Source of the DNA: Xanthocytophaga agilis
GTDB lineage: Bacteria; Bacteroidota; Bacteroidia; Cytophagales; 172606-1
Length of the DNA stretch: 64,000 nt
Direction: 5' to 3'
Assembly (NCBI RefSeq): GCF_030068605.1
Contig: NZ_JASJOU010000001.1
Location: 1,426,001-1,490,000, forward strand
The notes under the pieces were generated by a model that worked only from the letters and a program-made list of their open reading frames with translations, was not told where the DNA came from and ran no database searches. Position 1 is the stretch's first letter; each line of letters starts with the position of its first letter. Both the position numbers and the translations under genes were made by a program. This document shows, in pieces, positions 1-64,000 of this stretch.

Positions 1-377
1 AAAAGGTTCTTAAACTGAAGGCTTTCAGGGCTATTCTCTCCTATGGAAGATTTAATAACCTGTTGATCTTTTGTGATTATGATATCAAAATTACGTGGCG
101 TTGCAGTTGCTACAGAAGGCATTGCACTGGCAGCATAAGAATCATCTACAGGAAAAACTATATAATTACCGCTTTCGCTAAAAACCATTAATATCTCATC
201 GGGTTCCAGTACCCGATCAGGACCTTTCAAATTCTGCAGCGATTTATACTTTACCCGCTTATCACTTACTTCTATTAGTTTGCACTTTAATGCACTTTCG
301 TCACTTTGATAGATTACATCCTGCGCATAGGCAGGTAAGAGAACTAAGAAGCTGATAATAGTTACTAGTGGTTTCAT
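1..377 (-). CDS. Small secreted protein, 3' end cut off by window edge
   Basis: An open minus-strand frame starts with ATG at 377 and runs without a stop to base 1, so at least 125 residues are present and the C-terminus is missing. Residues 1-19 form a typical signal peptide (MKPLVTIISFLVLLPAYAQ), giving an exported protein. The mature start (DVIYQSDESALKCKLIEV, then DKRVKYKSL) resembles short Bacteroidota secreted proteins that begin with a 'DxIxxxDGxxLxGKxxEVxxxxVKYK' pattern; their function is not known to me. A 24-bp perfect inverted repeat lies 30 bases upstream of the start codon and may affect its expression. I do not assign a function. Confidence 0.75.
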   Translation of the reverse strand, partial: MKPLVTIISFLVLLPAYAQDVIYQSDESALKCKLIEVSDKRVKYKSLQNLKGPDRVLEPDEILMVFSESGNYIVFPVDDSYAASAMPSVATATPRNFDIIITKDQQVIKSSIGENSPESLQFKNL

Positions 378-406
378 ATGGGGTGGGTTACGAGATAAGC
401 AATCGA

Positions 407-466
407 AAATCTTTAATAAAACTTACTCTTGTCTGATTCGAAAAGAGTAAGTTTTATTAAAGATTT
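407..466. repeat. Perfect 24-bp inverted repeat with 12-base loop
   Basis: The arm at 407-430 is the exact reverse complement of the arm at 443-466. The arms are AT-rich and include ACTTACTCTT and its complement. The hairpin sits in the presumed 5' region of the leftward gene starting at 377. It has no long T-run directly after the stem on the minus side, so an attenuator, an operator or a remnant of a mobile end are all possible. The rest of 467-985 is AT-rich and holds nothing else I can support. Confidence 0.7.
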
Positions 467-985
467 CCCTATATTCTTTGCATCACAAATAGTTTACAAC
501 AAGGATACTTTCATTTTTCCATTACAGGAATACAGAAAAACGTAAAATACTTAAAAACAAATATATAAAGGTAAGATTTAAATATATAGACATCTTTCGA
601 ATATTCAATGATCTATTACTAAAATTCAAATTAAAATCACTATGCTCTACAAAATTGAGATATTCAGCCATAGAAGCTCTCTATTTATACTTGTAAGCCT
701 TGTAAGGTTACTCAACTTTTTAAACTTTTTTTTAACTGTCTCTAAAATTCATAGCCCAACCATACACATACATCTGAACTTTGATCTATCTGTTAAAGTA
801 CAATCAGGCTTAAATTCTTGCCTTGAGTCACCCATAACTATCCAAAAGTAGTTTTCAATATTATATACTATAGATATGATAAGCGGTTCAGAATAGTATT
901 CTACCTACTTGCAACCATTCAAGTACTTGGTGTGTCACCTGTATGCAAAGTCTTTGTACATACATCATACTCATTTTACAACCTC

Positions 986-2119
986 ATGTATTCAAAAATT
1001 GCCATTCTTTCAAGCCTTGTGCTAGCTATGTTCTTACTGTCCTGTAAGAAAGAAGATGACTCCAATACACCTCAGCCAGGAAAAGGAGTATTTATTGACC
1101 ATGGATTTATCCCGGTAGCTGTTGAAATCAATCCAAGTGCGGATATTCAGGAGGCTATCTATTCTAACAATAAAGTATTTGTTGCAACATCTGATGGAAT
1201 ATGGAAAAACGATCTTACAACAAAAGCCTGGAGTCGCTCAGGATTGGAAGGTAAACGCATTACGTTTATTTACAAACATCCAACCATTGATAAAAAATTC
1301 TTTGCAGGAATATCTCCTGATTCTAACGAGAAGACTCTTTATGTATCAACGGACGAAGGTCAAACATGGACAACCGTAGAGAGTCCGGTGTATAGCTCAC
1401 AGGAGTCTACGTATGAGATCTATGTTTGTATGGCCATTCATCCGGCTAAACCCAACATTGTGTTTGCCAATCTAATGGGCGGTACTACTATTGCCGTATC
1501 CAAAGATGGAGGTAATACCTGGCATAGAAATAATTATGCGGACGACTCGAATTTTTCATACCCTTGTCCTATTGCAGTTATTCCTGGTAACTCCAGCCAG
1601 ATATTTCAAGGTGCTGAAGCACCTCTGGACGATGCCTGGTTAGCCACCTATGACATTAATAGTGCAGATCCAGTCATGCTTTCAAATTTTCAGAAGGTAG
1701 TAGATATGGATGTCTGGGATAATCGCCGTCCTAATGAACTGGCAACATTCTCCTATACTCCTAATACTTTATATGTAGGACAGGAAGGTGCATTGTCTAA
1801 GGTAACCGGGAATCAATCTGTGTTTATTTATAAATCAGATGAAAAATCTACCTTCCCTTATTCTTATATTGAGGGTATATGGGTAGATCCAGCCAATACC
1901 AAACATATTCTGTTTGGAGGAGCAGTCAATGGGGAACAAACTACACTTTCTCTTTATGAAACACAAGACGAAGGTAAAACGATTGCTCAGATCTCTGATA
2001 AGTTAGGTATGACAGAACCGCAGGTGAGAGAGATCATCGCAACAGATTCTTATCCAGCTATCCTTATTAAAGATGATATACAAAAGAAAGCCAGATTAGT
2101 ACTCTATAAAAATCAGTAG
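986..2119 (+). CDS. Lipoprotein with sialidase-type Asp-box (BNR) repeats
   Basis: I start the protein at the second in-frame Met (986), because it gives a clean lipoprotein signal: MYSKIAILSSLVLAMFLLSC followed by KKEDD. A longer frame opens at 932. The mature protein is about 357 residues. It contains at least two Asp-box motifs (STDEGQTWTTV and SKDGGNTWHR), the hallmark of BNR/VPS10-like beta-propellers, plus further propeller-like segments (VDPANTKHILFGG). Such proteins bind glycans or other ligands outside the cell; no sialidase catalytic set is evident. It stands alone, with no gene within 350 bases on either side, and is presumably an outer-membrane-anchored surface lipoprotein. Enzyme activity is not claimed. 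Confidence 0.75.
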   Translation: MYSKIAILSSLVLAMFLLSCKKEDDSNTPQPGKGVFIDHGFIPVAVEINPSADIQEAIYSNNKVFVATSDGIWKNDLTTKAWSRSGLEGKRITFIYKHPTIDKKFFAGISPDSNEKTLYVSTDEGQTWTTVESPVYSSQESTYEIYVCMAIHPAKPNIVFANLMGGTTIAVSKDGGNTWHRNNYADDSNFSYPCPIAVIPGNSSQIFQGAEAPLDDAWLATYDINSADPVMLSNFQKVVDMDVWDNRRPNELATFSYTPNTLYVGQEGALSKVTGNQSVFIYKSDEKSTFPYSYIEGIWVDPANTKHILFGGAVNGEQTTLSLYETQDEGKTIAQISDKLGMTEPQVREIIATDSYPAILIKDDIQKKARLVLYKNQ

Positions 2120-2970
2120 TAATTAATCGATTAACTCCTCCCTCTAAAAGCTAAACGATCTGGTACAAAGACTTTGCTTATTTGAAAAACAGTCATGTAA
2201 AAAACCCCTAATTCAGTTTTTATTAGTATGGCTGTTTTTCTTTTGTATAATGTACCATTACTAAACACTCTGAAAAAAATATAAATCTATCTATTTGTTT
2301 GTGACTTTTCATTCATCTTAGACTGCCTCACAAAACCATTACTCTTTCTCTACCTAATTCGACAACCCATATTTTACCATATACGCGAGTACATTACCAA
2401 AGTCAAGATTTACAATCAGTTAGAATAATAGCCAGGATCCAACTATCCGTCTACTGCACTTCCTTCTTTATAGTAGTTTACTCACTTAAAAAACAAAACC
2501 ATCTATTTTTAGTCATCATTCATCTGCTTTTCCTCAAAAACTTACATCTGTTTTATATAAACTATCTATACGCTAAATCCACTAATCTGTTAATCCCGTA
2601 TTTACACAAAGAATCTACAGAAAGCGTTGAAAAGAATACAGGTATTCTATGTATTGAAGCATTGACTGTCATTACACAATACAAAAAATGCTATTTACAC
2701 CTTTTCAAAGATTAAAATTGTACTATGTAGTTTAGAAAAAACACAATATAATATAACTATATGTTGTGTTTTTACCAGCTCTGGAACTAAATAGTGAAGC
2801 AATTTATAGCCAATAAAACATATCTATGTTTTGCTTCAATTTTACTAGTAGAAAGTCTTTAGTTATTACTTTAATTTACTTCTAATAAGCTAATAGTTAG
2901 TCGCGATCGTTAAAAAACGTTTGCTGGCATCTGAAAGGACAAAAGCTACTCATCAATAACTACTGAAAAT
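2120..2970. other. Gene-free AT-rich stretch with one hairpin
   Basis: I see no credible coding frame here. A hairpin lies at about 2736-2773 (AAAACACAA pairing with TTGTGTTTT around an AT loop), followed by Ts. It could be a terminator or part of the 5' region of the sensor gene that starts at 2971. It is too far (about 620 bases) behind the lipoprotein stop to be its obvious terminator. Confidence 0.4.
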
Positions 2971-5127
2971 ATGCTTAAGGTTATTACTTCCCGGAAATGG
3001 AAATATTTATATCAACAAGAACAATCACTTAGAACGCTGGAATCAGATATCACCAATGCACAGCAATTTATCCAATTGATACAGGCAGGTGATCTCACTG
3101 CTCCTTATCCGGGAACTGATACGACAGACACAGTTCTAAACAATCCTCTGGCAACCTCGCTGATTACTATGCGTGATCAGATGAAGATTATTGCTAAAAA
3201 AGAATCCGAACGTACTTGGACGACTGAAGGACTTGCCAACTTTGCAGAAATCCTCCGTTCTCATCAAACAGATATAGATAAACTATATGACAATATTCTT
3301 ACAACTCTTGTTAAGTATGTAAAGGCCAATCAGGGGGGGCTATTCATTGTTAACACTTCAGACATTAGTCAGACAATACATACAGAACAGGAAGCTGTAA
3401 GCCAACTTCACAGCAACAAGTCTCATACCAAACATAAATCCAGCACAGCTCTTGCGACAACAGAGTCCGTTGAACTGGAAATGGTGGCGTGTTATGCCTA
3501 TGATAGAAAGAAATATATTCACAAAAAAATAGGTATTGGCGAAGGATTAACTGGTCAGTGTTACCTGGAGGCCGAGACTATCTATCTTACGGATATTCCA
3601 GATGACTACCTGAATATTACTTCCGGGCTAGGTACGGCAAGTCCCAGTTCAGTACTGATTGTTCCCTTAAAACTGGATGAGAAAGTACAAGGAGTTCTGG
3701 AACTGGCCTCATTCAATAAATTTGAGCCCTACCAGATTGAGTTTATTGAAAAGCTGGGAGAAAGCATTGCTTCTACCATCTCCAATACACGGGCAAGCCT
3801 TCAGACTCGCCAGCTACTGGAAATGTCTCAAAAACAAGCAATGGAATTAAAGTCTCAGGAGGAAGTAATGCGTCAGAATCTGGAAGAAATGGCAGCTACT
3901 CAGGAAGAGATCAAACGCAGAGAGACAGACGGGCAAAACCTATTGATAGCCTTCCAGACTATCATGAATACCTTTGCAAGCATTGAGTTTGATATGGAGG
4001 GAAACATTCTTGACGCTAATCAGAACTTTCTCAATACCATGGGTTATACATCTGAAGAGCTAAAAGGCAAACACCATAGACTTTTTGTAGATCCTATATA
4101 CGTTCAAACACCTGACTATATTGAGTTCTGGAGAAATCTACAGGCAGGTAATGTGTTTACAGGAGAAGTATTACGTTATTCAAAGAACAGACAAAAGGTC
4201 TGGATGCAGGTTTCTTATGCACCTGTTAAAAACAGGGAGGGACGATATTCTAAGGTAATCAAGTTAGCCACAGATATCACAGCCCAAAAAGAACTTGAAT
4301 TTGCGGCTCAACAACAATACGAAGAGCTGCGGGCACAGGAAGAGGAACTTCGTCAGAGTATGGAAGAGATGACCTCCACACAGGAAGAGATAGAAAGACA
4401 GAACATAGAACTGGCAGGTTTATTAACAGCAATCAATAGTACACTGGCGACAATCGAGTTTGATCCAGATGGACGTATACTGACTGCAAATAATAACTTC
4501 CTCAACACTATGGGCTACCCACTAGCTGATATTTTTGGCAAACACCATCAGATCTTTGTAGATCCTGTGTATGGTGCCAGTGATTCATATAAAGAATTCT
4601 GGACCTCACTACGCCAGGGAAATTCACAGATTGGAGAAGTCAAACGTTTCAATAGTAAGGGACAGGAGATATGGTTAAGTGCCAGCTATACACCAGTATT
4701 TGATCAGGAGAGACGAGTTATTAAGATTATTAAATTTGCTCAGGATATTACCGCTCAGAAACGTTTTACATTAGACTTTGAAAATCAACTGACTGCGATT
4801 AATAGATCCTTTGCAGTTATTGAGTTCAACACAAAAGGAGAAATTCTGACCGCTAATGAAAACTTTCTGGAGCTGATGGAATACTCGCTATCAGAAATTC
4901 AAGGTATCCATCATAGCATCTTTGTACTGGAAGGGCAAGAGAATACAGAAGAATACCTTCAATTCTGGGAAAAGCTAAGACAAGGGGAGTTTATCAGTGG
5001 GGAATTTGTACGCCAGACTAAAACGGGTAAACAAGTTCGAATCAAAGGAAGCTACAATCCTATATTTGACGCAAATGGCCATGTATACAAAATTGTAAAA
5101 TATGCACAACAACTGAGTATGCTATAA
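2971..5127 (+). CDS. Soluble GAF plus triple-PAS sensor without a kinase domain
   Basis: The 718-residue protein has no transmembrane segment. Residues about 25-90 look like a HAMP remnant (IQAGDLTAPYPG). A GAF domain spans about 100-275 (IGIGEGLTGQCYLE, then IYLTDIPDDYLNITSGLG). A coiled coil rich in Q and E follows at 275-325. Then come three PAS domains at about 325-435, 485-590 and 595-715, each with an 'ILDANxNFLxxMGY' and 'GKHHxxF' pattern, linked by 'ITAQK' joints and a second coiled coil. No HisKA, HATPase, GGDEF or chemoreceptor signalling domain follows, so it may act as a partner or redox/ligand sensor for a separate kinase. Its GAF segment closely resembles that of the giant hybrid kinase at 19104-24395, suggesting shared ancestry or shared ligand. 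A strong terminator lies just downstream. Confidence 0.85.
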   Translation: MLKVITSRKWKYLYQQEQSLRTLESDITNAQQFIQLIQAGDLTAPYPGTDTTDTVLNNPLATSLITMRDQMKIIAKKESERTWTTEGLANFAEILRSHQTDIDKLYDNILTTLVKYVKANQGGLFIVNTSDISQTIHTEQEAVSQLHSNKSHTKHKSSTALATTESVELEMVACYAYDRKKYIHKKIGIGEGLTGQCYLEAETIYLTDIPDDYLNITSGLGTASPSSVLIVPLKLDEKVQGVLELASFNKFEPYQIEFIEKLGESIASTISNTRASLQTRQLLEMSQKQAMELKSQEEVMRQNLEEMAATQEEIKRRETDGQNLLIAFQTIMNTFASIEFDMEGNILDANQNFLNTMGYTSEELKGKHHRLFVDPIYVQTPDYIEFWRNLQAGNVFTGEVLRYSKNRQKVWMQVSYAPVKNREGRYSKVIKLATDITAQKELEFAAQQQYEELRAQEEELRQSMEEMTSTQEEIERQNIELAGLLTAINSTLATIEFDPDGRILTANNNFLNTMGYPLADIFGKHHQIFVDPVYGASDSYKEFWTSLRQGNSQIGEVKRFNSKGQEIWLSASYTPVFDQERRVIKIIKFAQDITAQKRFTLDFENQLTAINRSFAVIEFNTKGEILTANENFLELMEYSLSEIQGIHHSIFVLEGQENTEEYLQFWEKLRQGEFISGEFVRQTKTGKQVRIKGSYNPIFDANGHVYKIVKYAQQLSML

Positions 5128-5130
5128 ACA

Positions 5131-5165
5131 AAAATGCCTCTCATTCTAGTGAGAGGCATTTTTGT
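5131..5165. terminator. Bidirectional rho-independent terminator
   Basis: The stem AATGCCTCTCA (5133-5143) pairs with TGAGAGGCATT (5150-5160). It is flanked by A-run and T-run, so it can end both the sensor gene on the plus strand and the small gene at 5173-5403 on the minus strand. Confidence 0.85.
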
Positions 5166-5172
5166 TTATGTC

Positions 5173-5403
5173 TTATGGCATATTCTGTGCATTTGAACCT
5201 GTTGGTTCTGAATGAACAGTATTGGAAAGAGGTTTTTCTCCAATAGGCCCTTCCTGATCAGGTCGGTAACCTGGCTCTGTATGTAGCGTCACTGGTTCTT
5301 TTGTAACACTTTCTTTTCTGCCTTTGGTAAATCTTCCGGATAACAATGCCCAGAGAATAAATCCGACAAATATGGCAGGGATAATCAGCAATTCAACTCC
5401 CAT
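5173..5403 (-). CDS. Small single-pass membrane protein (paralogue 1)
   Basis: This 76-residue protein starts MGVELLIIPAIFVGFILWALL, a single N-terminal membrane segment, followed by a basic stretch (RFTKGRKESVT) and a polar C-terminal tail ending in TEPTGSNAQNMP. It is a clear paralogue of the protein at 6321-6548: both share MGVE, the membrane segment, 'VTLHTE/ITLHTE', 'SNT' and 'TEPxGS'. The two paralogues flank the PfpI gene on the same strand. Function unknown. The paired terminators on their 3' sides suggest separate transcripts. Confidence 0.75.
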   Translation of the reverse strand: MGVELLIIPAIFVGFILWALLSGRFTKGRKESVTKEPVTLHTEPGYRPDQEGPIGEKPLSNTVHSEPTGSNAQNMP

Positions 5404-5572
5404 GATCGTATCTAGTTAGATATAACATTAGTTTATACAATCTGCTGAAGCTACTTTCCGATCTTTACTCTTACATTCAGCAGATTAATATATTGGAATG
5501 GTAAAAATCCATGCCCTTTGTTATTTAGCAACTTCAACATTTAGGAATTTGTGCTATAACTCATTCAGAATT

Positions 5573-6151
5573 CTATTCTGTCCAGACTCCGTACTTGAAC
5601 ACCTGATACCATTGTTCCAGTTTCTGTTCATCATAGATACCCAATATGCGAAAGATTTCTCTGGCAAATTCTATAGGAGAAATTCCATTTGCTGTAATTA
5701 TTCGTTGATCTGTCACAGCAGGCTCTTCTGCATAATAGTTTTGTCCTTTATAATTAGCACTTATTGATTCCAGATAAAATTTTGCATTACTGGTATGTGA
5801 GATAGCATTAAGCAAGCCTATATCACCCAGAAACGTAGTTGCTGCACAAATAGCTGCTATAGGTAGATTACTTTTATGAAACTGTAGTACCAGTGATTGT
5901 ATATCAGTCAGTTTCTTTTGTTCCCAGGCTTCACCTCCAGGCAAAATAAGCATAGCTGCACTACCAGTTTCTACCTCTTCTATTGTATAATCTGGAAGAA
6001 TAGTAAGTCCCCCCATAGAACGGATAGGATCGCTTGTCAAGCCAACAGTACGAATCTGATAGCGGGAAGACTTTTGAATTTCTGCTGTTGCATAAGAAGG
6101 TTCCCAATCAGCAAACCCCTCAAACACAAAAAGATATATTATTTGTTTCAT
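5573..6151 (-). CDS. DJ-1/PfpI family (class I glutamine amidotransferase-like) protein
   Basis: The 192-residue length matches single-domain DJ-1/PfpI proteins. It starts MKQIIYLFVFEGFADWEPSY with the conserved Glu at residue 17, has the 'AMLILPGGEAW' strand-turn, and carries the nucleophile elbow 'IAAICAATTFLG' with Cys102. The C-terminal part (ITANGISPIEFAREIFRILG) matches the subgroup related to YoaZ/AraC-associated GAT1 domains. Members act as stress-related hydrolases, deglycases or chaperones; which of these applies cannot be read from sequence. It lies between the two paralogous mini membrane proteins, all on the minus strand. Confidence 0.85.
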   Translation of the reverse strand: MKQIIYLFVFEGFADWEPSYATAEIQKSSRYQIRTVGLTSDPIRSMGGLTILPDYTIEEVETGSAAMLILPGGEAWEQKKLTDIQSLVLQFHKSNLPIAAICAATTFLGDIGLLNAISHTSNAKFYLESISANYKGQNYYAEEPAVTDQRIITANGISPIEFAREIFRILGIYDEQKLEQWYQVFKYGVWTE

Positions 6152-6225
6152 AAGATTATGTTAGTGGCGATACTCAATCAGAAATACTGAAAAAATTCAC
6201 ATCAATCTGTATTATTGTATAAAAA

Positions 6226-6254
6226 AAGCATCATGTAATACTAACATGATGCTT
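6226..6254 (-). terminator. Rho-independent terminator of the 6321-6548 gene
   Basis: AAGCATCATGT (6226-6236) pairs with ACATGATGCTT (6244-6254). On the minus strand the stem is followed by a run of Ts, so it terminates the leftward transcript of paralogue 2. Confidence 0.8.
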
Positions 6255-6320
6255 CAACACTTACAATAAATTATACCCGGAATATTCTGTTGACCAAAAT
6301 ATTCACACTCATGCCTGTTA

Positions 6321-6548
6321 CTAAGTATTCTTCTGAACTGTTGAGCCCGAGGGCTCTGTTTGTGTAGTGTTACTGACAGCCTTATCTCCTAGGCTGCCAT
6401 CCATAGTTGACGGGAAACCCTCTGTATGAAGTGTAATCGGTCCTCTGGTTACACTTCCGTTTTTACCTTTGGCATATCCACCAAAAAGTAACGCCCAAAT
6501 AACAAATCCGACAAAGAATATTACAGGAACTATCCATTCTACTCCCAT
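6321..6548 (-). CDS. Small single-pass membrane protein (paralogue 2)
   Basis: I place the start at the ATG at 6548 (MGVEWIVPVIFFVGFVIWALL), which aligns with the start of its paralogue at 5403; an in-frame Met eight codons upstream gives a longer alternative ending at 6572. The protein has one N-terminal membrane helix, a basic-polar middle (GGYAKGKNGSVTRGPITLHTE) and a tail with TEPSGSTVQ. Its own terminator follows. No known domain is recognised. The shared tail motifs argue that the tail is functional rather than random. Confidence 0.7.
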   Translation of the reverse strand: MGVEWIVPVIFFVGFVIWALLFGGYAKGKNGSVTRGPITLHTEGFPSTMDGSLGDKAVSNTTQTEPSGSTVQKNT

Positions 6549-6717
6549 GATCGTTATAGTTATGTTTGACATTAAGTATCAATACCTGCCAAAGATCAAC
6601 TTGATACAGCACTATGAATTGACGTTCAGCAAGAAATTATATAAATATACGTATAAATAAAGATAAAGGTCTATAGTATACGCCAAAAATTTCAGACAGA
6701 AATTCAAGTATGTATAG

Positions 6718-7065
6718 CAAACTTATAAATTTCAGATAACACTATATCTTGATCTGATTGATTACTCTCTCACACAAAGATTCTACAGTAAACTTGTTGA
6801 AGGTAAAGCAACTCTTTATTATTATGAAGCCACCGATTTGGTAAAGTTATTTTACTGCACACCTACAGATACTTCTATACGGCAATTGGTCTACAAAGAA
6901 TTGCTATCTCCCATTCAACCTTAAGAGAAAATGCATACTTCAGACAACAACTTAATAATGGTTAAACTGTGGAAATGTATCCAGAACCTATTTAGAACGA
7001 CTCGTTATAACAAATCTGAACTCACAAAGTATTTTATGTGCTATAATGCCTGTACAAACCAATAG
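6718..7065 (+). pseudogene. Remnant of a conserved Bacteroidota secreted/outer-membrane protein gene
   Basis: An open frame with strongly protein-like sequence runs from 6718 and contains RFYSKLVEGKATLYYYEA and RQLVYKELLSPIQP. It is broken by an in-frame TAA at 6922-6924, then continues in the same frame (VKLWKCIQNLF, then YNKSELTKYFMCYNACTNQ) to a TAG at 7063-7065. The pattern 'LVEGxAxLYYYE...F(F)Y...QLVYK...KLWxxxxC...LxxYFxxYNxC' is one I associate with a family of Bacteroidota proteins of unknown function. There is no start codon with a signal peptide and the usual C-terminal part is absent. I read it as a decayed, doubly truncated gene with a nonsense mutation. Confidence 0.6.
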
Positions 7066-7104
7066 ATAAATAATGTTGTCTAAAATCCATCCACGAAAGT
7101 TATT

Positions 7105-8811
7105 TTAACTCGCCTTCACTGTATATCCTGGCACAAAAACACTGTTAACCAAACCATACCCTATTGGGGGAAATGCATCTTTTCGGGTAAGTTGTTTACT
7201 TCTTACCATCTGCATATCAGGTATGAGTCGCATAAATACACGAATATCCTCATCATGAATCAGGGAGTCGCTTTTTGTCTCCAGCTTTATCAGAAGAAAA
7301 GAATTTACATACTGATCGTCAAGACAATCCTCCAAATCCAGGTCATCACGCAACTTTACCACAAACCAGTCAGGGTCTATACTCTCTTTCCCGTTATCAG
7401 ATACAGAAAGAAGACAAATGCGATCAACAATCTTTCCTTTATTCAGACTCATGTAGCCATATACCAACTGATTATAATGCGGAGGTTGAATAGTTACAAT
7501 GTAGTTGACAATATTGACAGGCTGAATAAAGTTGTACTTGAACACACTCAGCAAACTAGCCAGACCTCTGTTTACAGGCACATGATCATAATCAGGCGGT
7601 GATATTCGAAATTCGATAGGACGCCAGTAGCCTTTTACCAGATCATAATTACTCAGATGAGTAACATAGAAAATAATCAGCAGTCCGCTATAGAAACAGG
7701 ATTGAAGGTAATTGGTATTAGCGTCCTGTTTGCCATACTGAAATGCATCAACAAAATAGTTTAGCACCAGAATTCCAGAAAGCATCACAGCTAAGAAAAA
7801 ACGAAGTTTCTCATCCCGATGAGCAATTTTGAAATGAAAGAACTGGCTGTTATTAATGGTATTATTGACCATAATAGTCCATACCTGAATCTCGAAAATG
7901 AAAATTCCGATTACAAGAATGAGCATATGCTCAAATAAAAGATAATCATACAGCCCATGCAAAAATGACGCAATCAGAAATGACACACCAAAGTAGACTA
8001 TCTTGGAGGAGCTATGCTGATATCGGGAGATAACCAGTCCATATACAGCAAACGAAGAATCCAGCATATGCCCCACTACAGACAGCATGGCCCTCCCCTG
8101 AATGATCGTTCCGGTAATATTCTTGAAATAGATTAGATTTTCAATAAAGGCAAAACCCAATGCAGACAAACAAGCATACAGAATATAGTCATAAGGTTCA
8201 TCTATCTCTTTTGTACATTTCAGAATAATGAAGAAGGGTATCAGCTTTACAAATTCTTCTATTACGCCTATATCCAGAAAGGAAAATACGAACAGATCAT
8301 ACCAGAAATGTCCGGTATAGGTAATAGGGTAGTAAAGGTCTATTCCATCTGTAATCACAACTACCAGTAAAGAGCTTAGCATTCCCAACAACAATGTCCC
8401 AATCTGGTAACGTAGTTTTTCTTTATGAAAAACATCCATCCTGTGAATATAAATGAACCAGGTTACCATTATCAGCAGTGCTGACACAAAACCAACCCAG
8501 TTCATATTATTCCCGATTACGGAAACAACATTCTTGTAGTATTCTCCTATTTCTCCGTCACGCAACAAATTTCGTTGCTGAACTTCATCAAGGTGTATAA
8601 TGGTATCTGCTTTCAGATTTACTGTCGTATCTGGAAACCAATAGTTAACAGCAACAGGTGAAAGCACCAAGATAAAGAAGACCCAAAGTAAGGACCGGGT
8701 AGAACCGGTTTTAAAGAACAAATGTCTGTTTCGGCTTTTCCAGTAATTATATCCCAGAATGGAAGCACAGGAAAAAACAATCCAGAACAGATAGGTATAT
8801 ATGCGAAGCAT
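7105..8811 (-). CDS. PrsW family intramembrane metalloprotease
   Basis: The 568-residue protein has about ten predicted membrane helices in its first 370 residues. The four PrsW signature motifs are visible: EExxK (E185, E186, K189 in IEEFVK), FxxxEN (E224, N225 in FAFIENLIYF), a His in the next helix (H248) and HxxxD (H285, D289 in HGLYDY). PrsW proteins cleave membrane-embedded substrates; in Bacillus the known role is site-1 cleavage of an anti-sigma factor. Here an extra soluble C-terminal region of about 170 residues (VNRGLASLLSVFKYN onward) follows, which I do not recognise. No anti-sigma factor gene lies next to it, so the substrate is unknown. Confidence 0.8.
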   Translation of the reverse strand: MLRIYTYLFWIVFSCASILGYNYWKSRNRHLFFKTGSTRSLLWVFFILVLSPVAVNYWFPDTTVNLKADTIIHLDEVQQRNLLRDGEIGEYYKNVVSVIGNNMNWVGFVSALLIMVTWFIYIHRMDVFHKEKLRYQIGTLLLGMLSSLLVVVITDGIDLYYPITYTGHFWYDLFVFSFLDIGVIEEFVKLIPFFIILKCTKEIDEPYDYILYACLSALGFAFIENLIYFKNITGTIIQGRAMLSVVGHMLDSSFAVYGLVISRYQHSSSKIVYFGVSFLIASFLHGLYDYLLFEHMLILVIGIFIFEIQVWTIMVNNTINNSQFFHFKIAHRDEKLRFFLAVMLSGILVLNYFVDAFQYGKQDANTNYLQSCFYSGLLIIFYVTHLSNYDLVKGYWRPIEFRISPPDYDHVPVNRGLASLLSVFKYNFIQPVNIVNYIVTIQPPHYNQLVYGYMSLNKGKIVDRICLLSVSDNGKESIDPDWFVVKLRDDLDLEDCLDDQYVNSFLLIKLETKSDSLIHDEDIRVFMRLIPDMQMVRSKQLTRKDAFPPIGYGLVNSVFVPGYTVKAS

Positions 8812-8946
8812 AGTAACATTTTAGGTATGGCTATTGATGAGAATAAACCATCAACAGTAACCTAAAATGTCACTTCACGTAATATTTTGGTTGATTCTAT
8901 AAGAGTACTTTCTAACTAACCTACTTGTGACAGTAGAAAAAGTTAT

Positions 8947-9483
8947 TCATTCTATGTAACTTCCTATCTCCAGTTCACCCAAGGTAGACTTGATTTGGTT
9001 ATAAAACAGTGCATACTTTTCAGGTTCTTCACCAAGTTCAAGCAATGACTCCATATCATTTCCACTACTTGTGATTATGCAATTGATATTTTGGACTTTA
9101 GTGCTTAAAAGGTTTTCGTCTTCATCCTCTTCATCTTGCCTATATAGAGTAAAAGAAATAGGATCACTTATATAAATGATAAACAGCGGAAAATCTTTAC
9201 GGTCTGTACTGCTAAACACTTCTAGCCCGGCAAACACTCCATTTGTCTTAGTGATATGTACTTTAAAGGCATAGTTTTGTCCCGGATCTAAACTGGCAAT
9301 AGATGTTGTATCAAGAATAGAAAGACTACTACCTGATACTAATTTACTCTGTGGAGTCTCATTCTGAAAATCCCAGAAACTGATACCTCGTATATTCTTC
9401 TGTTGGCCTGTAATCAAAGTAATCTGGCTCTCAATCAACTTATTTTCCTGGAGACGGGATACTAAGGTATCAATGTCTGTCAA
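8947..9483 (-). CDS. Hypothetical acidic cytoplasmic protein
   Basis: This is a 178-residue protein with no signal peptide or membrane segment. It has an acidic stretch (RQDEEDEDENLL) and a C-terminal helix-like end (ALFYNQIKSTLGELEIGSYIE). The middle alternates hydrophobic and polar residues (YAFKVHITKTNGVFAGLEVF), suggesting a beta-rich fold. I recognise no domain. It lies 135 bases upstream of the PrsW gene on the same strand and could be co-transcribed with it. Confidence 0.65.
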   Translation of the reverse strand: MTDIDTLVSRLQENKLIESQITLITGQQKNIRGISFWDFQNETPQSKLVSGSSLSILDTTSIASLDPGQNYAFKVHITKTNGVFAGLEVFSSTDRKDFPLFIIYISDPISFTLYRQDEEDEDENLLSTKVQNINCIITSSGNDMESLLELGEEPEKYALFYNQIKSTLGELEIGSYIE

Positions 9484-9728
9484 AGTAATAATAGTATTAC
9501 TCTTTGGGGCAATCTGAAGATAATGAAATGCACTTATAGGGATATATAGAAAACAATAATATGTTGTTTTATAAACAATACTTTATGAGACAATATATCG
9601 TTTCTACCTCTGATGAGCTAGTAGGTTTGCATTTATTCAACAATCAACTGGATAAATGCATGTAATATATCCGGATATTTACTAGTATTATTTTGTTGAA
9701 TAGGGTAACATTGAAGTTATACTCTATG

Positions 9729-10100
9729 CTATTTCTTTTTCTTCGCTTGAGCCAATGCCTCCTTTACTCTAAACTTCACAATATCTGTAATCAATTTCAG
9801 TGGCATAGGCTTATCCAGTGGAAATTGGACTGATCCTTTGGCCCCTTTGTAGCCGGAAAGTTGTTCCTTGAATGCTTCAATACCTACAGGAGCAGGATAG
9901 AAACCGATATGATTTTTGAAGGCAGCAAAATGAACCAGATTACCATTCAGAACAAAGGTAGGCATAGCATATTTGATGGCTTCCTGTGCTTCCGGGGCTG
10001 CTTCTTTGATGGTTGCCCGTATCTGATTCAGAATCTGTTGAATATTGTCAGGGAATCCGGCAATATATTCATCGATAGTGGTAGCATTAGTCGTAACCAT
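9729..10100 (-). CDS. DUF1801 (YdhG/iron-chaperone-like) protein
   Basis: The 123-residue protein matches the DUF1801 pattern: TIDEYIAGFPDNIQQILNQIR at the N-terminus, EAIKYAMPTFVLNGNLVHFAAFKNHIGFYP in the middle, and a C-terminal 'KGSVQFPLDKPMPLKLI' segment followed by a basic helix. This alpha/beta fold is related to frataxin-like proteins and some members have been proposed as iron chaperones. It is cytoplasmic. A single gene with no obvious operon partner. Confidence 0.85.
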   Translation of the reverse strand: MVTTNATTIDEYIAGFPDNIQQILNQIRATIKEAAPEAQEAIKYAMPTFVLNGNLVHFAAFKNHIGFYPAPVGIEAFKEQLSGYKGAKGSVQFPLDKPMPLKLITDIVKFRVKEALAQAKKKK

Positions 10101-10204
10101 AAGATTTGTTGTTAGAGAGAAAAAATTTAATCAACAAATCAAAATACCTAAATCCGGAATGGAGAACAAGTAGTTATTCCTAAAATTATTTCTTATTGGA
10201 TAAA

Positions 10205-10235
10205 GAAAAAGAGCCAGAATATATTCTGGCTCCAT
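10205..10235 (-). terminator. Rho-independent terminator of the flavoprotein gene
   Basis: GAGCCAGAATA pairs with TATTCTGGCTC in a near loop-free hairpin. On the minus strand it is followed by TTTTTCTTT, directly behind the stop codon at 10243. Confidence 0.85.
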
Positions 10236-10242
10236 GTGCTAC

Positions 10243-11499
10243 TTATCTATAACGCTCTGGTGATAATAATGTTGTATCAACACTTGTTTTTTCTCCTGCT
10301 ACGATTTCTTTTACCAGCTGTCCTGTCACAGGAGCCAGACTTAGTCCCATCATAGCATGCCCGCTGGCGACAACGGCATTGGCAAACTTCTGAATACGGC
10401 CAATGTATGGTAGTCCATCAGGTGAGCAAGGTCGTAAACCAGACCATATCTGTTTCTTGTCTGGAATATCAAACTGGTAATCAGGCAAGTATTTAGGTAA
10501 CGACTTGATAATACCTCCAAAACGACGTAAGTCAATATCCTGGTTGATGCCTCCAATCTCCATTGTTCCCCCTACACGCAACTGATTATCCATAGGAGTA
10601 ATAGCAACCCGTGCTTCCGTAAGAATAGACGGAGTACGCAACTTTTTAGAAGGCAATGGGATAGTGATGCTATAGCCTTTTCCTGCCTGAATCGGCATTC
10701 GGAAGCCAAGCTGCTGTACAATCTCCTGTGACCAGGAACCGCCGGCAATAATCACTTCATCTGCCTTTATATTGCCTTTATTGGTAACTACTTCCATAAT
10801 ACGGTCTTTCTGTGAAACAAACCCTGACACAATCGTATTGGCCTGCAAATGTACACCTTTCTTTGTCAGATATGCTTTCATGCCTTTCATTAACTGATTC
10901 GGATGGAGATGCGCATCACCCGGATAAAATATTCCTCCCAGTACATCTGGTTTTACGTCAGGCTCCAGTTCATCGACTTCTTTCTTCGTAAGTACCTTAG
11001 CTTCCATACCTAATCCATGTGCGGTTTCAGCCACATGTGCTTCCTCTTCCAGCATATGCTCTGTTTTGCACAACATCAGCAACCCTTTGGATTCAAAAGC
11101 AAAGGCAAACTCCTGCTGTCTTGCCATTTCGGCATACAGGTTTCGGCTTATGGTATTCAGATCCCGTAATACAGGCATGGAACGTTTTACATGGGTATCA
11201 TTAGCCATTTTATAAAACTTCAGTCCCCACTGAATCAGATCCAGATTCAGACGTGGTTTTACATAAAACGGACTTTCGGAGTTAAACATCCACTTAATGC
11301 CTTGTGCTACCATACCGGGTGCTGCCAATGGAATAAAGTGGCTAGGCACAATCATACCTGCATTGCCATAGGAACATCCATCCCCCAGATCTCCTTTGTC
11401 CAGTACAGTTACCTGATGGCCTGCCTGACTCAGATAGTAGGCAGAACATAAACCTATCACTCCTCCCCCTACGATTACTATTTCTTTTTGAGTTGCCAT
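10243..11499 (-). CDS. DadA-like FAD-dependent D-amino acid (D-hydroxyproline) dehydrogenase
   Basis: The 418-residue protein starts with a Rossmann FAD-binding motif (IVIVGGGVIGLCSAYYL, glycines at residues 11-13 and 16) and ends with the 'GLRPCSPDGLPYIGRI' plus 'ASGHAMMGLSLAPVTGQLV' pattern of the DAO family. DadA-type enzymes oxidise D-amino acids to imino acids, passing electrons to the respiratory chain. The next gene upstream is a hydroxyproline 2-epimerase-type enzyme, 41 bases away, so the likely substrate is cis-4-hydroxy-D-proline, giving 1-pyrroline-4-hydroxy-2-carboxylate. The gene ends in a clear terminator. Substrate assignment is inferred from context; D-proline or another D-amino acid is possible. 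Confidence 0.8.
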   Translation of the reverse strand: MATQKEIVIVGGGVIGLCSAYYLSQAGHQVTVLDKGDLGDGCSYGNAGMIVPSHFIPLAAPGMVAQGIKWMFNSESPFYVKPRLNLDLIQWGLKFYKMANDTHVKRSMPVLRDLNTISRNLYAEMARQQEFAFAFESKGLLMLCKTEHMLEEEAHVAETAHGLGMEAKVLTKKEVDELEPDVKPDVLGGIFYPGDAHLHPNQLMKGMKAYLTKKGVHLQANTIVSGFVSQKDRIMEVVTNKGNIKADEVIIAGGSWSQEIVQQLGFRMPIQAGKGYSITIPLPSKKLRTPSILTEARVAITPMDNQLRVGGTMEIGGINQDIDLRRFGGIIKSLPKYLPDYQFDIPDKKQIWSGLRPCSPDGLPYIGRIQKFANAVVASGHAMMGLSLAPVTGQLVKEIVAGEKTSVDTTLLSPERYR

Positions 11500-11540
11500 T
11501 GCAAACTATATCTTATATACTCAGAAAATTGCGGTTGTGA

Positions 11541-12545
11541 TTATTTTACCAGGAATCCGTATGCATACGGATCGTCTTCGGGATCAATAGTAATAGTATT
11601 ATGACCATAGATTTTAGCCCAGCCTTCAATACCAGGGATCATTGCCTTGTGCCCTCCCAGTGTTACTTCATCTTCTACAGTTCCAATAAACTGGCTTCCA
11701 ATAATGCTTTCATGCACAAACCGATCTCCTTTTTTAAGCTTGCCTTTGGCATGCCATTGTGCCATACGTGCAGAAGTCCCTGTACCACAAGGTGACCGAT
11801 CAATAGCTTTGTCACCATAAAATACAGCATTGCGGGCAGTAGCATCCGGACTAATCGTAGCTCCTGTCCACAGAAGGTGGCTCAGGCCTTTGATGGTTGG
11901 GTTTTCAGGATGCACAAAAGTGTGAGCAGCATTAATGCGCTCACGCACTACAGGGCTCCAGCGAATCAGATCTGCTGCTGTATATTGCTCCAGACCTTTG
12001 AAGTTAGGCTGTACATCTACAATTGCATAGAAGTTGCCACCATATGCTACATCTACAGTAATCAATCCTAAATCCGGACATTCTACCTGTATGTTTTCGG
12101 CAGCCAGATAGGATGGTACGTTAACCAGCTTTACAGATTTCACTTTTTTACCTTCCTGGGTATAAGTCACTTTTACCAGTCCGGCAGGAGTCTCCAGCCT
12201 CAACTGTCCAGGTACTTTCGGAATCACCAGTCCTTCTTCTATCATAATGGTTACTGTCCCGATAGTGCCATGTCCACACATAGGCAGACATCCGCTGGTT
12301 TCGATAAACAGTACGCCAATATCATTTTCCGGATCATGCGGTGGATACAGTATGCTACCTGACATCATATCATGACCTCTTGGTTCGAACATCAACCCTT
12401 TGCGTATCCAGTCAAATTCCTGTAGAAAATGCTGGCGCTTTTCACTCATATTATTGCCTTTCAGTAAAGGACCACCGCCAGCTACCAACCGAACGGGATT
12501 GCCACAGGTATGGGCATCTATACAGAAGAATGTTTTACTTGCCAA
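11541..12545 (-). CDS. Proline racemase family protein, probable 4-hydroxyproline 2-epimerase
   Basis: The 334-residue protein is full length for the proline racemase family. Both catalytic Cys are present: C90 in LPMCGHGTIG and C253 in DRSPCGTGTSAR. This separates it from trans-3-hydroxyproline dehydratases, in which the second Cys is replaced by Thr. The N-terminus (FFCIDAHTCGNPVRLVAGG) is also typical. It should convert trans-4-hydroxy-L-proline to cis-4-hydroxy-D-proline. The oxidase gene lies 41 bases downstream and a DHDPS-family gene nearby, as in bacterial hydroxyproline degradation. The M1 peptidase gene lies 52 bases upstream on the same strand, so the three may form one transcript. 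A proline racemase role cannot be excluded from sequence alone. Confidence 0.85.
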   Translation of the reverse strand: MASKTFFCIDAHTCGNPVRLVAGGGPLLKGNNMSEKRQHFLQEFDWIRKGLMFEPRGHDMMSGSILYPPHDPENDIGVLFIETSGCLPMCGHGTIGTVTIMIEEGLVIPKVPGQLRLETPAGLVKVTYTQEGKKVKSVKLVNVPSYLAAENIQVECPDLGLITVDVAYGGNFYAIVDVQPNFKGLEQYTAADLIRWSPVVRERINAAHTFVHPENPTIKGLSHLLWTGATISPDATARNAVFYGDKAIDRSPCGTGTSARMAQWHAKGKLKKGDRFVHESIIGSQFIGTVEDEVTLGGHKAMIPGIEGWAKIYGHNTITIDPEDDPYAYGFLVK

Positions 12546-12597
12546 TGGGATAGAATTTATTGTTACTATACAAACAAAATACTAGTTCAGCTAAAGC

Positions 12598-14232
12598 TTA
12601 TAACCACGCTACATTTACAAAAAACAGATCTGTAGCAACCTTGATATTCTCCTGTGTGAGTGATTCTGTAAGTTTCATCTCTTTCCAGCTTGTAGTTGGA
12701 TAAATAAAAGCAGGAGCTTTGTCTTTCAAGGCAATCTTAACAGGCATATTGAATGCCTTGACATCAGCCTTCCAGCGATACATTAACTTTCCTGCTTTTA
12801 CCTGTAACTCCAGCACAGGAATGTCTTTATAGTTCAGGTATTGTTCAAACAACGGTGTCAGGTCTTTACCAGACTTCTTAGTAAAGAAGGCGACGGTTTG
12901 TTTATTGTCAATAATCTGATGCTTAAAGGTATTGTAATAATCCTTAATCAATGCCCACCATTTGGTATCGTCATTTATGATATTACGCAACGTGTGCAGA
13001 AATAAAGCACCCTTGAAATACATGTCCTTGGAGCCAGGAGTATTGACACCATAAGGCCCCAGAATGGGTTTATCATTGGCTACTTTACCACGATACCCAT
13101 TGATATATTTCAGTGCATTGTCATATCCAAACAAACACTCTACATATATGGCTTCTGCATAGGTTGTAAAACCTTCGTGCAGCCACATGTCGGCAATATC
13201 TTTGGAGGTAATGCTGTTTCCAAACCATTCATGACCACTTTCGTGAATAATGATAAAGTCAAACCACATACTTACTCCTACTCCAGTCCAGTCACGACGA
13301 CGGTAGCCGTTTTCGTAGTAGTTTCCATATCCAACAGCACTTTGATGTTCCATACCTGAGTGGGTAGTTTCTATTATTTTATATCCATCCCGTTTGAAAG
13401 GATATTCACCAAAATACTTTTCAAAGCAACCCAACATAGGTTTTACCTGTGCAAACTGTTTCTTTGCTTTTTCCAGGTTATAAGGCAGCACATAGTAATC
13501 CAGTGGCATTGTGCCATACTTGTCATCAAAATGAACATAGTTGCCAATGTTCAGTGCTACACAATAATTATTGATAGGATAGCTGACAAACCAGTCATAC
13601 CGTGTGTAGCCGTCACCCAACTCTTTTTTGCCCCGATACTGTCCGTTGGAAACATCCATCAGGTTACTGGGAACGGCAATACTAATCAGCATACTATCGG
13701 GCTTTTCAGTCTGATGGTCTTTGTTAGGCCACCATACACTGGCTCCCATTTCCTGGCAGGTAGTATTGATCCAGGGTTTTCCCTGCTCATCATGCGCCCA
13801 GGTAAACCCTCCTGACCATGGCGGACGTGCCGCAACAATAGGTACTCCCGAATAGAAGAAATCGATTGATTGTATGGATTTAGCAGGCAGTTTTTGAGGA
13901 AAGTCTATGAAGACTGCATTACCATCACGATTGTATTTCAGTTCTTTGCCTCCGTAAACAATCTTGTCTACGTTCAGGTTGGGAAACAGATCTACCTGCA
14001 TTCTATTGAAAGCAGTGACTACTTTGAACTGAATCGTGTTTTTCCCGGCAATGGATTTAGCGGCGGTATCAACTTTTATATCTAGATGATAATATGTTAC
14101 ATCATAACAACTGCGTTCGGGTGTCAGGGTGCCCCGAAGTGTGTCTGCATGTGTAAACGGTTTGTTAGTTTCCTGAGCGAATAGAGAACAACTAATAAGT
14201 AGTGTGCTGATGAAGAAAATGAATTTTGTCAC
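12598..14232 (-). CDS. Secreted M1 family metallopeptidase
   Basis: The 544-residue protein starts with a signal peptide (MTKFIFFISTLLISCSLFA). It has an N-terminal beta domain typical of M1 enzymes, the substrate-binding 'GMEHQ' (residues 293-297; the classical motif is GxMEN) and the zinc site H330-E331-xx-H334 with E353 (HESGHEWFGN, then LHEGFTTYAE). The family removes N-terminal residues from peptides; the changed GxMEN motif suggests altered specificity. It lacks the large C-terminal helical domain of aminopeptidase N. It lies directly upstream of the epimerase, which fits a scheme in which secreted peptidases release hydroxyproline-rich peptides; that link is an inference. Confidence 0.85.
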   Translation of the reverse strand: MTKFIFFISTLLISCSLFAQETNKPFTHADTLRGTLTPERSCYDVTYYHLDIKVDTAAKSIAGKNTIQFKVVTAFNRMQVDLFPNLNVDKIVYGGKELKYNRDGNAVFIDFPQKLPAKSIQSIDFFYSGVPIVAARPPWSGGFTWAHDEQGKPWINTTCQEMGASVWWPNKDHQTEKPDSMLISIAVPSNLMDVSNGQYRGKKELGDGYTRYDWFVSYPINNYCVALNIGNYVHFDDKYGTMPLDYYVLPYNLEKAKKQFAQVKPMLGCFEKYFGEYPFKRDGYKIIETTHSGMEHQSAVGYGNYYENGYRRRDWTGVGVSMWFDFIIIHESGHEWFGNSITSKDIADMWLHEGFTTYAEAIYVECLFGYDNALKYINGYRGKVANDKPILGPYGVNTPGSKDMYFKGALFLHTLRNIINDDTKWWALIKDYYNTFKHQIIDNKQTVAFFTKKSGKDLTPLFEQYLNYKDIPVLELQVKAGKLMYRWKADVKAFNMPVKIALKDKAPAFIYPTTSWKEMKLTESLTQENIKVATDLFFVNVAWL

Positions 14233-14483
14233 AGGTGATTGGGGTTTGTATATGATTAAAAGACTCTGACAAATTTATAAAATATGGGAAACCCAAGCCC
14301 TAAACTCTTATCTTGTTCCGTATCTTTTTTGTTTTAGAGTTATTATCACAATTGTAAGCTCAAGGTATTGATTTGAAAATCCGTTCAGCTCAGTCAACTT
14401 AAGCAACATCCACTCTTTCCTTATCTTCTTTTACTCTCCGGAAAAGAACACACTATCTTCCCTGTCCTCGTCTCCCCTTTTTT

Positions 14484-14595
14484 GTCCTCCTGTAAGGATC
14501 TCGTGACAAGACCGGCGGCCTTTCCGAGTGGAGAGTATTATTTCTCTCGGAAAGTAAACGCAACTCTATTTGTCACGAGATTCTTTCAGAAGGAC
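14484..14595 (+). repeat. Dispersed repeat family B, intact 112-bp core (copy 1)
   Basis: The core has inverted arms of 26 bp (GTCCTCCTGTAAGG... at the left and ...TTTCAGAAGGAC at the right) around a 60-bp centre. It is followed to about 14712 by purine-rich degenerate units resembling CTTTCAGGAGAACAAA. In this copy the inner arm reads CTCGTGACAA and TTGTCACGAG, so both sides changed together relative to other copies. It fills most of the 520-bp gap between the M1 and DHDPS-family genes. Confidence 0.85.
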
Positions 14596-14701
14596 AGATA
14601 AGGAAATCTTTCAGGAGAACAAAAGAGGAAATAATCCTTTCGGAAGGACTATAAAAAGACCGAACGAAGAGACTGATCCTTTCAGGAGACAAAAAGAGAG
14701 A

Positions 14702-14747
14702 ACTACCTGTTTCTGCAAAACTGAGTCAGCAGAACAGGTAGTTTCAA
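14702..14747 (-). terminator. Terminator of the DHDPS-family gene
   Basis: CTACCTGTTTCTGC pairs with GCAGAACAGGTAG with one bulge, directly behind the stop codon at 14753 on the minus strand. The following minus-strand bases are pyrimidine-rich (TTCTCTCTTTTTG). Confidence 0.65.
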
Positions 14748-14752
14748 ATTAT

Positions 14753-15682
14753 TTATTCAGCTACCAGGCTAGTCTTTTGGAATGCTGGTAATACAGGGCG
14801 GGTAGCCAGAGCGTCTTCAATGATTTTGACAACCTTTGCTCTTTCTTCACCTGCCAGCGGTAAACGAGGTTCGCGTACGTATTCTGTTCCGATGCCTGTA
14901 TATACTTCAGCCAGTTTGATATTCTGAATGAATTTGGTAGAAACATCCAGGTGTAACAATGGGAAGAACCAACGATAGATAGCACGGGCTTCTTCTACAC
15001 GTCCTGTTTTTGCCAGTTCATAGATAGCTACGGTTTCAGCTGGGAATGCATCTACCAGACCTGCTACCCAACCATGTGCTCCCATCAGTAAGCTTTCCAG
15101 TGCCAGATCATCCACACCACTCATAATCTTGTAGCGATCACCAAACTTATTGATGATATCTGTCATGTAACGAACATCTCCTGTTGACTCCTTCATGGCT
15201 TCAAACTTAGGTTCAGAAGCCAGTTCTTCAAACATTTCCAGAGAGATAAAGGTCTTATAAGCAAGCGGGTTGTTGTACAACATGATTGGCAAGCTTGTAT
15301 GAGAAGCTACTTTTTTCAGGTAGTGTACAGTTTCGCGATCATCCGAAGGGTATCGCATGGGAGGTAGTAACATAAATCCGTCAGCACCATTTTCCTCTGA
15401 CTCCTGCACAAACCGGATTGCCTCACGGGTAATGCTTTCTGCTACACAGATTACTACAGGAACTCTTCCTGCAACTACCTTCACTGTATTTTTCAGCAAT
15501 GTTTGTTTTTCATCAAATGAAAGAGTACTGTTTTCACCCAGTGAACCACAAATAATAATTCCATGTACACCTGCACTCAATTGTGCTTCGATGTTTTTAT
15601 TGAAAGTGTCAAGATCCAGTGATTCATCTGCATGAAAGTTTGTGGTAACAGCTGGGTAAACACCAATCCAATCAGGTCTCAT
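14753..15682 (-). CDS. DHDPS/NanA family lyase, probable pyrroline-4-hydroxy-2-carboxylate deaminase
   Basis: This 309-residue protein is a complete class I aldolase-type (beta/alpha)8 barrel of the dihydrodipicolinate synthase family. It shows 'GSLGENSTLS' (the GxxGE motif), the catalytic Tyr136 in MLYNNP and the Schiff-base Lys164 in FEAMKEST. The family includes DapA, NanA, KDG aldolases and the hydroxyproline-pathway deaminase that makes alpha-ketoglutarate semialdehyde. The same-strand neighbours (2-epimerase and D-amino-acid dehydrogenase about 2-4 kb away) favour the last. It is not likely to be the lysine-pathway DapA, because it is not next to lysine genes. A semialdehyde dehydrogenase to complete the pathway is not in this window. 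Confidence 0.75.
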   Translation of the reverse strand: MRPDWIGVYPAVTTNFHADESLDLDTFNKNIEAQLSAGVHGIIICGSLGENSTLSFDEKQTLLKNTVKVVAGRVPVVICVAESITREAIRFVQESEENGADGFMLLPPMRYPSDDRETVHYLKKVASHTSLPIMLYNNPLAYKTFISLEMFEELASEPKFEAMKESTGDVRYMTDIINKFGDRYKIMSGVDDLALESLLMGAHGWVAGLVDAFPAETVAIYELAKTGRVEEARAIYRWFFPLLHLDVSTKFIQNIKLAEVYTGIGTEYVREPRLPLAGEERAKVVKIIEDALATRPVLPAFQKTSLVAE

Positions 15683-15761
15683 AAATAGTAAAGATTAAGG
15701 TTTAAAGATTCAGCAGATCTATCCGCCAGGAAATGTAGTATGATTTGGAATATACTTTTGG

Positions 15762-17480
15762 CTAATCAAACCGCCAGGATGTCTGGAAGTTTTTAGTTAA
15801 AGGTTGCTTTGTTAATATCGCTCGTACCAGTTCAACCGGTAATGTATTTTCTTTCAGTATGGCATCGTGAAATTCCTTGTCAGTCATCTTGCCAGAGTCT
15901 ACCAGCTCTTTGTGTAATGCACGAAACTGTAATCCACCAATCATATAGGCAAGCTGATAAAGTGGTCCATAACCTCCTGTAAACGAACGACGTACTTCGC
16001 CTTCTGCATTGGCTCTTTCATGTCCTACACGATCTACCAGAAAATCAATGCATTGCTGAGGAGTCATTTTTTCCAGATGATAGCTAAGTGAGAAAATGAT
16101 ACGGGCACAACGGTGCATTCTCCAGAACAGCATTCCCACTCTATCTTCAGCATTGCGGGGAAACTTCTTGTCCCACAATAACATCTCCCAGTACAATGAC
16201 CAGCCTTCGATCCAGAACGGTGTATAGAACATTGAACGATACGGACGATACCGGTCATTCATAAATCCTTGCAAATGGTGTCCCGGAATCAGTTCGTGTT
16301 GCACTGTAGCTCTGGAGAAATGCGGATTATTGCCCCGCATACTCATCAGCTTGGCCTCGTGGGTCATAGTGTTGGTGGGATAAGAGATCAGAATGTCTTC
16401 TCCTCCTAGAAAGAACGGACTTACTAACTGACGTTGTGGTGACATCATACGCATATGCCAGGTCTCCTTAGCCAGTTCAGGAACCGTAACCAACTGGTTC
16501 TTCTCTACAAAATCAATCGCCTCTACTGCCAGTGCATAAATCAATTCAGGCTGTTTTCCCGGCTCTACATAGGTATTCTTTACTTTCTCCAGTGCCTTTT
16601 TCCAGTCATCTCCAAAGCCCATCTCGCGGGACGCTTTCTTCATTTCAGTTTCACACCAGGCAAACTCACGATTAGCTATCGTTACCAGTTCATCAGGTGT
16701 ATAAGGAATCATTTCAAAACGTAGCTGTTCTATCAGCTTCTCTCTGCCTATAGGATTGCCGATAATTCCACTTCCATCATCCTTAGCCTGATTATCTGCA
16801 GATAGCCGCTTGGATAAAAAGCCGACATAGTTGCTCAGTACTGAATCTGCATCCGTGAATGGTTTACTTACCCACCAGGTAAACAAAGGGTCATATCCTT
16901 CATAAAAATGATAGGACTCCTGAAAACGTCTCTGCAGATTTTCGGCCAGCGAAGAGGCCATTCGATTCAGATGAGAAGTAAGCTTGGCAGACTTCTCAAT
17001 TTCTTTCTGGGTGTTCTGAATGTCTGTTTTCAGACTGTTGATCAAACTAGCCGTTTCTTTTGGATTCAAAACTTCTCCTTTGCGACGAGATTTTTCGAAG
17101 GTCAGTATCTTATCCTTAAAAGCAAATACAGGCTGCAGTGTCACCAGATCTTTTTCCAGTGTTTTCAGGTCATCAAGTTCCTGCTTCAGATCACGTTTAA
17201 AGATAATATAATCTACTTTTCCACTCTGACTAAGTTTATCAAAGTCCAGTGCTTCTAGTTTTTGTAAAGTTTGTTGATGGAATTGTTGTAAGCGGGATAC
17301 CCGTTCCGGTGAACAGGTAATGGTATAGGTTCGGTTCAGACTACCCAGATCTTCTCTATAAACAGTGATTAAAGCCTCTACTTCTGCCGAAGAGTTTGTT
17401 CCCTGTGCCCTTACCTGTGGACTCATCAGGAAGCATAGTAAAATAAGAAAACTACTAATTCTGAGTAAAAACAGTTGCAT
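15762..17480 (-). CDS. Secreted DUF885 family metallopeptidase-like protein
   Basis: The 572-residue protein has a signal peptide (MQLFLLRISSFLILLCFL, cleaved near QVRAQG). It carries the DUF885 zinc-type motif HELIPGHHLQGF (H395, E396, H401) and downstream 'FWIEGWSLYWE' with the extra Glu expected of a gluzincin-like site, and the C-terminal 'RSFTGGYGPLYQLAYMIGGLQ' block. Family members are thought to be periplasmic carboxypeptidase-like enzymes. It lies 79 bases upstream of the DHDPS-family gene on the same strand and is plausibly co-transcribed with it. Together with the M1 enzyme it would give two secreted peptidases next to amino-acid catabolic genes. Confidence 0.85.
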   Translation of the reverse strand: MQLFLLRISSFLILLCFLMSPQVRAQGTNSSAEVEALITVYREDLGSLNRTYTITCSPERVSRLQQFHQQTLQKLEALDFDKLSQSGKVDYIIFKRDLKQELDDLKTLEKDLVTLQPVFAFKDKILTFEKSRRKGEVLNPKETASLINSLKTDIQNTQKEIEKSAKLTSHLNRMASSLAENLQRRFQESYHFYEGYDPLFTWWVSKPFTDADSVLSNYVGFLSKRLSADNQAKDDGSGIIGNPIGREKLIEQLRFEMIPYTPDELVTIANREFAWCETEMKKASREMGFGDDWKKALEKVKNTYVEPGKQPELIYALAVEAIDFVEKNQLVTVPELAKETWHMRMMSPQRQLVSPFFLGGEDILISYPTNTMTHEAKLMSMRGNNPHFSRATVQHELIPGHHLQGFMNDRYRPYRSMFYTPFWIEGWSLYWEMLLWDKKFPRNAEDRVGMLFWRMHRCARIIFSLSYHLEKMTPQQCIDFLVDRVGHERANAEGEVRRSFTGGYGPLYQLAYMIGGLQFRALHKELVDSGKMTDKEFHDAILKENTLPVELVRAILTKQPLTKNFQTSWRFD

Positions 17481-17744
17481 CTGGATAGGTTGTGTGTTAA
17501 ACAGTTGAGAATGAAAAAAACAGAGACAATAGTATTATAGAAATATGCGGCTCCTATATTCCATAGCAATCATAAACAAAACTAGACAAAAAAAGTAAGG
17601 TATACTTTTTCAATTTTAGCATATCCTTCACCTATATTAACATAAAACGAGAGATTATCTGCCTATTCATGTTAAGATGAAAAGTACCCAACTCGTCTAT
17701 TTACTTTTTCGTGTATAAAATCAGGGCTGATGAAGATATATAAC

Positions 17745-17774
17745 AAAAAAGCCTTCCTAGAAAAGGAAGGCCTG
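17745..17774 (-). terminator. Terminator of the two-component operon
   Basis: AGGCCTTCCTT pairs with AGGAAGGCTT around a four-base loop on the minus strand, followed by TTTTT, 22 bases after the stop codon at 17796. The rest of 17481-17744 shows nothing else I can support. Confidence 0.85.
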
Positions 17775-17795
17775 ACAATCAAATAATTACCTCAA

Positions 17796-19097
17796 TTAAT
17801 TTTCTTCTGGAAGCTGAACAGGTACTGTATTTATAGGCAAAGGAACTGTCATATCCGGCAGATCTATGATAAATGTTGAACCCACTCCTATTGCACTTTC
17901 AGCCCGGATAGCCCCTTTGTGATATTCCACTATTTTTTTACAAATAGCTAGTCCAACACCTGTTCCTTCTACCTCATGATAGCTATGCAATCGTTTAAAT
18001 ACAACAAATATCTCCTCCGCATAGGAAGGGTCAAATCCAATCCCATTATCTTTTATATAAATTCTGTGCAGTTTACCCAAACCATTTTTTATAGTAGATT
18101 CTGCATGAATATGAATCTGAGGAACAGAGCCATTTTTACTATATTTCAAGGCATTACTAATCAGATTCTGAAAAAGTTGATAGATCTGACTTGAAATAAC
18201 AGAAGCAACAGGCAATTCACCAACAGAGATAATTGCCTTCTTAGCTTCTATCTCGGATTCCATATCTGAGATTACCTCAGCAACCACTTTATTTAGGTCC
18301 ACTATGCCAAATTCTTCTTCCTGACCTATTTGCCTTGAGAATTCCAGTAGATCCCGGATTAGTGTCTGCATACGATCTGATGCACTCACTATCTTTTGCA
18401 GATAGACCTCCATATCGTGATCTATGCGCTCTCTAAACTTGATAGCCAACGTATTGCTGAAGAGTTTGATTTTACGTAGAGGCTCCTGCAAATCATGAGA
18501 AGCCACATACGCAAAGCGGTTCAACTCTTCATTGGCAAGCCGAAGATTGGTGTTGTTTTCTACCAGTTGCTGGTTTAGTAAGCGGATTTTCTCTTCATTC
18601 AACCGGCGTTCTTCAACTTCTTTCTCCAGATTTTTATTGATAGACATCAACTTCTTCTCCTGAGCAAGAAGCTGGTGTGTTTTCTGATACAATTCAGTAA
18701 ACACACTCACCTTTACGCGCAACAAATCCGGATTGATGGGTTTGGAAATGTAGTCAACCCCACCCAGCTGATACCCTTTGAAGATATATTCAGATTCATA
18801 GTTATGTGCTGTAATAAAGATGATCGGAATATTTCTCAATCGTTCACGCTCATAGATCATGTTGGCTGTTTCAAATCCATTCATATCCGGCATCTGCACA
18901 TCCATCAGAATTAGTGTAAAATCCTGTTGTTGTAACAGCATTTTCAGAGCAGCCCTACCTGAATTGGCTTTGACAATTGTATAGCCTTCATGTTCCAGTA
19001 TCGTTTCAATAGAAAATAAATTATCTTCCCGGTCATCAACAACCAGTATTTTAATATCGCGCTTACCAGGTAACTCTTCTTTTGGACTAAGTTGCAT
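17796..19097 (-). CDS. Response regulator-histidine kinase fusion (REC-HisKA-HATPase)
   Basis: The 433-residue protein begins with a receiver domain (residues 14-130): acidic pair D21-D22, phospho-acceptor D66 in ILMDVQMPDMNG, and K119 in YISKP. A coiled coil (140-195) leads to a HisKA domain with the phosphorylated His201 in YVASHDLQEPLRKI, then a HATPase domain with N-box NLISNALKYS, G1 box IKDNGIGFDP and G2 box GTGVGLAICKKI. It has no membrane segment. Its start lies 6 bases after the stop of the giant hybrid kinase, so the two are one operon, and the receiver is the natural acceptor of phosphate from that kinase. Output is probably another phospho-transfer rather than DNA binding. Confidence 0.9.
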   Translation of the reverse strand: MQLSPKEELPGKRDIKILVVDDREDNLFSIETILEHEGYTIVKANSGRAALKMLLQQQDFTLILMDVQMPDMNGFETANMIYERERLRNIPIIFITAHNYESEYIFKGYQLGGVDYISKPINPDLLRVKVSVFTELYQKTHQLLAQEKKLMSINKNLEKEVEERRLNEEKIRLLNQQLVENNTNLRLANEELNRFAYVASHDLQEPLRKIKLFSNTLAIKFRERIDHDMEVYLQKIVSASDRMQTLIRDLLEFSRQIGQEEEFGIVDLNKVVAEVISDMESEIEAKKAIISVGELPVASVISSQIYQLFQNLISNALKYSKNGSVPQIHIHAESTIKNGLGKLHRIYIKDNGIGFDPSYAEEIFVVFKRLHSYHEVEGTGVGLAICKKIVEYHKGAIRAESAIGVGSTFIIDLPDMTVPLPINTVPVQLPEEN

Positions 19098-19103
19098 TCT
19101 AGT

Positions 19104-22100
19104 TTATTTATAGAGCCATACTCTCATCAATGATAAAAGCTGATCAATTTTAACAGGTTTGGTGATATAGTCAGATGCTCCCGCTTCAATACACTTTTCA
19201 CGGTCGCCCTTCATCGCCTTAGCTGTTACAGCTATGATAGGCAGATTGGTATTTTTATGTTCCCGCCTGATTTTCTGTGTGGTTTCATAGCCATCCATTT
19301 CAGGCATCATAATATCCATCAGTACAATATCAATCCGGTTATTCTCCATCAGAATATTAATAGCCTCCTGCCCGCTTTCGGCTGTGATAGTATTGATATT
19401 GAAACGTTCAAATGCTGTTGTCAATGCAAACAGGTTACGTACATCATCATCTACCACCAATACATTTTTATTAGCCAGAATATCCTCTTTGGAGCGAAGA
19501 TTCTCAATAATCTTTTGTTTTTCAGGCAATAAGTCTTTATGATCCAGATGCAAATGCAGCACTGTCTCTTCCAGTAACCGATCCAGAGACTTCACATCCT
19601 TCAGTAATACCCTGTTGGCATATTGCTTCAGCTGTATCTTTTCTTTTGGCGAAAAGTCTTTGGCAGAATAAATCAGTACAGGTGTAATAGTATTCTTTTT
19701 AATGGAATTTACTTCTGTAATGAAGTCCATACCACTGATATCAGGCAGCATAAAATCTACACTGATACAATCATACATATTATTCCGGATTTTTTCCAGC
19801 CCTTCTTCACCAGTGGTAGCAATTTCAATATCTACCAAATCTCCATTGTCCAACATCTTCACCATTTGTGAAGAATCCAGCTCATTGTCTTCTACGATCA
19901 GGAGCTTTTTAGGGTTCCGGTTATGAAAATCTGTGATATCGTTAAACAATATCGTCAAAGCTTCATTTTTCAATGGCTTCTGCTGGAAGCTGCGAGCTCC
20001 TCTCTGCATCGCCAGTAATCGGTTTTCTTCTCCGGAAATCAAATGGACAGGGATATGCCGGAAGTTGATATCATTTTTAAAGAGATCCAGAATTCTCCAG
20101 CCACTGGCATCCGGAAGTTTCACATCTAGGGTGACTGCAATAGGACTGTATTTATTAGCCAGATCAAATACATCTCCGAATCCGGTAGCCACTACTACTT
20201 TGAGATCTACATCGTGTGCTTTTTCGATCATGATCTTGGCAAAGCGCAGATCATCCTCTACCACGAGCACTACCTTGTCATTCAGAGTGATATTGGTTCG
20301 GTCATCTCCGGTTTCATTGATGATCTCATTCAGCCCTTCCAAATCTTTTGTTTCAGTCACTTTTACAGTTGGTACAGACTGAATAGCCAGTTCATCGCTT
20401 TCTGACAGTTTGTATTCGCTGACAGTTAAACTGCTCTGTTTTTCTTTTTTAATCAGGTTTGGATTGTAGTCAATAGGAAGGAACAAAGTAAATGTACTAC
20501 CTCTGCCTGGTTCGCTTTCCAGTTCTATTGATCCACCCAGCAACTCTGCCAATCCCCGGCTGATTGATAAACCCAGACCTGTTCCACCATATTTACGGCT
20601 GGTAGAGCCTTCTGCCTGCTGAAAGGCCTCGAAAATGATATTCTGCTTGTCTTTGGAAATACCGATACCTGTATCTCTGATCTCAAATGCTACAGTAAAC
20701 GGTGCCTTATCCAGACTGATGTTACCTGGTTTCCAGTTGCGCTGAGCATGATAGATCCGGAATCTTACCTCTCCTTTCTCTGTAAACTTAAATGCATTGG
20801 ACAAAAGATTTTTCAGGATCTGATTCAGACGTTGAATATCTGTTTCCAATGTATCCGGCAGTTTTTCATCTATCTCAATACTGAAACGAAGATTCTTGTT
20901 CTCTGAAATGTGTTTAAACGTTGTTTCTACGAATGACGTAATTTCATTGAAGCGAACCTTGATAAAGTCAGTTGATATGTATCCGGATTCAATTTTAGAA
21001 AGATCCAGAATATCATTAATCAATTGAATCAGGTCATCTCCGCAACTGTGAATGGTTTTGGCATATCGTACCTGCTTTTCCGTAAGATTACCTTCTCTAT
21101 TCTCAAAGAGTTGTTGAGCCAGAATAAGCAGTGAGTTTAATGGTGTACGCAACTCATGCGACATATTGGCAAGGAACTCAGACTTATACTTAGATGTAAG
21201 CTGCAACTGTTCTGCTTTTTCTTCCAACGATTTCCGTGCTTCTTCTACTTCCTTGTTTTTGCCTTCCACTTCTTCTTTTTGCTTCACCAGCAAGTGTGCT
21301 TTATCCTGCAGCTCCTCGTTGGTACGACGTAGCTCATCGGTAAGTGATTGAGACTGTGCAAGTAGCTCTTCTGTACGAGTATTGGTTTCAATGGTGTTCA
21401 ATACGATACCAATACTTTCTGTCAGCTGACTCAGGAAGTCCAGGTGAATTTCACTGAATGGTTCGAATGATGCCAGCTCAATTACTGCCTTGATTTCCTT
21501 TTCAAACAATACAGGCAATACAATCAGGTTTACTGGTGACGAATCTCCCAAACCGGAAGCAATCTTGATATAATCTTTTGGTACGTTGGTCAGTAGAATA
21601 CGTTCTTTGTCCAGAGCACACTGTCCGACCAGACCTTCTCCCAATGCAAACTCCCTGCTGATATGCAGATCATTCTTAAAGGCATAGGAAGAGAATAGTT
21701 TCAGTTTCTTATTCTGAAGGTTTTCATCCTGTTCCAGAATATAGAACATCCCTTGTTGTGCGTTTACTACCTGAGCCAACTCAGAAAGAATCCGTCGTGT
21801 TACCGTATTCAGATCCTTCTGTCCCTGCAACATCTGGGTAAACTTAGCCAGGTTCGATTTCAGCCAGTCCTGCTCCTGGTTGCGTAAGGTAGTTTCTTTC
21901 AGGTTGGCAATCATCTGGTTGATGGTGTCTTTCAACTCTTCTACCTCACCCTTGGCCTCTACCCGAATCATCTGAGTCAGATCCCCTTTCGTTACCGCAG
22001 AGGCAACTTCCGAAATTGCCCGTACCTGAGTAGTCAGGTTTTCAGCCAGCTGGTTTACGTTTTCCGTCAGGTTTTTCCAGATACCCGATGCGCCCGGCAC

Positions 22101-24395
22101 ACTGGCCTGTCCACCCAATCGACCTTCAACCCCTACCTCACGAGCCACCGTTGTTACTTGGTCGGCAAACAACGCTAACGTATCAATCATTTCGTTGATG
22201 GTATCTGTCAACTGCGCTACCTCACCACGTGATACGATGGATAACTTTTGCTTCAGGTTACCCGTTGCCACGGCAGTCACAACCTTTGCAATACCCCGTA
22301 CCTGGTTTGTCAGGTTGGACGCCATCATGTTTACCGAGTCGGTCAAATCTTTCCATGTACCTCCTACACCCGGCACTTCCGCCTGCCCACCGAGTTTACC
22401 TTCCGTACCTACTTCCCGTGCCACACGCGTTACCTCAAAGGCAAACGAGTTCAACTGGTCCACCATCGTGTTGATCGTGTTTTTCAGGTCGAAGATCTCC
22501 CCTTTTACGTCGATAGTTACTTTCTTGGACAAGTCACCTGATGCCACAGCTTTCGTTACCTCGGCAATGTTCCGTACCTGAGAAGTCAGGTTACCCGTCA
22601 TCTGGTTTACTGAGTCGGTCAAGTCTTTCCATGTACCAGCCACACCCGGTACGAATGCCTGCCCACCGAGTTTACCATCTGTACCTACCTCCCGTGCCAC
22701 ACGTGTTACTTCGGATGCGAATGCCCGAAGCTGATCCACCATCGTGTTGAGCGTTTCTTTCAGCTGAAGGATTTCTCCCCGCACGTCCACGGTAATCTTA
22801 CGTGACATATCCCCGTTCGCCACGGCAATCGCCACATCAGCAATGTTCCGTACCTGAGCTGTCAGGTTACCAGCCATCTGGTTTACTGAGTCGGTCAAAT
22901 CTTTCCATGTACCTCCAACACCTGGCACGTTTGCTTGCCCACCGAGTTTACCTTCCGTACCTACTTCCCGTGCCACACGCGTTACTTCGGATGCAAATGC
23001 CCGAAGCTGTTCCACCATGGTGTTAATCGTATTTTTCAATTCGAGGATTTCTCCCTGAACGTCTACCGTAATCTTCTTCGACAAATCTCCATTTGCCACG
23101 GCGGTTGTTACCTCAGCAATGTTCCGCACCTGGGCTGTCAGGTTCGACGCCATCTGGTTTACAGACTCGGTCAAATCTTTCCAAACTCCACCTACCCCTT
23201 TTACCGTTGCTTGTCCACCGAGTTTACCTTCCGAACCTACTTCCCTAGCCACCCGTGTTACCTCGGCAGAGAATGAGTTGAGCTGATCCACCATGGTGTT
23301 AATCGTATTTTTCAGCTCAAGGATCTCTCCTTTCACATCCACGGTAATCTTACGCGACAAGTCTCCTCGGGCTACCGCTGTCGTTACTTCTGCAATGTTT
23401 CGAACCTGACCAGTCAGGTTGGACGCCATCTGGTTTACTGAATCGGTCAAATCTTTCCATGTACCAGCCACACCTTGTACTTCTGCTTGCCCACCGAGTT
23501 TACCATCTGTACCCACCTCTCTTGCTACCCGAGTCACCTCAGAGGAGAAGGAGTTGAGCTGATCCACCATGGTGTTAATCGTATTTTTCAGCTCAAGGAT
23601 CTCTCCCTGAACGTCTACTGTAATCTTTTTCGACAAGTCACCTTTCGCTACCGCTGTTGTTACTTCTGCAATGTTCCGTACCTGAGCTGTCAGATTACCA
23701 GCCATCTGGTTTACGGAATCGGTCAAATCCTTCCAAACTCCACCTACCCCTTTTACCGTTGCTTGTCCACCGAGTTTACCTTCCGAACCTACTTCCCGTG
23801 CCACCCGTGTTACCTCCATGGAGAATAGATTCAGCTGCTTCACCATATCATTTACTTCTGTAGCAATACGGGCAAACTCTCCCTGCAATACGTGATCGCC
23901 AATCTGGAGAGGCATTTCCTGCGACAGGTTTCCTTTTGCTACCGAACCAATCACGTGTGCTATCTCAATGGTAGGATGCACCAGATCGGAAATCAGGCTA
24001 TTGATTGAATCCACACTTGAGCTCCACGAACCTCTGGCATAACGTGGTAGTTCTACACGGTGATTGAGCTTTCCCTGCTTACCAATAATGCTTCTGGCAG
24101 TGGTAAGTTCGAGAACCAAGCTCTCATTGAGAGAAATAATATCATTTAATGTATCACAAATTTTTCCGGAAAGTCCGAGCTGATCAACAGGCATACGGAC
24201 TGAGAAATTGCCATTCTTCACTTCAGCGAGTACCCTAAGCAATGCTTTAGCATCCAATTCATCATCAGATGAACCAAATGGCTTTGCATGTCCGTTCGTT
24301 CCGTCCGGTGTATGAAGCGACATATCTACTTCAGCCGTCTCTGCTACAGGTGATACCTGTGAAGTTCCATTCGTGGATTTTTTTCTAGAGTTCAT
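19104..24395 (-). CDS. Giant soluble poly-HAMP hybrid histidine kinase with three receivers
   Basis: The 1763-residue protein has no transmembrane segment. After two divergent HAMP-like units (about 50-190) come seven tandem units of about 92 residues (about 195-830), each with '[20 protein letters not shown]', '[18 protein letters not shown]' and '[14 protein letters not shown]'. Then follow a GAF domain (about 850-1005; [14 protein letters not shown]), a coiled coil, HisKA with the His in [10 protein letters not shown] (about residue 1082), HATPase ([18 protein letters not shown]), and three receivers (about 1368-1488, 1495-1615, 1642-1763) with Asp in [16 protein letters not shown] and VLMDIMMPE. 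The layout resembles fungal group III (Nik1/Os-1) osmosensing kinases and other poly-HAMP kinases. It is the first gene of an operon with the kinase at 17796-19097. The tandem units are also DNA repeats (about 276 bp) across 22030-23880. Confidence 0.92.
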
Positions 24396-25062
24396 ACATT
24401 GGGTACGTGGTATATAGATTAAGTAGCTATACTATTGTATATATATTCAGTAAGTGGCAATTCGCTTTTTTGGAAAATCTCTCAATTATGTAAATTATGT
24501 AAAAACATTTTTTCTTCTCTTGCTTTCCTTGCATTACTATCACTTTTATGTACCATATCCCATTAGTGTAGGAATTGTTTTTCTGCAGGCTTCTAACGAT
24601 AATAGATACCCGTGTAAATATTTCTATTTACATAGCAAACTAATCATTACTCAATATAGTGTAATGATCACTTCAAACACAATGATACGAATAAAAAGAT
24701 CTGTAATGTATGTTATCAAGAGGCAAATACCAGCATTTTACCAAAATACATGCCAATTCTAAATTATGCATTTAGGGGAGGATTATCCTTAAAGAGAACT
24801 GTTTTTTATGAAATGTGTACATGCAGATGTAGAAACTTTCTACAAATTGTAGAAGTATATCCACATATTTTACAAATGAAGATGATCTCTGTGTGTATAG
24901 ATAGCACAACACTAGCAGGTAATCTTATCAATTACGCTACAAAGAGTTGTAGTCACTATGCTTTTAACGCAAAACCCAGGTAAATAGTGCAATAGAGGAA
25001 AAAAATTTAAGCTGAGTAACCTAAAAGTCTATCTGCATGATTAATTCTATAACATAAAAAAC
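24396..25062. other. Gene-free stretch upstream of the hybrid kinase
   Basis: This AT-rich stretch must hold the kinase operon promoter on the minus strand. No coding frame here looks like protein, and I could not place a Bacteroidota -33/-7 promoter with confidence. Confidence 0.4.
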
Positions 25063-25458
25063 ATGAGTGATCCCGAATATTGGATTTGAATACAACCCAA
25101 GCCTATACTTTTGAAAAGAGTGTAGGCTTGGGGTAACTTTTGAGGAATATCTCTTTCTACATTAGTTTATAATCCAGAACATATCTCTTCTTATCGCCTT
25201 GTTACTTTTTTGCTTGCCCAAAAGAGGGGCACCAAATGAGAATTTGGTGAGCCAGATTTGTGTGTTAGCAAAAAAGGCACTTTTTCCCGATCCTTCCCCC
25301 CACAAGGCCAAAGGCCAACCTCGCGGGAAAAAGATTGCCAACGCACTTACACTGCCACTCACGATTGAAGTCAATGCAACTCTCTTTGTAGCTTATTTAT
25401 TTTACTATGTATTCCGCTTCAAAGTCAAATCCTTTTACTCAATATTCGGGTTGAATCA
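25063..25458 (+). repeat. Dispersed repeat family A, copy 1 (396 bp, terminal inverted repeats)
   Basis: The left end at 25063 (ATGAGTGATCCCGAATATTG) and the right end at 25436-25458 are imperfect inverted repeats of about 24 bp. Inside are three stems: CCCAAGCCTA with TAGGCTTGGG (25096-25105 and 25123-25132), ACCAAAT with ATTTGGT (25231-25237 and 25242-25248), and TTTTTCCCG with CGGGAAAAA (25281-25289 and 25324-25332). Each stem is also present in copy 2 with different but still paired bases. No frame looks like a gene. It lies between the ends of two oppositely placed transcription units. Confidence 0.8.
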
Positions 25459-25490
25459 TGTCTATACTATATAGGATAGCAGATAGTTGT

Positions 25491-28400
25491 TTACTTCACT
25501 ATAACTTTCCGAGTGGCATTGCCTTTATCGGTTTTGAAAACAACCAGATAAATCCCTACGCCATTACCCGACAGATCCAGTTCTTTCTGATAGCTACTTT
25601 GCGAAACAGCTTGTGTATATATTTTCTGTCCCAAGTTATTATACACGTCGATGTTTTGTATCCGAGTGGAGGCTTTAGAAAAGTCAATCGTAAACCTGCC
25701 ATCTGATGGATTTGGTGAAATAACAATCGGTCGGCTCCATTCTGGTTGTTCAGTAGCTGTAGGCTTAAGTACAAATTCTGTTTCACTGGTAGCAGTTCCA
25801 CCAAGAGTAGTGACACTTACCTTGCCAGCTGTTACTCCTGTAGGGATGGTCACAATCAATTGTGTTTCTGTAGCTGAAACCACAGTAGCGGTCTTTCCAT
25901 TAATGGTAACAGTATTATCAGTCAGTATATTCTGATAATTGGTTCCAGTAATAGTGATCTGCTCACCAGTCTGTGCAGTTTCGGGAGTAAAGCTGCTGAT
26001 GGTTGGAGGCAGGAATACAACTCCTTTCTCAGACAACTGATTTTGTGGATCAATCACTGGTGGTACGTCATAAAGGACATTGGCTGTGGTATTGGTCCGT
26101 ATAGGATCATTGTAATCGAAGAAGATATCAGCAAAGTTTTCAATTAGTGCTTTTTCTGCCAGATTGGCTTTGGGTTTAATGGTAAACTGAATAAACCCAT
26201 TACTCCCAGCCTGATCACGGGTGCTATCAGGTAGATTGATAGTATTGAATGTCCAGGTCAATACCGGACGGCCCTTACCTGTAACCTTCAAGGAATACAT
26301 ATGTGAAGCAGATCCCATCTGTAGAGTGGAAATATCCAAACTCTCTGAAAGAGTATCAACGACAGTTACTGTGTAGGCATAGTCGGTTCCTGTATTCTGA
26401 AAGCGAATGGTGTATTTCAGTTCCGTATTTGTCGGTGTATAATGGTCTTTCGGTGTACCTACAGGACTTACCAACTTATCATTAGGGTCAAATGAGTCAA
26501 TGATAGGTAAGCATTCGACTGCTACTTCGGGTTCTGCGTCTTCTTGTGGCAAGGCGTCTACAAATCCCTTGCTGACCACATCACTAATAGAAGCCACACA
26601 ACCTTCAATAGTCAGGTTTGTTTGTGATTTGCGTGGATGGTCAGGGCGTTGATTCGCTTCCAGACGGACAGTTTTGCCATTGGCAGGAATCCGTAGTACC
26701 AGGCTATCTCCTGCCTCTAGTTTATAGTTTTTACGCAACGCCAGTTGGGCATTGAGCAATATACGAAACTCCGCACTATCGGCCATTGGCTGCCCGATGT
26801 TCTTAATTACCATTTGCACGCGTCCGTTCTCTACGCATTTACCTGTCAGCATAATATCTGACTTATCCCAGGTGGAACTCTCCGGTAAAGTATAATCATT
26901 AGCCGGAGTAATCCATACTTTCGTACAAGCTGTCAAACCTGTAATATCAGCTATACAAGCTACTGAATCAGTGATTTGAATAGTACTTGTTTGATTAGCA
27001 CCAAGTGTTTCTATAGAAAACACATAACTAGAGTCCGGAGTTATTGTAAATAGCTTGTCAGCAGTTTGAAGAATCACATTTTCAGGCATTTTTACATACA
27101 CTTTCACATCCTGAGCATCCGCATAGCCTGTATTAGAGAAAGTGACAACAGTCTGACTGGAAAAGCATCTGCGCCTGCGATCAGAGCTTACTGCAATAGT
27201 AAGGTGAGGAATCGCCGTGACTGTATTTCCAAAATTGATGTTCGATACACGCTCTCCTTTGCTGGAAAGTGTCACAGAAGTAGAGATATTGTTAACCGGA
27301 CAAACAGGCTGTAACAACACATTGTCAGTATTCAGTATCTGGCTAACAGTATAGGTTCCAAGCGGAACAGCAATACGATAATTGCCTTCTCTATCTGTAA
27401 CCCCAAAGTAATCGCCTGGTTCTGTTTTGACTATTATTCCCTGAAGAGGCTTATCTGAGGCATCGAACTTACAATTCAGATTGGCATCTGAGTAAATAGT
27501 ACCATTGATAAATGCTACCTGATCCGTGCTATAAACCATCACCCCCAGAGTGCTATTAGTCCAGTAAACATCTCCTTCTTTGTCAATGGCAATAGCATAC
27601 GGTTGCATGGATATTGAGAGTAGATCTATTTTTGACAAGAATTTACCTGTAGGATCAAACTTCTGAATGCGTCGATTTTGTACATCTGTAATCCAGATGT
27701 TATCCTCATTGTCAACAGCTACATCAGACGGATAATTCAGTTGGCCATCACCTGCGCCATTGGAATTAAGCTTTAGTAAAAATTTACCATCTGACGAAAA
27801 CTTCTGGAGTCGATTATTATTGTTATCTACAACCCAAATATTTCCTTTACTATCCACATTTATTCCCTGAGGCTGATCAAACTGGCCATCTGCAGATCCC
27901 TGAGAACTACCAACCTTAAGCAGAAAGTTTCCATTTTTATCAAACTTCTGGACACAATGATTGTTTCTATCAGATATCCAGATATTATCCTGGCGATCTA
28001 TACAAATGCCTTGAGGAGAAATAAATTGACCATTACCCGTTCCTTTTTCTCCAAAAGCAAATAGAAAGTTACCAGTAGCATCAAACTTCTTTATTTTTTG
28101 ATTGCCGGAGTTTGTAATCCAAACATTTCCCTGACGATCCAGAGTTAAATCCTGAGGATAGTTTAATTGAGTATCAGCCATACCTAACGATCCAAACGTA
28201 GAAAGAAAGTTGCCATCCGGATCAAATTTCTGAATACGATGATTACCCTCATCTACTACCCAAGTATTGCCAGAATTATCAACAGTTACCCCCGCCGGAT
28301 ATCTGTAAGAGCCATTATCTGAAGCAGGAGAAGCAAACTTTGAAAGAAACTTGCCATCTGTGCCAAATCGTTGAACACGATTATTACTACAATCCGCTAC

Positions 28401-29258
28401 CCATATATTATCTTGCTTATCTATAATCATCCCTTTGGGATTAGCTAATTGCCCATCATTTGAACCTACTTCTCCTGAAGTTAGCAAAAATTTACCATTG
28501 CCGTCAAATTTCTGAATACGTCCATTTCCATTGTCCAGCACCCAAACATTTCCTTTACTATCAACAGCAACACTCCAGGGATGATTGAATTGTCCATTTC
28601 CAGATCCCTCTGATCCTACTTTTAGCAAAAATTTACCACTAGAATTAAACTTTTGAATACGGTGAGCATAGGAATCTGCTACCCATACATTTCCTTGAGT
28701 GTCTACTGTAATACCACTGGCAGACATAAACTGTCCATCTGCAGAGCCTCCAGATCCTGTTTTTAATAAGAATTTGCCAGTAGCATCAAACTTTTGTAAG
28801 CGGTTGGATTCATCTGTAACCCATATATTTCCTTGTATGTCAACGAATATTGCGGTTGGATTGGAAAGCTGTCCATTTCCAGTTCCTTTAGAACCAAACT
28901 GAAATAATAAACTTCCTTTGGAATCAAACTTTTGAATTACACTTTTGTAACTATCAGCTACCCAAAGATTACCTTGGGCATCGGTTGCAATATGGTTAGT
29001 ACCTCCAAACACATCAACCCGAGATCCAAATGAGCCTACCATAAACAAGAACCGACTGTCAGCACCTAATTTCATAATGGAACGATCTTCACTAGCTACA
29101 TATATTGCCCCATTTATATCCATGGCAATATCAGAAGGTCTACTTGCACCTGTTTTTCCAACTGTTCGTTTAAATGTATATTGTTGTGCCCATACTTCTG
29201 AAGTAAATCCTATAAAAAGTAATAGAAATAAAATAACACGGGGTAAAATTTTTATCAT
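25491..29258 (-). CDS. Large secreted NHL-repeat protein with T9SS type A sorting domain
   Basis: I start at the Met at 29258 because it gives a clean signal peptide (MIKILPRVILFLLLFIGF...WAQ); an upstream in-frame Met at 29288 adds ten residues. Residues about 35-570 hold some eleven NHL repeats ('PxGIxVDxxGNIWVxDxxNxRIQKFDxxGKFL'), predicted to fold into beta-propeller(s). Next are a carboxypeptidase-regulatory or SdrD-like beta domain (INGTIYSDANLNCKFDASDK), a DUF11-like adhesion domain (FDPNDKLVSPVGTPKDHYTP, then RFQNTGTDYAYTV), an IPT/TIG domain (PTISSFTPETAQTGEQITI) and the C-terminal sorting domain (VISPNPSDGRFTIDF to GIYLVVFKTDKGNATRKVIVK). The protein should be exported by Sec and then by the type IX system to the cell surface or medium. 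Function is probably binding rather than catalysis. Confidence 0.9.
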   Translation of the reverse strand: MIKILPRVILFLLLFIGFTSEVWAQQYTFKRTVGKTGASRPSDIAMDINGAIYVASEDRSIMKLGADSRFLFMVGSFGSRVDVFGGTNHIATDAQGNLWVADSYKSVIQKFDSKGSLLFQFGSKGTGNGQLSNPTAIFVDIQGNIWVTDESNRLQKFDATGKFLLKTGSGGSADGQFMSASGITVDTQGNVWVADSYAHRIQKFNSSGKFLLKVGSEGSGNGQFNHPWSVAVDSKGNVWVLDNGNGRIQKFDGNGKFLLTSGEVGSNDGQLANPKGMIIDKQDNIWVADCSNNRVQRFGTDGKFLSKFASPASDNGSYRYPAGVTVDNSGNTWVVDEGNHRIQKFDPDGNFLSTFGSLGMADTQLNYPQDLTLDRQGNVWITNSGNQKIKKFDATGNFLFAFGEKGTGNGQFISPQGICIDRQDNIWISDRNNHCVQKFDKNGNFLLKVGSSQGSADGQFDQPQGINVDSKGNIWVVDNNNNRLQKFSSDGKFLLKLNSNGAGDGQLNYPSDVAVDNEDNIWITDVQNRRIQKFDPTGKFLSKIDLLSISMQPYAIAIDKEGDVYWTNSTLGVMVYSTDQVAFINGTIYSDANLNCKFDASDKPLQGIIVKTEPGDYFGVTDREGNYRIAVPLGTYTVSQILNTDNVLLQPVCPVNNISTSVTLSSKGERVSNINFGNTVTAIPHLTIAVSSDRRRRCFSSQTVVTFSNTGYADAQDVKVYVKMPENVILQTADKLFTITPDSSYVFSIETLGANQTSTIQITDSVACIADITGLTACTKVWITPANDYTLPESSTWDKSDIMLTGKCVENGRVQMVIKNIGQPMADSAEFRILLNAQLALRKNYKLEAGDSLVLRIPANGKTVRLEANQRPDHPRKSQTNLTIEGCVASISDVVSKGFVDALPQEDAEPEVAVECLPIIDSFDPNDKLVSPVGTPKDHYTPTNTELKYTIRFQNTGTDYAYTVTVVDTLSESLDISTLQMGSASHMYSLKVTGKGRPVLTWTFNTINLPDSTRDQAGSNGFIQFTIKPKANLAEKALIENFADIFFDYNDPIRTNTTANVLYDVPPVIDPQNQLSEKGVVFLPPTISSFTPETAQTGEQITITGTNYQNILTDNTVTINGKTATVVSATETQLIVTIPTGVTAGKVSVTTLGGTATSETEFVLKPTATEQPEWSRPIVISPNPSDGRFTIDFSKASTRIQNIDVYNNLGQKIYTQAVSQSSYQKELDLSGNGVGIYLVVFKTDKGNATRKVIVK

Positions 29259-29564
29259 AGAATGAATTACAAAAATAAAGTTATTCAAAGCCTGTTTCAG
29301 AGTGTTAAACCTTCACTCTGATTATTTTGTCTGAACATATATACTACTCTCTATGAAGTAGTAATCAATTTTCTTAGAAAAAAACATAATCTTTTCAATG
29401 CTACCCTTCTAGCCAATAAATATAGTGCTGCCACATATTTCCTTTACGTATATATAGACTATCTATTGCCGGTCCCATTTGACAGTACAAAAAGTCTTAT
29501 GTATTTTTCAGGGAATTGTGTATGATTAACACAAAATAGTATTCTCACTCAGTACCTATCCTTT
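29259..29564. other. Divergent intergenic region
   Basis: This region separates the leftward NHL/T9SS gene from the rightward GH43 gene, so it must carry both promoters. It is AT-rich and I cannot place either promoter with confidence. Confidence 0.4.
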
Positions 29565-30548
29565 ATGATCGTAAGCCGCACTGTATTTCGTGTTCTATTT
29601 GCATTTGTTTTTCTAACAGGCAATGCATGGAGCCAGGTTAAAAAAGATTTTATTTCCAATCCGGTTATCAAGGGATATTTTGCAGATCCCAGCATTATCA
29701 AACATCAGGGCAACTATTATATCTATGCAACTATAGATCCCTGGGGAGGGGACGAACTGGCGGTATGGGAGTCAACAGACTTTGTGAACTGGACGCAGAA
29801 ACACATTAACTGGCCTACCAAACAAGCGTGTACCAGTCCTACATCCAATGGAAGTAAGGTATGGGCTCCATCCGTAGTGAAAGCGCCCAATGGTAAGTTT
29901 TATATGTATGTATCGGTAGGAAGTGAAATATGGGCAGGTATGAGTGACAGTCCGTTAGGGCCATGGAAAAACGCAAAGTCAGATAATACTCCTCTGCTGG
30001 CGGGCAACTCTACTCCTGGTGTTCATATCATCGATTCGGATTGTTTTATTGATGAGGATGGAAAAGCCTATCTGTACTGGGGATCTGGTTTAAACTGGGT
30101 CAATGGACACTGTCTGGCAGTTAAGCTCAAACCCGACATGATCTCGTTTGACGGAACACCAAAAGACATTACTCCTCCCAACTACTTTGAAGGTCCACAT
30201 ATGATCAAACGCAAAGGCCTATATTATCTGATGTACTCGGATGGCAAAGCCATTGATGCTACCTACAAGGTTCGCTATTCAACAAGCAAAACGCCGTTTG
30301 GCCCATGGACAGAAGGTCCTGAAAGTCCTATTCTGGCTACCTCTGCTGATAGCACTACCTATGGTCCGGGACATCATACAGTTTTCAGGGAAAAGGGACA
30401 GGACTATATTCTCTATCATCGCATTTTTCCTCAAAAGAAAGAATATGTACTGCGGGAGTTATGTATCGACAGCTTGAATTTTGATACCAAAGGTAATATC
30501 CGCAAGATCACTCCAACCGGCGTCAAATCATTTGTAAAGAAGAAGTAA
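29565..30548 (+). CDS. Secreted glycoside hydrolase family 43 enzyme
   Basis: The 327-residue protein has a signal peptide (MIVSRTVFRVLFAFVFLTGNAWS) and one five-bladed GH43 propeller. The three acidic residues are visible: the base Asp41 in YFADPSI, the pKa modulator Asp157 in VHIIDSDCFIDEDG, and the acid Glu209 in YFEGPHM. 'WAPSVV' also matches. GH43 enzymes cleave arabinose- or xylose-containing polysaccharides, mostly arabinan and arabinoxylan. No C-terminal binding module or T9SS tail is present, so it is probably periplasmic. No SusC/SusD pair lies next to it, so it is not in a classical PUL. A strong terminator follows. Confidence 0.88.
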   Translation: MIVSRTVFRVLFAFVFLTGNAWSQVKKDFISNPVIKGYFADPSIIKHQGNYYIYATIDPWGGDELAVWESTDFVNWTQKHINWPTKQACTSPTSNGSKVWAPSVVKAPNGKFYMYVSVGSEIWAGMSDSPLGPWKNAKSDNTPLLAGNSTPGVHIIDSDCFIDEDGKAYLYWGSGLNWVNGHCLAVKLKPDMISFDGTPKDITPPNYFEGPHMIKRKGLYYLMYSDGKAIDATYKVRYSTSKTPFGPWTEGPESPILATSADSTTYGPGHHTVFREKGQDYILYHRIFPQKKEYVLRELCIDSLNFDTKGNIRKITPTGVKSFVKKK

Positions 30549-30551
30549 ATC

Positions 30552-30600
30552 ACAAATGCAGAACCCCAATCAGATAGTCGACTGGGGTTCTGCATTTGTA
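30552..30600. terminator. Rho-independent terminator of the GH43 gene
   Basis: ACAAATGCAGAACCCCA (30552-30568) pairs perfectly with TGGGGTTCTGCATTTGT (30583-30599). The 17-bp stem lies 3 bases after the stop codon. Confidence 0.85.
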
Positions 30601-30708
30601 AAAGTTTAGACTACATAGTAAGTCATATACGTAGTCAGCTTATATACTTCTCCACGTTTACTTCCTTCTGTTCTTTGGAATAAATAGCATACGCTCCCTC
30701 ATTCCTTT

Positions 30709-31728
30709 ATGCTAAAAAGATTCTTATGTTTTGTCTTCACAACATGTGTTTACTTAACTACAAACGCATGTGCCAATGAATATCATGTTCTGCTGAATGG
30801 CAAAAAAATTATGCAGAGCATAGAATTTGAGGAAGGATACGACCTCACAGACCCAGATCAGATAAAAAGGTTTAAGGAAGATCTGGTAAAACTGGACAGT
30901 CTTTGGAAAAATACACACGATATAAAAGCCTATTCCGACTATGGCGTTATCCTTATGTATCTGGGTCGATACAAGGAAGCGAAAAATGTATTTTCTACTA
31001 TAGAGAAGATCCAACCTAATCTATACGCTACTGCTGCTAATCTGGGAACAGCCTATGAACTGTTAGGAAAAAATGATTCGGCTTATTACTGGATACAGAG
31101 AGGCATTACCCTTAATCCGGAATCACATGAAGGTTCAGAGTGGTTACATTTGAAGATTCTGGAAGTAAAGTTAAAAGGATTATCCTACCTAACCAGTCGG
31201 TTTATGCTGGGAACAGACTTAGGTAATGATTCTATTCCTAAATCTTCCATACCTAAACAAAAGCTTTTGGATTTACGCTATCATATTTCATATCAACTTC
31301 AGGAACGTATGATGTTTGTAAAAGCGCCTGAACCGATTGTTGCCTTTCTATTATTCCAACTAGGTAGTATGAAAGCTATTACAGATGATGTTACAGAAGC
31401 ATTATACTCCTATAATGCTGCGTATCGTTATGGTTTTAGAAGTGAACTATTTGTCAAAAGATACTTTAAGTTCAAGCAGATTCATGCACATACACCTATG
31501 CCAGGTACGATTCTGTCAGATCAGGAACTACTCGCAATCATTGGCAAAGCTAGCCTCGTTTCTGCAAAGAAGGTAGATACCCTTACCTCAGCAAAAGCTC
31601 CAAAAATTACACATGAGGACTCTGATACTTTACCCAACCAGTCCTCACCCTATCGCAGCTATATGATTGCAGGAGCATTAATAATAAGCCTTGCAGCAGG
31701 TTATTTTATTTTTAGAAACCGAGTATAG
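30709..31728 (+). CDS. TPR-repeat protein with signal peptide and C-terminal anchor
   Basis: The 339-residue protein begins with a signal peptide (MLKRFLCFVFTTCVYLTTNACA). Residues about 70-150 contain two to three TPR motifs (YSDYGVILMYLGRYKEAKNVF, TAANLGTAYELLGKNDSAYY). A second helical region follows at 190-260, then a polar linker and a C-terminal membrane helix (MIAGALIISLAAGYFIFRN). It should sit in the cell envelope facing the periplasm and act as a protein-interaction scaffold. Partners are unknown; there is no operon neighbour. Confidence 0.8.
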   Translation: MLKRFLCFVFTTCVYLTTNACANEYHVLLNGKKIMQSIEFEEGYDLTDPDQIKRFKEDLVKLDSLWKNTHDIKAYSDYGVILMYLGRYKEAKNVFSTIEKIQPNLYATAANLGTAYELLGKNDSAYYWIQRGITLNPESHEGSEWLHLKILEVKLKGLSYLTSRFMLGTDLGNDSIPKSSIPKQKLLDLRYHISYQLQERMMFVKAPEPIVAFLLFQLGSMKAITDDVTEALYSYNAAYRYGFRSELFVKRYFKFKQIHAHTPMPGTILSDQELLAIIGKASLVSAKKVDTLTSAKAPKITHEDSDTLPNQSSPYRSYMIAGALIISLAAGYFIFRNRV

Positions 31729-31764
31729 GTCTTATCAACTGATGTGTAGCAACTACTTCCTATC

Positions 31765-31964
31765 TGCGCATAGTTCACAGCAAACTAATTTTTGCTGAAG
31801 GCAAGATTGTCGGTTTGATCAATGAAGAGTTTGCCTATAACTCCAATCACTTTTTATTTTGATCGGAGTTACGATCATTTTTTTGTTTGCGCATAACTCA
31901 CGGCAAAAATAAAATTTGATCGTAACTCCGGTCACTTTCTCTTCTGCGCATAGTTCACGGCAAA
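31765..31964 (+). repeat. Three copies of a TGCGCATAGTTCACGGCAAA-type repeat
   Basis: Near-identical 20-mers occur at 31765-31784, 31888-31907 and 31945-31964. They alternate with copies of 'AACTCCxxTCACTTT' and its complement GGAGTTACGATC, giving a small imperfect tandem block. The bases before each 20-mer are pyrimidine-rich. No coding function is evident. Confidence 0.65.
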
Positions 31965-31994
31965 AGAATTTTTGAGCGGAATTCACCGCAAGCA

Positions 31995-32262
31995 AAATGC
32001 CTTATCATGTCCGATATCTTTTCTGGAAATGAAGATGTTTCTTGCGCGGGTTTCCATTCAATGCTGTCACTTAAGGAAAGTTGTTTCTTTTCCTCTTATT
32101 TCTTTATTGTCCTTCTGAAAGAATCTTCCCGCCCACGCCGATGCGTGGCAGGCAGTTAGTGCCATGTTTGGTTTATGAGCGAAAGAATATTCTCCAGTTG
32201 GGAAGGCTACCGGTTTTGTTAGGGAGTATATTTTAAAAGGACAAAAAGGGGGAAGATGAAAG
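31995..32262 (-). repeat. Diverged, inverted copy of dispersed repeat family B (copy 2)
   Basis: The block starts with ATATCTTTTCTGGAAAT, contains GTCCTTCTGAAAGAATCTTC, and later has a diverged inverted centre (AATATTCTCCAGTTGGGAAGG) and AAAAGGACAAAAAG. It matches the reverse orientation of the intact copies but has diverged and appears to carry an insertion near 32130. Confidence 0.55.
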
Positions 32263-32465
32263 TTAATTGGTTTGGTTTTTCGATGTCTGACAATTGTGTT
32301 TCATAACGATTCATTGGTTCATTTGCCGGATCAATATGAACTAATAAAATCATTGGTTCATCCATCATTTTAAATACAATTGTAATACACTTTATTTCAA
32401 TACATTACAACTTATTATTGGTTCATTTATTGGCTCACTATTGGATCAAAAAGGAGGGATAAGAT

Positions 32466-32519
32466 TTATTGGTTCATTGGTTCACTCTCCTATAGGAGAG
32501 TGAACCAATGAACCAATAA
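32466..32519. repeat. Perfect 54-bp palindrome with TTGGTTCA arms (family C)
   Basis: The 27 bases at 32466-32492 are the exact reverse complement of 32493-32519 with no loop; the centre is CTCCTATAGGAG. The arm holds two copies of ATTGGTTCA. Further TTGGTTCA copies lie just upstream at about 32314, 32358 and 32418, making an iteron-like cluster. Related palindromes are at 54064-54136 and 54297-54377. Confidence 0.8.
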
Positions 32520-32683
32520 TCCCTAGAGTAATTTATCAACGTAACAAGTAACCTTCATTGATGGTGGCTACCCAAAAATGAATAGGCTTTTAGTTCTTTG
32601 AGGATCATATAAATATATGTATCTATTTCGGGATTGTTAATGTGGTATGGTTTACTATAAAACAACAGCTAGTAGAGACCCAT

Positions 32684-33031
32684 TCAAATTCGTTTGAAGA
32701 TCATTTTATACTTTGTACCAAATCGAATCCTCTTTAGCCAAATAATTATCAAAAGTCCCACAATGTTGAGTAAAACACTGAAAAAAATATTGTCTACTGT
32801 ATTAGGAGTAGTGGTATAACGATATCCCTTTGCTAAAAAATACTTCTCCTGCTCTTCCCATAGAGCTGATTCTCCAGCTACTACCTCCCATCCTATTCCA
32901 GCATATTCAGACTCTTCAAACACATATACTTCTTTTGTGAGATGATTAACTGCTAAGGCATCAACTGTACAATAAGAGGGCAAAGAAAATAGCAGAAAGC
33001 TGATCAGGAGTATAGATTTTATAATTCGCAT
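32684..33031 (-). CDS. Small envelope protein directly downstream of CRISPR array 1
   Basis: The 115-residue protein starts with a signal peptide (MRIIKSILLISFLLFSLPSYC) and has a second hydrophobic segment near the C-terminus (NIFFSVLLNIVGLLIIIWL) followed by a basic tail. No domain is recognised. Its ATG at 33031 lies inside the degenerate last repeat of CRISPR array 1, and it is read in the same direction as that array (minus strand). It may therefore be transcribed through the array, or from a promoter lying within array DNA. Whether this is meaningful or just where the array happened to stop is unknown. Confidence 0.6.
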   Translation of the reverse strand: MRIIKSILLISFLLFSLPSYCTVDALAVNHLTKEVYVFEESEYAGIGWEVVAGESALWEEQEKYFLAKGYRYTTTPNTVDNIFFSVLLNIVGLLIIIWLKRIRFGTKYKMIFKRI

Positions 33032-33983
33032 AGGATTCCTATATGGTACAATTAAGATTTCGTAATATTATAACTATACAGCTTTTTAGCATACATTTCA
33101 ATTCCTCTATGGTACAATTAAGATAAAGAACGCTCATGCAAAAGCAGGTATACATTCTAAATTTCAATTCCTATATGGTACAATTAAGATAAACGCTTTC
33201 TCGCTTAGCGTATGCACACTACCAAAATTTCAATTCCTATATGGTACAATTAAGATCAGATGAAGACCCTCTCTTTAACCTACCGATCATGCATTTCAAT
33301 TCCTATATGGTACAATTAAGATTTTTCAAGTCCACGTGTCCTAATAGCTTGGCAATAAATTTCAATTCCTATATGGTACAATTAAGATCCACAGGGAAGT
33401 GTGTCTTTTCAATTTATACTTGCATTTCAATTCCTATATGGTACAATTAAGATCTCTTGCATACTTATGCTGCACTACCATTCAGGAAAATTTCAATTCC
33501 TATATGGTACAATTAAGATCCTGCTCGTCTAGTGTGAGAGGTCTCTGGCTACCTCATTTCAATTCCTATATGGTACAATTAAGATCCTGCTCGTCTAGTG
33601 TGAGAGGTCTCTGGCTACCTCATTTCAATTCCTATATGGTACAATTAAGATCCTGCTCGTCTAGTGTGAGAGGTCTCTGGCTACCTCATTTCAATTCCTA
33701 TATGGTACAATTAAGATTTGATCATACGGAAAGATATCGTGTCCTCTTTTATGTATTTCAATTCCTATATGGTACAATTAAGATTGCATCGTCCCAATAC
33801 TTCAGCAAATTCTCTCCTTCATTTCAATTCCTATATGGTACAATTAAGATCTGGATAACGATCATCAGATAGGCTATAGAAGGTCGATTTCAATTCCTAT
33901 ATGGTACAATTAAGATCATGAGCGATGTCAACAATATTAATCATTGCAGGATCATTTCAATTCCTATATGGTACAATTAAGAT
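33029..33983 (-). CRISPR. CRISPR array 1: 15 repeats, 14 spacers, transcribed leftward
   Basis: Thirty-base repeats occur about every 66 bases, with first bases at 33029 (degenerate), 33095, 33161, 33227, 33293, 33359, 33424, 33490, 33556, 33622, 33688, 33755, 33821, 33887 and 33954. Read on the minus strand the repeat starts ATCTTAATTGTACCA, then TAT, then AGGAATTGAAAT. The 3' part gives the ATTGAAA(N) handle typical of type I-B Cas6 products, which sets the direction. Spacers are 35-37 bases. The repeat at 33029 is degenerate at its outer end and that at 33095 has a CTC/CTA change, as expected at the leader-distal end. The spacers at 33520-33555, 33586-33621 and 33652-33687 are identical. 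Confidence 0.97.
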
Positions 33984-34191
33984 CCGTTAGAAACGAAGCT
34001 AAAAATAGCGTTTTCAGCACAAAAACGCAGCTTTTATAATTTGTTTTTTCGTAAAAAGTCGTCGATGTGTAATACTATAATTGACCCAGGGGTTCGACGA
34101 CTCGCTGACTACCAGACAATTACCTTTAAAAATAGCCCGTTAGAATGCTTTCTTGGTTGAATCAACATAGACTTTTTTGCCGGTCGACGAC
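33984..34191 (-). promoter_or_regulatory. Leader of CRISPR array 1 with three TCGACGAC boxes
   Basis: The 120 bases next to the array are, in reverse complement, nearly identical to the leader of array 2. Boxes are at 34058-34065 (GTCGTCGA), 34094-34101 and 34184-34191 (TCGACGAC). A GCGTTTT/AAAACGC inverted repeat lies close to the first repeat. The region is also the divergent upstream region of the WYL regulator-cas operon, so the boxes could serve both directions. Confidence 0.85.
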
Positions 34192-34442
34192 ATTACCAAA
34201 AACTCTCTCCACATTTTTAACTCTTCGGTCTCCTATTCAAAGGCAGGCAAGAAAGTAGTAAGACGCTCTTTCTGAGTAAAGTTCTGTAATTACTCATTCA
34301 CAATAAACTGAAAATATAAAATCTTACAGAACTACTAGTAAAAAAGGGTAAAAATACCCTTTTAACAAAGTAGATCTATATGTTATTTAACGCTAGTTAG
34401 TAAAATGTAACCTGGATACACTTTCCATTCCCATTCATTCGT

Positions 34443-35387
34443 ATGAAAAAATCGATTATTCTACGTCGACAGCTTCGTCTTATACATATGGTAGAGAAGC
34501 CCTATACGTACCCTTCTCAAAAGACTATAGAAGACAGACTTCGGGAATATGGCATCGATGCAGCAGCCGAACGAACCTTGGAATGGGATAGAAAACATTT
34601 ACGGGACGAATATGGGATACACGTCCGGTATGATACTAAACGAAAAGGGTACTACCTGGATATTCCCCCAGACGAAGATGTCAGCGAATTTCCCAAATTT
34701 GTAAACCTGCTGGAACGGCGCGAACGATTGGAGTTTCTTTCTGAGTCGATTGGAGGCAAGCACTCTGCCTCACGTTATCTGCAACTGGAAGGGAATAGTC
34801 AGTTTTCAGGATTGGAGTTGCTATCGGATATATGGAACGCCATGCTCGCCAGTCGGGTGATTCAGTTTACGTACCGTCCTTATACCAGTGATGAGACAAA
34901 AGATCGGATTGTCGAACCTGGTTTGTTGTTTGAATATCGAAACAGATGGTATCTGGCGGCCTATTGTCATACAGCACAGAGCCTGCGCACGTTTGGATTG
35001 GACCGTATGCGTAAACTTATGGTTACAGATCAGACCTTTACTACCAATCGGGCAGATCAATGCCGCAATTACCGCAATCATGTTATTGGCGTGACGACTC
35101 CATCGGATGAAGAAGAGAAGGAGGTACTACTACGATTTACAGCTCAGGAAGGAAAATATGTCAAGTCTCTTCCGATGCATTCTTCACAGCAAATTGTAGA
35201 AGATACTCCTACTCACCTGATCATTAAACTCATTGTAACGCCCAATCATGAACTGGAGCGGGAAATTCTAGCCTATGGTGAAGAGGTTGAGGTACTAGCG
35301 CCGGATTCGCTGCGGGAAAAGATAAAATCCCGTCTGCAAAAAGCCATTGCGAAGTATGCTGTAATGGCTATCAATGAAAAAATATAA
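34443..35387 (+). CDS. WYL-domain transcriptional regulator heading the cas operon
   Basis: The 314-residue protein has an N-terminal winged-helix region (residues 1-70; TYPSQKTIEDRLREYGI, then TLEWDRKHLRDEYGIHVRYD), a WYL domain (about 130-215; VIQFTYRPYTSD, VEPGLLFEYRNRWYLAAYC, FGLDRMRKL) and a C-terminal WCX-type extension to 310. WYL proteins are ligand-sensing regulators often found next to CRISPR-Cas and other defence genes. It lies 98 bases upstream of cas6 on the same strand, and its upstream region carries the TCGACGAC boxes also present in the array 2 leader. It is the best candidate to bind them; that is inference. Confidence 0.85.
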   Translation: MKKSIILRRQLRLIHMVEKPYTYPSQKTIEDRLREYGIDAAAERTLEWDRKHLRDEYGIHVRYDTKRKGYYLDIPPDEDVSEFPKFVNLLERRERLEFLSESIGGKHSASRYLQLEGNSQFSGLELLSDIWNAMLASRVIQFTYRPYTSDETKDRIVEPGLLFEYRNRWYLAAYCHTAQSLRTFGLDRMRKLMVTDQTFTTNRADQCRNYRNHVIGVTTPSDEEEKEVLLRFTAQEGKYVKSLPMHSSQQIVEDTPTHLIIKLIVTPNHELEREILAYGEEVEVLAPDSLREKIKSRLQKAIAKYAVMAINEKI

Positions 35388-35485
35388 AAAACTTTTCTAC
35401 TCCGCAACGTTTTGGCGGGATGCCTCCACAACTTTGTGATCAACAAACGCATAAAAGCACTTCCAACGAACTTCTGATCTGACCT

Positions 35486-36265
35486 ATGCGACTGAAACTA
35501 ACCTTACAAAAAACCGGAAGCCAATCAACATTGCCGATTAACTATGCCTATCCGTTGTCGTCATGGATATACAAAGTGATAGGCAAAGCGGATGAGACAT
35601 ATGCTGATTTTCTGCATAATAGTGGATACTCTGCGGGGCATAAGCGATTTAAGTTCTTTACCTTCTCCGCTTTGCAGATCCCTCGTTTCGATATCCGAAA
35701 AGGAAGTGACCGGATTGCAGTGCTCTCAGACGAAGTAGGTCTTATGGTGTCTTTTTACACCGATAAGGCGGCGGAAAACTTTGTGATGGGTTTGTTTGCC
35801 GAACAGGAGTTTCGGTTGGGAGATAAAGTGTCACAGGTAGATTTTCGGGTAAAGCAGGTCGAAAGTCTGGCCTGGCAGATACCGTCCGAAACAGTGCACC
35901 TGCGTACGTTGTCTCCGCTGGTAGTCAGTCGTAAAAACGACCGTGGACATGACGACTACTTTTCGCCTCTTCAGGAAGGCTATCAGGAATTGCTGTTTAC
36001 CAACTTGCTCGATAAGTACATTGCCAGTGGACAGTCTTTACAAGCCAGTTGGACGGATGTACCTATGGAGTTTCGCTTGCTGAGTGCAGCACCCAAAGCT
36101 CGACTGGTAACATTGAAAGATCATTCACCAGAAGCGACCAAGATAAAAGGTTATCTGTTTGACTTCGAACTCACCGCTCCTCGTGAACTACTGGAAATCG
36201 GCTTACTCGGAGGATTTGGCAGATACAATGCGGAGGGATTTGGGTGTTGTGAGGTGAAGGGATAA
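35486..36265 (+). CDS. cas6: CRISPR endoribonuclease Cas6
   Basis: The 259-residue protein matches Cas6: an N-terminal ferredoxin-like half with the typical 'GHKRFKFFTFSAL' (His52 and Lys53 are candidate active-site residues), a central 'VHLRTLSPLVVS' strand and the C-terminal glycine-rich loop GLLGGFGRYNAEGFGCCEV. It cuts the array transcripts within the repeat, 8 bases before the spacer, to leave ATTGAAA(N) handles. The repeats of both arrays share the conserved flanks, so one Cas6 can plausibly process both. By hand count one 60-base line of this gene (35881-35940) has 32 G+C, clearly richer than cas8b. Confidence 0.93.
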   Translation: MRLKLTLQKTGSQSTLPINYAYPLSSWIYKVIGKADETYADFLHNSGYSAGHKRFKFFTFSALQIPRFDIRKGSDRIAVLSDEVGLMVSFYTDKAAENFVMGLFAEQEFRLGDKVSQVDFRVKQVESLAWQIPSETVHLRTLSPLVVSRKNDRGHDDYFSPLQEGYQELLFTNLLDKYIASGQSLQASWTDVPMEFRLLSAAPKARLVTLKDHSPEATKIKGYLFDFELTAPRELLEIGLLGGFGRYNAEGFGCCEVKG

Positions 36266-36273
36266 GTGACTAG

Positions 36274-36465
36274 TTATTGGTTGTTCTGTTTGTCAGATGA
36301 GAAAAGATAGGGCTTTTCATCACGAAGTTTTTTCCATTCCTCCTGTAGTAACGTCATAGCAACCTGTTCAAGCTTTTCTGCCTGTTCATCAGAAAGTTTG
36401 GATATAGGATTGACAGGAAGATTGCGATCGTCAAAAGTTTGATTGTATGACTCTTTGTTAAACAT
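36274..36465 (-). CDS. Small antisense ORF between cas6 and cas8b
   Basis: A 63-residue reading frame on the minus strand exactly fills the gap between cas6 (stop at 36265) and cas8b (start at 36483). Its composition is protein-like: a polar N-terminus (MFNKESYNQTFDDRNLPVNP), then an amphipathic helix (KLSDEQAEKLEQVAMTLLQEEWKKL) and a hydrophilic tail. It is not a shadow of another gene. It may be a stand-alone small gene, an antisense regulator of the operon, or a relic at the junction where the AT-rich effector block was exchanged. No family recognised. Confidence 0.55.
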   Translation of the reverse strand: MFNKESYNQTFDDRNLPVNPISKLSDEQAEKLEQVAMTLLQEEWKKLRDEKPYLFSSDKQNNQ

Positions 36466-36482
36466 AATGTTATACTAAAAAC

Positions 36483-37904
36483 ATGAATACAAGTATAGAA
36501 AAAATTGACTATCAATCCCTAATCGAAACAACAGGTGATCCATTTGCTGATGTGGGGGGCTATGTCATAAAATATCTAAGTAACCAAGATGATTTTAAAG
36601 ACAATAATCTACTGGAAATCATTGAGAAAATAGCCAAGATATATGTAAATGATTGGAATGCAGGCTTACATGCTTTTTTTCTTAACTCAACTATTACTCA
36701 AGCTGCATACGACAACAACAAAAAGTTAATAGAAACACTGAACTTTTACAAAGGCTTGATTAATGAAACAATTCCTTTTCAAAGTGGGTATTGCCGTATT
36801 TCCGGAAAAAAAACAAAGTTATTTTCTGCAGGAAGAGATAATCATATTCTTTCTGGATCTGGAACTTTTATCAATTTCCACCATAGCTTTGAAGCAGGAA
36901 TTTATTTATCGAAGGAAGTATTAATTCGCATTTTTTTTATCCCATTTGGCTTGGTACAATTAGGTGATAAGGTTGCTCTGATAAACAGCAACTATGAACT
37001 AGTTTCTCAATACTTTGCCCATTTAAACACTGCTAAAAACTTTCAGGAGTTAGGTGCAAAACAATCTAAAAGTGTACTTAAATCTGAATTTAATCAGCCT
37101 TCTAATGCAATGTTCGGCTTTGCCGATAAGTGTATTCAAAATATTAAAACAGCATTAGGAGATGAAGCTGAAATAGAAAAGAAAGACGTTATGCTCAATC
37201 TTTATCATTTTACAAATTTCGCAGCAAAGCCAGAAGTAGAACTATATCAATTGCCTGCCAATGTTTTCAAATTCTATTCTTATTGTTTAAGTCCTCTTCT
37301 GCAAACAGATTGGAAAAACTTTGTATATGCTCATTATCGCAATTCTAAAGTAAAAGAAGGCAAATTTAATGAGCAAACAGGAGAATGGCAGGACCAGAAA
37401 GATTCTTTCAGCTATGACAGGTTTAAAACCTGGCGCAACCTCATCTATGACAAACTACTGTTTAATCAGTCTATCCTTCGTGAGATTTTAAACTGGAGTA
37501 TCAAACACAGATTCAATTTCAAGATTGTTGAAACTTATCAAATCCGCTTAAAGAATATGGACAAAAAAACGATTGAGAAAATTAAAGAGCTTGCTGACTT
37601 TATAGTCATTGATCGGGATGAGGATACTATAAAAAAATCAATCACTCGATTAAATGGTGAAAAATCAAGTCAGGGTCTTCGACAATATCTGCTTAAATTA
37701 ATTGCAGACAATTACAATAAAGGAGTACAAAAACCTCTCATTACTCTGGAAGAGTTTGTAAGCTATCTCTTCCCCGATGGTACAAACTGGCGAGAACTTC
37801 GGGATCTGCTCCTGATTGCTATTTATCAAAAGCTTCATGAAACAAATATCAAAGTCGAAGTTGAAATTACAGAAGAAGACACTGAACCTCAAAACCTTAA
37901 TTAA
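36483..37904 (+). CDS. cas8b: Type I-B Cascade large subunit Cas8b (Cst1-like)
   Basis: The 473-residue protein begins with the Cst1-like 'TTGDPFADVGGYVIKYL' and has 'YCRISGKKTKLFSAGRDNHILSGSGT', 'FINFHHSFEAGIYLSKEVLIRIFFIPFGLVQLGD' and a helical C-terminus. In the Cst1 subfamily two CXXC motifs are usual; here only one Cys of the first pair is visible (YCRIS), so the zinc site seems lost. Cas8 recognises the PAM and recruits Cas3. It is followed two bases later by cas7. The gene is more AT-rich than cas6, cas4 or cas1 (21 G+C in the 60-base line 37081-37140). Confidence 0.85.
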   Translation: MNTSIEKIDYQSLIETTGDPFADVGGYVIKYLSNQDDFKDNNLLEIIEKIAKIYVNDWNAGLHAFFLNSTITQAAYDNNKKLIETLNFYKGLINETIPFQSGYCRISGKKTKLFSAGRDNHILSGSGTFINFHHSFEAGIYLSKEVLIRIFFIPFGLVQLGDKVALINSNYELVSQYFAHLNTAKNFQELGAKQSKSVLKSEFNQPSNAMFGFADKCIQNIKTALGDEAEIEKKDVMLNLYHFTNFAAKPEVELYQLPANVFKFYSYCLSPLLQTDWKNFVYAHYRNSKVKEGKFNEQTGEWQDQKDSFSYDRFKTWRNLIYDKLLFNQSILREILNWSIKHRFNFKIVETYQIRLKNMDKKTIEKIKELADFIVIDRDEDTIKKSITRLNGEKSSQGLRQYLLKLIADNYNKGVQKPLITLEEFVSYLFPDGTNWRELRDLLLIAIYQKLHETNIKVEVEITEEDTEPQNLN

Positions 37905-37906
37905 CA

Positions 37907-38995
37907 ATGAATCTGAAAACACAAGGATTTATTCTATTGGATGTTGATGTTGTAGCACTCAACAATGCAGGTAAAAGCACCACCAGCAACTTTGATAATG
38001 CGGTTGCAACAAAAAAAATCAATAAAAACGGCAGAACCTATACATATGTCTCAGGTCAAGCCTGGCGATATTGGTGGAGAGATGCTTTGCAAAAGAATCA
38101 TCAATGGTTGCTCTCTCCTATTACACGTGATAATAAAATTGCTTTCACCGCTGCCAACCCTGTTCAATATGCAGATGATGATGTATTTGGGTTTATGAAA
38201 GCGGCTAAAGATATAGTACGAGATGAACAAGGTAATCCAGTTTTAGATACAAAAGGAAAAGAGAAAAAAGAGGATGTCACAGTAACACGGGTTTCACCTT
38301 TAAAGAACTCAGCAATTATTTCTGTTGGTTCTGTTCGAACTGCAGAAAACTGGTCTAGTATGGCTCGGCAGGAAGGTGATTCTGTTCCCTATAGCAAGGA
38401 AGAATATAGTGCTATCATGAAAGGAATGTTCTCATTGGATCTGGCACAAGTAGGCACTTTCGCAACCTATAATAAAACCGGATTTAAAAATCTGACAGAG
38501 GATCTCAAAAAGACAGCTTTACAAAATGGTAGTAAGGAGATAGATGATTTGTTTGTAAAGGATAGTAAAGGCAATGCTCAGAAACTAGTACAGCTACCTA
38601 AAGAAACACGCATTAAGCGTATAACTGATACAATTAAAGCGCTTAAAACGATTTCTGGTGGTGCTATGCAAACAGATAATATGGGTGATGTGACACCTAA
38701 ATTTATTATCCTGGCAACTATGACAACTGGTAATCATCCATTTTCTCATGTTGCGATCAATGATGGGGTTAATAATGATCGAGTTTTATTGAATGTTGAA
38801 GGGATAGAAGAAGTACTGAATGACTATAAAGACCAGTTTGAAGGCACAGTGTTTATAGGACGAAGAAGTGGTTTCATGGAAGAGTATAAGTCAGATCTGG
38901 AAAAACTTTCCGAGAAGTTTTCTAATGTCAAGTTACATTCTATCAACGAAGCTATTGATTTGTATTGCTCTCAACTGGAAACCCAACTTAACTGA
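37907..38995 (+). CDS. cas7: Cascade backbone Cas7 (Cst2/DevR family)
   Basis: The 362-residue protein matches the Cst2/DevR type of Cas7: 'GFILLDVDVVALNNAGKS' at the start, 'YVSGQAWRYWWRDAL', 'VTRVSPLKNSAIISVG' and 'PKFIILATMTTGNHPFSHVAIND'. Several copies polymerise along the crRNA spacer. Its stop (TGA at 38993-38995) overlaps the ATG of cas5 by one base, indicating translational coupling. Confidence 0.9.
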   Translation: MNLKTQGFILLDVDVVALNNAGKSTTSNFDNAVATKKINKNGRTYTYVSGQAWRYWWRDALQKNHQWLLSPITRDNKIAFTAANPVQYADDDVFGFMKAAKDIVRDEQGNPVLDTKGKEKKEDVTVTRVSPLKNSAIISVGSVRTAENWSSMARQEGDSVPYSKEEYSAIMKGMFSLDLAQVGTFATYNKTGFKNLTEDLKKTALQNGSKEIDDLFVKDSKGNAQKLVQLPKETRIKRITDTIKALKTISGGAMQTDNMGDVTPKFIILATMTTGNHPFSHVAINDGVNNDRVLLNVEGIEEVLNDYKDQFEGTVFIGRRSGFMEEYKSDLEKLSEKFSNVKLHSINEAIDLYCSQLETQLN

Positions 38996-39654
38996 TGGAA
39001 GTATTCAAAATAGATATACGGAGCTGGACAGCCAGCTTCCGTTACCCTAATCTTATTAGTGGAGTACAACCTACTTTAGAAGTACCTCCTCTAAGTACTA
39101 TTTTAGGACTGATCAACGCTGCTGCTGGATCATATGTAAACCATCAGAAGTTTAAAATTGGCTATTACTTCCAGTATGGAGCCAAAGCAACAGATCTGGA
39201 AACCATTTATCAGGTTGATAAAAATCGACGTGATGCCAAATCCAATGTCATTCGTCGTGAATTCTTATTTGATGCCTTTTTACGTCTATATGTAGAGGAT
39301 GAGCAAATTGTCAATTATTTTCGACAACCCTATTATCCTCTTGTATTAGGCCGTATGAATGATTTGGCATCTGTTGATAATAGAAGTATCAAAAAGATTC
39401 AACTACAGGAAGTCGCTACAGATGTAAATATAAAAGGACAAATTGTTCCCTTACTAAAATATCGTTTGCCGGGTGTAGTGCAGGCCTTACCCACTTATTT
39501 CACAGATACTATTCCAAGACAAAATCTGGGTACACAACCTTTTTCTATTATCAATCACAACTCTAACATCGTTGGTCAACTAACTGCTTTTAGAGATGAA
39601 GAACTAAATGTGGATGTCTTTTTTCATGATCTAGATTTTTCAGTCTATGACTAG
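38995..39654 (+). CDS. cas5: Cascade subunit Cas5 (type I-B, Cas5t-like)
   Basis: The 219-residue protein starts MEVFKIDIRSWTASFRYPN and has 'TLEVPPLSTILGLINAAAGSYV', the glycine/alanine-rich RAMP signature of Cas5, then 'REFLFDAFLRLYV' and 'YPLVLGRMNDLASV'. It should cap the 5' handle of the crRNA and contact Cas8. It overlaps cas7 by one base and cas3 by eight bases. Confidence 0.9.
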   Translation: MEVFKIDIRSWTASFRYPNLISGVQPTLEVPPLSTILGLINAAAGSYVNHQKFKIGYYFQYGAKATDLETIYQVDKNRRDAKSNVIRREFLFDAFLRLYVEDEQIVNYFRQPYYPLVLGRMNDLASVDNRSIKKIQLQEVATDVNIKGQIVPLLKYRLPGVVQALPTYFTDTIPRQNLGTQPFSIINHNSNIVGQLTAFRDEELNVDVFFHDLDFSVYD

Positions 39655-42004
39655 CTCATATACCGATATTTTGGCTAAATCAGGGGAGCCTCGTATTACA
39701 CTTAAAATACATATTGATGATTGCCTGTTAATTGCCTCATTCCTGGAAAGGTCTTTTCCTCAGGTTAATCATCTAGATACTATTCGCTTCCCATTTTGGG
39801 AATTATTGAGAAAGTGTATCATTTTTCATGATCTTGGAAAGGGACATGTGGAATTTCAGAATATTCTATCCGGAGCACCTAACAACTGGCTCGGACAAAG
39901 ACATGAATTGTTTTCATTACCCTTTATTGAAGGTTTTGAACTAGAGGAAAGCCAGAAAAAATTGATGCGTCTGGTAATTGCAGGTCACCACAAAGATTTT
40001 GACAAGCTAAATTTAAAGTACATTTCTAAAAGCTACAAGAAAGAAAATAGTGATGAGGATGATTGGGAAGAGTCTGAAAGGCTGGATTTTGTGAATGAGT
40101 TTAAGAAGAATGTTCTTGTAAAACTGATTCACGAACTTGTTGAGAAAGAATATACATTCAAATTAAATTTACCCATTGCCAAACATCCAGGCAAACTCAT
40201 TACAAATTACCTCAATAAAGCAACTACTGGCTTGATCAAAGTAAATGATGCGGATTACTTTGAGTTATTATTATTGTTTGGAGCACTAAAACATTGCGAC
40301 CATTTAGGATCTGCCAGACTTACATCTATTCAAAATATTGTACCTGATGATTTTGCCTTTCTGGATAAACAACAAAAGGAGCTTCAAATAAAGAATGGGG
40401 ATTTTCACCAACATCAGATTGCAGCAGGAGAAATACAAGGGAATCTGATATTAACAGCTCCTACTGGATCTGGGAAAACCGAAAGTGCAATGCTCTGGCT
40501 AAAAAAGCAAATGCACTTATCTGGTCAAGGAAGAGTCTTTTATATACTTCCCTTTACTGCATCCATTAATGCTATGTTTGAACGATTGGGAAGTACGGAA
40601 AAGGGCTTGGGAGATCAGGAGAAAGTGGGAATGCTACATGGAAAGTTAAGTGACTATCTATATGACTATTTTGATGATTTCCAGTATGCCAATAATGTAC
40701 GCAAAGAGAAAATAGAAGAACTCAAACATAAATTTCGTACTATTTATACACCTCTCAAAGTCATCACACCTTTCCAGCTTTTAAAAAATCTCTTTGGATT
40801 AAAAGGCTTTGAGCAAGGATTGTTTGAAATGGTAGGTAGCTATTTCATATTTGATGAGATACATGCCTATGCGCCAGAGACATTTGCCCAGATAAAAGTA
40901 TTGCTGGAATATGCGACTCAATATCTGAAGGTAAAAGTTATGGTGATGACAGCGACATTGCCTTCTTTCTTAAAGAAAGAAATTGAAACAGCTATTGGAT
41001 CATATACTGAAATAAAAGCTACTCAGGAATTATACGATAGTTTTGATCGGCATCAGATCCGCTTACAACATGGATTGTTGAGTGACAATCTGGAACAAAT
41101 CCAGCTTGACTTACAGAAAGGGACTAAAGTATTGGTTGTATGTAATACAGTCAAACAAGCTCAGTCTGTTTATACATCTCTCAAACCCTATGCAACAAGA
41201 TCTGTTTTATTGCATAGTGCTTTCAACGGTGAAAACCGGACTGAACATGAAAAAACACTAAAACAAGGAGAACAAGATCAGAATGATCCTATTCAACTTC
41301 TGGTTGGAACTCAAGCAATTGAGGTTAGTTTGGACATTGACTATGATGTTATCTACACTGAACCTGCTCCAATAGATGCATTAGTACAAAGGTTTGGGCG
41401 TATCAATAGAAGAAGAATAAAAGGTATTTGTCCTGTTTATGTGTTTCAACAAAGCAATCCTACTGACTTTTATATCTATTCTGCTGAAAATATAAAAAGA
41501 ACAATTGCAGCGTTTGAAACTATTATCAAAGAAGATAATGGCATTGTAAAAGAACAGAAGTTGCAAAGATTGATAGATGAAGTTTATCCTGATTGGGATA
41601 CAAAGAGTAAAGAGAAGTTTGATTTCGTCTATTTTTTCCTCAAAGCCTCAGTTAGTCAATTAGCGCCTTTAGTTCACTCAAATCGTTCTGAAGAGGAGTT
41701 TTACAAGCAATTTGATGGTATTAAGGTTTTACCTATCGGTTTGAAAGAAAGATTTATCGGCTATCTGAGTGAGTTTAATTTCATTAAAGCAGAAAGTCTG
41801 AAGGTCCAGATTAGAAAAAACAAGTTTGCACAACTGAACAATGAACGAGATGACAATTTTTCTAAAGAAGCATTTGTTATTCAAACTAAAAAAGGCGATC
41901 CAATAACTATTGAATACTGGACTATTCAGAAAAAATATGATCCTGAATTAGGTTTACTGTATGATGAACAAGAACAATGGAATGATCCTAGTGTAATCAT
42001 TTAA
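39647..42004 (+). CDS. cas3: Cas3 nuclease-helicase (HD plus DExH)
   Basis: The 785-residue protein has an N-terminal HD nuclease (H61-D62 in FHDLGKGHVEF, H86, H114-H115 in IAGHHKDF) and an SF2 helicase: Walker A near residue 270 (TAPTGSGKTESAM), DEIH near residue 402 (FDEIHAY), motif III TATLPS, and motifs V-VI VGTQAIEVSLDIDYD and QRFGRINRR. It degrades the target DNA once recruited by Cascade. It overlaps cas5 by eight bases and is followed two bases later by cas4. All catalytic motifs look intact. Confidence 0.95.
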   Translation: MTSSYTDILAKSGEPRITLKIHIDDCLLIASFLERSFPQVNHLDTIRFPFWELLRKCIIFHDLGKGHVEFQNILSGAPNNWLGQRHELFSLPFIEGFELEESQKKLMRLVIAGHHKDFDKLNLKYISKSYKKENSDEDDWEESERLDFVNEFKKNVLVKLIHELVEKEYTFKLNLPIAKHPGKLITNYLNKATTGLIKVNDADYFELLLLFGALKHCDHLGSARLTSIQNIVPDDFAFLDKQQKELQIKNGDFHQHQIAAGEIQGNLILTAPTGSGKTESAMLWLKKQMHLSGQGRVFYILPFTASINAMFERLGSTEKGLGDQEKVGMLHGKLSDYLYDYFDDFQYANNVRKEKIEELKHKFRTIYTPLKVITPFQLLKNLFGLKGFEQGLFEMVGSYFIFDEIHAYAPETFAQIKVLLEYATQYLKVKVMVMTATLPSFLKKEIETAIGSYTEIKATQELYDSFDRHQIRLQHGLLSDNLEQIQLDLQKGTKVLVVCNTVKQAQSVYTSLKPYATRSVLLHSAFNGENRTEHEKTLKQGEQDQNDPIQLLVGTQAIEVSLDIDYDVIYTEPAPIDALVQRFGRINRRRIKGICPVYVFQQSNPTDFYIYSAENIKRTIAAFETIIKEDNGIVKEQKLQRLIDEVYPDWDTKSKEKFDFVYFFLKASVSQLAPLVHSNRSEEEFYKQFDGIKVLPIGLKERFIGYLSEFNFIKAESLKVQIRKNKFAQLNNERDDNFSKEAFVIQTKKGDPITIEYWTIQKKYDPELGLLYDEQEQWNDPSVII

Positions 42005-42006
42005 CT

Positions 42007-42519
42007 ATGTCTATCACTGCCACTCACATAGGCTACTACCTCCTCTGCCATCGCAAGCTTTGGTTGTTTCATAACAACATTCAGATGGAGCACACGTCAG
42101 ATACTGTTTACGAGGGCAAGCTGATTGGGGAGACTACCTATCAGCAACGAGCGGAACGGTATACACAGCTGGAAATGGAAGGGATTAAGATCGACTTTTT
42201 TGATGCGAAGGCAAGGGTGATTCATGAAACCAAGAAGTCGGACAAGGCAGAGCAAGCGCATATAGCACAGGTACGGTATTACCAGTATGTACTCGAACGA
42301 AACGGCATCGCAGGCACATCGGCTATACTGGAATATCCGAAGCTGCGTAAGACTGAGCTTATCCCTCCCCTCACCCACGCCGACCGACTACAGGTGGCGG
42401 AATGGGAAAAGGGCGTACAAGTCCTGATTGAGTCACAGACCTGTCCGCCCCGTATTCAAAAGGCGCTATGCAAAAAATGTTCGTATTACGAGTTTTGTTA
42501 TGTAGCAGAGGCTGAGTAA
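42007..42519 (+). CDS. cas4: Cas4 exonuclease (RecB-like, Fe-S)
   Basis: The 170-residue protein starts MSITATHIGYYLLCHRKLWLF, with the first cluster Cys at residue 14, and ends with three Cys of the iron-sulfur site (CPPRIQKALCKKCSYYEFC region). The RecB nuclease core shows 'KIDFFDAKARVIHETKKSDK' and the QxxxY motif (QVRYYQYVL). Cas4 trims prespacers and selects PAM-proper ends with Cas1-Cas2. Base composition shifts back to about 50% G+C here (30 of 60 in 42121-42180), unlike cas8b-cas3. Confidence 0.92.
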   Translation: MSITATHIGYYLLCHRKLWLFHNNIQMEHTSDTVYEGKLIGETTYQQRAERYTQLEMEGIKIDFFDAKARVIHETKKSDKAEQAHIAQVRYYQYVLERNGIAGTSAILEYPKLRKTELIPPLTHADRLQVAEWEKGVQVLIESQTCPPRIQKALCKKCSYYEFCYVAEAE

Positions 42520-42749
42520 GCCTCCACTCGTTCAATGTATTGCACATGCAGGTTTCCATCAAACTTTTGGAGCAGTCCATGAAGATCTTTGGTCAGACGG
42601 GCCTTCAGGTGTTTGTATTGCCTCAGAGAAAGATTGGTTTCCGATTCGGTTTCGATTTGCAGATTTCCAATCATCTGCTCCGCGTCTGAAATCCGTTCCA
42701 GCGTGCGGCAGATCAATTTGATCAGATCGGCTTGATTTGGAGTCACCAT
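42498..42749 (-). CDS. Small antisense ORF at the 3' end of cas4
   Basis: An 83-residue frame overlaps the last 22 bases of cas4 tail to tail. The product is strongly helical (DLIKLICRTLERISDAEQMIGN, then LRQYKHLKARLTKDLHGLLQKF) without a membrane segment. Its composition is protein-like and most of it lies outside cas4, so I believe it is a real gene, but no family is recognised. It is the second minus-strand small ORF in the cas operon. Confidence 0.55.
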   Translation of the reverse strand: MVTPNQADLIKLICRTLERISDAEQMIGNLQIETESETNLSLRQYKHLKARLTKDLHGLLQKFDGNLHVQYIERVEAYSASAT

Positions 42750-42991
42750 AAGCTAATTCAGGATTAAACAGGTTGAAAAATACTGTATCACATCCGGCTT
42801 AGACAATCATTGTTTCAGTTGCTGAGTAAACAACCTTTTGGATATTCTGATTGAACCAGCAAGAATCGTATAGTGAAGGTAAAGAAAAAGAATATAGCAT
42901 GTACTATAAAAATTCATTTTTCTGACTGAGGATAAGGCGGTTATAGAAAGACTGAGAGCTGGTACAGAATGTAGTTTCATGTATTGATACT

Positions 42992-43510
42992 GTAGGGGCG
43001 ACTGGCGGTCGCCCACATTCCCACAGACACAACATAGATATCCGAAGGATTTGTCTCTTAAACCCGATCATTTGCATATGGAAACTGGGCCATGGGTCTT
43101 ATCGTGTCCCATATCTTTTCTGGAAATGAAGGTTTTAAAAAGAAAGACGCTGGTTCGAACGTCCGTTCGGACCTATATTGAAAGCAACGTCCGTTGCGTT
43201 GGGGCAAATTGATACTTGTTCAGGTTTGTGATAGTACCTAAACAAGGTTTTACCCACCAACGCAGCGGACGCTGCTCTCAAAATGGGCACAAGCGGACGC
43301 TTGCGCCAGAAATTTTCTTTATTTCCAGAAAAGATATGGGACATGATAAGACACATGGGTGCGCCCCTACAGGGTCGGAATATCCCAGGCAGGGTTTGCG
43401 GGAACCAGGGCGACCGCCAGTCGCCCCTACAGGGTACAATGCTGGTTTACAAATCCGAACATTCCCTGCACGAATCCGGGCGCACACGCAGGTGCGCCCC
43501 TACATTGTTG
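42992..43510. repeat. REP-like inverted repeat block between cas4 and cas1
   Basis: A 23-bp unit at 42992-43014 (GTAGGGGCGACTGGCGGTCG...) recurs as an exact inverted copy at 43408-43430. Within it, arms at 43091-43127 and 43321-43357 (CATGGGTCTTATCGTGTCCC... and its complement) are near-perfect inverted repeats of 37 bp. The enclosed 190 bases hold several small imperfect palindromes around CGTCCG/CGGACG. A further GTGCGCCCCTAC unit lies at 43358 and 43490. The block interrupts the cas operon by about 1 kb and may separate cas1-cas2 from the upstream transcript. Bases 42750-42990 show nothing else. Confidence 0.75.
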
Positions 43511-43531
43511 GGATCTTAAACATATACACCC

Positions 43532-44536
43532 ATGTCAAAAACCTATTACCTATTCAACCCCGGACGGTTGAGCCGGAAAGACAACACCCTGAAGTTTACT
43601 CCTATCGATGCGGATGGCAACGAATCACCTCCTAAATACATTCCGGTAGAGGATGTCAGCCAGTTTTATGTATTTGGTAACCTGGATGCCAACAGTGCCC
43701 TCTTTACCTTTCTGGGCAAACAGAATGTAGCGGTACATTTCTTTGATTACTATGAGCACTATACAGGTTCGTTCATGCCCAAAGACTACCTGCTGGCAGG
43801 CAAAATGCAGGTTGAACAAACACGTGCGTACCTGCGCAAATCGGCCCGACTGGAATTAGCCCGTACTTTTGTAGAAGGGGGAGCTAACAATATGCTCCGT
43901 AATCTGCGCTATTACCACAACCGTCAACGTGACCTGGATCTGCCACTAACAGCTATCGAAAATCATATCAGCCAGATTCCGTTGGCTACCGATGTAGCGG
44001 CCCTAATGGGTACAGAGGGTAACATCCGTCAGAATTACTATGCGGCATTTGACAACATCATCAATGGATTTGAAATGGGCAATCGTACCAAACAGCCTCC
44101 TTCCAACGAGGTCAACGCCCTGATCTCATTAGGTAACATGCTCTGTTATACCGCCTGCCTCGACCAGATCTATCACACCCAGCTTAATCCAACCATCAGC
44201 TTTTTGCACGAACCGGGTACACGCCGTTATTCGCTGGCACTGGATATTGCAGAGGTGTTTAAACCGATACTGGTAGACAGGCTGGTATTTTCAGTATTAA
44301 ACAAAAAGCAGCTACAGGCCAAAGATTTTGACATAAACCTGAATCGTTGTATCCTGAAACCACATGCCCGCCAAGCGTTTGTCAAAGCCTGGGATGAAAA
44401 GCTTCGCGAAACGATCCAGCACCGCAGTCTGGGACGAAGTGTCAGCTACAAACACCTCATCAAACTGGAATGTTATAAGCTAGCCAAACACATTCTGCGT
44501 ATTGAGCCTTATAAACCCTTTAAAGCCTGGTGGTAA
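43532..44536 (+). CDS. cas1: CRISPR integrase Cas1
   Basis: The 334-residue protein has the Cas1 metal site: Glu in MGTEGNIRQNYY, His in SFLHEPGTRRYSLALDIAEVFKP and the following Glu/Asp. The N-terminal beta domain (YYLFNPGRLSRKDNTLKF, VEDVSQFYVFGNLDAN) and the C-terminal helical domain are complete. With Cas2 and Cas4 it inserts new spacers at the leader end of both arrays. It is preceded by a REP-like block and followed four bases later by cas2. Confidence 0.96.
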   Translation: MSKTYYLFNPGRLSRKDNTLKFTPIDADGNESPPKYIPVEDVSQFYVFGNLDANSALFTFLGKQNVAVHFFDYYEHYTGSFMPKDYLLAGKMQVEQTRAYLRKSARLELARTFVEGGANNMLRNLRYYHNRQRDLDLPLTAIENHISQIPLATDVAALMGTEGNIRQNYYAAFDNIINGFEMGNRTKQPPSNEVNALISLGNMLCYTACLDQIYHTQLNPTISFLHEPGTRRYSLALDIAEVFKPILVDRLVFSVLNKKQLQAKDFDINLNRCILKPHARQAFVKAWDEKLRETIQHRSLGRSVSYKHLIKLECYKLAKHILRIEPYKPFKAWW

Positions 44537-44540
44537 GCGA

Positions 44541-44804
44541 ATGTATATAGTACTGGTATATGATGTAGGCGAAAAACGGGTTGGTAAAATGCTGAAGTTA
44601 TGTCGCCAGTATCTGAACTGGATTCAGAACTCAGTGTTTGAAGGTGAGATTAGTGAGGTAAAGCTAAAAGAACTTAAAGCCAAAGCCAGCCTGATTATGG
44701 ACCAAGATACCGACAGCCTGATTATCTTTAAAAGCCGTGAACAACGCTGGCTGGACAAGGAAGTGATTGGCCTAACGAAAAACGATACGGACCATTTTCT
44801 CTAA
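44541..44804 (+). CDS. cas2: CRISPR adaptation protein Cas2
   Basis: I start at the Met at 44541 (MYIVLVYDVGEKRVGKMLKLC), which gives the canonical Cas2 N-terminus and a length of 87 residues; a longer frame from 44502 overlaps cas1 and is not needed. The beta-alpha-beta ferredoxin fold with the conserved Asp in VYDV, 'YLNWIQNSVFEGEIS' and 'DSLIIFKSREQRWLDKEVIG' is intact. Its stop is only three bases before the first TCGACGAC-type box of the array 2 leader. Confidence 0.95.
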   Translation: MYIVLVYDVGEKRVGKMLKLCRQYLNWIQNSVFEGEISEVKLKELKAKASLIMDQDTDSLIIFKSREQRWLDKEVIGLTKNDTDHFL

Positions 44805-44807
44805 AAA

Positions 44808-45016
44808 GTCGTCGATCGGTAGTTTAGGTATGTACAATTAAAGTACTTGCATGCCGCAAAACCCTTACAAATACACATAACATATTGACTATCAACAAGT
44901 CGTCGAACCCCTGGGTCAATCGTAGTATTACACATCGACGACTTTTTACGAAAAAACAAATTACAAAAGCTGCGTTTTTATGATGAAAACGCTATTTTTA
45001 GTTCCGTTTTTAACGG
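44808..45016 (+). promoter_or_regulatory. Leader of CRISPR array 2 with three TCGACGAC boxes
   Basis: Boxes are at 44808-44815 (GTCGTCGA), 44899-44906 (GTCGTCGA) and 44935-44942 (TCGACGAC). The inner pair are 36 bases apart and the outer one is 91 bases further, matching 36 and 90 in the array 1 leader. The last 118 bases before the first repeat differ from the array 1 leader at only about ten positions. A GCGTTTT/AAAACGC inverted repeat is present in both. The sequence must carry the array promoter and the spacer-integration signals. Confidence 0.88.
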
Positions 45017-46301
45017 ATCTTAATTGTACCAGTAAGGAATTGAAATTAACATGCCATGTTCGGTATAGGTGGCATATACGATATCTTAATTGTACCAGTA
45101 AGGAATTGAAATGATCGACAGGGGACAATCCAATAGCTGTCCATTTGATCTTAATTGTACCAGTAAGGAATTGAAATTATTATGCGATCAAGTCATATTC
45201 GCATGGGGTTCATATCTTAATTGTACCAGTAAGGAATTGAAATTTGTAGTATTTGGTGGACTTGCCGCCGCTGCAGGTCATCTTAATTGTACCAGTAAGG
45301 AATTGAAATTCAGCAGCCTAACCCTAGTTCATTCTCAGCAACACTATCTTAATTGTACCAGTAAGGAATTGAAATTGCCATCTTCACCGATTTCAACTAT
45401 AAAGCAATCTTATCTTAATTGTACCAGTAAGGAATTGAAATGACGATACTGATAATACTTCTGGTATATGGGCAGGATATCTTAATTGTACCAGTAAGGA
45501 ATTGAAATATGCAGATAAGCTAGTGTTCGGAAATGGCACACACAATCTTAATTGTACCAGTAAGGAATTGAAATTTGTTGCTGTCATACTCATTATTATA
45601 GTGCAGCTCAATCTTAATTGTACCAGTAAGGAATTGAAATGCGTGTAACTGATATAGTTCAACCTCAACCTGCATCATCTTAATTGTACCAGTAAGGAAT
45701 TGAAATATCGGTGAAAGCCTGTTTTTCTTTTTGTACGATTTCATCTTAATTGTACCAGTAAGGAATTGAAATGACAGATGGAAAGAGCGAAGCCGGACAT
45801 TTGAGGGTAATCTTAATTGTACCAGTAAGGAATTGAAATTGGCATAGGTGTACATAGGTTCTCAAAGTATTGTACATCTTAATTGTACCAGTAAGGAATT
45901 GAAATATTTCTTACTGAGGGATGAAGATTACTATAGCCTGGATCTTAATTGTACCAGTAAGGAATTGAAATGAGGCGAAAACTTTCAAGCGTTGGGTAAC
46001 CAAAGAAATCTTAATTGTACCAGTAAGGAATTGAAATAAAAAGGTTACATCCAAAACAACTGTTGCGGATATAATCTTAATTGTACCAGTAAGGAATTGA
46101 AATTCGCAATACACAGAACTATAGCCTATTTCAGACAACATCTTAATTGTACCAGTAAGGAATTGAAATATGTTGCTGAAGCAAGGATACTTGACAATGA
46201 TCGATATCTTAATTGTACCAGTAAGGAATTGAAATTCTGTTAGATACGCAAAAACGTTTTGTTGTCTTCCAATCTTAATTGTACCAGTAAGGAATTGAAG
46301 T
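45017..46301 (+). CRISPR. CRISPR array 2: 20 repeats, 19 spacers, transcribed rightward
   Basis: Repeats of 30 bases start at 45017, 45083, 45148, 45214, 45280, 45346, 45412, 45479, 45545, 45611, 45677, 45743, 45810, 45876, 45942, 46008, 46074, 46140, 46206 and 46272. The repeat is ATCTTAATTGTACCA, then GTA, then AGGAATTGAAAT; array 1 has TAT at the central three bases. Spacers are 35-37 bases and all look different. The last repeat (46272) ends ATTGAAGT instead of ATTGAAAT, the expected decay at the leader-distal end. No spacer was seen to match another place in this window. Confidence 0.97.
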
Positions 46302-46443
46302 TATAGCGGCTTGAACTATCAGAGGTTGACCAGTAAGAGATTACACCTCCTGGATAATTCTTATATATTTCTCCCGGAAATATCGGACCATATACAAACC
46401 AAGTAAATCGACAACTGTCTTCTAATGTGCATTGCTTCATCAT
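46240..46443 (-). pseudogene. Possible 5' gene fragment abutting the end of array 2
   Basis: A minus-strand frame starts at 46443 with a protein-like stretch (MKQCTLEDSCRFTWFVYGPI, then GGVISYWSTSDSSSRYNF) and then runs into the degenerate last CRISPR repeat and spacer. The first 46 residues could be the N-terminal remnant of a gene cut off by the array. It could equally be chance. I keep it as a weak call. Confidence 0.25.
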
Positions 46444-46518
46444 ACAACTATAGCATCAACTATCCTCACAACATCAACCTCAGTATCAAACAATTAAAAA
46501 CCAAACTAAATATATAGC

Positions 46519-46986
46519 ATGGAATTTATGCTGCTTTCTGCTCTTATGGTACTGTGTTGGGTTCCATCAGCAATATTACTAGTAGCAGGACTACTGAGCT
46601 TTAGATTAAAACAAACTAGAAAAGTTCTTTTACGCTTATCAGCAGTAAGTTTTTCTATTCCATTTATACTAATACTAGGATCCAGAGTTAATGCACTATA
46701 TCAGGAAAAAAGTTTTGAAGGGACTTACTTAGGAAAAGACAGTCATTCAAATCCTGTTATAGTTGAGATAAGTAAAAAAGGACGATTTACTATTTCAATC
46801 GAAAATCTTAAACAAGACACGATAAAAGGTAGCTGGCATTATAGTCGTGATTACGATGCATACTTGTTTTCTGCTGAGAATCATAGCGTATCAATCAATG
46901 AGAATGAGCAAGGGGAATTAATCTTGAATAGTGATATAAAAACAGATTGTTGCGAAATTGATAATATAACGATTCAGGAAGAGTAA
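46519..46986 (+). CDS. Small membrane protein downstream of CRISPR array 2
   Basis: The 155-residue protein has two N-terminal membrane helices (LMVLCWVPSAILLVAGLLSF and LLRLSAVSFSIPFILILG) and a C-terminal soluble domain that looks like a small beta-barrel or lipocalin-like fold (FEGTYLGKDSHSNPVIVEIS, GSWHYSRDYDAYLF). An alternative start is the Met at 46528. It lies 217 bases after the last repeat in the same direction as the array, mirroring the small envelope gene behind array 1. No family recognised. Confidence 0.7.
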   Translation: MEFMLLSALMVLCWVPSAILLVAGLLSFRLKQTRKVLLRLSAVSFSIPFILILGSRVNALYQEKSFEGTYLGKDSHSNPVIVEISKKGRFTISIENLKQDTIKGSWHYSRDYDAYLFSAENHSVSINENEQGELILNSDIKTDCCEIDNITIQEE

Positions 46987-47047
46987 TAACGAGCATAGCG
47001 ACTCGTATAGATTTGGTAAAGTACCAGGAAGTGAGAATTTATCTCAC

Positions 47048-47215
47048 TCAAAAACCAAGCATGGCTCTATTTGTCACAAGATTCTTCCAGAAGGACAAAA
47101 AAGGGAAAACTCTTTCCAAAGCATAAAGAGAGCATTCTTTTTACAAGAACAGGAACGATTTCTTCCTTTCCTGCTGAAAGGAAAAAATTTGTTTCTTCTC
47201 GAAGAAGGTTATCTT
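47048..47215 (+). repeat. Partial copy of dispersed repeat family B (copy 3)
   Basis: The right half of the 112-bp core (GCTCTATTTGTCACAAGATTC, then CCAGAAGGAC) is present without the left half, followed by the purine-rich tail units (GGGAAAACTCTTTCCAAAGC). It lies between the small membrane protein and the 3' end of the permease gene. Confidence 0.7.
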
Positions 47216-47217
47216 TC

Positions 47218-49611
47218 TTACTCACTGCGCAGGGAGTGCACAGGGTTTACCAGTGCAGCTCTAATGCTCTGAAGGCTGATGGTGAGTAGGGCAATTACGA
47301 TAGCCACCCCTCCTACTATACCAAACATCCACCACTCGATCTCGATCCGATAGGCGAAGTTTTGTAGCCATTGGTTCATCACATACCAGGCTATGGGTGA
47401 GGCAACGCCAATGCCTATGCCTACCAGCTTGAGCAGGTCTTTGGAGAGGAGATTTACGATCTCAGGTACACTGGCCCCCAGCACTTTACGAATACCAATT
47501 TCTTTGATGCGTTGTTCGGCCATATAGGTTGCCAGTCCGAATAATCCCAGACAGGATACCAGTATAGTCAATACGGCGAAATAGAATACAATACGGGCAG
47601 TGTTTTGTTCGGTACGGTACTGGCTGTTTAGCGACTGATCAACAAACTCGTAGTAAGGGGCTGTTTGTGAATTGTGTACTTTATAGGCTTCTTCAATAGC
47701 CTGGATAGCTTCATGGATCTTATAAGGATGCACTTTTACAAACAGGCCCGAAATATTCTGCTGAGGCCAGTACCGGAATACAAAAGGTTCGATAGAAGTA
47801 GTTACCGGATGAAAATGAAAGTCTTTTACCACCCCAATCACCTGTCCCTGCTGGTTCCAGAACTGAAGTTTTTTGCCTAGGGCCTGTTGAGCCGTCCAGC
47901 CCATTCGCTTGGCAGCCGCTTCGTTGATGATATAGGCAGACGACGTATCCGTCACTCTGGAGGTGCTAAAATTCCGCCCTGCTGCTAAGGTCATTCCTGT
48001 AGTAGCCAGAAAGTCCGGATCTATGTTCATATGTGTGATCAAAAGACGATCTCCGGCTGGCTGACCTTCCCACTGGAAAGAATCCGTAGAGGTATTCAGA
48101 TCTACCAGGTTGCCAGAAGTAGTAGTCACCTGTGCAATACTGGCTTGTTTCTGCAGATCAGCTTTGATCAATGCTCCTTTGGCTCTCATTTCATTTTTCA
48201 GTCTTACATAGAGAAGCTGCGACTTATCAAACCCCAGGTTTTTGTTCTGAATAAACGTGAGTTGTTTATAGATGACAATTGTGCTCACCATCAATACAAC
48301 CGACAACGAAAACTGAGCAACTACAATGCTTTGTCTCAGCAGTTTTCCGGAATGGGTGGCAGAGAAGGATTTTAATACTATCACTGGCTGAAAATCTGAT
48401 AAGTGAAGTGCAGGATAAATGCCCGCTAATACACCTGTCAGAAAGGTAAATACACAGAGTGCCAGACAAAAACGGGTATCCTGAAAAGGAACCTGAAGTA
48501 GCTTGCCTGAAATATCATTCACTGCTGGCAAGAAAAGTTGTACCAGCAACAATGCCACACCTACGGCTATAAAGGTTGTTCCAATGGCCTCACCCATAAA
48601 CTGAATGACCAGCTGATTTTTTACAGCTCCAATCGCTTTCCGAACGCCTACTTCTCTGGCCCGTTTCATGGCCCGTGCAGTAGAGAGATTCACAAAGTTA
48701 AACAAGGCAATGAGCAATACGATTGACCCTGTACTGAGAAAGATCCGAATGTAAATACTGTTACTGGTTTTGCTCCAGTCGCTCTGAAAATCAAAGTCTG
48801 AATGCAGGTAGATGTCTGATAGCGGTTGTAATGAAAGCGTAGTAGGATCGGTATTGGAAGTAAACTTATCCAGATAGTGATAGAGCTTTGCAGCAAATGG
48901 CTCTGTCCGGGCCTGAGAATTCAGTAAAACATAGGTATGATACGCGTTGTTGTCCCATGTATAATTTCCGGAATTGGTATCCAGCCTGTCAAATTGAGCA
49001 GACAACAAAGCATCAAACTGAATATGCGAATTGGTTGGGGGCGGAGCGGCTACTCCTGCTACGGTAAGTGTGCGGCCATTGGGAAAGGTAAGCATAGTAC
49101 CAATCAGACTATCGGACTGTTGCCAGTCAGACCCAAAAAGCTGAGCCGCAATCCGGGGAGTAATAACAATGTCATCGGGATTGGAAAGCACAGTACCCGA
49201 ATTTCCTCTGAGAAGTTTAAAATCAAACAGGTGAAAAAAGGAATTGTCCGTAACCAGGATGTCTTCCGGCTCGACACTGGCTTGTGGGGTTTGTAACACA
49301 CCCGAATACCAGATTCTTCCAATCCGGCAGCTTTGTTTTACCTCTGCAAAATCTGTCTGCAGAGCAGTTGCCAGGGGTCCGGGTGTCACGGCTACCTTAT
49401 AGGTAGCACCTGCCTGAGTCTGTTTTTCTACTACCCGATAAATATCTTTGTAGGATGTATGAAAACGGTCATAGCTATATTCATCCCAGATATACAGGCC
49501 GATACAGATACAACAAGCCAATCCAATAGCTAGTCCGCCTATGTTAATGAGTGAATACACCCGGTTTCGAACAAGATTCCGAAAAGCGATTTTCAGGTAG
49601 TTGTATAACAT
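47218..49611 (-). CDS. FtsX/MacB-type ABC transporter permease
   Basis: I start at 49611 (MLYNYLKIAFRNLVRNRVYSL), the standard start of this family; an in-frame Met eight codons upstream is less likely. The protein of 797 residues has an N-terminal membrane helix, a MacB periplasmic domain, a first FtsX core (LIALFNFVNLSTARAMKRAR, then VGVRKAIGAVKNQLVIQFMGE), a second periplasmic domain, and a second FtsX core (FGLATYMAEQRIKEIGIRKVLGAS). Cytophagales encode many such permeases, thought to export peptides, toxins or lipids with a separate ATPase. No ATPase gene is adjacent here. Confidence 0.9.
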   Translation of the reverse strand: MLYNYLKIAFRNLVRNRVYSLINIGGLAIGLACCICIGLYIWDEYSYDRFHTSYKDIYRVVEKQTQAGATYKVAVTPGPLATALQTDFAEVKQSCRIGRIWYSGVLQTPQASVEPEDILVTDNSFFHLFDFKLLRGNSGTVLSNPDDIVITPRIAAQLFGSDWQQSDSLIGTMLTFPNGRTLTVAGVAAPPPTNSHIQFDALLSAQFDRLDTNSGNYTWDNNAYHTYVLLNSQARTEPFAAKLYHYLDKFTSNTDPTTLSLQPLSDIYLHSDFDFQSDWSKTSNSIYIRIFLSTGSIVLLIALFNFVNLSTARAMKRAREVGVRKAIGAVKNQLVIQFMGEAIGTTFIAVGVALLLVQLFLPAVNDISGKLLQVPFQDTRFCLALCVFTFLTGVLAGIYPALHLSDFQPVIVLKSFSATHSGKLLRQSIVVAQFSLSVVLMVSTIVIYKQLTFIQNKNLGFDKSQLLYVRLKNEMRAKGALIKADLQKQASIAQVTTTSGNLVDLNTSTDSFQWEGQPAGDRLLITHMNIDPDFLATTGMTLAAGRNFSTSRVTDTSSAYIINEAAAKRMGWTAQQALGKKLQFWNQQGQVIGVVKDFHFHPVTTSIEPFVFRYWPQQNISGLFVKVHPYKIHEAIQAIEEAYKVHNSQTAPYYEFVDQSLNSQYRTEQNTARIVFYFAVLTILVSCLGLFGLATYMAEQRIKEIGIRKVLGASVPEIVNLLSKDLLKLVGIGIGVASPIAWYVMNQWLQNFAYRIEIEWWMFGIVGGVAIVIALLTISLQSIRAALVNPVHSLRSE

Positions 49612-49888
49612 ATAATCTCTGTTGCTAAGGTACAAGTGTTTGAATTAGAGTCTAAGCAACTATTTTGCCATAGCGAAAAACAGCTCTTCTCAGCTATCTA
49701 AAAGGCTATCATACAGCCATATATACTATAATTTGTCCGTTTACGGACAGTACTTGTACGATTTTGAACTATAGGACAACACCACATACTGTACTACCCT
49801 GTCCTAAATTTGGTAGTAGAATCAACCTGAACGTTGAGAAAGTGGTCGTTGGTGATAAAACCAACGACGGAAATAAAACATCCTCCCT

Positions 49889-50325
49889 GTCCTCCTGTAA
49901 GGAACTCATGACAAGACCGGCGGCATTTCCGAATGGGGGATGTCCAAAACAAGGGTTACAAAAGAGATAATCATTGTATAGATGTTACTATGTCTTATTA
50001 TGTGTATATAATAACGAATCCTACCAAGACTACTTTATATACAGGTGTGACCAATGATCTGGCAAGATGTATGGCAGAACATCGTGAAAATAGAGGAAAC
50101 CCAGCCTCTTTTGCTGGTAAATATCACTGCTATAAATTGCTCTATTATGAAACATTCCAGAATATAAACGATGCAAGAGGACAGAGAAGAAGAATGTTCC
50201 TTTTAGAAGGACAAAAAGGTGAGAGGAAAAAAAAGGGTAAAAAGGCAGGGAAAAGTGAGAGGCACAAAAAAGAAATATTTCCCTAAAACCTTCAGAACTG
50301 AAAAAGATAACTAAAAAGATAAGCT
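49889..50325 (+). repeat. Expanded family B copy enclosing a GIY-YIG gene (copy 4)
   Basis: The left arm and left centre of family B occur at 49889-49938 (GTCCTCCTGTAAGGAACTC, then GACAAGACCGGCGGCATTTCC). The right arm occurs at about 50196-50212 (TTCCTTTTAGAAGGAC), followed by the tail found behind other copies (GAGAGGCACAAAAAAG, TTTCCCTAAAACCTTCAGAA). The normal 60-bp centre is replaced by about 280 bases containing a GIY-YIG reading frame. Confidence 0.7.
49990..50286 (+). CDS. GIY-YIG nuclease-like protein with aberrant C-terminus
   Basis: The Met at 49990 gives the family's usual start, MSYYVYIITNPTKTTLYTGV, with both the GIY-equivalent (YVYIIT) and YIG-equivalent (LYTGVTNDL) motifs, the Arg and the 'AEHR' helix, and 'YKLLYYETFQNINDA'. 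Small stand-alone GIY-YIG proteins then normally continue 'IxREKQIKxxxRxKK', which contains the metal-binding Glu. Here the frame instead continues ARGQRRRMFLLEGQKGERKK, encoded by the right arm and tail of repeat family B. The 98-residue product is therefore probably inactive. It is either a gene captured by the repeat or the decayed cargo of an autonomous form. Confidence 0.65.
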   Translation: MSYYVYIITNPTKTTLYTGVTNDLARCMAEHRENRGNPASFAGKYHCYKLLYYETFQNINDARGQRRRMFLLEGQKGERKKKGKKAGKSERHKKEIFP

Positions 50326-50385
50326 ACCACATACTACCCTATAAATTCTCCCGAAAAATGTATCTTGCAGACAGATATTTCGTGT

Positions 50386-51150
50386 ATGCTTTATTTCGAA
50401 GTCAAGCCTGTTGATCAAAATCTCAGTTCCCTGATTGAATGTTTCTGGGTAAGCCACTCTGCCAGCCAGCCTATCTCTCATCGGATCTTACCAGATGGAT
50501 GTATGGATATTATCTATACATTTCCCAACCTCAGCCGAAAGATAGCAGAACCATTTGTTGCAGTAGCCCCCAGAATTATCGGTATGATGACACAGCCTGC
50601 GATTGTACAGGCTAATCCGGGTGTAGATCAGTTGGGTGTTCGTTTTCGTCCTGGTGGTATCTTTCCATTCGTGAAAACGCCTCTGCATCTGTTTACGAAT
50701 CTGTCCGAACAAGTGGATAATGTAAATAAAGTGCTGGGATCTGCTATCTATGAACAACTTATAGAGCTATCAACCTGGCAGGAACGCATTGGAAAACTGG
50801 AAACGCAATTAATCCAACAACTAAGTAACGTCTCCTACCCTGTACCTATGGGTGTAGTTATCCGGCAGATTATCCAGGAACGCGGGCAGTTATCCATCAA
50901 GCAACTGAGTGCACAGACCTCTATTGGTTCACGTCAATTGGAAAGGCACTTTAAGCAGTATGTAGGCGTATCACCCAAATTATTGTCGCGCATTATACGG
51001 TTTCGTTATATCACAACCTTACTCAAAGATACCAGCCGTGATAGCCTGATGGGGATTGCATTTACCAATGGCTATACCGACCATGCTCACCTGACCAGAG
51101 AATTTCAGGAGTTTTCCGGACTGCAACCTTCAGCCTATCTGCTTCACTAA
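50386..51150 (+). CDS. AraC family transcriptional regulator
   Basis: I prefer the Met at 50386 (MLYFEVKPVDQNLSSLIECFW) over the upstream one at 50365. The 254-residue protein has an N-terminal DUF6597-like sensor domain (HRILPDGCMDIIYTF, then QLGVRFRPGGIFPFVKTPL) and a C-terminal AraC-type double helix-turn-helix (LSIKQLSAQTSIGSRQLERHF, then MGIAFTNGYTDHAHLTREF and FSGLQPSAYL). It should regulate a nearby gene, the obvious candidate being the VOC protein 165 bases downstream. Confidence 0.88.
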   Translation: MLYFEVKPVDQNLSSLIECFWVSHSASQPISHRILPDGCMDIIYTFPNLSRKIAEPFVAVAPRIIGMMTQPAIVQANPGVDQLGVRFRPGGIFPFVKTPLHLFTNLSEQVDNVNKVLGSAIYEQLIELSTWQERIGKLETQLIQQLSNVSYPVPMGVVIRQIIQERGQLSIKQLSAQTSIGSRQLERHFKQYVGVSPKLLSRIIRFRYITTLLKDTSRDSLMGIAFTNGYTDHAHLTREFQEFSGLQPSAYLLH

Positions 51151-51315
51151 CTAATTTATTTTTCTCGGCATGTCGCTTTTTTACAAAAGCAGACTATCAG
51201 GAATACCTACTTTTGTGAATCGGTACTAGTACTAGCCTCTGTGCATTTACATATATGTATATAGTGGGGCTATTACTACAGACTAGCATTATACAACCTT
51301 ACCTTATTTGTTTTC

Positions 51316-51717
51316 ATGGAAGTAAAGTCATTATCACCAAACCTGATGGTCAAAAATGTTCAGGCAACTGTTGACTTCTATCAAAATACACTTGGATTCC
51401 AGGTGCTTACTACTGTACCTCACGCCAAAGTAGAAGGTGAGCTACAATGGGCACTGTTGCAGTCAGGACCTGTAACGTTGATGTTTCAGGAAGAAGAAAA
51501 CCTGAAAGAAGAGTATTCGGAATTAGTTTCTCAGAAACCAGGTGGTGGCCTCACACTTTATATGGCAGTAAGCGATCTGTCAGCCTGGTACGAGAAAGTA
51601 AAAGGAACAGCCCACATTATTCAGGAGCCACACCAGACTTTCTATGGAGCTACAGAGTTTGCAATACAAGATCCAAATGGGTATATTCTCACGCTATCTG
51701 AACATAGCAACGACTAA
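51316..51717 (+). CDS. VOC (glyoxalase/bleomycin resistance fold) protein
   Basis: The 133-residue protein is a single VOC domain with two beta-alpha-beta-beta-beta units: LSPNLMVKNVQATVDFYQNTL and LTLYMAVSDLSAWYEKVKG, ending in the typical 'TEFAIQDPNGYILTLSEH' strand with the metal-type Glu. Substrate unknown. It follows the AraC regulator on the same strand. Confidence 0.88.
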   Translation: MEVKSLSPNLMVKNVQATVDFYQNTLGFQVLTTVPHAKVEGELQWALLQSGPVTLMFQEEENLKEEYSELVSQKPGGGLTLYMAVSDLSAWYEKVKGTAHIIQEPHQTFYGATEFAIQDPNGYILTLSEHSND

Positions 51718-51798
51718 GTTTACCGGAATCTTATTTTACACAAATTTGCGAAAATAAGTATACCAGTTAAAGAAAGTAGACGTATATCCTTCCCAAAC

Positions 51799-52265
51799 AT
51801 AAGTCATCCCAAATTTTGGATGTGAGTTTGTTTTACAAAATCAGCGCCTATACTCTTTTCAAAAGCATAGGCGCTGGTTAATTTTTAAGCAATCTCTTTA
51901 GTTGAGTTGGCTTATAGTCACTTACATTATTCTTCCACTAACCTCTTCATTTTTTGCTTGTATTCTCCTAAATTGGGTTATTGTCCCTTACATCACTTTT
52001 CTTGTGGCATCTTCATTTTTTGCTTGCCCAAAAAAGGACAACAAATGAGAATTTGTTGGGCCAGGATGTGTGCTAGCCGCAAAAAAGGGCAAAAAATTCC
52101 AAAGCTTCGCCCCACAGGGCCAACGCTAGGCCCGCGGAATTTTTATCCTCACGCACCTACACGACCACTCGCGATTGAAGTCAGCACAACTCTCTTTGTA
52201 ACTACTTTGTTGCTACTATTCTAAAGGATGTGAGATTCTTTTACTCAAAATTCGGGATGACTCAT
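51799..52265 (+). repeat. Dispersed repeat family A, copy 2 (467 bp, terminal inverted repeats)
   Basis: The left end at 51799 (ATAAGTCATCCCAAATTTTG) and the right end at 52242-52265 are inverted repeats of about 24 bp. The three stems of copy 1 are present with changed but paired bases: CAGCGCCTAT with ATAGGCGCTG (51842-51851 and 51867-51876), AACAAAT with ATTTGTT (52040-52046 and 52051-52057), and AAAAATTCC with GGAATTTTT (52092-52100 and 52136-52144). The loops keep CCCCACA and GGCCAA. The 3' part keeps CGATTGAAGTCA and CAACTCTCTTTGTA. Confidence 0.8.
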
Positions 52266-52425
52266 ATTATTTCTCTTTCTTCTCCTGCTAAAAGCTCTCT
52301 AAAAGAACCACTATCCCTATCCTTCAGAAAGTATTGTTACTCCCCTTTGTTCGTCCTCTTGAAAGCCCTACCCTTTTGTTCTCATATAAATACACCTTCT
52401 TATTTTCCTGAAATCCCCTTTCCCT

Positions 52426-52537
52426 GTCCTTCTGAAAGAATCTTGTGACAAGACTGGCGGCCTTTCTGAGTGGAGTGTATTCTTTCTCTCAGAAAGTAAA
52501 CGCAACTCTATTTGTCACAAGTTTCTTTCAGAAGGAC
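52426..52537 (+). repeat. Dispersed repeat family B, intact 112-bp core (copy 5)
   Basis: The left arm 52426-52451 (GTCCTTCTGAAAGAATCTTG...) and right arm 52512-52537 pair at 25 of 26 positions. Flanking DNA from about 52280 to 52680 holds further degenerate units: pyrimidine-rich CCTTTTGTTCTCATA-type on the left and purine-rich CTTTCAGGAGAACA-type on the right. Together with family A copy 2 this fills the 1.1-kb gap between the VOC and thioredoxin-fold genes. Confidence 0.85.
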
Positions 52538-52826
52538 GAAAAGGGAAAAGGACAGGCAAGGGAAAATTCTTTCAGAAGGACACGAAGAGAGGAAAGGATA
52601 CTAAGGAGTGTTCCTTTCAGGAGAACAGCAAAGGGGAAATGCTTTCAGGAGAACAAAGAGAGATTGTGCTTTGAGGTAAAATTTTTCCTTGTTAATCATT
52701 AAGGTTCAATAACATGAATAAAACAGTTAGTAAAACATATTCAGGGGCTTAGTATGCAAATAATCCACATAAAGTAGTAAATTAAGTGTTTTACTCCTAC
52801 AGACCCACAACCTCTTATACTCAAAG

Positions 52827-53972
52827 ATGCTACTATACTGTAAAACACCTTACTGTAAGCCTGTCCTATGGGCGTTATTTATTCTTGTATATCTGCCAGT
52901 ACAAGCTCAGTCCAGAAAACCTTCCAAGCCCTCCTACACACTTTCCGGAATGTTAAAAAATGCCAGTAACCGGAAAATATATCTCCGTGAACATTCCTTT
53001 TTTAAAAATGAGAATCGAACAGACTCTACGGTTGCAGATAAAAATGGGCGGTTTGTTTTTCGAGGAAGTGTTCATGAACCTACTTACTTTCTGCTTCAGA
53101 CAAATGCAAACACCTCTGCCATAGGTTTTTATATAGAGAACATCTCCATGACCATCACTGGAGATACCAAAACACTATGGGAAGCTAGTATACATGGCTC
53201 CAGAGAAGAAGACATTCGCCGGATGTATGACAAAGCTATTGCCTCAGTAGAGTATGCCAGTATGGAAAAACAGCGGGAAGACGCTATTCGCCGTCAGGAC
53301 TCACTGGCAATCAAACAAGCGAATCAGTACGAACAAACATTACTGGCACAGGAGAAGAAACTAATATGGAATCTTGTTCAAAAATATCCGTATGCAGCCA
53401 GTAGTATAAATCAACTGGGAGCACTTATTGATGGACGAACTTCCCAAGAATTACAGAGAGCAGATTCACTAATTCGCCTATACGAATCTTCACATGTAGC
53501 TCATTATGAACAAGTCAAATTTTTCAAAAAAAAACTAGCGATTGCCAGACAACTGGTAGTTGGCCAGATAGCCCCTGACTTTGTACAACAGGATACAGCA
53601 GGCCTGCAAGTACATTTGTCAGACTTTAAAGGCAAGTATGTGCTGGTTGATTTTTGGGCCAGCTGGTGCTCTCCCTGTCGACAGGAAAGTCCCTATCTGG
53701 TAAAAGCCTATCAGCAATTCAAGAATAAAAATTTCACTATTTTGTCAATTTCCCTGGACAAAAACGCTACAAACTGGCAAAAAGCTATTACAGCAGATAA
53801 ACTTACCTGGACACATGTAAGTGATCTTAATTTCTGGAAAAATGCAGTAGCTGTTCAATACTCAGTAGATAGCATTCCCTTTAACCTTCTGCTTGATCCG
53901 GCAGGTAAAATTATTGCGCTCAACCTACGAACAGATGCCATTGAGGAAACGCTTAAAGCTGTACTAAAATAA
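52827..53972 (+). CDS. TlpA-like thioredoxin-fold protein with DUF4369-type N-terminus
   Basis: The 381-residue protein has an N-terminal hydrophobic export signal (PVLWALFILVYLPVQAQS). Residues about 35-130 form the beta-rich DUF4369-type domain (YTLSGMLKNASNRKIYLRE, GRFVFRGSVHEPTYFLL). A helical linker follows, and the C-terminal AhpC/TlpA thioredoxin domain (about 245-381) carries the redox pair C281-x-x-C284 in FWASWCSPCRQES and the cis-Pro segment IPFNLLLDPAGK. Such proteins are periplasmic disulfide reductases or oxidases common in Bacteroidota. Substrate unknown; no partner gene adjacent. Confidence 0.88.
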   Translation: MLLYCKTPYCKPVLWALFILVYLPVQAQSRKPSKPSYTLSGMLKNASNRKIYLREHSFFKNENRTDSTVADKNGRFVFRGSVHEPTYFLLQTNANTSAIGFYIENISMTITGDTKTLWEASIHGSREEDIRRMYDKAIASVEYASMEKQREDAIRRQDSLAIKQANQYEQTLLAQEKKLIWNLVQKYPYAASSINQLGALIDGRTSQELQRADSLIRLYESSHVAHYEQVKFFKKKLAIARQLVVGQIAPDFVQQDTAGLQVHLSDFKGKYVLVDFWASWCSPCRQESPYLVKAYQQFKNKNFTILSISLDKNATNWQKAITADKLTWTHVSDLNFWKNAVAVQYSVDSIPFNLLLDPAGKIIALNLRTDAIEETLKAVLK

Positions 53973-54063
53973 AAACACAGTAACCTACTTGTTAGCTAAG
54001 CTAGTTACTTATCCCTGCTTATTCTCCCCTTCCAGACCCCTCTACTCTGACAGCGTATTGGTA

Positions 54064-54136
54064 TATTGGTTATTGGTTTATATATGCCCCTATATATATA
54101 TAAATATATAGGGGTATAAATGAACCAATAACTAAT
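54064..54136. repeat. Imperfect palindrome with TTGGTT arms (family C)
   Basis: The left arm TATTGGTTATTGGTTTATAT... and right arm ...ATAAATGAACCAATAACTAATA are inverted repeats around a CCCCTATATA...TATAGGGG core. It shares arm motif (TTATTGGTTCA) and core type (CnTATAGn) with the perfect palindrome at 32466-32519. Confidence 0.65.
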
Positions 54137-54296
54137 ACAATACAGCATGGTAGCTGTACCTATCAGGAACATTTAACATCCAAAGAACCACGCATCCTAC
54201 CCGTAGCCCCACTTTTCCTTCCATACCCATACGCCATACTCACCTGATTAGCCCTACAAGACATTATTTCTTGTAATTGCAATGCTGGTTCAGTTG

Positions 54297-54377
54297 GTTC
54301 ATGAGTTGTTATACTATCCCCCCCTATAAGGGGGTATATATATAACAACCCACCTTATGAACGGGTGAGCCAACTTG
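54297..54377. repeat. Third TTGGTTCA-type palindrome (family C)
   Basis: A GTTGGTTCATGAG arm is followed by GTTGTTATACTATCCCCCC, then TATAAGGGGGTATATATATA and ACAAC, ending with ATGAACGGGTGAGCCAAC. The nested inverted arms and the CCCCCTATA core match the pattern of the other two family C palindromes. Confidence 0.55.
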
Positions 54378-54489
54378 CACCAGCTTTGCACCAAAAATGA
54401 GCCAGCTCTAGGCACTAAGGAGCAACCTGTAAACCCCTATAATCTGAAAGAGCTTCAGCACCTGCACGCAAGGACATTTACAGTCAGCA

Positions 54490-54661
54490 ATCACTATAAT
54501 GGTCATTCTGTCTTACTGACCACTCTAGCGATCTATTCAGAAGCTGATAGGTATAACGATCAAAGGAATCATTTCACAAGACAAATAATCTGTATGGTGA
54601 TCAAGGCTGGAGCTGATAAGTATAGTGGTCAGCAGGCCAAAAAATCACTATACCTATCATT
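54490..54661. repeat. Four operator-like TGATxxxTATAxxxxTCA sites
   Basis: Quasi-palindromic 18-mers occur at about 54491-54507, 54545-54562 (TGATAGGTATAACGATCA), 54614-54631 (TGATAAGTATAGTGGTCA) and 54643-54660. They could be binding sites for a dimeric regulator or relics of a small repeat family. A 108-codon frame across them (54375-54701) is not convincing as a gene. Confidence 0.4.
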
Positions 54662-54876
54662 AACACAGCCAGGCTGTGAGTCATATTTTCATTATTCCTA
54701 AAGTGGTTGGACTGGCATTTGAATAATGCTGACCTTTGTATCGCTAAATCGGTAAAAGCAGAAGATTAAAATCATGCAAACAAGGAAGCCGGAGCCTTGT
54801 ATGCCATGCATCTGAAATCACCTACTCTATCGACCCTTTGTACGCTAACCTTTTCCACAACAAACCAAACAAAACC

Positions 54877-55002
54877 ATGGCATTAACGCTAACCTTACTC
54901 ACCTCAAGATCAGACTGTGACAAAGTCCTTGATCAACTCAGCGACCTGAGAAGCGACCTGGAGTTTAAGCAAATCTCCTTACACCCTTTTTTGTCCTCCT
55001 GA
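54877..55002 (+). pseudogene. 5' gene fragment cut by a family B repeat
   Basis: An ATG at 54877 opens a protein-like frame, MALTLTLLTSRSDCDKVLDQ followed by LSDLRSDLEFKQ, which resembles the start of a small helical Bacteroidota protein of unknown function. At about 54985 the sequence changes into repeat family B and the frame ends soon after in LSS and a stop. The insertion seems to have removed the rest of the gene. Confidence 0.5.
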
Positions 55003-55104
55003 AAGAACCTCGTGACAAGACTGGCGGCCTTTCCGATTGGAGAGTATTTTTTCTCTCAGAAAGTAAACGCAACTCTATTTGTCACAAGATTCTTTCAGAA
55101 GGAC
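54993..55104 (+). repeat. Dispersed repeat family B, intact 112-bp core (copy 6)
   Basis: The core starts GTCCTCCTGAAAGAACCTCG and ends AGATTCTTTCAGAAGGAC, with a centre of 60 bases. The homologous tail continues to about 55215 (CTTTCAGATAGAAATAAGG, then CAGAAAAGTTATGGAACAAG). It is nearly identical, in inverted orientation, to the copy at 58627-58738 including the tail. Confidence 0.88.
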
Positions 55105-55274
55105 AAAATGGGGAAATCCTTTCAGATAGAAATAAGGAAAGATCTTTTCAGGAGAACTTTGTTCTTTAGTTACAAACCTCTTTCCCAGAAAAGTTATGGA
55201 ACAAGATAAGGGTTGGCCTTCTTCGTTCTTTGAAATAGGGATGCAGACCGTCAATGGATAGATTAGTCTTACAA

Positions 55275-55817
55275 TTATGAAGCAGTCTGTGTGTAGGTAT
55301 CAAAATCTACCACCTGTATGGCAGACTTTGTTTGCGCCATAGCACTCCAGATCCAGTTGTAATGATCAATGATCTGCTTTGCTGTCAGATGCGGTTTGTC
55401 TTCTGTGGTATGTGCGTTGGAGAGCACCGTTACAGGCAAGTCATTGACCAAGGCAGCTTTAACAGTGGCATCTACACAAAAATCTGTTGCACACCCTGTT
55501 ACTACCAGTTCGGTAATAGTTAGATTGTCCAGTATCTGTTTGAGATCTGTCTTGTAAAAGGCATCATTGGCAGTTTTGGAAATGACCAGATCATCCGGAT
55601 TGACGGGTAAGGCAGGCAAGATCTCCCACCCTTCCGTATGTGGAATATAACATCCTTCGCTGCTCCCATCATGTTGTATAAAGATAACTTTGTCACCCTT
55701 TGCTCTGAACGCCTCTGCAAGCGTCTGGATACGAGTAATCACCGCCTCTCCCTCAAACATGGCATCCATAGAAACAAAGGATTCATTTTGCATATCGATA
55801 ATAAGAAGTGCCCGCAT
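55275..55817 (-). CDS. Isochorismatase-like cysteine hydrolase
   Basis: The 180-residue protein has the family's catalytic triad: Asp8 in ALLIIDMQ, Lys81 in VISKTANDAF and Cys114 in GCATDFCVDAT. The family includes nicotinamidases, isochorismatases and other amidohydrolases. The sequence lacks the metal-binding Asp-x-His pattern expected of nicotinamidase (it has IQHDGSSEG instead), so a different amide or ester substrate is likely. Cytoplasmic, single gene. Confidence 0.88.
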   Translation of the reverse strand: MRALLIIDMQNESFVSMDAMFEGEAVITRIQTLAEAFRAKGDKVIFIQHDGSSEGCYIPHTEGWEILPALPVNPDDLVISKTANDAFYKTDLKQILDNLTITELVVTGCATDFCVDATVKAALVNDLPVTVLSNAHTTEDKPHLTAKQIIDHYNWIWSAMAQTKSAIQVVDFDTYTQTAS

Positions 55818-55968
55818 GTATATATAGTGTTTTATCAGTCAGCAAAATAGAAGCTTTTGGAGCATTATCAAAAGAGAAGTTTATCAATCGTTTATAGGAA
55901 ATAATTTCCAGAGGTTTTCGGGAATCACCAACCAACTAACTTAGCATCTCAATAGCTTAAAAACAATT

Positions 55969-56018
55969 AAGCAGGACAGCGTAAGTCTCTTTAAACGATC
56001 TTACACAGTCCTGCTTCG
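55969..56018 (-). terminator. Probable terminator of the 56044-56277 gene
   Basis: AAGCAGGAC and CTTACAC pair with GTCCTGCTT and GTAAG in an interrupted stem; on the minus strand it is followed by AATTGTTTTT, 25 bases after the stop codon. Confidence 0.5.
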
Positions 56019-56043
56019 TTATTTCTGACAGGTTATGTGGTGA

Positions 56044-56277
56044 TTAGTTCAGGTGAAGAAAGAATACGATAGATTGGCTGGCAAGTGCAGCTTCAATGAC
56101 AATGGCCGGAACAGGCTTGGTGAAATGCAGACGGAAGCTGATGCCCATAAAATACGATTCCTGCTGGTACATGTGCGAGATCTGAAACCCCATTTCATGC
56201 AGAATATTCTGAATCTGAGGCACATACTTTGGATTGCAGTCCAGGCTGTTGTAATGTTCTTTTGTGTCTATTTTCAT
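56044..56277 (-). CDS. Hypothetical small protein
   Basis: The 77-residue product (MKIDTKEHYNSLDCNPKYVP, then QNILHEMGFQISHMYQQESY) has an alpha/beta pattern and no signal peptide or membrane segment. A terminator-like hairpin follows. No family recognised. The frame is protein-like enough to accept. Confidence 0.55.
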   Translation of the reverse strand: MKIDTKEHYNSLDCNPKYVPQIQNILHEMGFQISHMYQQESYFMGISFRLHFTKPVPAIVIEAALASQSIVFFLHLN

Positions 56278-56588
56278 AGCGGTAACTGGTGGATAGAGGT
56301 TGAAAATTATACAAGCAACTATGTCTTCCTTTACCCTATATCCGGTTTGTAGAGCAAATAGTGGTAAGTATTCGTCGGTTGCAGCAAAGGTGTAGATGAC
56401 CTATAGATTCTGGCAGACAAAAAAAAGTACAGAATAAGTAACATGCACTAACTGATTCTAATTCCAGTTTAAAAGGAGCCTCAATGCACCAAAACCAAAC
56501 AAAACTCAAATAATTTCTATAGAAGTAACAAAAAACTGATACAGGAAAGACAAAATAGACAGTATTGAGCATTAAGCCTTCTGCCATA

Positions 56589-56621
56589 CAAACAGCAAAG
56601 CCAACCTGGTAGGCTGGCTTT
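56589..56621. terminator. Terminator-like hairpin
   Basis: AGCAAAGCCAAC pairs with GGCTGGCTTTGCT around a short loop. It lies 25 bases behind the stop of the gene fragment at 56646-56732 on the minus strand and may be that gene's old terminator. Confidence 0.5.
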
Positions 56622-56645
56622 GCTCAATTCTATAAATACAGAAGA

Positions 56646-56732
56646 TTATTTAATCAGAATCACATCATCAAGATAAAATCGCTCATCCTGCCCATCAGGT
56701 CCTTGATGTTTATGAATGAAAATACACTCCAT
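56646..56732 (-). pseudogene. C-terminal gene remnant next to a family B repeat
   Basis: A short minus-strand frame ends IHKHQGPDGQDERFYLDDVI followed by LIK and a TAA at 56646. The sequence resembles the C-terminal strand of secreted lectin-like or glycan-related domains ('DGxDERFYLDDVxL'). Upstream (from about 56734) it is cut by repeat family B. I read it as the 3' end of a gene destroyed by the repeat. Confidence 0.45.
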
Positions 56733-56733
56733 T

Positions 56734-56790
56734 TGGAAAGGCCGCCGGTCTTGTCACGAGATTCTTTCAGAAGGACAGAGAAAAAGGTAA
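56734..56790 (-). repeat. Partial inverted copy of repeat family B (copy 7)
   Basis: GGAAAGGCCGCCGGTCTTGT, then CACGAGATTCTTTCAGAAGGAC, is one half of the core in reverse orientation. The rest of 56791-57024 holds nothing else I can support. Confidence 0.7.
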
Positions 56791-57024
56791 TTTATTTAAG
56801 AAGGCGGGCTTTTGTTCTTTATTTGGTAAATCTCTTGCCTTGAAGCCTTGATTTTTCTAGTTTTGGTAGCTGACTATTTTAGTGTCCACATATCGCACTC
56901 CTTCTCTGAAGATACCCTATTTCTATGGTAAACAGTAATGCTTTGCATTGCCTTAACCATTTATCAGAGACACCAGGCAAACTCGCCTGACGTATTTCCT
57001 ATGTCTTTTTAAAAATTCACAAAA

Positions 57025-57885
57025 ATGAAATATCACTATTTCATCTCAGGTATGTTATGCCTGCTTCCAGGCATGCTATGTACCTGCAAACTAGTACGTT
57101 CATCCAAAAACGATTCTTTTATGTCAGAACATATAAATAATGCTCAGCTTATTCGTGAAGTCTATCGCCGCATTTTTGGACAAGCCGATGTTGAATTTGC
57201 CAATGAAGTAATTGCGGAAGACTATATCCAGCACAATCCGATGATTAAAACAGGCAAAGCCGGCGTTATGGAGTTTATAGGTTATCTTACATCTATGCCC
57301 CGTCCAGCAAATCCTGTTAAGCCGTTTATGCGCTTTATTGCAGACGGGCCCTATGTAATTGTCCATTCCAGCATGCCCTGGCAAAATCAACAGAATGCTA
57401 CTGTAGATCTGTATAGGATACAAGATGGCAAACTAGCTGAGCACTGGGATGCTGTTGAGATACAACCTTCCTCTACAGCCAGTGGCAATCTTATGGTTGA
57501 AGGCCCTGTAGAGATAGAGGATACTGGTTATACAGAGGAGAATAAGTCGATAGTCCGGAAATTTTATGAGGATGTATTTATTTCTCAGCATAGGACTTCA
57601 CTTGACAAATATGTTGATCCCGCTTTGATTCAGCATCTACCCGAAGTTACAAATGGACAGACAGGTCTGCAGGAATATATCAGTACGACAACAGTTGTTC
57701 GCACCCGGATACATCGGATCATTGGTGAAGGGAACTTTGTTGTGGTGCAGGCAGAAGGAAAAGTAAAAAACGATTCGTATGTATTCTATGATCTCTTTCG
57801 CCTGAGTAAAGAAAAGATTGTAGAACAATGGGGCGTTAAGCAGGCTATACCTGCTACTATGGCCCACTCAAACGGAATGCTTTAA
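57025..57885 (+). CDS. Exported protein with two SnoaL/NTF2-like domains
   Basis: The 286-residue protein starts with an export signal (MKYHYFISGMLCLLPGMLC) that may be a lipobox. Two SnoaL-type domains follow: residues about 38-150 (VYRRIFGQADVEFANEVIAEDYIQHNP) and about 175-275 (VRKFYEDVFISQHRTSLDKYV, then LIQHLPEVTNGQTGLQEYI). Both keep the 'D/P...YIQH(N/L)P' and 'DLYRI/DLFRL...AEHWD/VEQWG' patterns. SnoaL-like proteins catalyse aldol or hydrolytic reactions or just bind small ligands. The tandem arrangement is a duplication. A terminator follows. Confidence 0.82.
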   Translation: MKYHYFISGMLCLLPGMLCTCKLVRSSKNDSFMSEHINNAQLIREVYRRIFGQADVEFANEVIAEDYIQHNPMIKTGKAGVMEFIGYLTSMPRPANPVKPFMRFIADGPYVIVHSSMPWQNQQNATVDLYRIQDGKLAEHWDAVEIQPSSTASGNLMVEGPVEIEDTGYTEENKSIVRKFYEDVFISQHRTSLDKYVDPALIQHLPEVTNGQTGLQEYISTTTVVRTRIHRIIGEGNFVVVQAEGKVKNDSYVFYDLFRLSKEKIVEQWGVKQAIPATMAHSNGML

Positions 57886-57910
57886 AGCTTCCTTACTGTA
57901 CTAATAAAAC

Positions 57911-57945
57911 AAAAGAGCCATTTCCTTTTCGGGAGTGGCTCTTGA
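57911..57945. terminator. Rho-independent terminator
   Basis: AAGAGCCATT pairs with AGTGGCTCTT around a short loop, between the SnoaL-like gene (plus) and the small gene ending at 57994 (minus). It could serve both. Confidence 0.75.
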
Positions 57946-57993
57946 CTCATTTATACAGAAGCTAAGTAAAAAAATCGTTTGTAATACAACTCG

Positions 57994-58161
57994 TTACAGG
58001 CTTTTGTCAGGAAGAAAAATCAAAACAGCAAATGATACTACTGGCAATACACAGGCAATACCAAACCATTTCCAGAACGACCTTCCTCTGCTATTCGCCA
58101 CATAACCTGTTACCAGAGGCACCATGAACATCATGCCCAGTAACCCTATCAGAAAATCCAT
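57994..58161 (-). CDS. Small two-helix membrane protein
   Basis: A 55-residue frame from ATG at 58161 to TAA at 57994 encodes MDFLIGLLGMMFMVPLVTGY, then VANSRGRSFWKWFGIACVLP and VVSFAVLIFLPDKSL. It has two membrane helices separated by a basic, aromatic loop (RGRSFWKWF), a pattern common to small Bacteroidota membrane proteins of unknown function. The terminator at 57911-57945 follows it. Confidence 0.65.
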   Translation of the reverse strand: MDFLIGLLGMMFMVPLVTGYVANSRGRSFWKWFGIACVLPVVSFAVLIFLPDKSL

Positions 58162-58510
58162 TATGTGTATTTGTATAGTTTGATGAATGACAAACAGACG
58201 AAGTTGTCTGATCGCAAAATGCAGATGTAATTATAACAATGTATAGCCAAAAAATGTAACAGAAAAAAGCTTTTTTTTAGACTCCTCTTTCTAATTCTTA
58301 GTTCTTTTCTATCCTATATCGGTTAAAAACAATTCATTAATTTCAATAAATGCTCATGGGTAGGAATAGATTTCTACTTGTAACAAATTAGATTGTTCTT
58401 CCAAAGTTGGTGTATAATCCAGATCATACCTCTACTAGTGGCATGGTACTTTTTGTCACACTACGACGCGATACCCAAAAAAGACGCCTCCAGCGATGCT
58501 CCCACCTTCA
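58162..58510. other. Gene-free stretch
   Basis: AT-rich DNA ahead of a family B copy; no coding frame or strong structure is seen. Confidence 0.4.
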
Positions 58511-58626
58511 AAACCGAGAGCTTATCGTTTCCCATACCTTTTCTGGAAAAGAGGTCTGTAAATAAAGAACAAAGTTCTCCTGAAAAGATCTTTCCTTATT
58601 TCTATCTGAAAGGATTTCCCCATTTT

Positions 58627-58738
58627 GTCCTTCTGAAAGAATCTTGTGACAAATAGAGTGGTGTTCACTTTCTGAGAGAAAAAATACTCTCCAATCGGAA
58701 AGGCCGCCAGTCTTGTCACAAGATTCTTTCAGAAGGAC
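58627..58738 (-). repeat. Dispersed repeat family B, intact 112-bp core, inverted (copy 8)
   Basis: The core runs from GTCCTTCTGAAAGAATCTTG to GATTCTTTCAGAAGGAC. The tail to the left (58510-58626) is the near-identical inverted equivalent of 55105-55215. To the right, about 58739-58835, lies the alternative tail (GTGAGAGGACAAAAAAGAG, CCCTAAAATATTCAAAATTG) that also follows the GIY-YIG-bearing copy. Confidence 0.88.
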
Positions 58739-58840
58739 AGCGAGGAGATCTTTACTTAAGGAAGACAACAAGGGTGAGAGGACAAAAAAGAGTTTTCCCT
58801 AAAATATTCAAAATTGAAAAAGTTATGGGACAAGATAAGC

Positions 58841-59260
58841 TTATAGACTCTGTTCTCTATACCCCTTAATCTTATTCATCTTAAAAGACAAAGTCATATC
58901 CAGTACTGTAGATTGTTTGTCAACAATATATTCCAGCAAGGAGGCTGACAACGTTAAAGCTTTATCTTTTTTTACTGAATCAGATGTAATCCGTGATGCA
59001 TACACAAACAACATATCTGACAGATATTCTATCTGTTTTAACTGGTCTTTCTCTGAACCTTCTACTATCAACTGCGTAATTGCCTGTAGATCCAATTCCA
59101 ACAACTCATCCAAACCTTTACCTGTAACTTTTTGAGCAATGGCGTTACTTTGAGCTAATGCCTGCTCTATTCTTCCTTCTTCTACCAATCCTACTACACG
59201 GGCAAGCATATCACGGATCTGCTCTAAAACACGTAAGATTAAATCTCTGCTATAAGCCAT
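58841..59260 (-). CDS. Hypothetical helical protein (DUF6483-like)
   Basis: The 139-residue protein begins MAYSRDLILRVLEQIRDMLA and is predicted all-helical, with TPR-like pacing (RVVGLVEEGRIEQALAQSNAI). It resembles, from memory only, small proteins annotated DUF6483 ('LRMIEQxxxxLAxIxxLxxxG'). It has no signal peptide or membrane segment. Function unknown. It lies on the same strand as, but separated by a terminator from, the RND operon. Confidence 0.65.
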   Translation of the reverse strand: MAYSRDLILRVLEQIRDMLARVVGLVEEGRIEQALAQSNAIAQKVTGKGLDELLELDLQAITQLIVEGSEKDQLKQIEYLSDMLFVYASRITSDSVKKDKALTLSASLLEYIVDKQSTVLDMTLSFKMNKIKGYREQSL

Positions 59261-59341
59261 ATGAATAATTTATGAGAGGAATATTTCTGATGCAGGATCA
59301 GGATAATCAAAAATAAGTCTTTACCTGTAATTCATCAAAAA

Positions 59342-59387
59342 GAAAACGACTTTGCCCTGTCTTGTAAACAATAGCAAAGTCGTTTCT
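59342..59387 (-). terminator. Terminator of the RND efflux operon
   Basis: AACGACTTTGC pairs with GCAAAGTCGTT. On the minus strand it is followed by TTCTTTTT, 20 bases after the stop codon at 59407. Confidence 0.8.
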
Positions 59388-59406
59388 GGAAAAATCCAGT
59401 ATATAA

Positions 59407-62400
59407 TTACTTGGTTTCTTCTGAAAGCGATGGCACAGGGGCAATCGAATCAGATTTACGGCCAAAACGTTTTTTCACTTTAGTAATTGCCAGTTCAAAC
59501 GTCAGATAAGCAGAAGGCACCAGTACCAGTGTCAATAATAGTGAACTGGTCAGACCACCTATGATTACCCAGGCCAGACCGTTTTTGGTTTCGGCACCAG
59601 CACCAGACGCCAATGCAATCGGCAACATACCAAAGATCATAGCAATGGTGGTCATCAGGATTGGACGCAAACGTTCTCTACCCGCCTCTACCAATGCTTC
59701 CCTTACAGGCATTCCCTGTTCCTTCAGGTGATTGGTAAAGTCTACCAGCAGGATCGCGTTTTTAGCCACCAGACCCATCAGCATGATCATCCCAATAATA
59801 GAGAAAATACTCAGGTTTTCAAGGGCAAGCGCTAAGGCCATCAAGGCACCAATCAAGGCAACAGGTAGTGAGAACAATACGATAAACGGATACAGGAAGG
59901 AATCGTATAAGGCTACCATGATCAGGTATACGAATACAATAGCAATCAACAACGCTATACCCAGACTACCAAACGCATCCGATTGCTGTTGCAGTGAACC
60001 AGCATACTCAATCACAATGCCTTCCGGCAGTTTCTTTGTTTGCATAACTTTCTGAATATCTGCCCCTACCGTACCAATCGGACGACCAACTACCTGTGCA
60101 TTTACAGTGATAGCCGATAACCGGTCACGGCGTTCAAGCTTGCTGGCTCCCAGCTCCTGAGATACAGTGGCAAATTGCTTCAGCGACACCAGCTTACCCT
60201 GATTATTCACAAAGGGAATATTACTCACATCATCGCTGTTAGCCCGGTTAAAACGATCCAGGGCAATATGGATATCATATTCATACTGTCCTTCACGATA
60301 CTTCGAATCATCGTTTCCATTAAAAGCAGTACGCAGTGTACTACCTACATCATTGACAGAAAGTCCCAACGCAGCCATACGTTCCCGGTCCAGTTGTACC
60401 TGTAACTCAGGGTTGGGATCTTCTACTGAAAACTCAACATCTGTAGTACCTGGCGTCCTCTTTACCACATCCATTACCGTTTCGGCAGCCTGACGTACTT
60501 TATCAAGTTCTGTTCCCTTCAATACAATCTGTACAGGGGCAGTGTTGGCGTTACCTGTAATACTGGTAGCAGCAGCTTTGGCTTTTATACCAGGAAGTTT
60601 CTGGATCTTCTCCTTTATTTTTGCACCAAATTCTTCGGTCGTTACCGAACGTTCCTTGCGATCTACCAGAAGCACGGTTAGTTCTGAACGGTTGTTGGAA
60701 CCTGTTCCTGCTCCCATCTGTGCACTGGTGTACCCTACCTTACTCAAAACCAGCTTTACTTCAGGTTGTTCCATTAGCAGTTGTTCAACCCTGCGTGTGG
60801 TCTGATTGTTCTGGTACATAGTTACCTGAGGCTCCAGTTCCAGTTGAATGATCATTTCACCACGATCACCCTGCGCAGCAAACTCACTTCCGATAAATCC
60901 GGCAGGCACCAGCGCGATAGACCCTACAAATAATATAAATGCACCCAGATAGATTGCCCACCGATGTCCCAGACTCCATTTCAGAATACGGGTATAAGCG
61001 TCCTGAAGACGAGTAAACAAGTCTTCAAAGCCCAGTGAAATACGTCCCCAAAGAGTATTTTTTGTAAAATGATCCAGCTTTCCAAAACGGGAAGCCAGCA
61101 TAGGTGTAATGGTAAAAGACACAAACAAACTCATCAATGTAGAGAATACGACCACCAGCGCAAATTCACGCAGAATATTCCCAATCAATCCGGATACCAG
61201 CGACATCGGTAAGAATACCACCACGTCCACCAACGTAATCGCAAGAGCTGTAAAGCCAATTTCATTTCGTCCATCCAGCGCTGCAGTACGTTTATCTTTA
61301 CCCATTTCCATATGGCGGTAAATATTCTCCAACACCACAATCGAGTCATCAACCAGAATCCCTACTACCAGCGAAAGAGCCATCAAAGTCATCAAGTTAA
61401 GCGAGAAGTTGAACACATACATCAGAATGAATGTAGAAATCATAGACGCTGGAATCGCCACCATGACAATCAGTGAGCTACGTAAGCTATGCAGGAATAT
61501 CAACATCACAGCAGCTACAATGATTACAGCCAGAATCAAGTCTTCCTGAACCGCATTGGCAGAAGCTAAGGTATAGATGGAACTGTCATTGGCGATATTG
61601 AACTTCACCTTCTCTGCCGCATACATCTTCTCAATCTTACTTAGTTCGGCTTTTACCTTTTTGCTCACATCCACAGCATTGGCATCAGCCTGCTTTTGCA
61701 CAATCAAACCAATAGATGTGCGTCCGTTGATCCGGTTGATAGTTGTGATTTCTGCAATTCCATCTTCCACTTCTGCAATATCTTCCAGCGTAATCCGGCT
61801 GCCGCTTGGCTGGGTAGATACAACCAGCTTACGTAATTGGTCCAATGAAGCAAACTTGGCTGCAATACGCAAGCTATATTGCTGGTCAGTTGTTTCTACC
61901 TTTCCTGTCGGAAAATCCTGATTGGCAGTAATAATGGCTTGTGTAACCTGATTCAGTGACAGGTGATACGCCTGTAAACGTTCAGGGTCCAGGTTTACTT
62001 TGATCTGACGTTCTTCACCACCTACCAGCGTGATCTGCCCTACACCCTGTATCTTTGCCAGCTGAGGTTGTATCCTGTCTTCCACCATCTTGTAAAAGGT
62101 AGTGGGACTCACATTGGCAGATACTCCCATTTGCAGAATAGGCAAATCGTCTGTTGAGAATTTATTTATTGTAGGTGCATCTACATCATCAGGCAACTGC
62201 GATAAAATTGCATTTACTTTTCGCTGAGCATCCTGTACTGACTCATCTACATTAGCAGATTGCAACAACTGAATCACTACCAGTGATACGCCTTCCTGCG
62301 AAGTGGACTGAATCTTATCCAGGTTCTCCAGTGAGGATAAGGCATCTTCAATCTTTTTGGTTACAGATGTTTCAACCTCTCCTGCCGCAGCTCCCGGATA

Positions 62401-62550
62401 CAGAGTAATCACAGACATCACCGGAGCTTCGAACTTTGGAAGCAGGTTGTAATTAAGCTGAGAATAACTCAGCAAACCCAATATACCCAGCACGGTAAAA
62501 ATTACAATTACCAATGCGGGCCGTTTAATGGAAATCTCGGTAATAGACAT
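59407..62550 (-). CDS. RND efflux pump inner-membrane subunit (AcrB/HAE1-like)
   Basis: The 1047-residue protein is full length for an HAE1-type RND pump. It starts MSITEISIKRPALVIVIFTV (TM1), has the proton-relay Asp pair in VVGILVDDSIVVLENIYRHM (TM4), the large periplasmic loops (TITRINGRTSIGLIVQKQAD; LDRERMAALGLSVNDVGSTL) and the C-terminal TM bundle (IGMIMLMGLVAKNAILLVDF, RPILMTTIAMIFGMLPIAL). It drives proton-coupled export of drugs, metals or lipids together with the adaptor and outer-membrane channel encoded upstream. It starts 43 bases after the adaptor stop. Substrate unknown. Confidence 0.93.
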   Translation of the reverse strand: MSITEISIKRPALVIVIFTVLGILGLLSYSQLNYNLLPKFEAPVMSVITLYPGAAAGEVETSVTKKIEDALSSLENLDKIQSTSQEGVSLVVIQLLQSANVDESVQDAQRKVNAILSQLPDDVDAPTINKFSTDDLPILQMGVSANVSPTTFYKMVEDRIQPQLAKIQGVGQITLVGGEERQIKVNLDPERLQAYHLSLNQVTQAIITANQDFPTGKVETTDQQYSLRIAAKFASLDQLRKLVVSTQPSGSRITLEDIAEVEDGIAEITTINRINGRTSIGLIVQKQADANAVDVSKKVKAELSKIEKMYAAEKVKFNIANDSSIYTLASANAVQEDLILAVIIVAAVMLIFLHSLRSSLIVMVAIPASMISTFILMYVFNFSLNLMTLMALSLVVGILVDDSIVVLENIYRHMEMGKDKRTAALDGRNEIGFTALAITLVDVVVFLPMSLVSGLIGNILREFALVVVFSTLMSLFVSFTITPMLASRFGKLDHFTKNTLWGRISLGFEDLFTRLQDAYTRILKWSLGHRWAIYLGAFILFVGSIALVPAGFIGSEFAAQGDRGEMIIQLELEPQVTMYQNNQTTRRVEQLLMEQPEVKLVLSKVGYTSAQMGAGTGSNNRSELTVLLVDRKERSVTTEEFGAKIKEKIQKLPGIKAKAAATSITGNANTAPVQIVLKGTELDKVRQAAETVMDVVKRTPGTTDVEFSVEDPNPELQVQLDRERMAALGLSVNDVGSTLRTAFNGNDDSKYREGQYEYDIHIALDRFNRANSDDVSNIPFVNNQGKLVSLKQFATVSQELGASKLERRDRLSAITVNAQVVGRPIGTVGADIQKVMQTKKLPEGIVIEYAGSLQQQSDAFGSLGIALLIAIVFVYLIMVALYDSFLYPFIVLFSLPVALIGALMALALALENLSIFSIIGMIMLMGLVAKNAILLVDFTNHLKEQGMPVREALVEAGRERLRPILMTTIAMIFGMLPIALASGAGAETKNGLAWVIIGGLTSSLLLTLVLVPSAYLTFELAITKVKKRFGRKSDSIAPVPSLSEETK

Positions 62551-62593
62551 AGTTTCCGTAAATTAAAAATCGTGACTTTAAATAGTTTTACCT

Positions 62594-63652
62594 TTACTGA
62601 ATCACTGCCACATGAGCATTATCGTACAGGTTAATTTGTCCGGTAGTAACTACCTTCTCTCCTTCTTTCAATCCATCCAGCACTTCCAATGCTGTACCGT
62701 TATCTCCTCCAATCGTAACTTTACGAAGTTTTACTACATTGTTTGCTCCCACCACATACACCTGTGCATCTTTGATACTTCCTACAAGGGCTTCACGTGG
62801 GATCTGCAAAGTAGGCACCTGGCTTTTACGGTTAAAGGCTACATCTACATAGGTACCTGCTTTTAATGGATTTTTAGACTGATTAATCAGTTGAATCTCT
62901 ACCGGATAATTGTGCGCATCATCTCCTCTGGGACTGATAAAGGTTATCTTCCCTTCAAATTTTACTCCCGGATATACCGAAGCTGTCAGACTTACCGGAT
63001 CACCTAGCTTTAGTGCATACACATCCCGCTCTGCTACATTCAACTGCACTTTTAACTTAGATACATCTACCAATGTGCCAATAGAAGCGCCGATATTGAC
63101 AAAAGCACCTGTTTCTACAGGTTTCAATGTGATAACTCCACTGATTGGCGCAACAATATTCGTATTATTCAGTTCTTTCCGAGCCTGTTCCAGCTGGTTT
63201 TTTGCATTGTCATAGGTAAGCTGGTATTGTTGAAGCTGAGCCTCTGTAGCAGCTCCACCTTTGAATAGGTTAGTATAGCGATCTACGTTCTGTTTAGCAT
63301 TGGCAAGGGTCTGTTCAGCCGTAGAAACCGCCAATGACTTCACCCGTGCATCTACCCGTGCCAGTACCTGTCCCTGGCGTATCTGGTCACCCAGTTCAAA
63401 GTTTACACTGGTCAATGTACCAGCTACTTCAGCCTTAATATCTATCACCTTATTGGCTGTTACAGTCCCAACCAGTGTCAGATTCTTTTCACTTGCTTTG
63501 CTTTTTACTTCTGCCACATTAACCGAAATTTGTACTCCGGTTGTATCGGGCATTTGTTTCTTTGCGTCAATCTGTTTTTTGTTGTTCATTAGCCGGAAAC
63601 CTACCAGAGCTATAACAACGATAATGACTAGTATGGTGAGAATGCGTTTCAT
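62594..63652 (-). CDS. RND periplasmic adaptor (membrane fusion protein)
   Basis: The 352-residue protein has an N-terminal membrane helix (ILTILVIIVVIALVGFRLM), a biotinyl-lipoyl domain split by a helical hairpin (VIDIKAEVAGTLTSVNFELG; ARVDARVKSLAVSTAEQTLA; VAPISGVITLKPVETGAFVN) and the beta-barrel and membrane-proximal domains (QIPREALVGSIKDAQVYVVG). It links the pump to the TolC-like channel. It lies 34 bases after the outer-membrane gene stop, within one operon. Confidence 0.92.
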   Translation of the reverse strand: MKRILTILVIIVVIALVGFRLMNNKKQIDAKKQMPDTTGVQISVNVAEVKSKASEKNLTLVGTVTANKVIDIKAEVAGTLTSVNFELGDQIRQGQVLARVDARVKSLAVSTAEQTLANAKQNVDRYTNLFKGGAATEAQLQQYQLTYDNAKNQLEQARKELNNTNIVAPISGVITLKPVETGAFVNIGASIGTLVDVSKLKVQLNVAERDVYALKLGDPVSLTASVYPGVKFEGKITFISPRGDDAHNYPVEIQLINQSKNPLKAGTYVDVAFNRKSQVPTLQIPREALVGSIKDAQVYVVGANNVVKLRKVTIGGDNGTALEVLDGLKEGEKVVTTGQINLYDNAHVAVIQ

Positions 63653-63686
63653 GTTTCTATAATATATAAGAGTATAGTATCAGTTA

Positions 63687-64000
63687 TTATTTAGCGGAAT
63701 TCAAGTAGGTAAGTAGATTTCCCTTAGATCGCTCCAGATTTAATCGTGCTCTATATAAATCCAATAATGTAGTGATGTATGTATTCTGTGCCTGACGTAA
63801 TGAAGTCTCTGCATTTACTACATCTGTAGAAGTACCTACTCCCTCTCTAAACTCCAGTTGTGTTACTTGATATACTTCCTGAGCCAATTCAACATTTTTT
63901 TGCTCTGACTCAATACGTTGTACTGTATTACGATATTGAGTTAATGCATTGGCAACCTCCAGATTAATATTTTGCCTGGTCAGAGTAATATTTTCTTCTA
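63687..64000 (-). CDS. TolC-like outer-membrane channel, 5' part beyond window
   Basis: The minus-strand frame is open from the window edge to the stop at 63687. The visible 104 residues end the second TolC repeat: VANALTQYRNTVQRIESEQK, then AQEVYQVTQLEFREGVGTST and 'VVNAETSLRQAQNTYITTLLDLYRARLNLERSKG', the hallmark coiled hairpin with GxxTxxDVxxAExxL pattern. It is the first of the three efflux genes in the transcript. Confidence 0.9.
   Translation of the reverse strand, partial: EENITLTRQNINLEVANALTQYRNTVQRIESEQKNVELAQEVYQVTQLEFREGVGTSTDVVNAETSLRQAQNTYITTLLDLYRARLNLERSKGNLLTYLNSAK

Follow-up and report, generated by a model that had tools for sequence, protein, structure and literature searches.

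A GIY-YIG nuclease gene bracketed by REP-like inverted repeats as a candidate minimal mobile element in several bacterial phyla

Background

REPs with a GTAG tag occur together with RAYT (TnpA-REP) tyrosine transposases in units known as REPtrons (PMC3733652, PMC8266576). REPs of the CGTC type, which include dRS3 of Neisseria and RPE-4 and RPE-6 of Rickettsia, were stated in 2013 to have no dedicated transposase (Di Nocera; PMC3733652), and GIY-YIG proteins are not mentioned in that account. The Rickettsia and Neisseria repeats, along with many repeats of alphaproteobacteria and Bacteroidota, were left without a mover at that time. GIY-YIG proteins of the UPF0213 type have been grouped with the structure-selective nuclease Slx1 (PMC7017083); no mobility role for UPF0213/COG2827 proteins was found in the open-access literature. 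No paper linking GIY-YIG genes to REPs was found there either, the later papers on CGTC REPs and REPtrons being represented by their titles, the beginnings of their abstracts and term counts.

We analyzed a window of 64,000 nucleotides from Xanthocytophaga agilis (contig NZ_JASJOU010000001.1) in which a GIY-YIG frame is associated with a repeat that we call family B. The arrangement resembles a REPtron in that one small gene is bracketed by a genome-wide REP family, gene lineages are specific for their repeats, and there are non-autonomous inverted dimers comparable to REPINs. It differs in that REPtrons combine an HUH/Y1 transposase with GTAG repeats, whereas a GIY-YIG nuclease and CGTC or TGTC tags are found here; lacking a RAYT, the locus is not a REPtron. 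As for CGTC REPs, the GIY-YIG genes of Azospirillum, Rhizobium, Shinella, Aeromonas, Neisseria and others are flanked by canonical head-to-head pairs whose tags lie outside, but the arms in the window (family B) diverge from these in their TGTC tag and short stem.

The protein belongs to UPF0213 and matches PDB entries 1zg2 and 1ywl, which places it in the same UPF0213/COG2827 family as YhbQ of E. coli and YazA of B. subtilis, within the Slx1 group. It shares its catalytic domain with GIY-YIG homing endonucleases, which are likewise selfish, decaying and patchy. The element differs from these in the absence of introns, inteins and any visible separate DNA-binding domain, and in the high-copy repeats that bracket it. 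The match to a group I intron endonuclease model (NCBIfam TIGR01453) scored 24.5 bits, below the cut-off of 56.

The window copy and its intact relatives

The initial annotation described a GIY-YIG nuclease-like frame and, about 100 bases before the gene, a left arm of family B; both observations were borne out. A GIY-YIG domain was recognized in the frame at 49933-50286 (PF01541, E 1e-9; score 39 bits, cut-off 22.6). As the listed ORF start at 49933 falls within the arm, the ATG at 49990 is the likely start of the GIY-YIG gene. The left arm (Table 1) matched the family B copy at 14483-14531 with 92% identity over 49 nt and, with 91% identity over 68 nt, the left of the two 67-bp inverted repeats in an intact element of a sister genome of the same genus (G001). 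At this orthologous locus, whose flanks were 98% and 95.5% identical to those in the window, an intact 93-codon gene lay between 67-bp inverted arms of 95.5% identity.

Relative to the sister genome, the window copy was about 150 bp shorter, owing to an internal deletion that ran from codon 62 (approximately position 50175) into the final bases of the right arm. It removed the C-terminus and its catalytic Glu, together with the right arm except for AGAGGACAG. The catalytic domain was therefore incomplete, although the remnant retained the GIY (YVYI) and YIG (LYTGVT) motifs, and the last 36 codons of the frame consisted of DNA from beyond the element. The absence of the Glu region, as well as the description of this copy as probably dead, had been anticipated from the window alone and agreed with the comparison. 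The right arm and tail had also been taken as the 3' end of the gene, which was incorrect: both lie downstream of the complete right arm in G001, and the supposed arm is the neighboring half repeat TTCCTTTTAGAAGGACAAAAAGG. The window holds a dead copy of a putative minimal mobile element, its nuclease gene broken by the deletion.

Table 1. Positions in the window of the GIY-YIG/REP element and of family B copies
Feature	Position	Strand	Remarks
Left terminal arm, family B type T1	49881..49948	+	TGTC tag 49888-49891
GIY-YIG 5' part still present, 62 codons	49990..50175	+	PF01541; C16 homologue; orthologue in G001 (L039)
Deletion junction and final right-arm bases AGAGGACAG (50176-50184)	50175..50184	+	Gap relative to G001 at 50174-50176
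Read-through 3' end of frame	50185..50286	+	DNA external to the element in G001
Separate half repeat TTCCTTTTAGAAGGACAAAAAGG, external to the element	~50197..50219	+	In G001, downstream of the complete right arm
Family B non-autonomous copy, heterotypic inverted dimer	14482..14597	+	Long hairpin, z -7.3
Family B non-autonomous copy	52424..52538	+	
Family B non-autonomous copy	54991..55105	+	z -4.7
Family B non-autonomous copy	58626..58740	-	
Partial family B copy, arm-sized	56720..56787	-	
Partial family B copy, right arm	47065..47107	+	

A second short GIY-YIG gene was present in the 9.77-Mb genome that contains the window (G000). This gene (contig C16, 80756-81034) was intact, about 75% identical to the window remnant, and bracketed on both sides by family B arms (61 bp at 85%). 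The GIY and YIG motifs, the Arg and the catalytic Glu were all kept in the intact copies L038 and L039 and in the 12-row alignment A1. The expectation that further GIY-YIG genes would have family B flanks was thus confirmed by the only other short one in the genome, and the arms of this gene and of the sister copy speak against the chance capture that had been considered as an alternative. No family B motif was found in the loci of the UvrC-like and exonuclease-like GIY-YIG genes of G000. A fifth match in the genome (L037) scored 14 bits, below the cut-off, contained one stop and was rejected as a gene. Over about 99 kb compared between G000 and G001, there was no presence/absence difference in family B, and only the deletion in the window copy differed; because no copy was gained or lost in this interval, family B appears to be hardly active in these two genomes.

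Family B repeats

Copies of family B were about 115 nt long, with inverted ends that begin TGTCC and finish GGACA, and a complete copy formed one long hairpin (z -7.3). A lone arm folded no better than its shuffles (z +1.0) and had an inner stem of 4-5 bp. All 30 copies examined paired one arm of the window/G001 type with one arm of the C16 type; homotypic dimers may be under-counted, because these 30 were the best matches to a mixed query. The tag in the aligned copies was TGTC in 29 of 30 and GGTC in the other. This tag falls within the definition of CGTC REPs (CGTC, or TGTC/CCTC), but the arms lack the stem of 8-9 bp starting with AT, the loop of 4-5 and the CCA tail, and because of the differences in stem and tail we refer to family B as CGTC-like and not as a CGTC REP.

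Family B is similar to MITEs in its length, its inverted ends, its lack of coding capacity and its abundance (about 100 dimers), and differs from them in that no target-site duplication was detected and no IS-type transposase partner was present. None of 29 family B dimers had abutting direct repeats, their flanks continuing instead as an inverted pyrimidine/purine run. Target-site duplications were also not found at dimers of a REP-rich complete genome (G160) in a small sample of 10.

The family B tag TGTCCTYCTGWAAGRA occurred 200 times in G000 and 179 times in G001, and none of 37 other relatives had more than one. Among these 37 was a 72% complete genome of the same genus (G002), in which the gene was missing as well. 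As anticipated in the initial annotation, gene and repeat tracked one another: family B was present in only two of 39 relatives, the two that have the gene.

Another repeat family, CTTATCNTGTCCCATATCTTTTCTGGAAA, was observed in the window at 31998-32039, 43090-43136, 43317-43358 and 58521-58559, also as an inverted pair, and some family B copies appear nested inside it.

REP bracketing of homologues in Bacteroidota and beyond

Homologues were gathered from Bacteroidota by protein similarity alone (n = 80), and 75 of these had sufficient flanks. Inverted repeats scoring 35 bits or more flanked 29 of the 75 genes, compared to 3 of 350 neighboring ORFs and 1 of 252 random positions. A CGTC-type REP was located within 300 nt of 68 of the 75 genes, against a REP background of 3-4% per 300-nt tile and strand and 1.3% in shuffled flanks. 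The tags pointed outward on both sides at 44 of the 75 and inward on both sides at 8. The most compact unit, in Chryseobacterium, measured 401 bp, the stop codon abutting the downstream REP. In seven genomes that were searched in full, REPs flanked 11 of the 13 genes of this type versus 4 of 12 other GIY-YIG paralogues. The reading of the window as a matter of family B was therefore too narrow, as the association extends over a much wider family.

Fourteen further loci came from a plasmid collection that included chromids and some misfiled chromosomes; they were mostly from Alpha-, Beta- and Gammaproteobacteria, with one cyanobacterium and one Spirosoma. Canonical CGTC REPs pointed outward on both sides of nine of these homologues (Azospirillum, Novosphingobium, S. 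meliloti, Neisseria, Rhizobium CIAT894, Sphingobium, Aeromonas, Shinella and Neorhizobium). At the same threshold of 35 bits, 9 of the 14 loci had inverted repeats, versus 3 of 132 control ORFs. Several proteobacterial REPs corresponded exactly to the published definition, with a CGTC tag, a stem of 8-9 bp starting with AT, a loop of 4-5, a CCA tail and head-to-head pairs. Examples are CGTC-ATCCCCGC-GAAG-GCGGGGAT-CCA in Azospirillum and CGTC-ATCCTCGGG-CTTGA-CCCGAGGAT-CCA in Sinorhizobium and Shinella; the repeat of Neisseria and Aeromonas was CGTC-ATTCCCGC-GCAG-GCGGGAAT. Some homologues (L149, L156) had no REPs.

On plasmid p1 of Planktothrix agardhii (L150 2992-3276), the GIY-YIG gene was situated between an MmeI-type restriction enzyme and DISARM drmA. 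A reading of the gene as part of a defense system was set aside, the PADLOC matches being marginal only.

Association of gene and repeat across genomes

Among 149 genomes of the class, a strong GIY-YIG gene of this type was found in 25 of the 29 genomes with at least five copies of CGTCATTGCGAGG, versus 26 of the remaining 120 (odds ratio 22.6, p 1.5e-10, a statistic that ignores phylogeny). Other GIY-YIG proteins showed no link of this sort. The type of REP stem also followed the GIY-YIG tree, with 21 changes compared to at least 30 in all 300 shuffles. Shared ancestry accounts in part for both the co-occurrence and the agreement with the tree.

The complete genome G160 contained 565 REP heads and no GIY-YIG gene of this type, and REPs therefore persist without the gene. 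In stretches L326-L345 of this genome, many elements had extra tandem half-REPs at their ends (CGTCATTGCGAGG plus approximately 7 nt), and dimers nested in dimers were observed as well.

Behavior of gene and REPs as a unit

In Pedobacter soli (L078 2921-3931), two adjacent copies were 98% identical, and the similarity spanned CGTC to GACG with differing flanks. Duplicated GIY-YIG/REP units near each other in one locus were seen in four unrelated genomes (L078 2921-3931, L094 2661-5113, L121 2792-4027 and L146 2709-3470).

Units were also gained or lost at fixed sites. In Azospirillum lipoferum 4B (L144 2857-3475), a unit between two head-to-head REP dimers separated sufB from sufC; it was missing from this position in three close species whose flanking genes were 95-97% identical. 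A common site on Sphingobium plasmids had the unit in some and lacked it in others, and the GIY-less allele in TYG64 and TYG74 consisted of one palindrome with a tag at each end (CGTCACCCCGGG TCAAG CCCGGGGTGACG in TYG64). The gap between barnase and barstar in 78 Chryseobacterium genomes ranged from empty, through remnants, to a full unit. The copies at this one site had a median dN/dS of 0.094, indicating purifying selection, and several were broken. Insertion polymorphism, edges exactly at the REP tags and a dN/dS of about 0.09 support a mobile unit with what would be an active nuclease. The S. meliloti plasmid pSymB had too few REPs to serve as a system for REP polymorphism.

Gene-free alleles with one double-tagged palindrome were observed at L323 850-995 and L322, and in Chryseobacterium at L302 (CGTCACCCCGGGTCAAGCCCGGGGTGACG; GTCATTGCGAGGAGCGTAGCGACGAAGCAATGAC). 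Such solo palindromes could be explained equally well by collapse of a unit through half-stem microhomology or by an empty target.

Proposed mechanism and alternative explanations

The element consists of a UPF0213/COG2827-type GIY-YIG gene of 93-105 codons between two inverted REP-like arms with their TGTC or CGTC tags outward. We infer that intact copies would encode a structure-selective nuclease that recognizes the arms, most likely as a hairpin, a cruciform or the tag, and cleaves the DNA where the arms end. The bracketed DNA could then be copied to other sites by host repair or replication. Any sequence with two suitable inverted arms would be movable in trans, and family B, with arms, a short centre and no gene, would for this reason represent the non-autonomous population, in the way that REPs relate to RAYTs. 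We consider it likely that the element is mobile in this manner and that family B is moved in trans by the nuclease. The view of the window copy as a decayed autonomous form, with the other family B copies as its non-autonomous derivatives, is now strongly favored, mobility itself being read from the distribution and edges of the units.

To our knowledge, GIY-YIG enzymes are hydrolytic, and strand transfer would for that reason need host repair. The missing target-site duplication is more easily reconciled with such a route through repair than with a classical DDE transposase, and proves nothing. On balance it is probable that CGTC-type REPs and related repeats of several phyla are mobilized by a GIY-YIG nuclease dedicated to them, and by no transposase of a known class. 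This enzyme would define a class of minimal elements, about 400-500 bp long and with a single gene of about 100 codons, whose spread depends on nuclease cutting of their own palindromic ends and on host repair. We propose that the nuclease may be the missing enzyme of CGTC REPs and a non-RAYT counterpart of REPtrons.

The main rival explanation holds that a selfish gene of the homing type lands in existing REP palindromes, which it cuts, and is copied in by repair through half-stem homology, while the REPs are not spread by it. Cutting followed by homologous repair is the ordinary route of GIY-YIG homing enzymes, and the 565 REPs of G160, which lacks the gene, also speak for this explanation. 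The double-tagged palindrome of Sphingobium TYG64 and TYG74, and the similar one in Chryseobacterium (L302), could be the uncut target. Although these solo palindromes and G160 keep the explanation alive, the palindromes are equally readable as collapsed units, and a possible target of this kind was seen in Sphingobium and Chryseobacterium only, the flanks of other GIY-YIG sites, such as that of Azospirillum, having none. The duplicated unit of Pedobacter soli takes in both REPs and has differing flanks, and family B is restricted to genomes with the gene lineage. Insertion of a homing-type gene into REPs spread by other means is therefore unlikely to account for the association.

It appears quite improbable that the nuclease moves nothing and is instead a resident enzyme whose task is to trim hairpins or branched DNA at REPs, its adjacency to them reflecting mRNA regulation or shared tolerated gaps. 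Such a service to the host would accord with strong purifying selection at a site that is inherited vertically, with the structure selectivity of the wider Slx1/YhbQ/YazA group (PMC7017083) and with the retention of GIY-YIG genes by E. coli and other bacteria. However, the genes are patchy at orthologous sites, decay frequently, occur in tandem and, within a single genome, include paralogues that differ in REP type, all of which looks selfish. Simple accumulation of REPs in the intergenic gaps where the gene happens to be is hardly credible: REPs do concentrate in intergenic DNA near many genes, but flanking inverted repeats were rare at neighboring genes (3/350 and 3/132), the tags point outward on both sides, the pattern recurs in several phyla, and the neighbor-ORF, random-position and shuffle controls exclude chance or hitchhiking.

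With movement by the bracketed nuclease as the favored reading, the recurrent gene-in-repeat layout, the matching tags, the geometry and the distribution make the question of what moves CGTC REPs testable at the bench. If correct, this would be a second, enzymatically unrelated solution to the problem solved by REP and RAYT. A large family whose only annotation at present is "GIY-YIG nuclease family protein" would also acquire a function, and it would become clear how many short palindromic repeats originated.

Other repeats in the window

Two CRISPR-like arrays (33022-33985 and 44995-46302) shared a near-identical 30-nt repeat in opposite orientation and were about 11 kb apart. In the first array, at approximately 33520-33690, one spacer was present three times in identical form. 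A 276-bp unit was repeated seven times in tandem at 21969-23846, with 61-78% identity to the reference copy.
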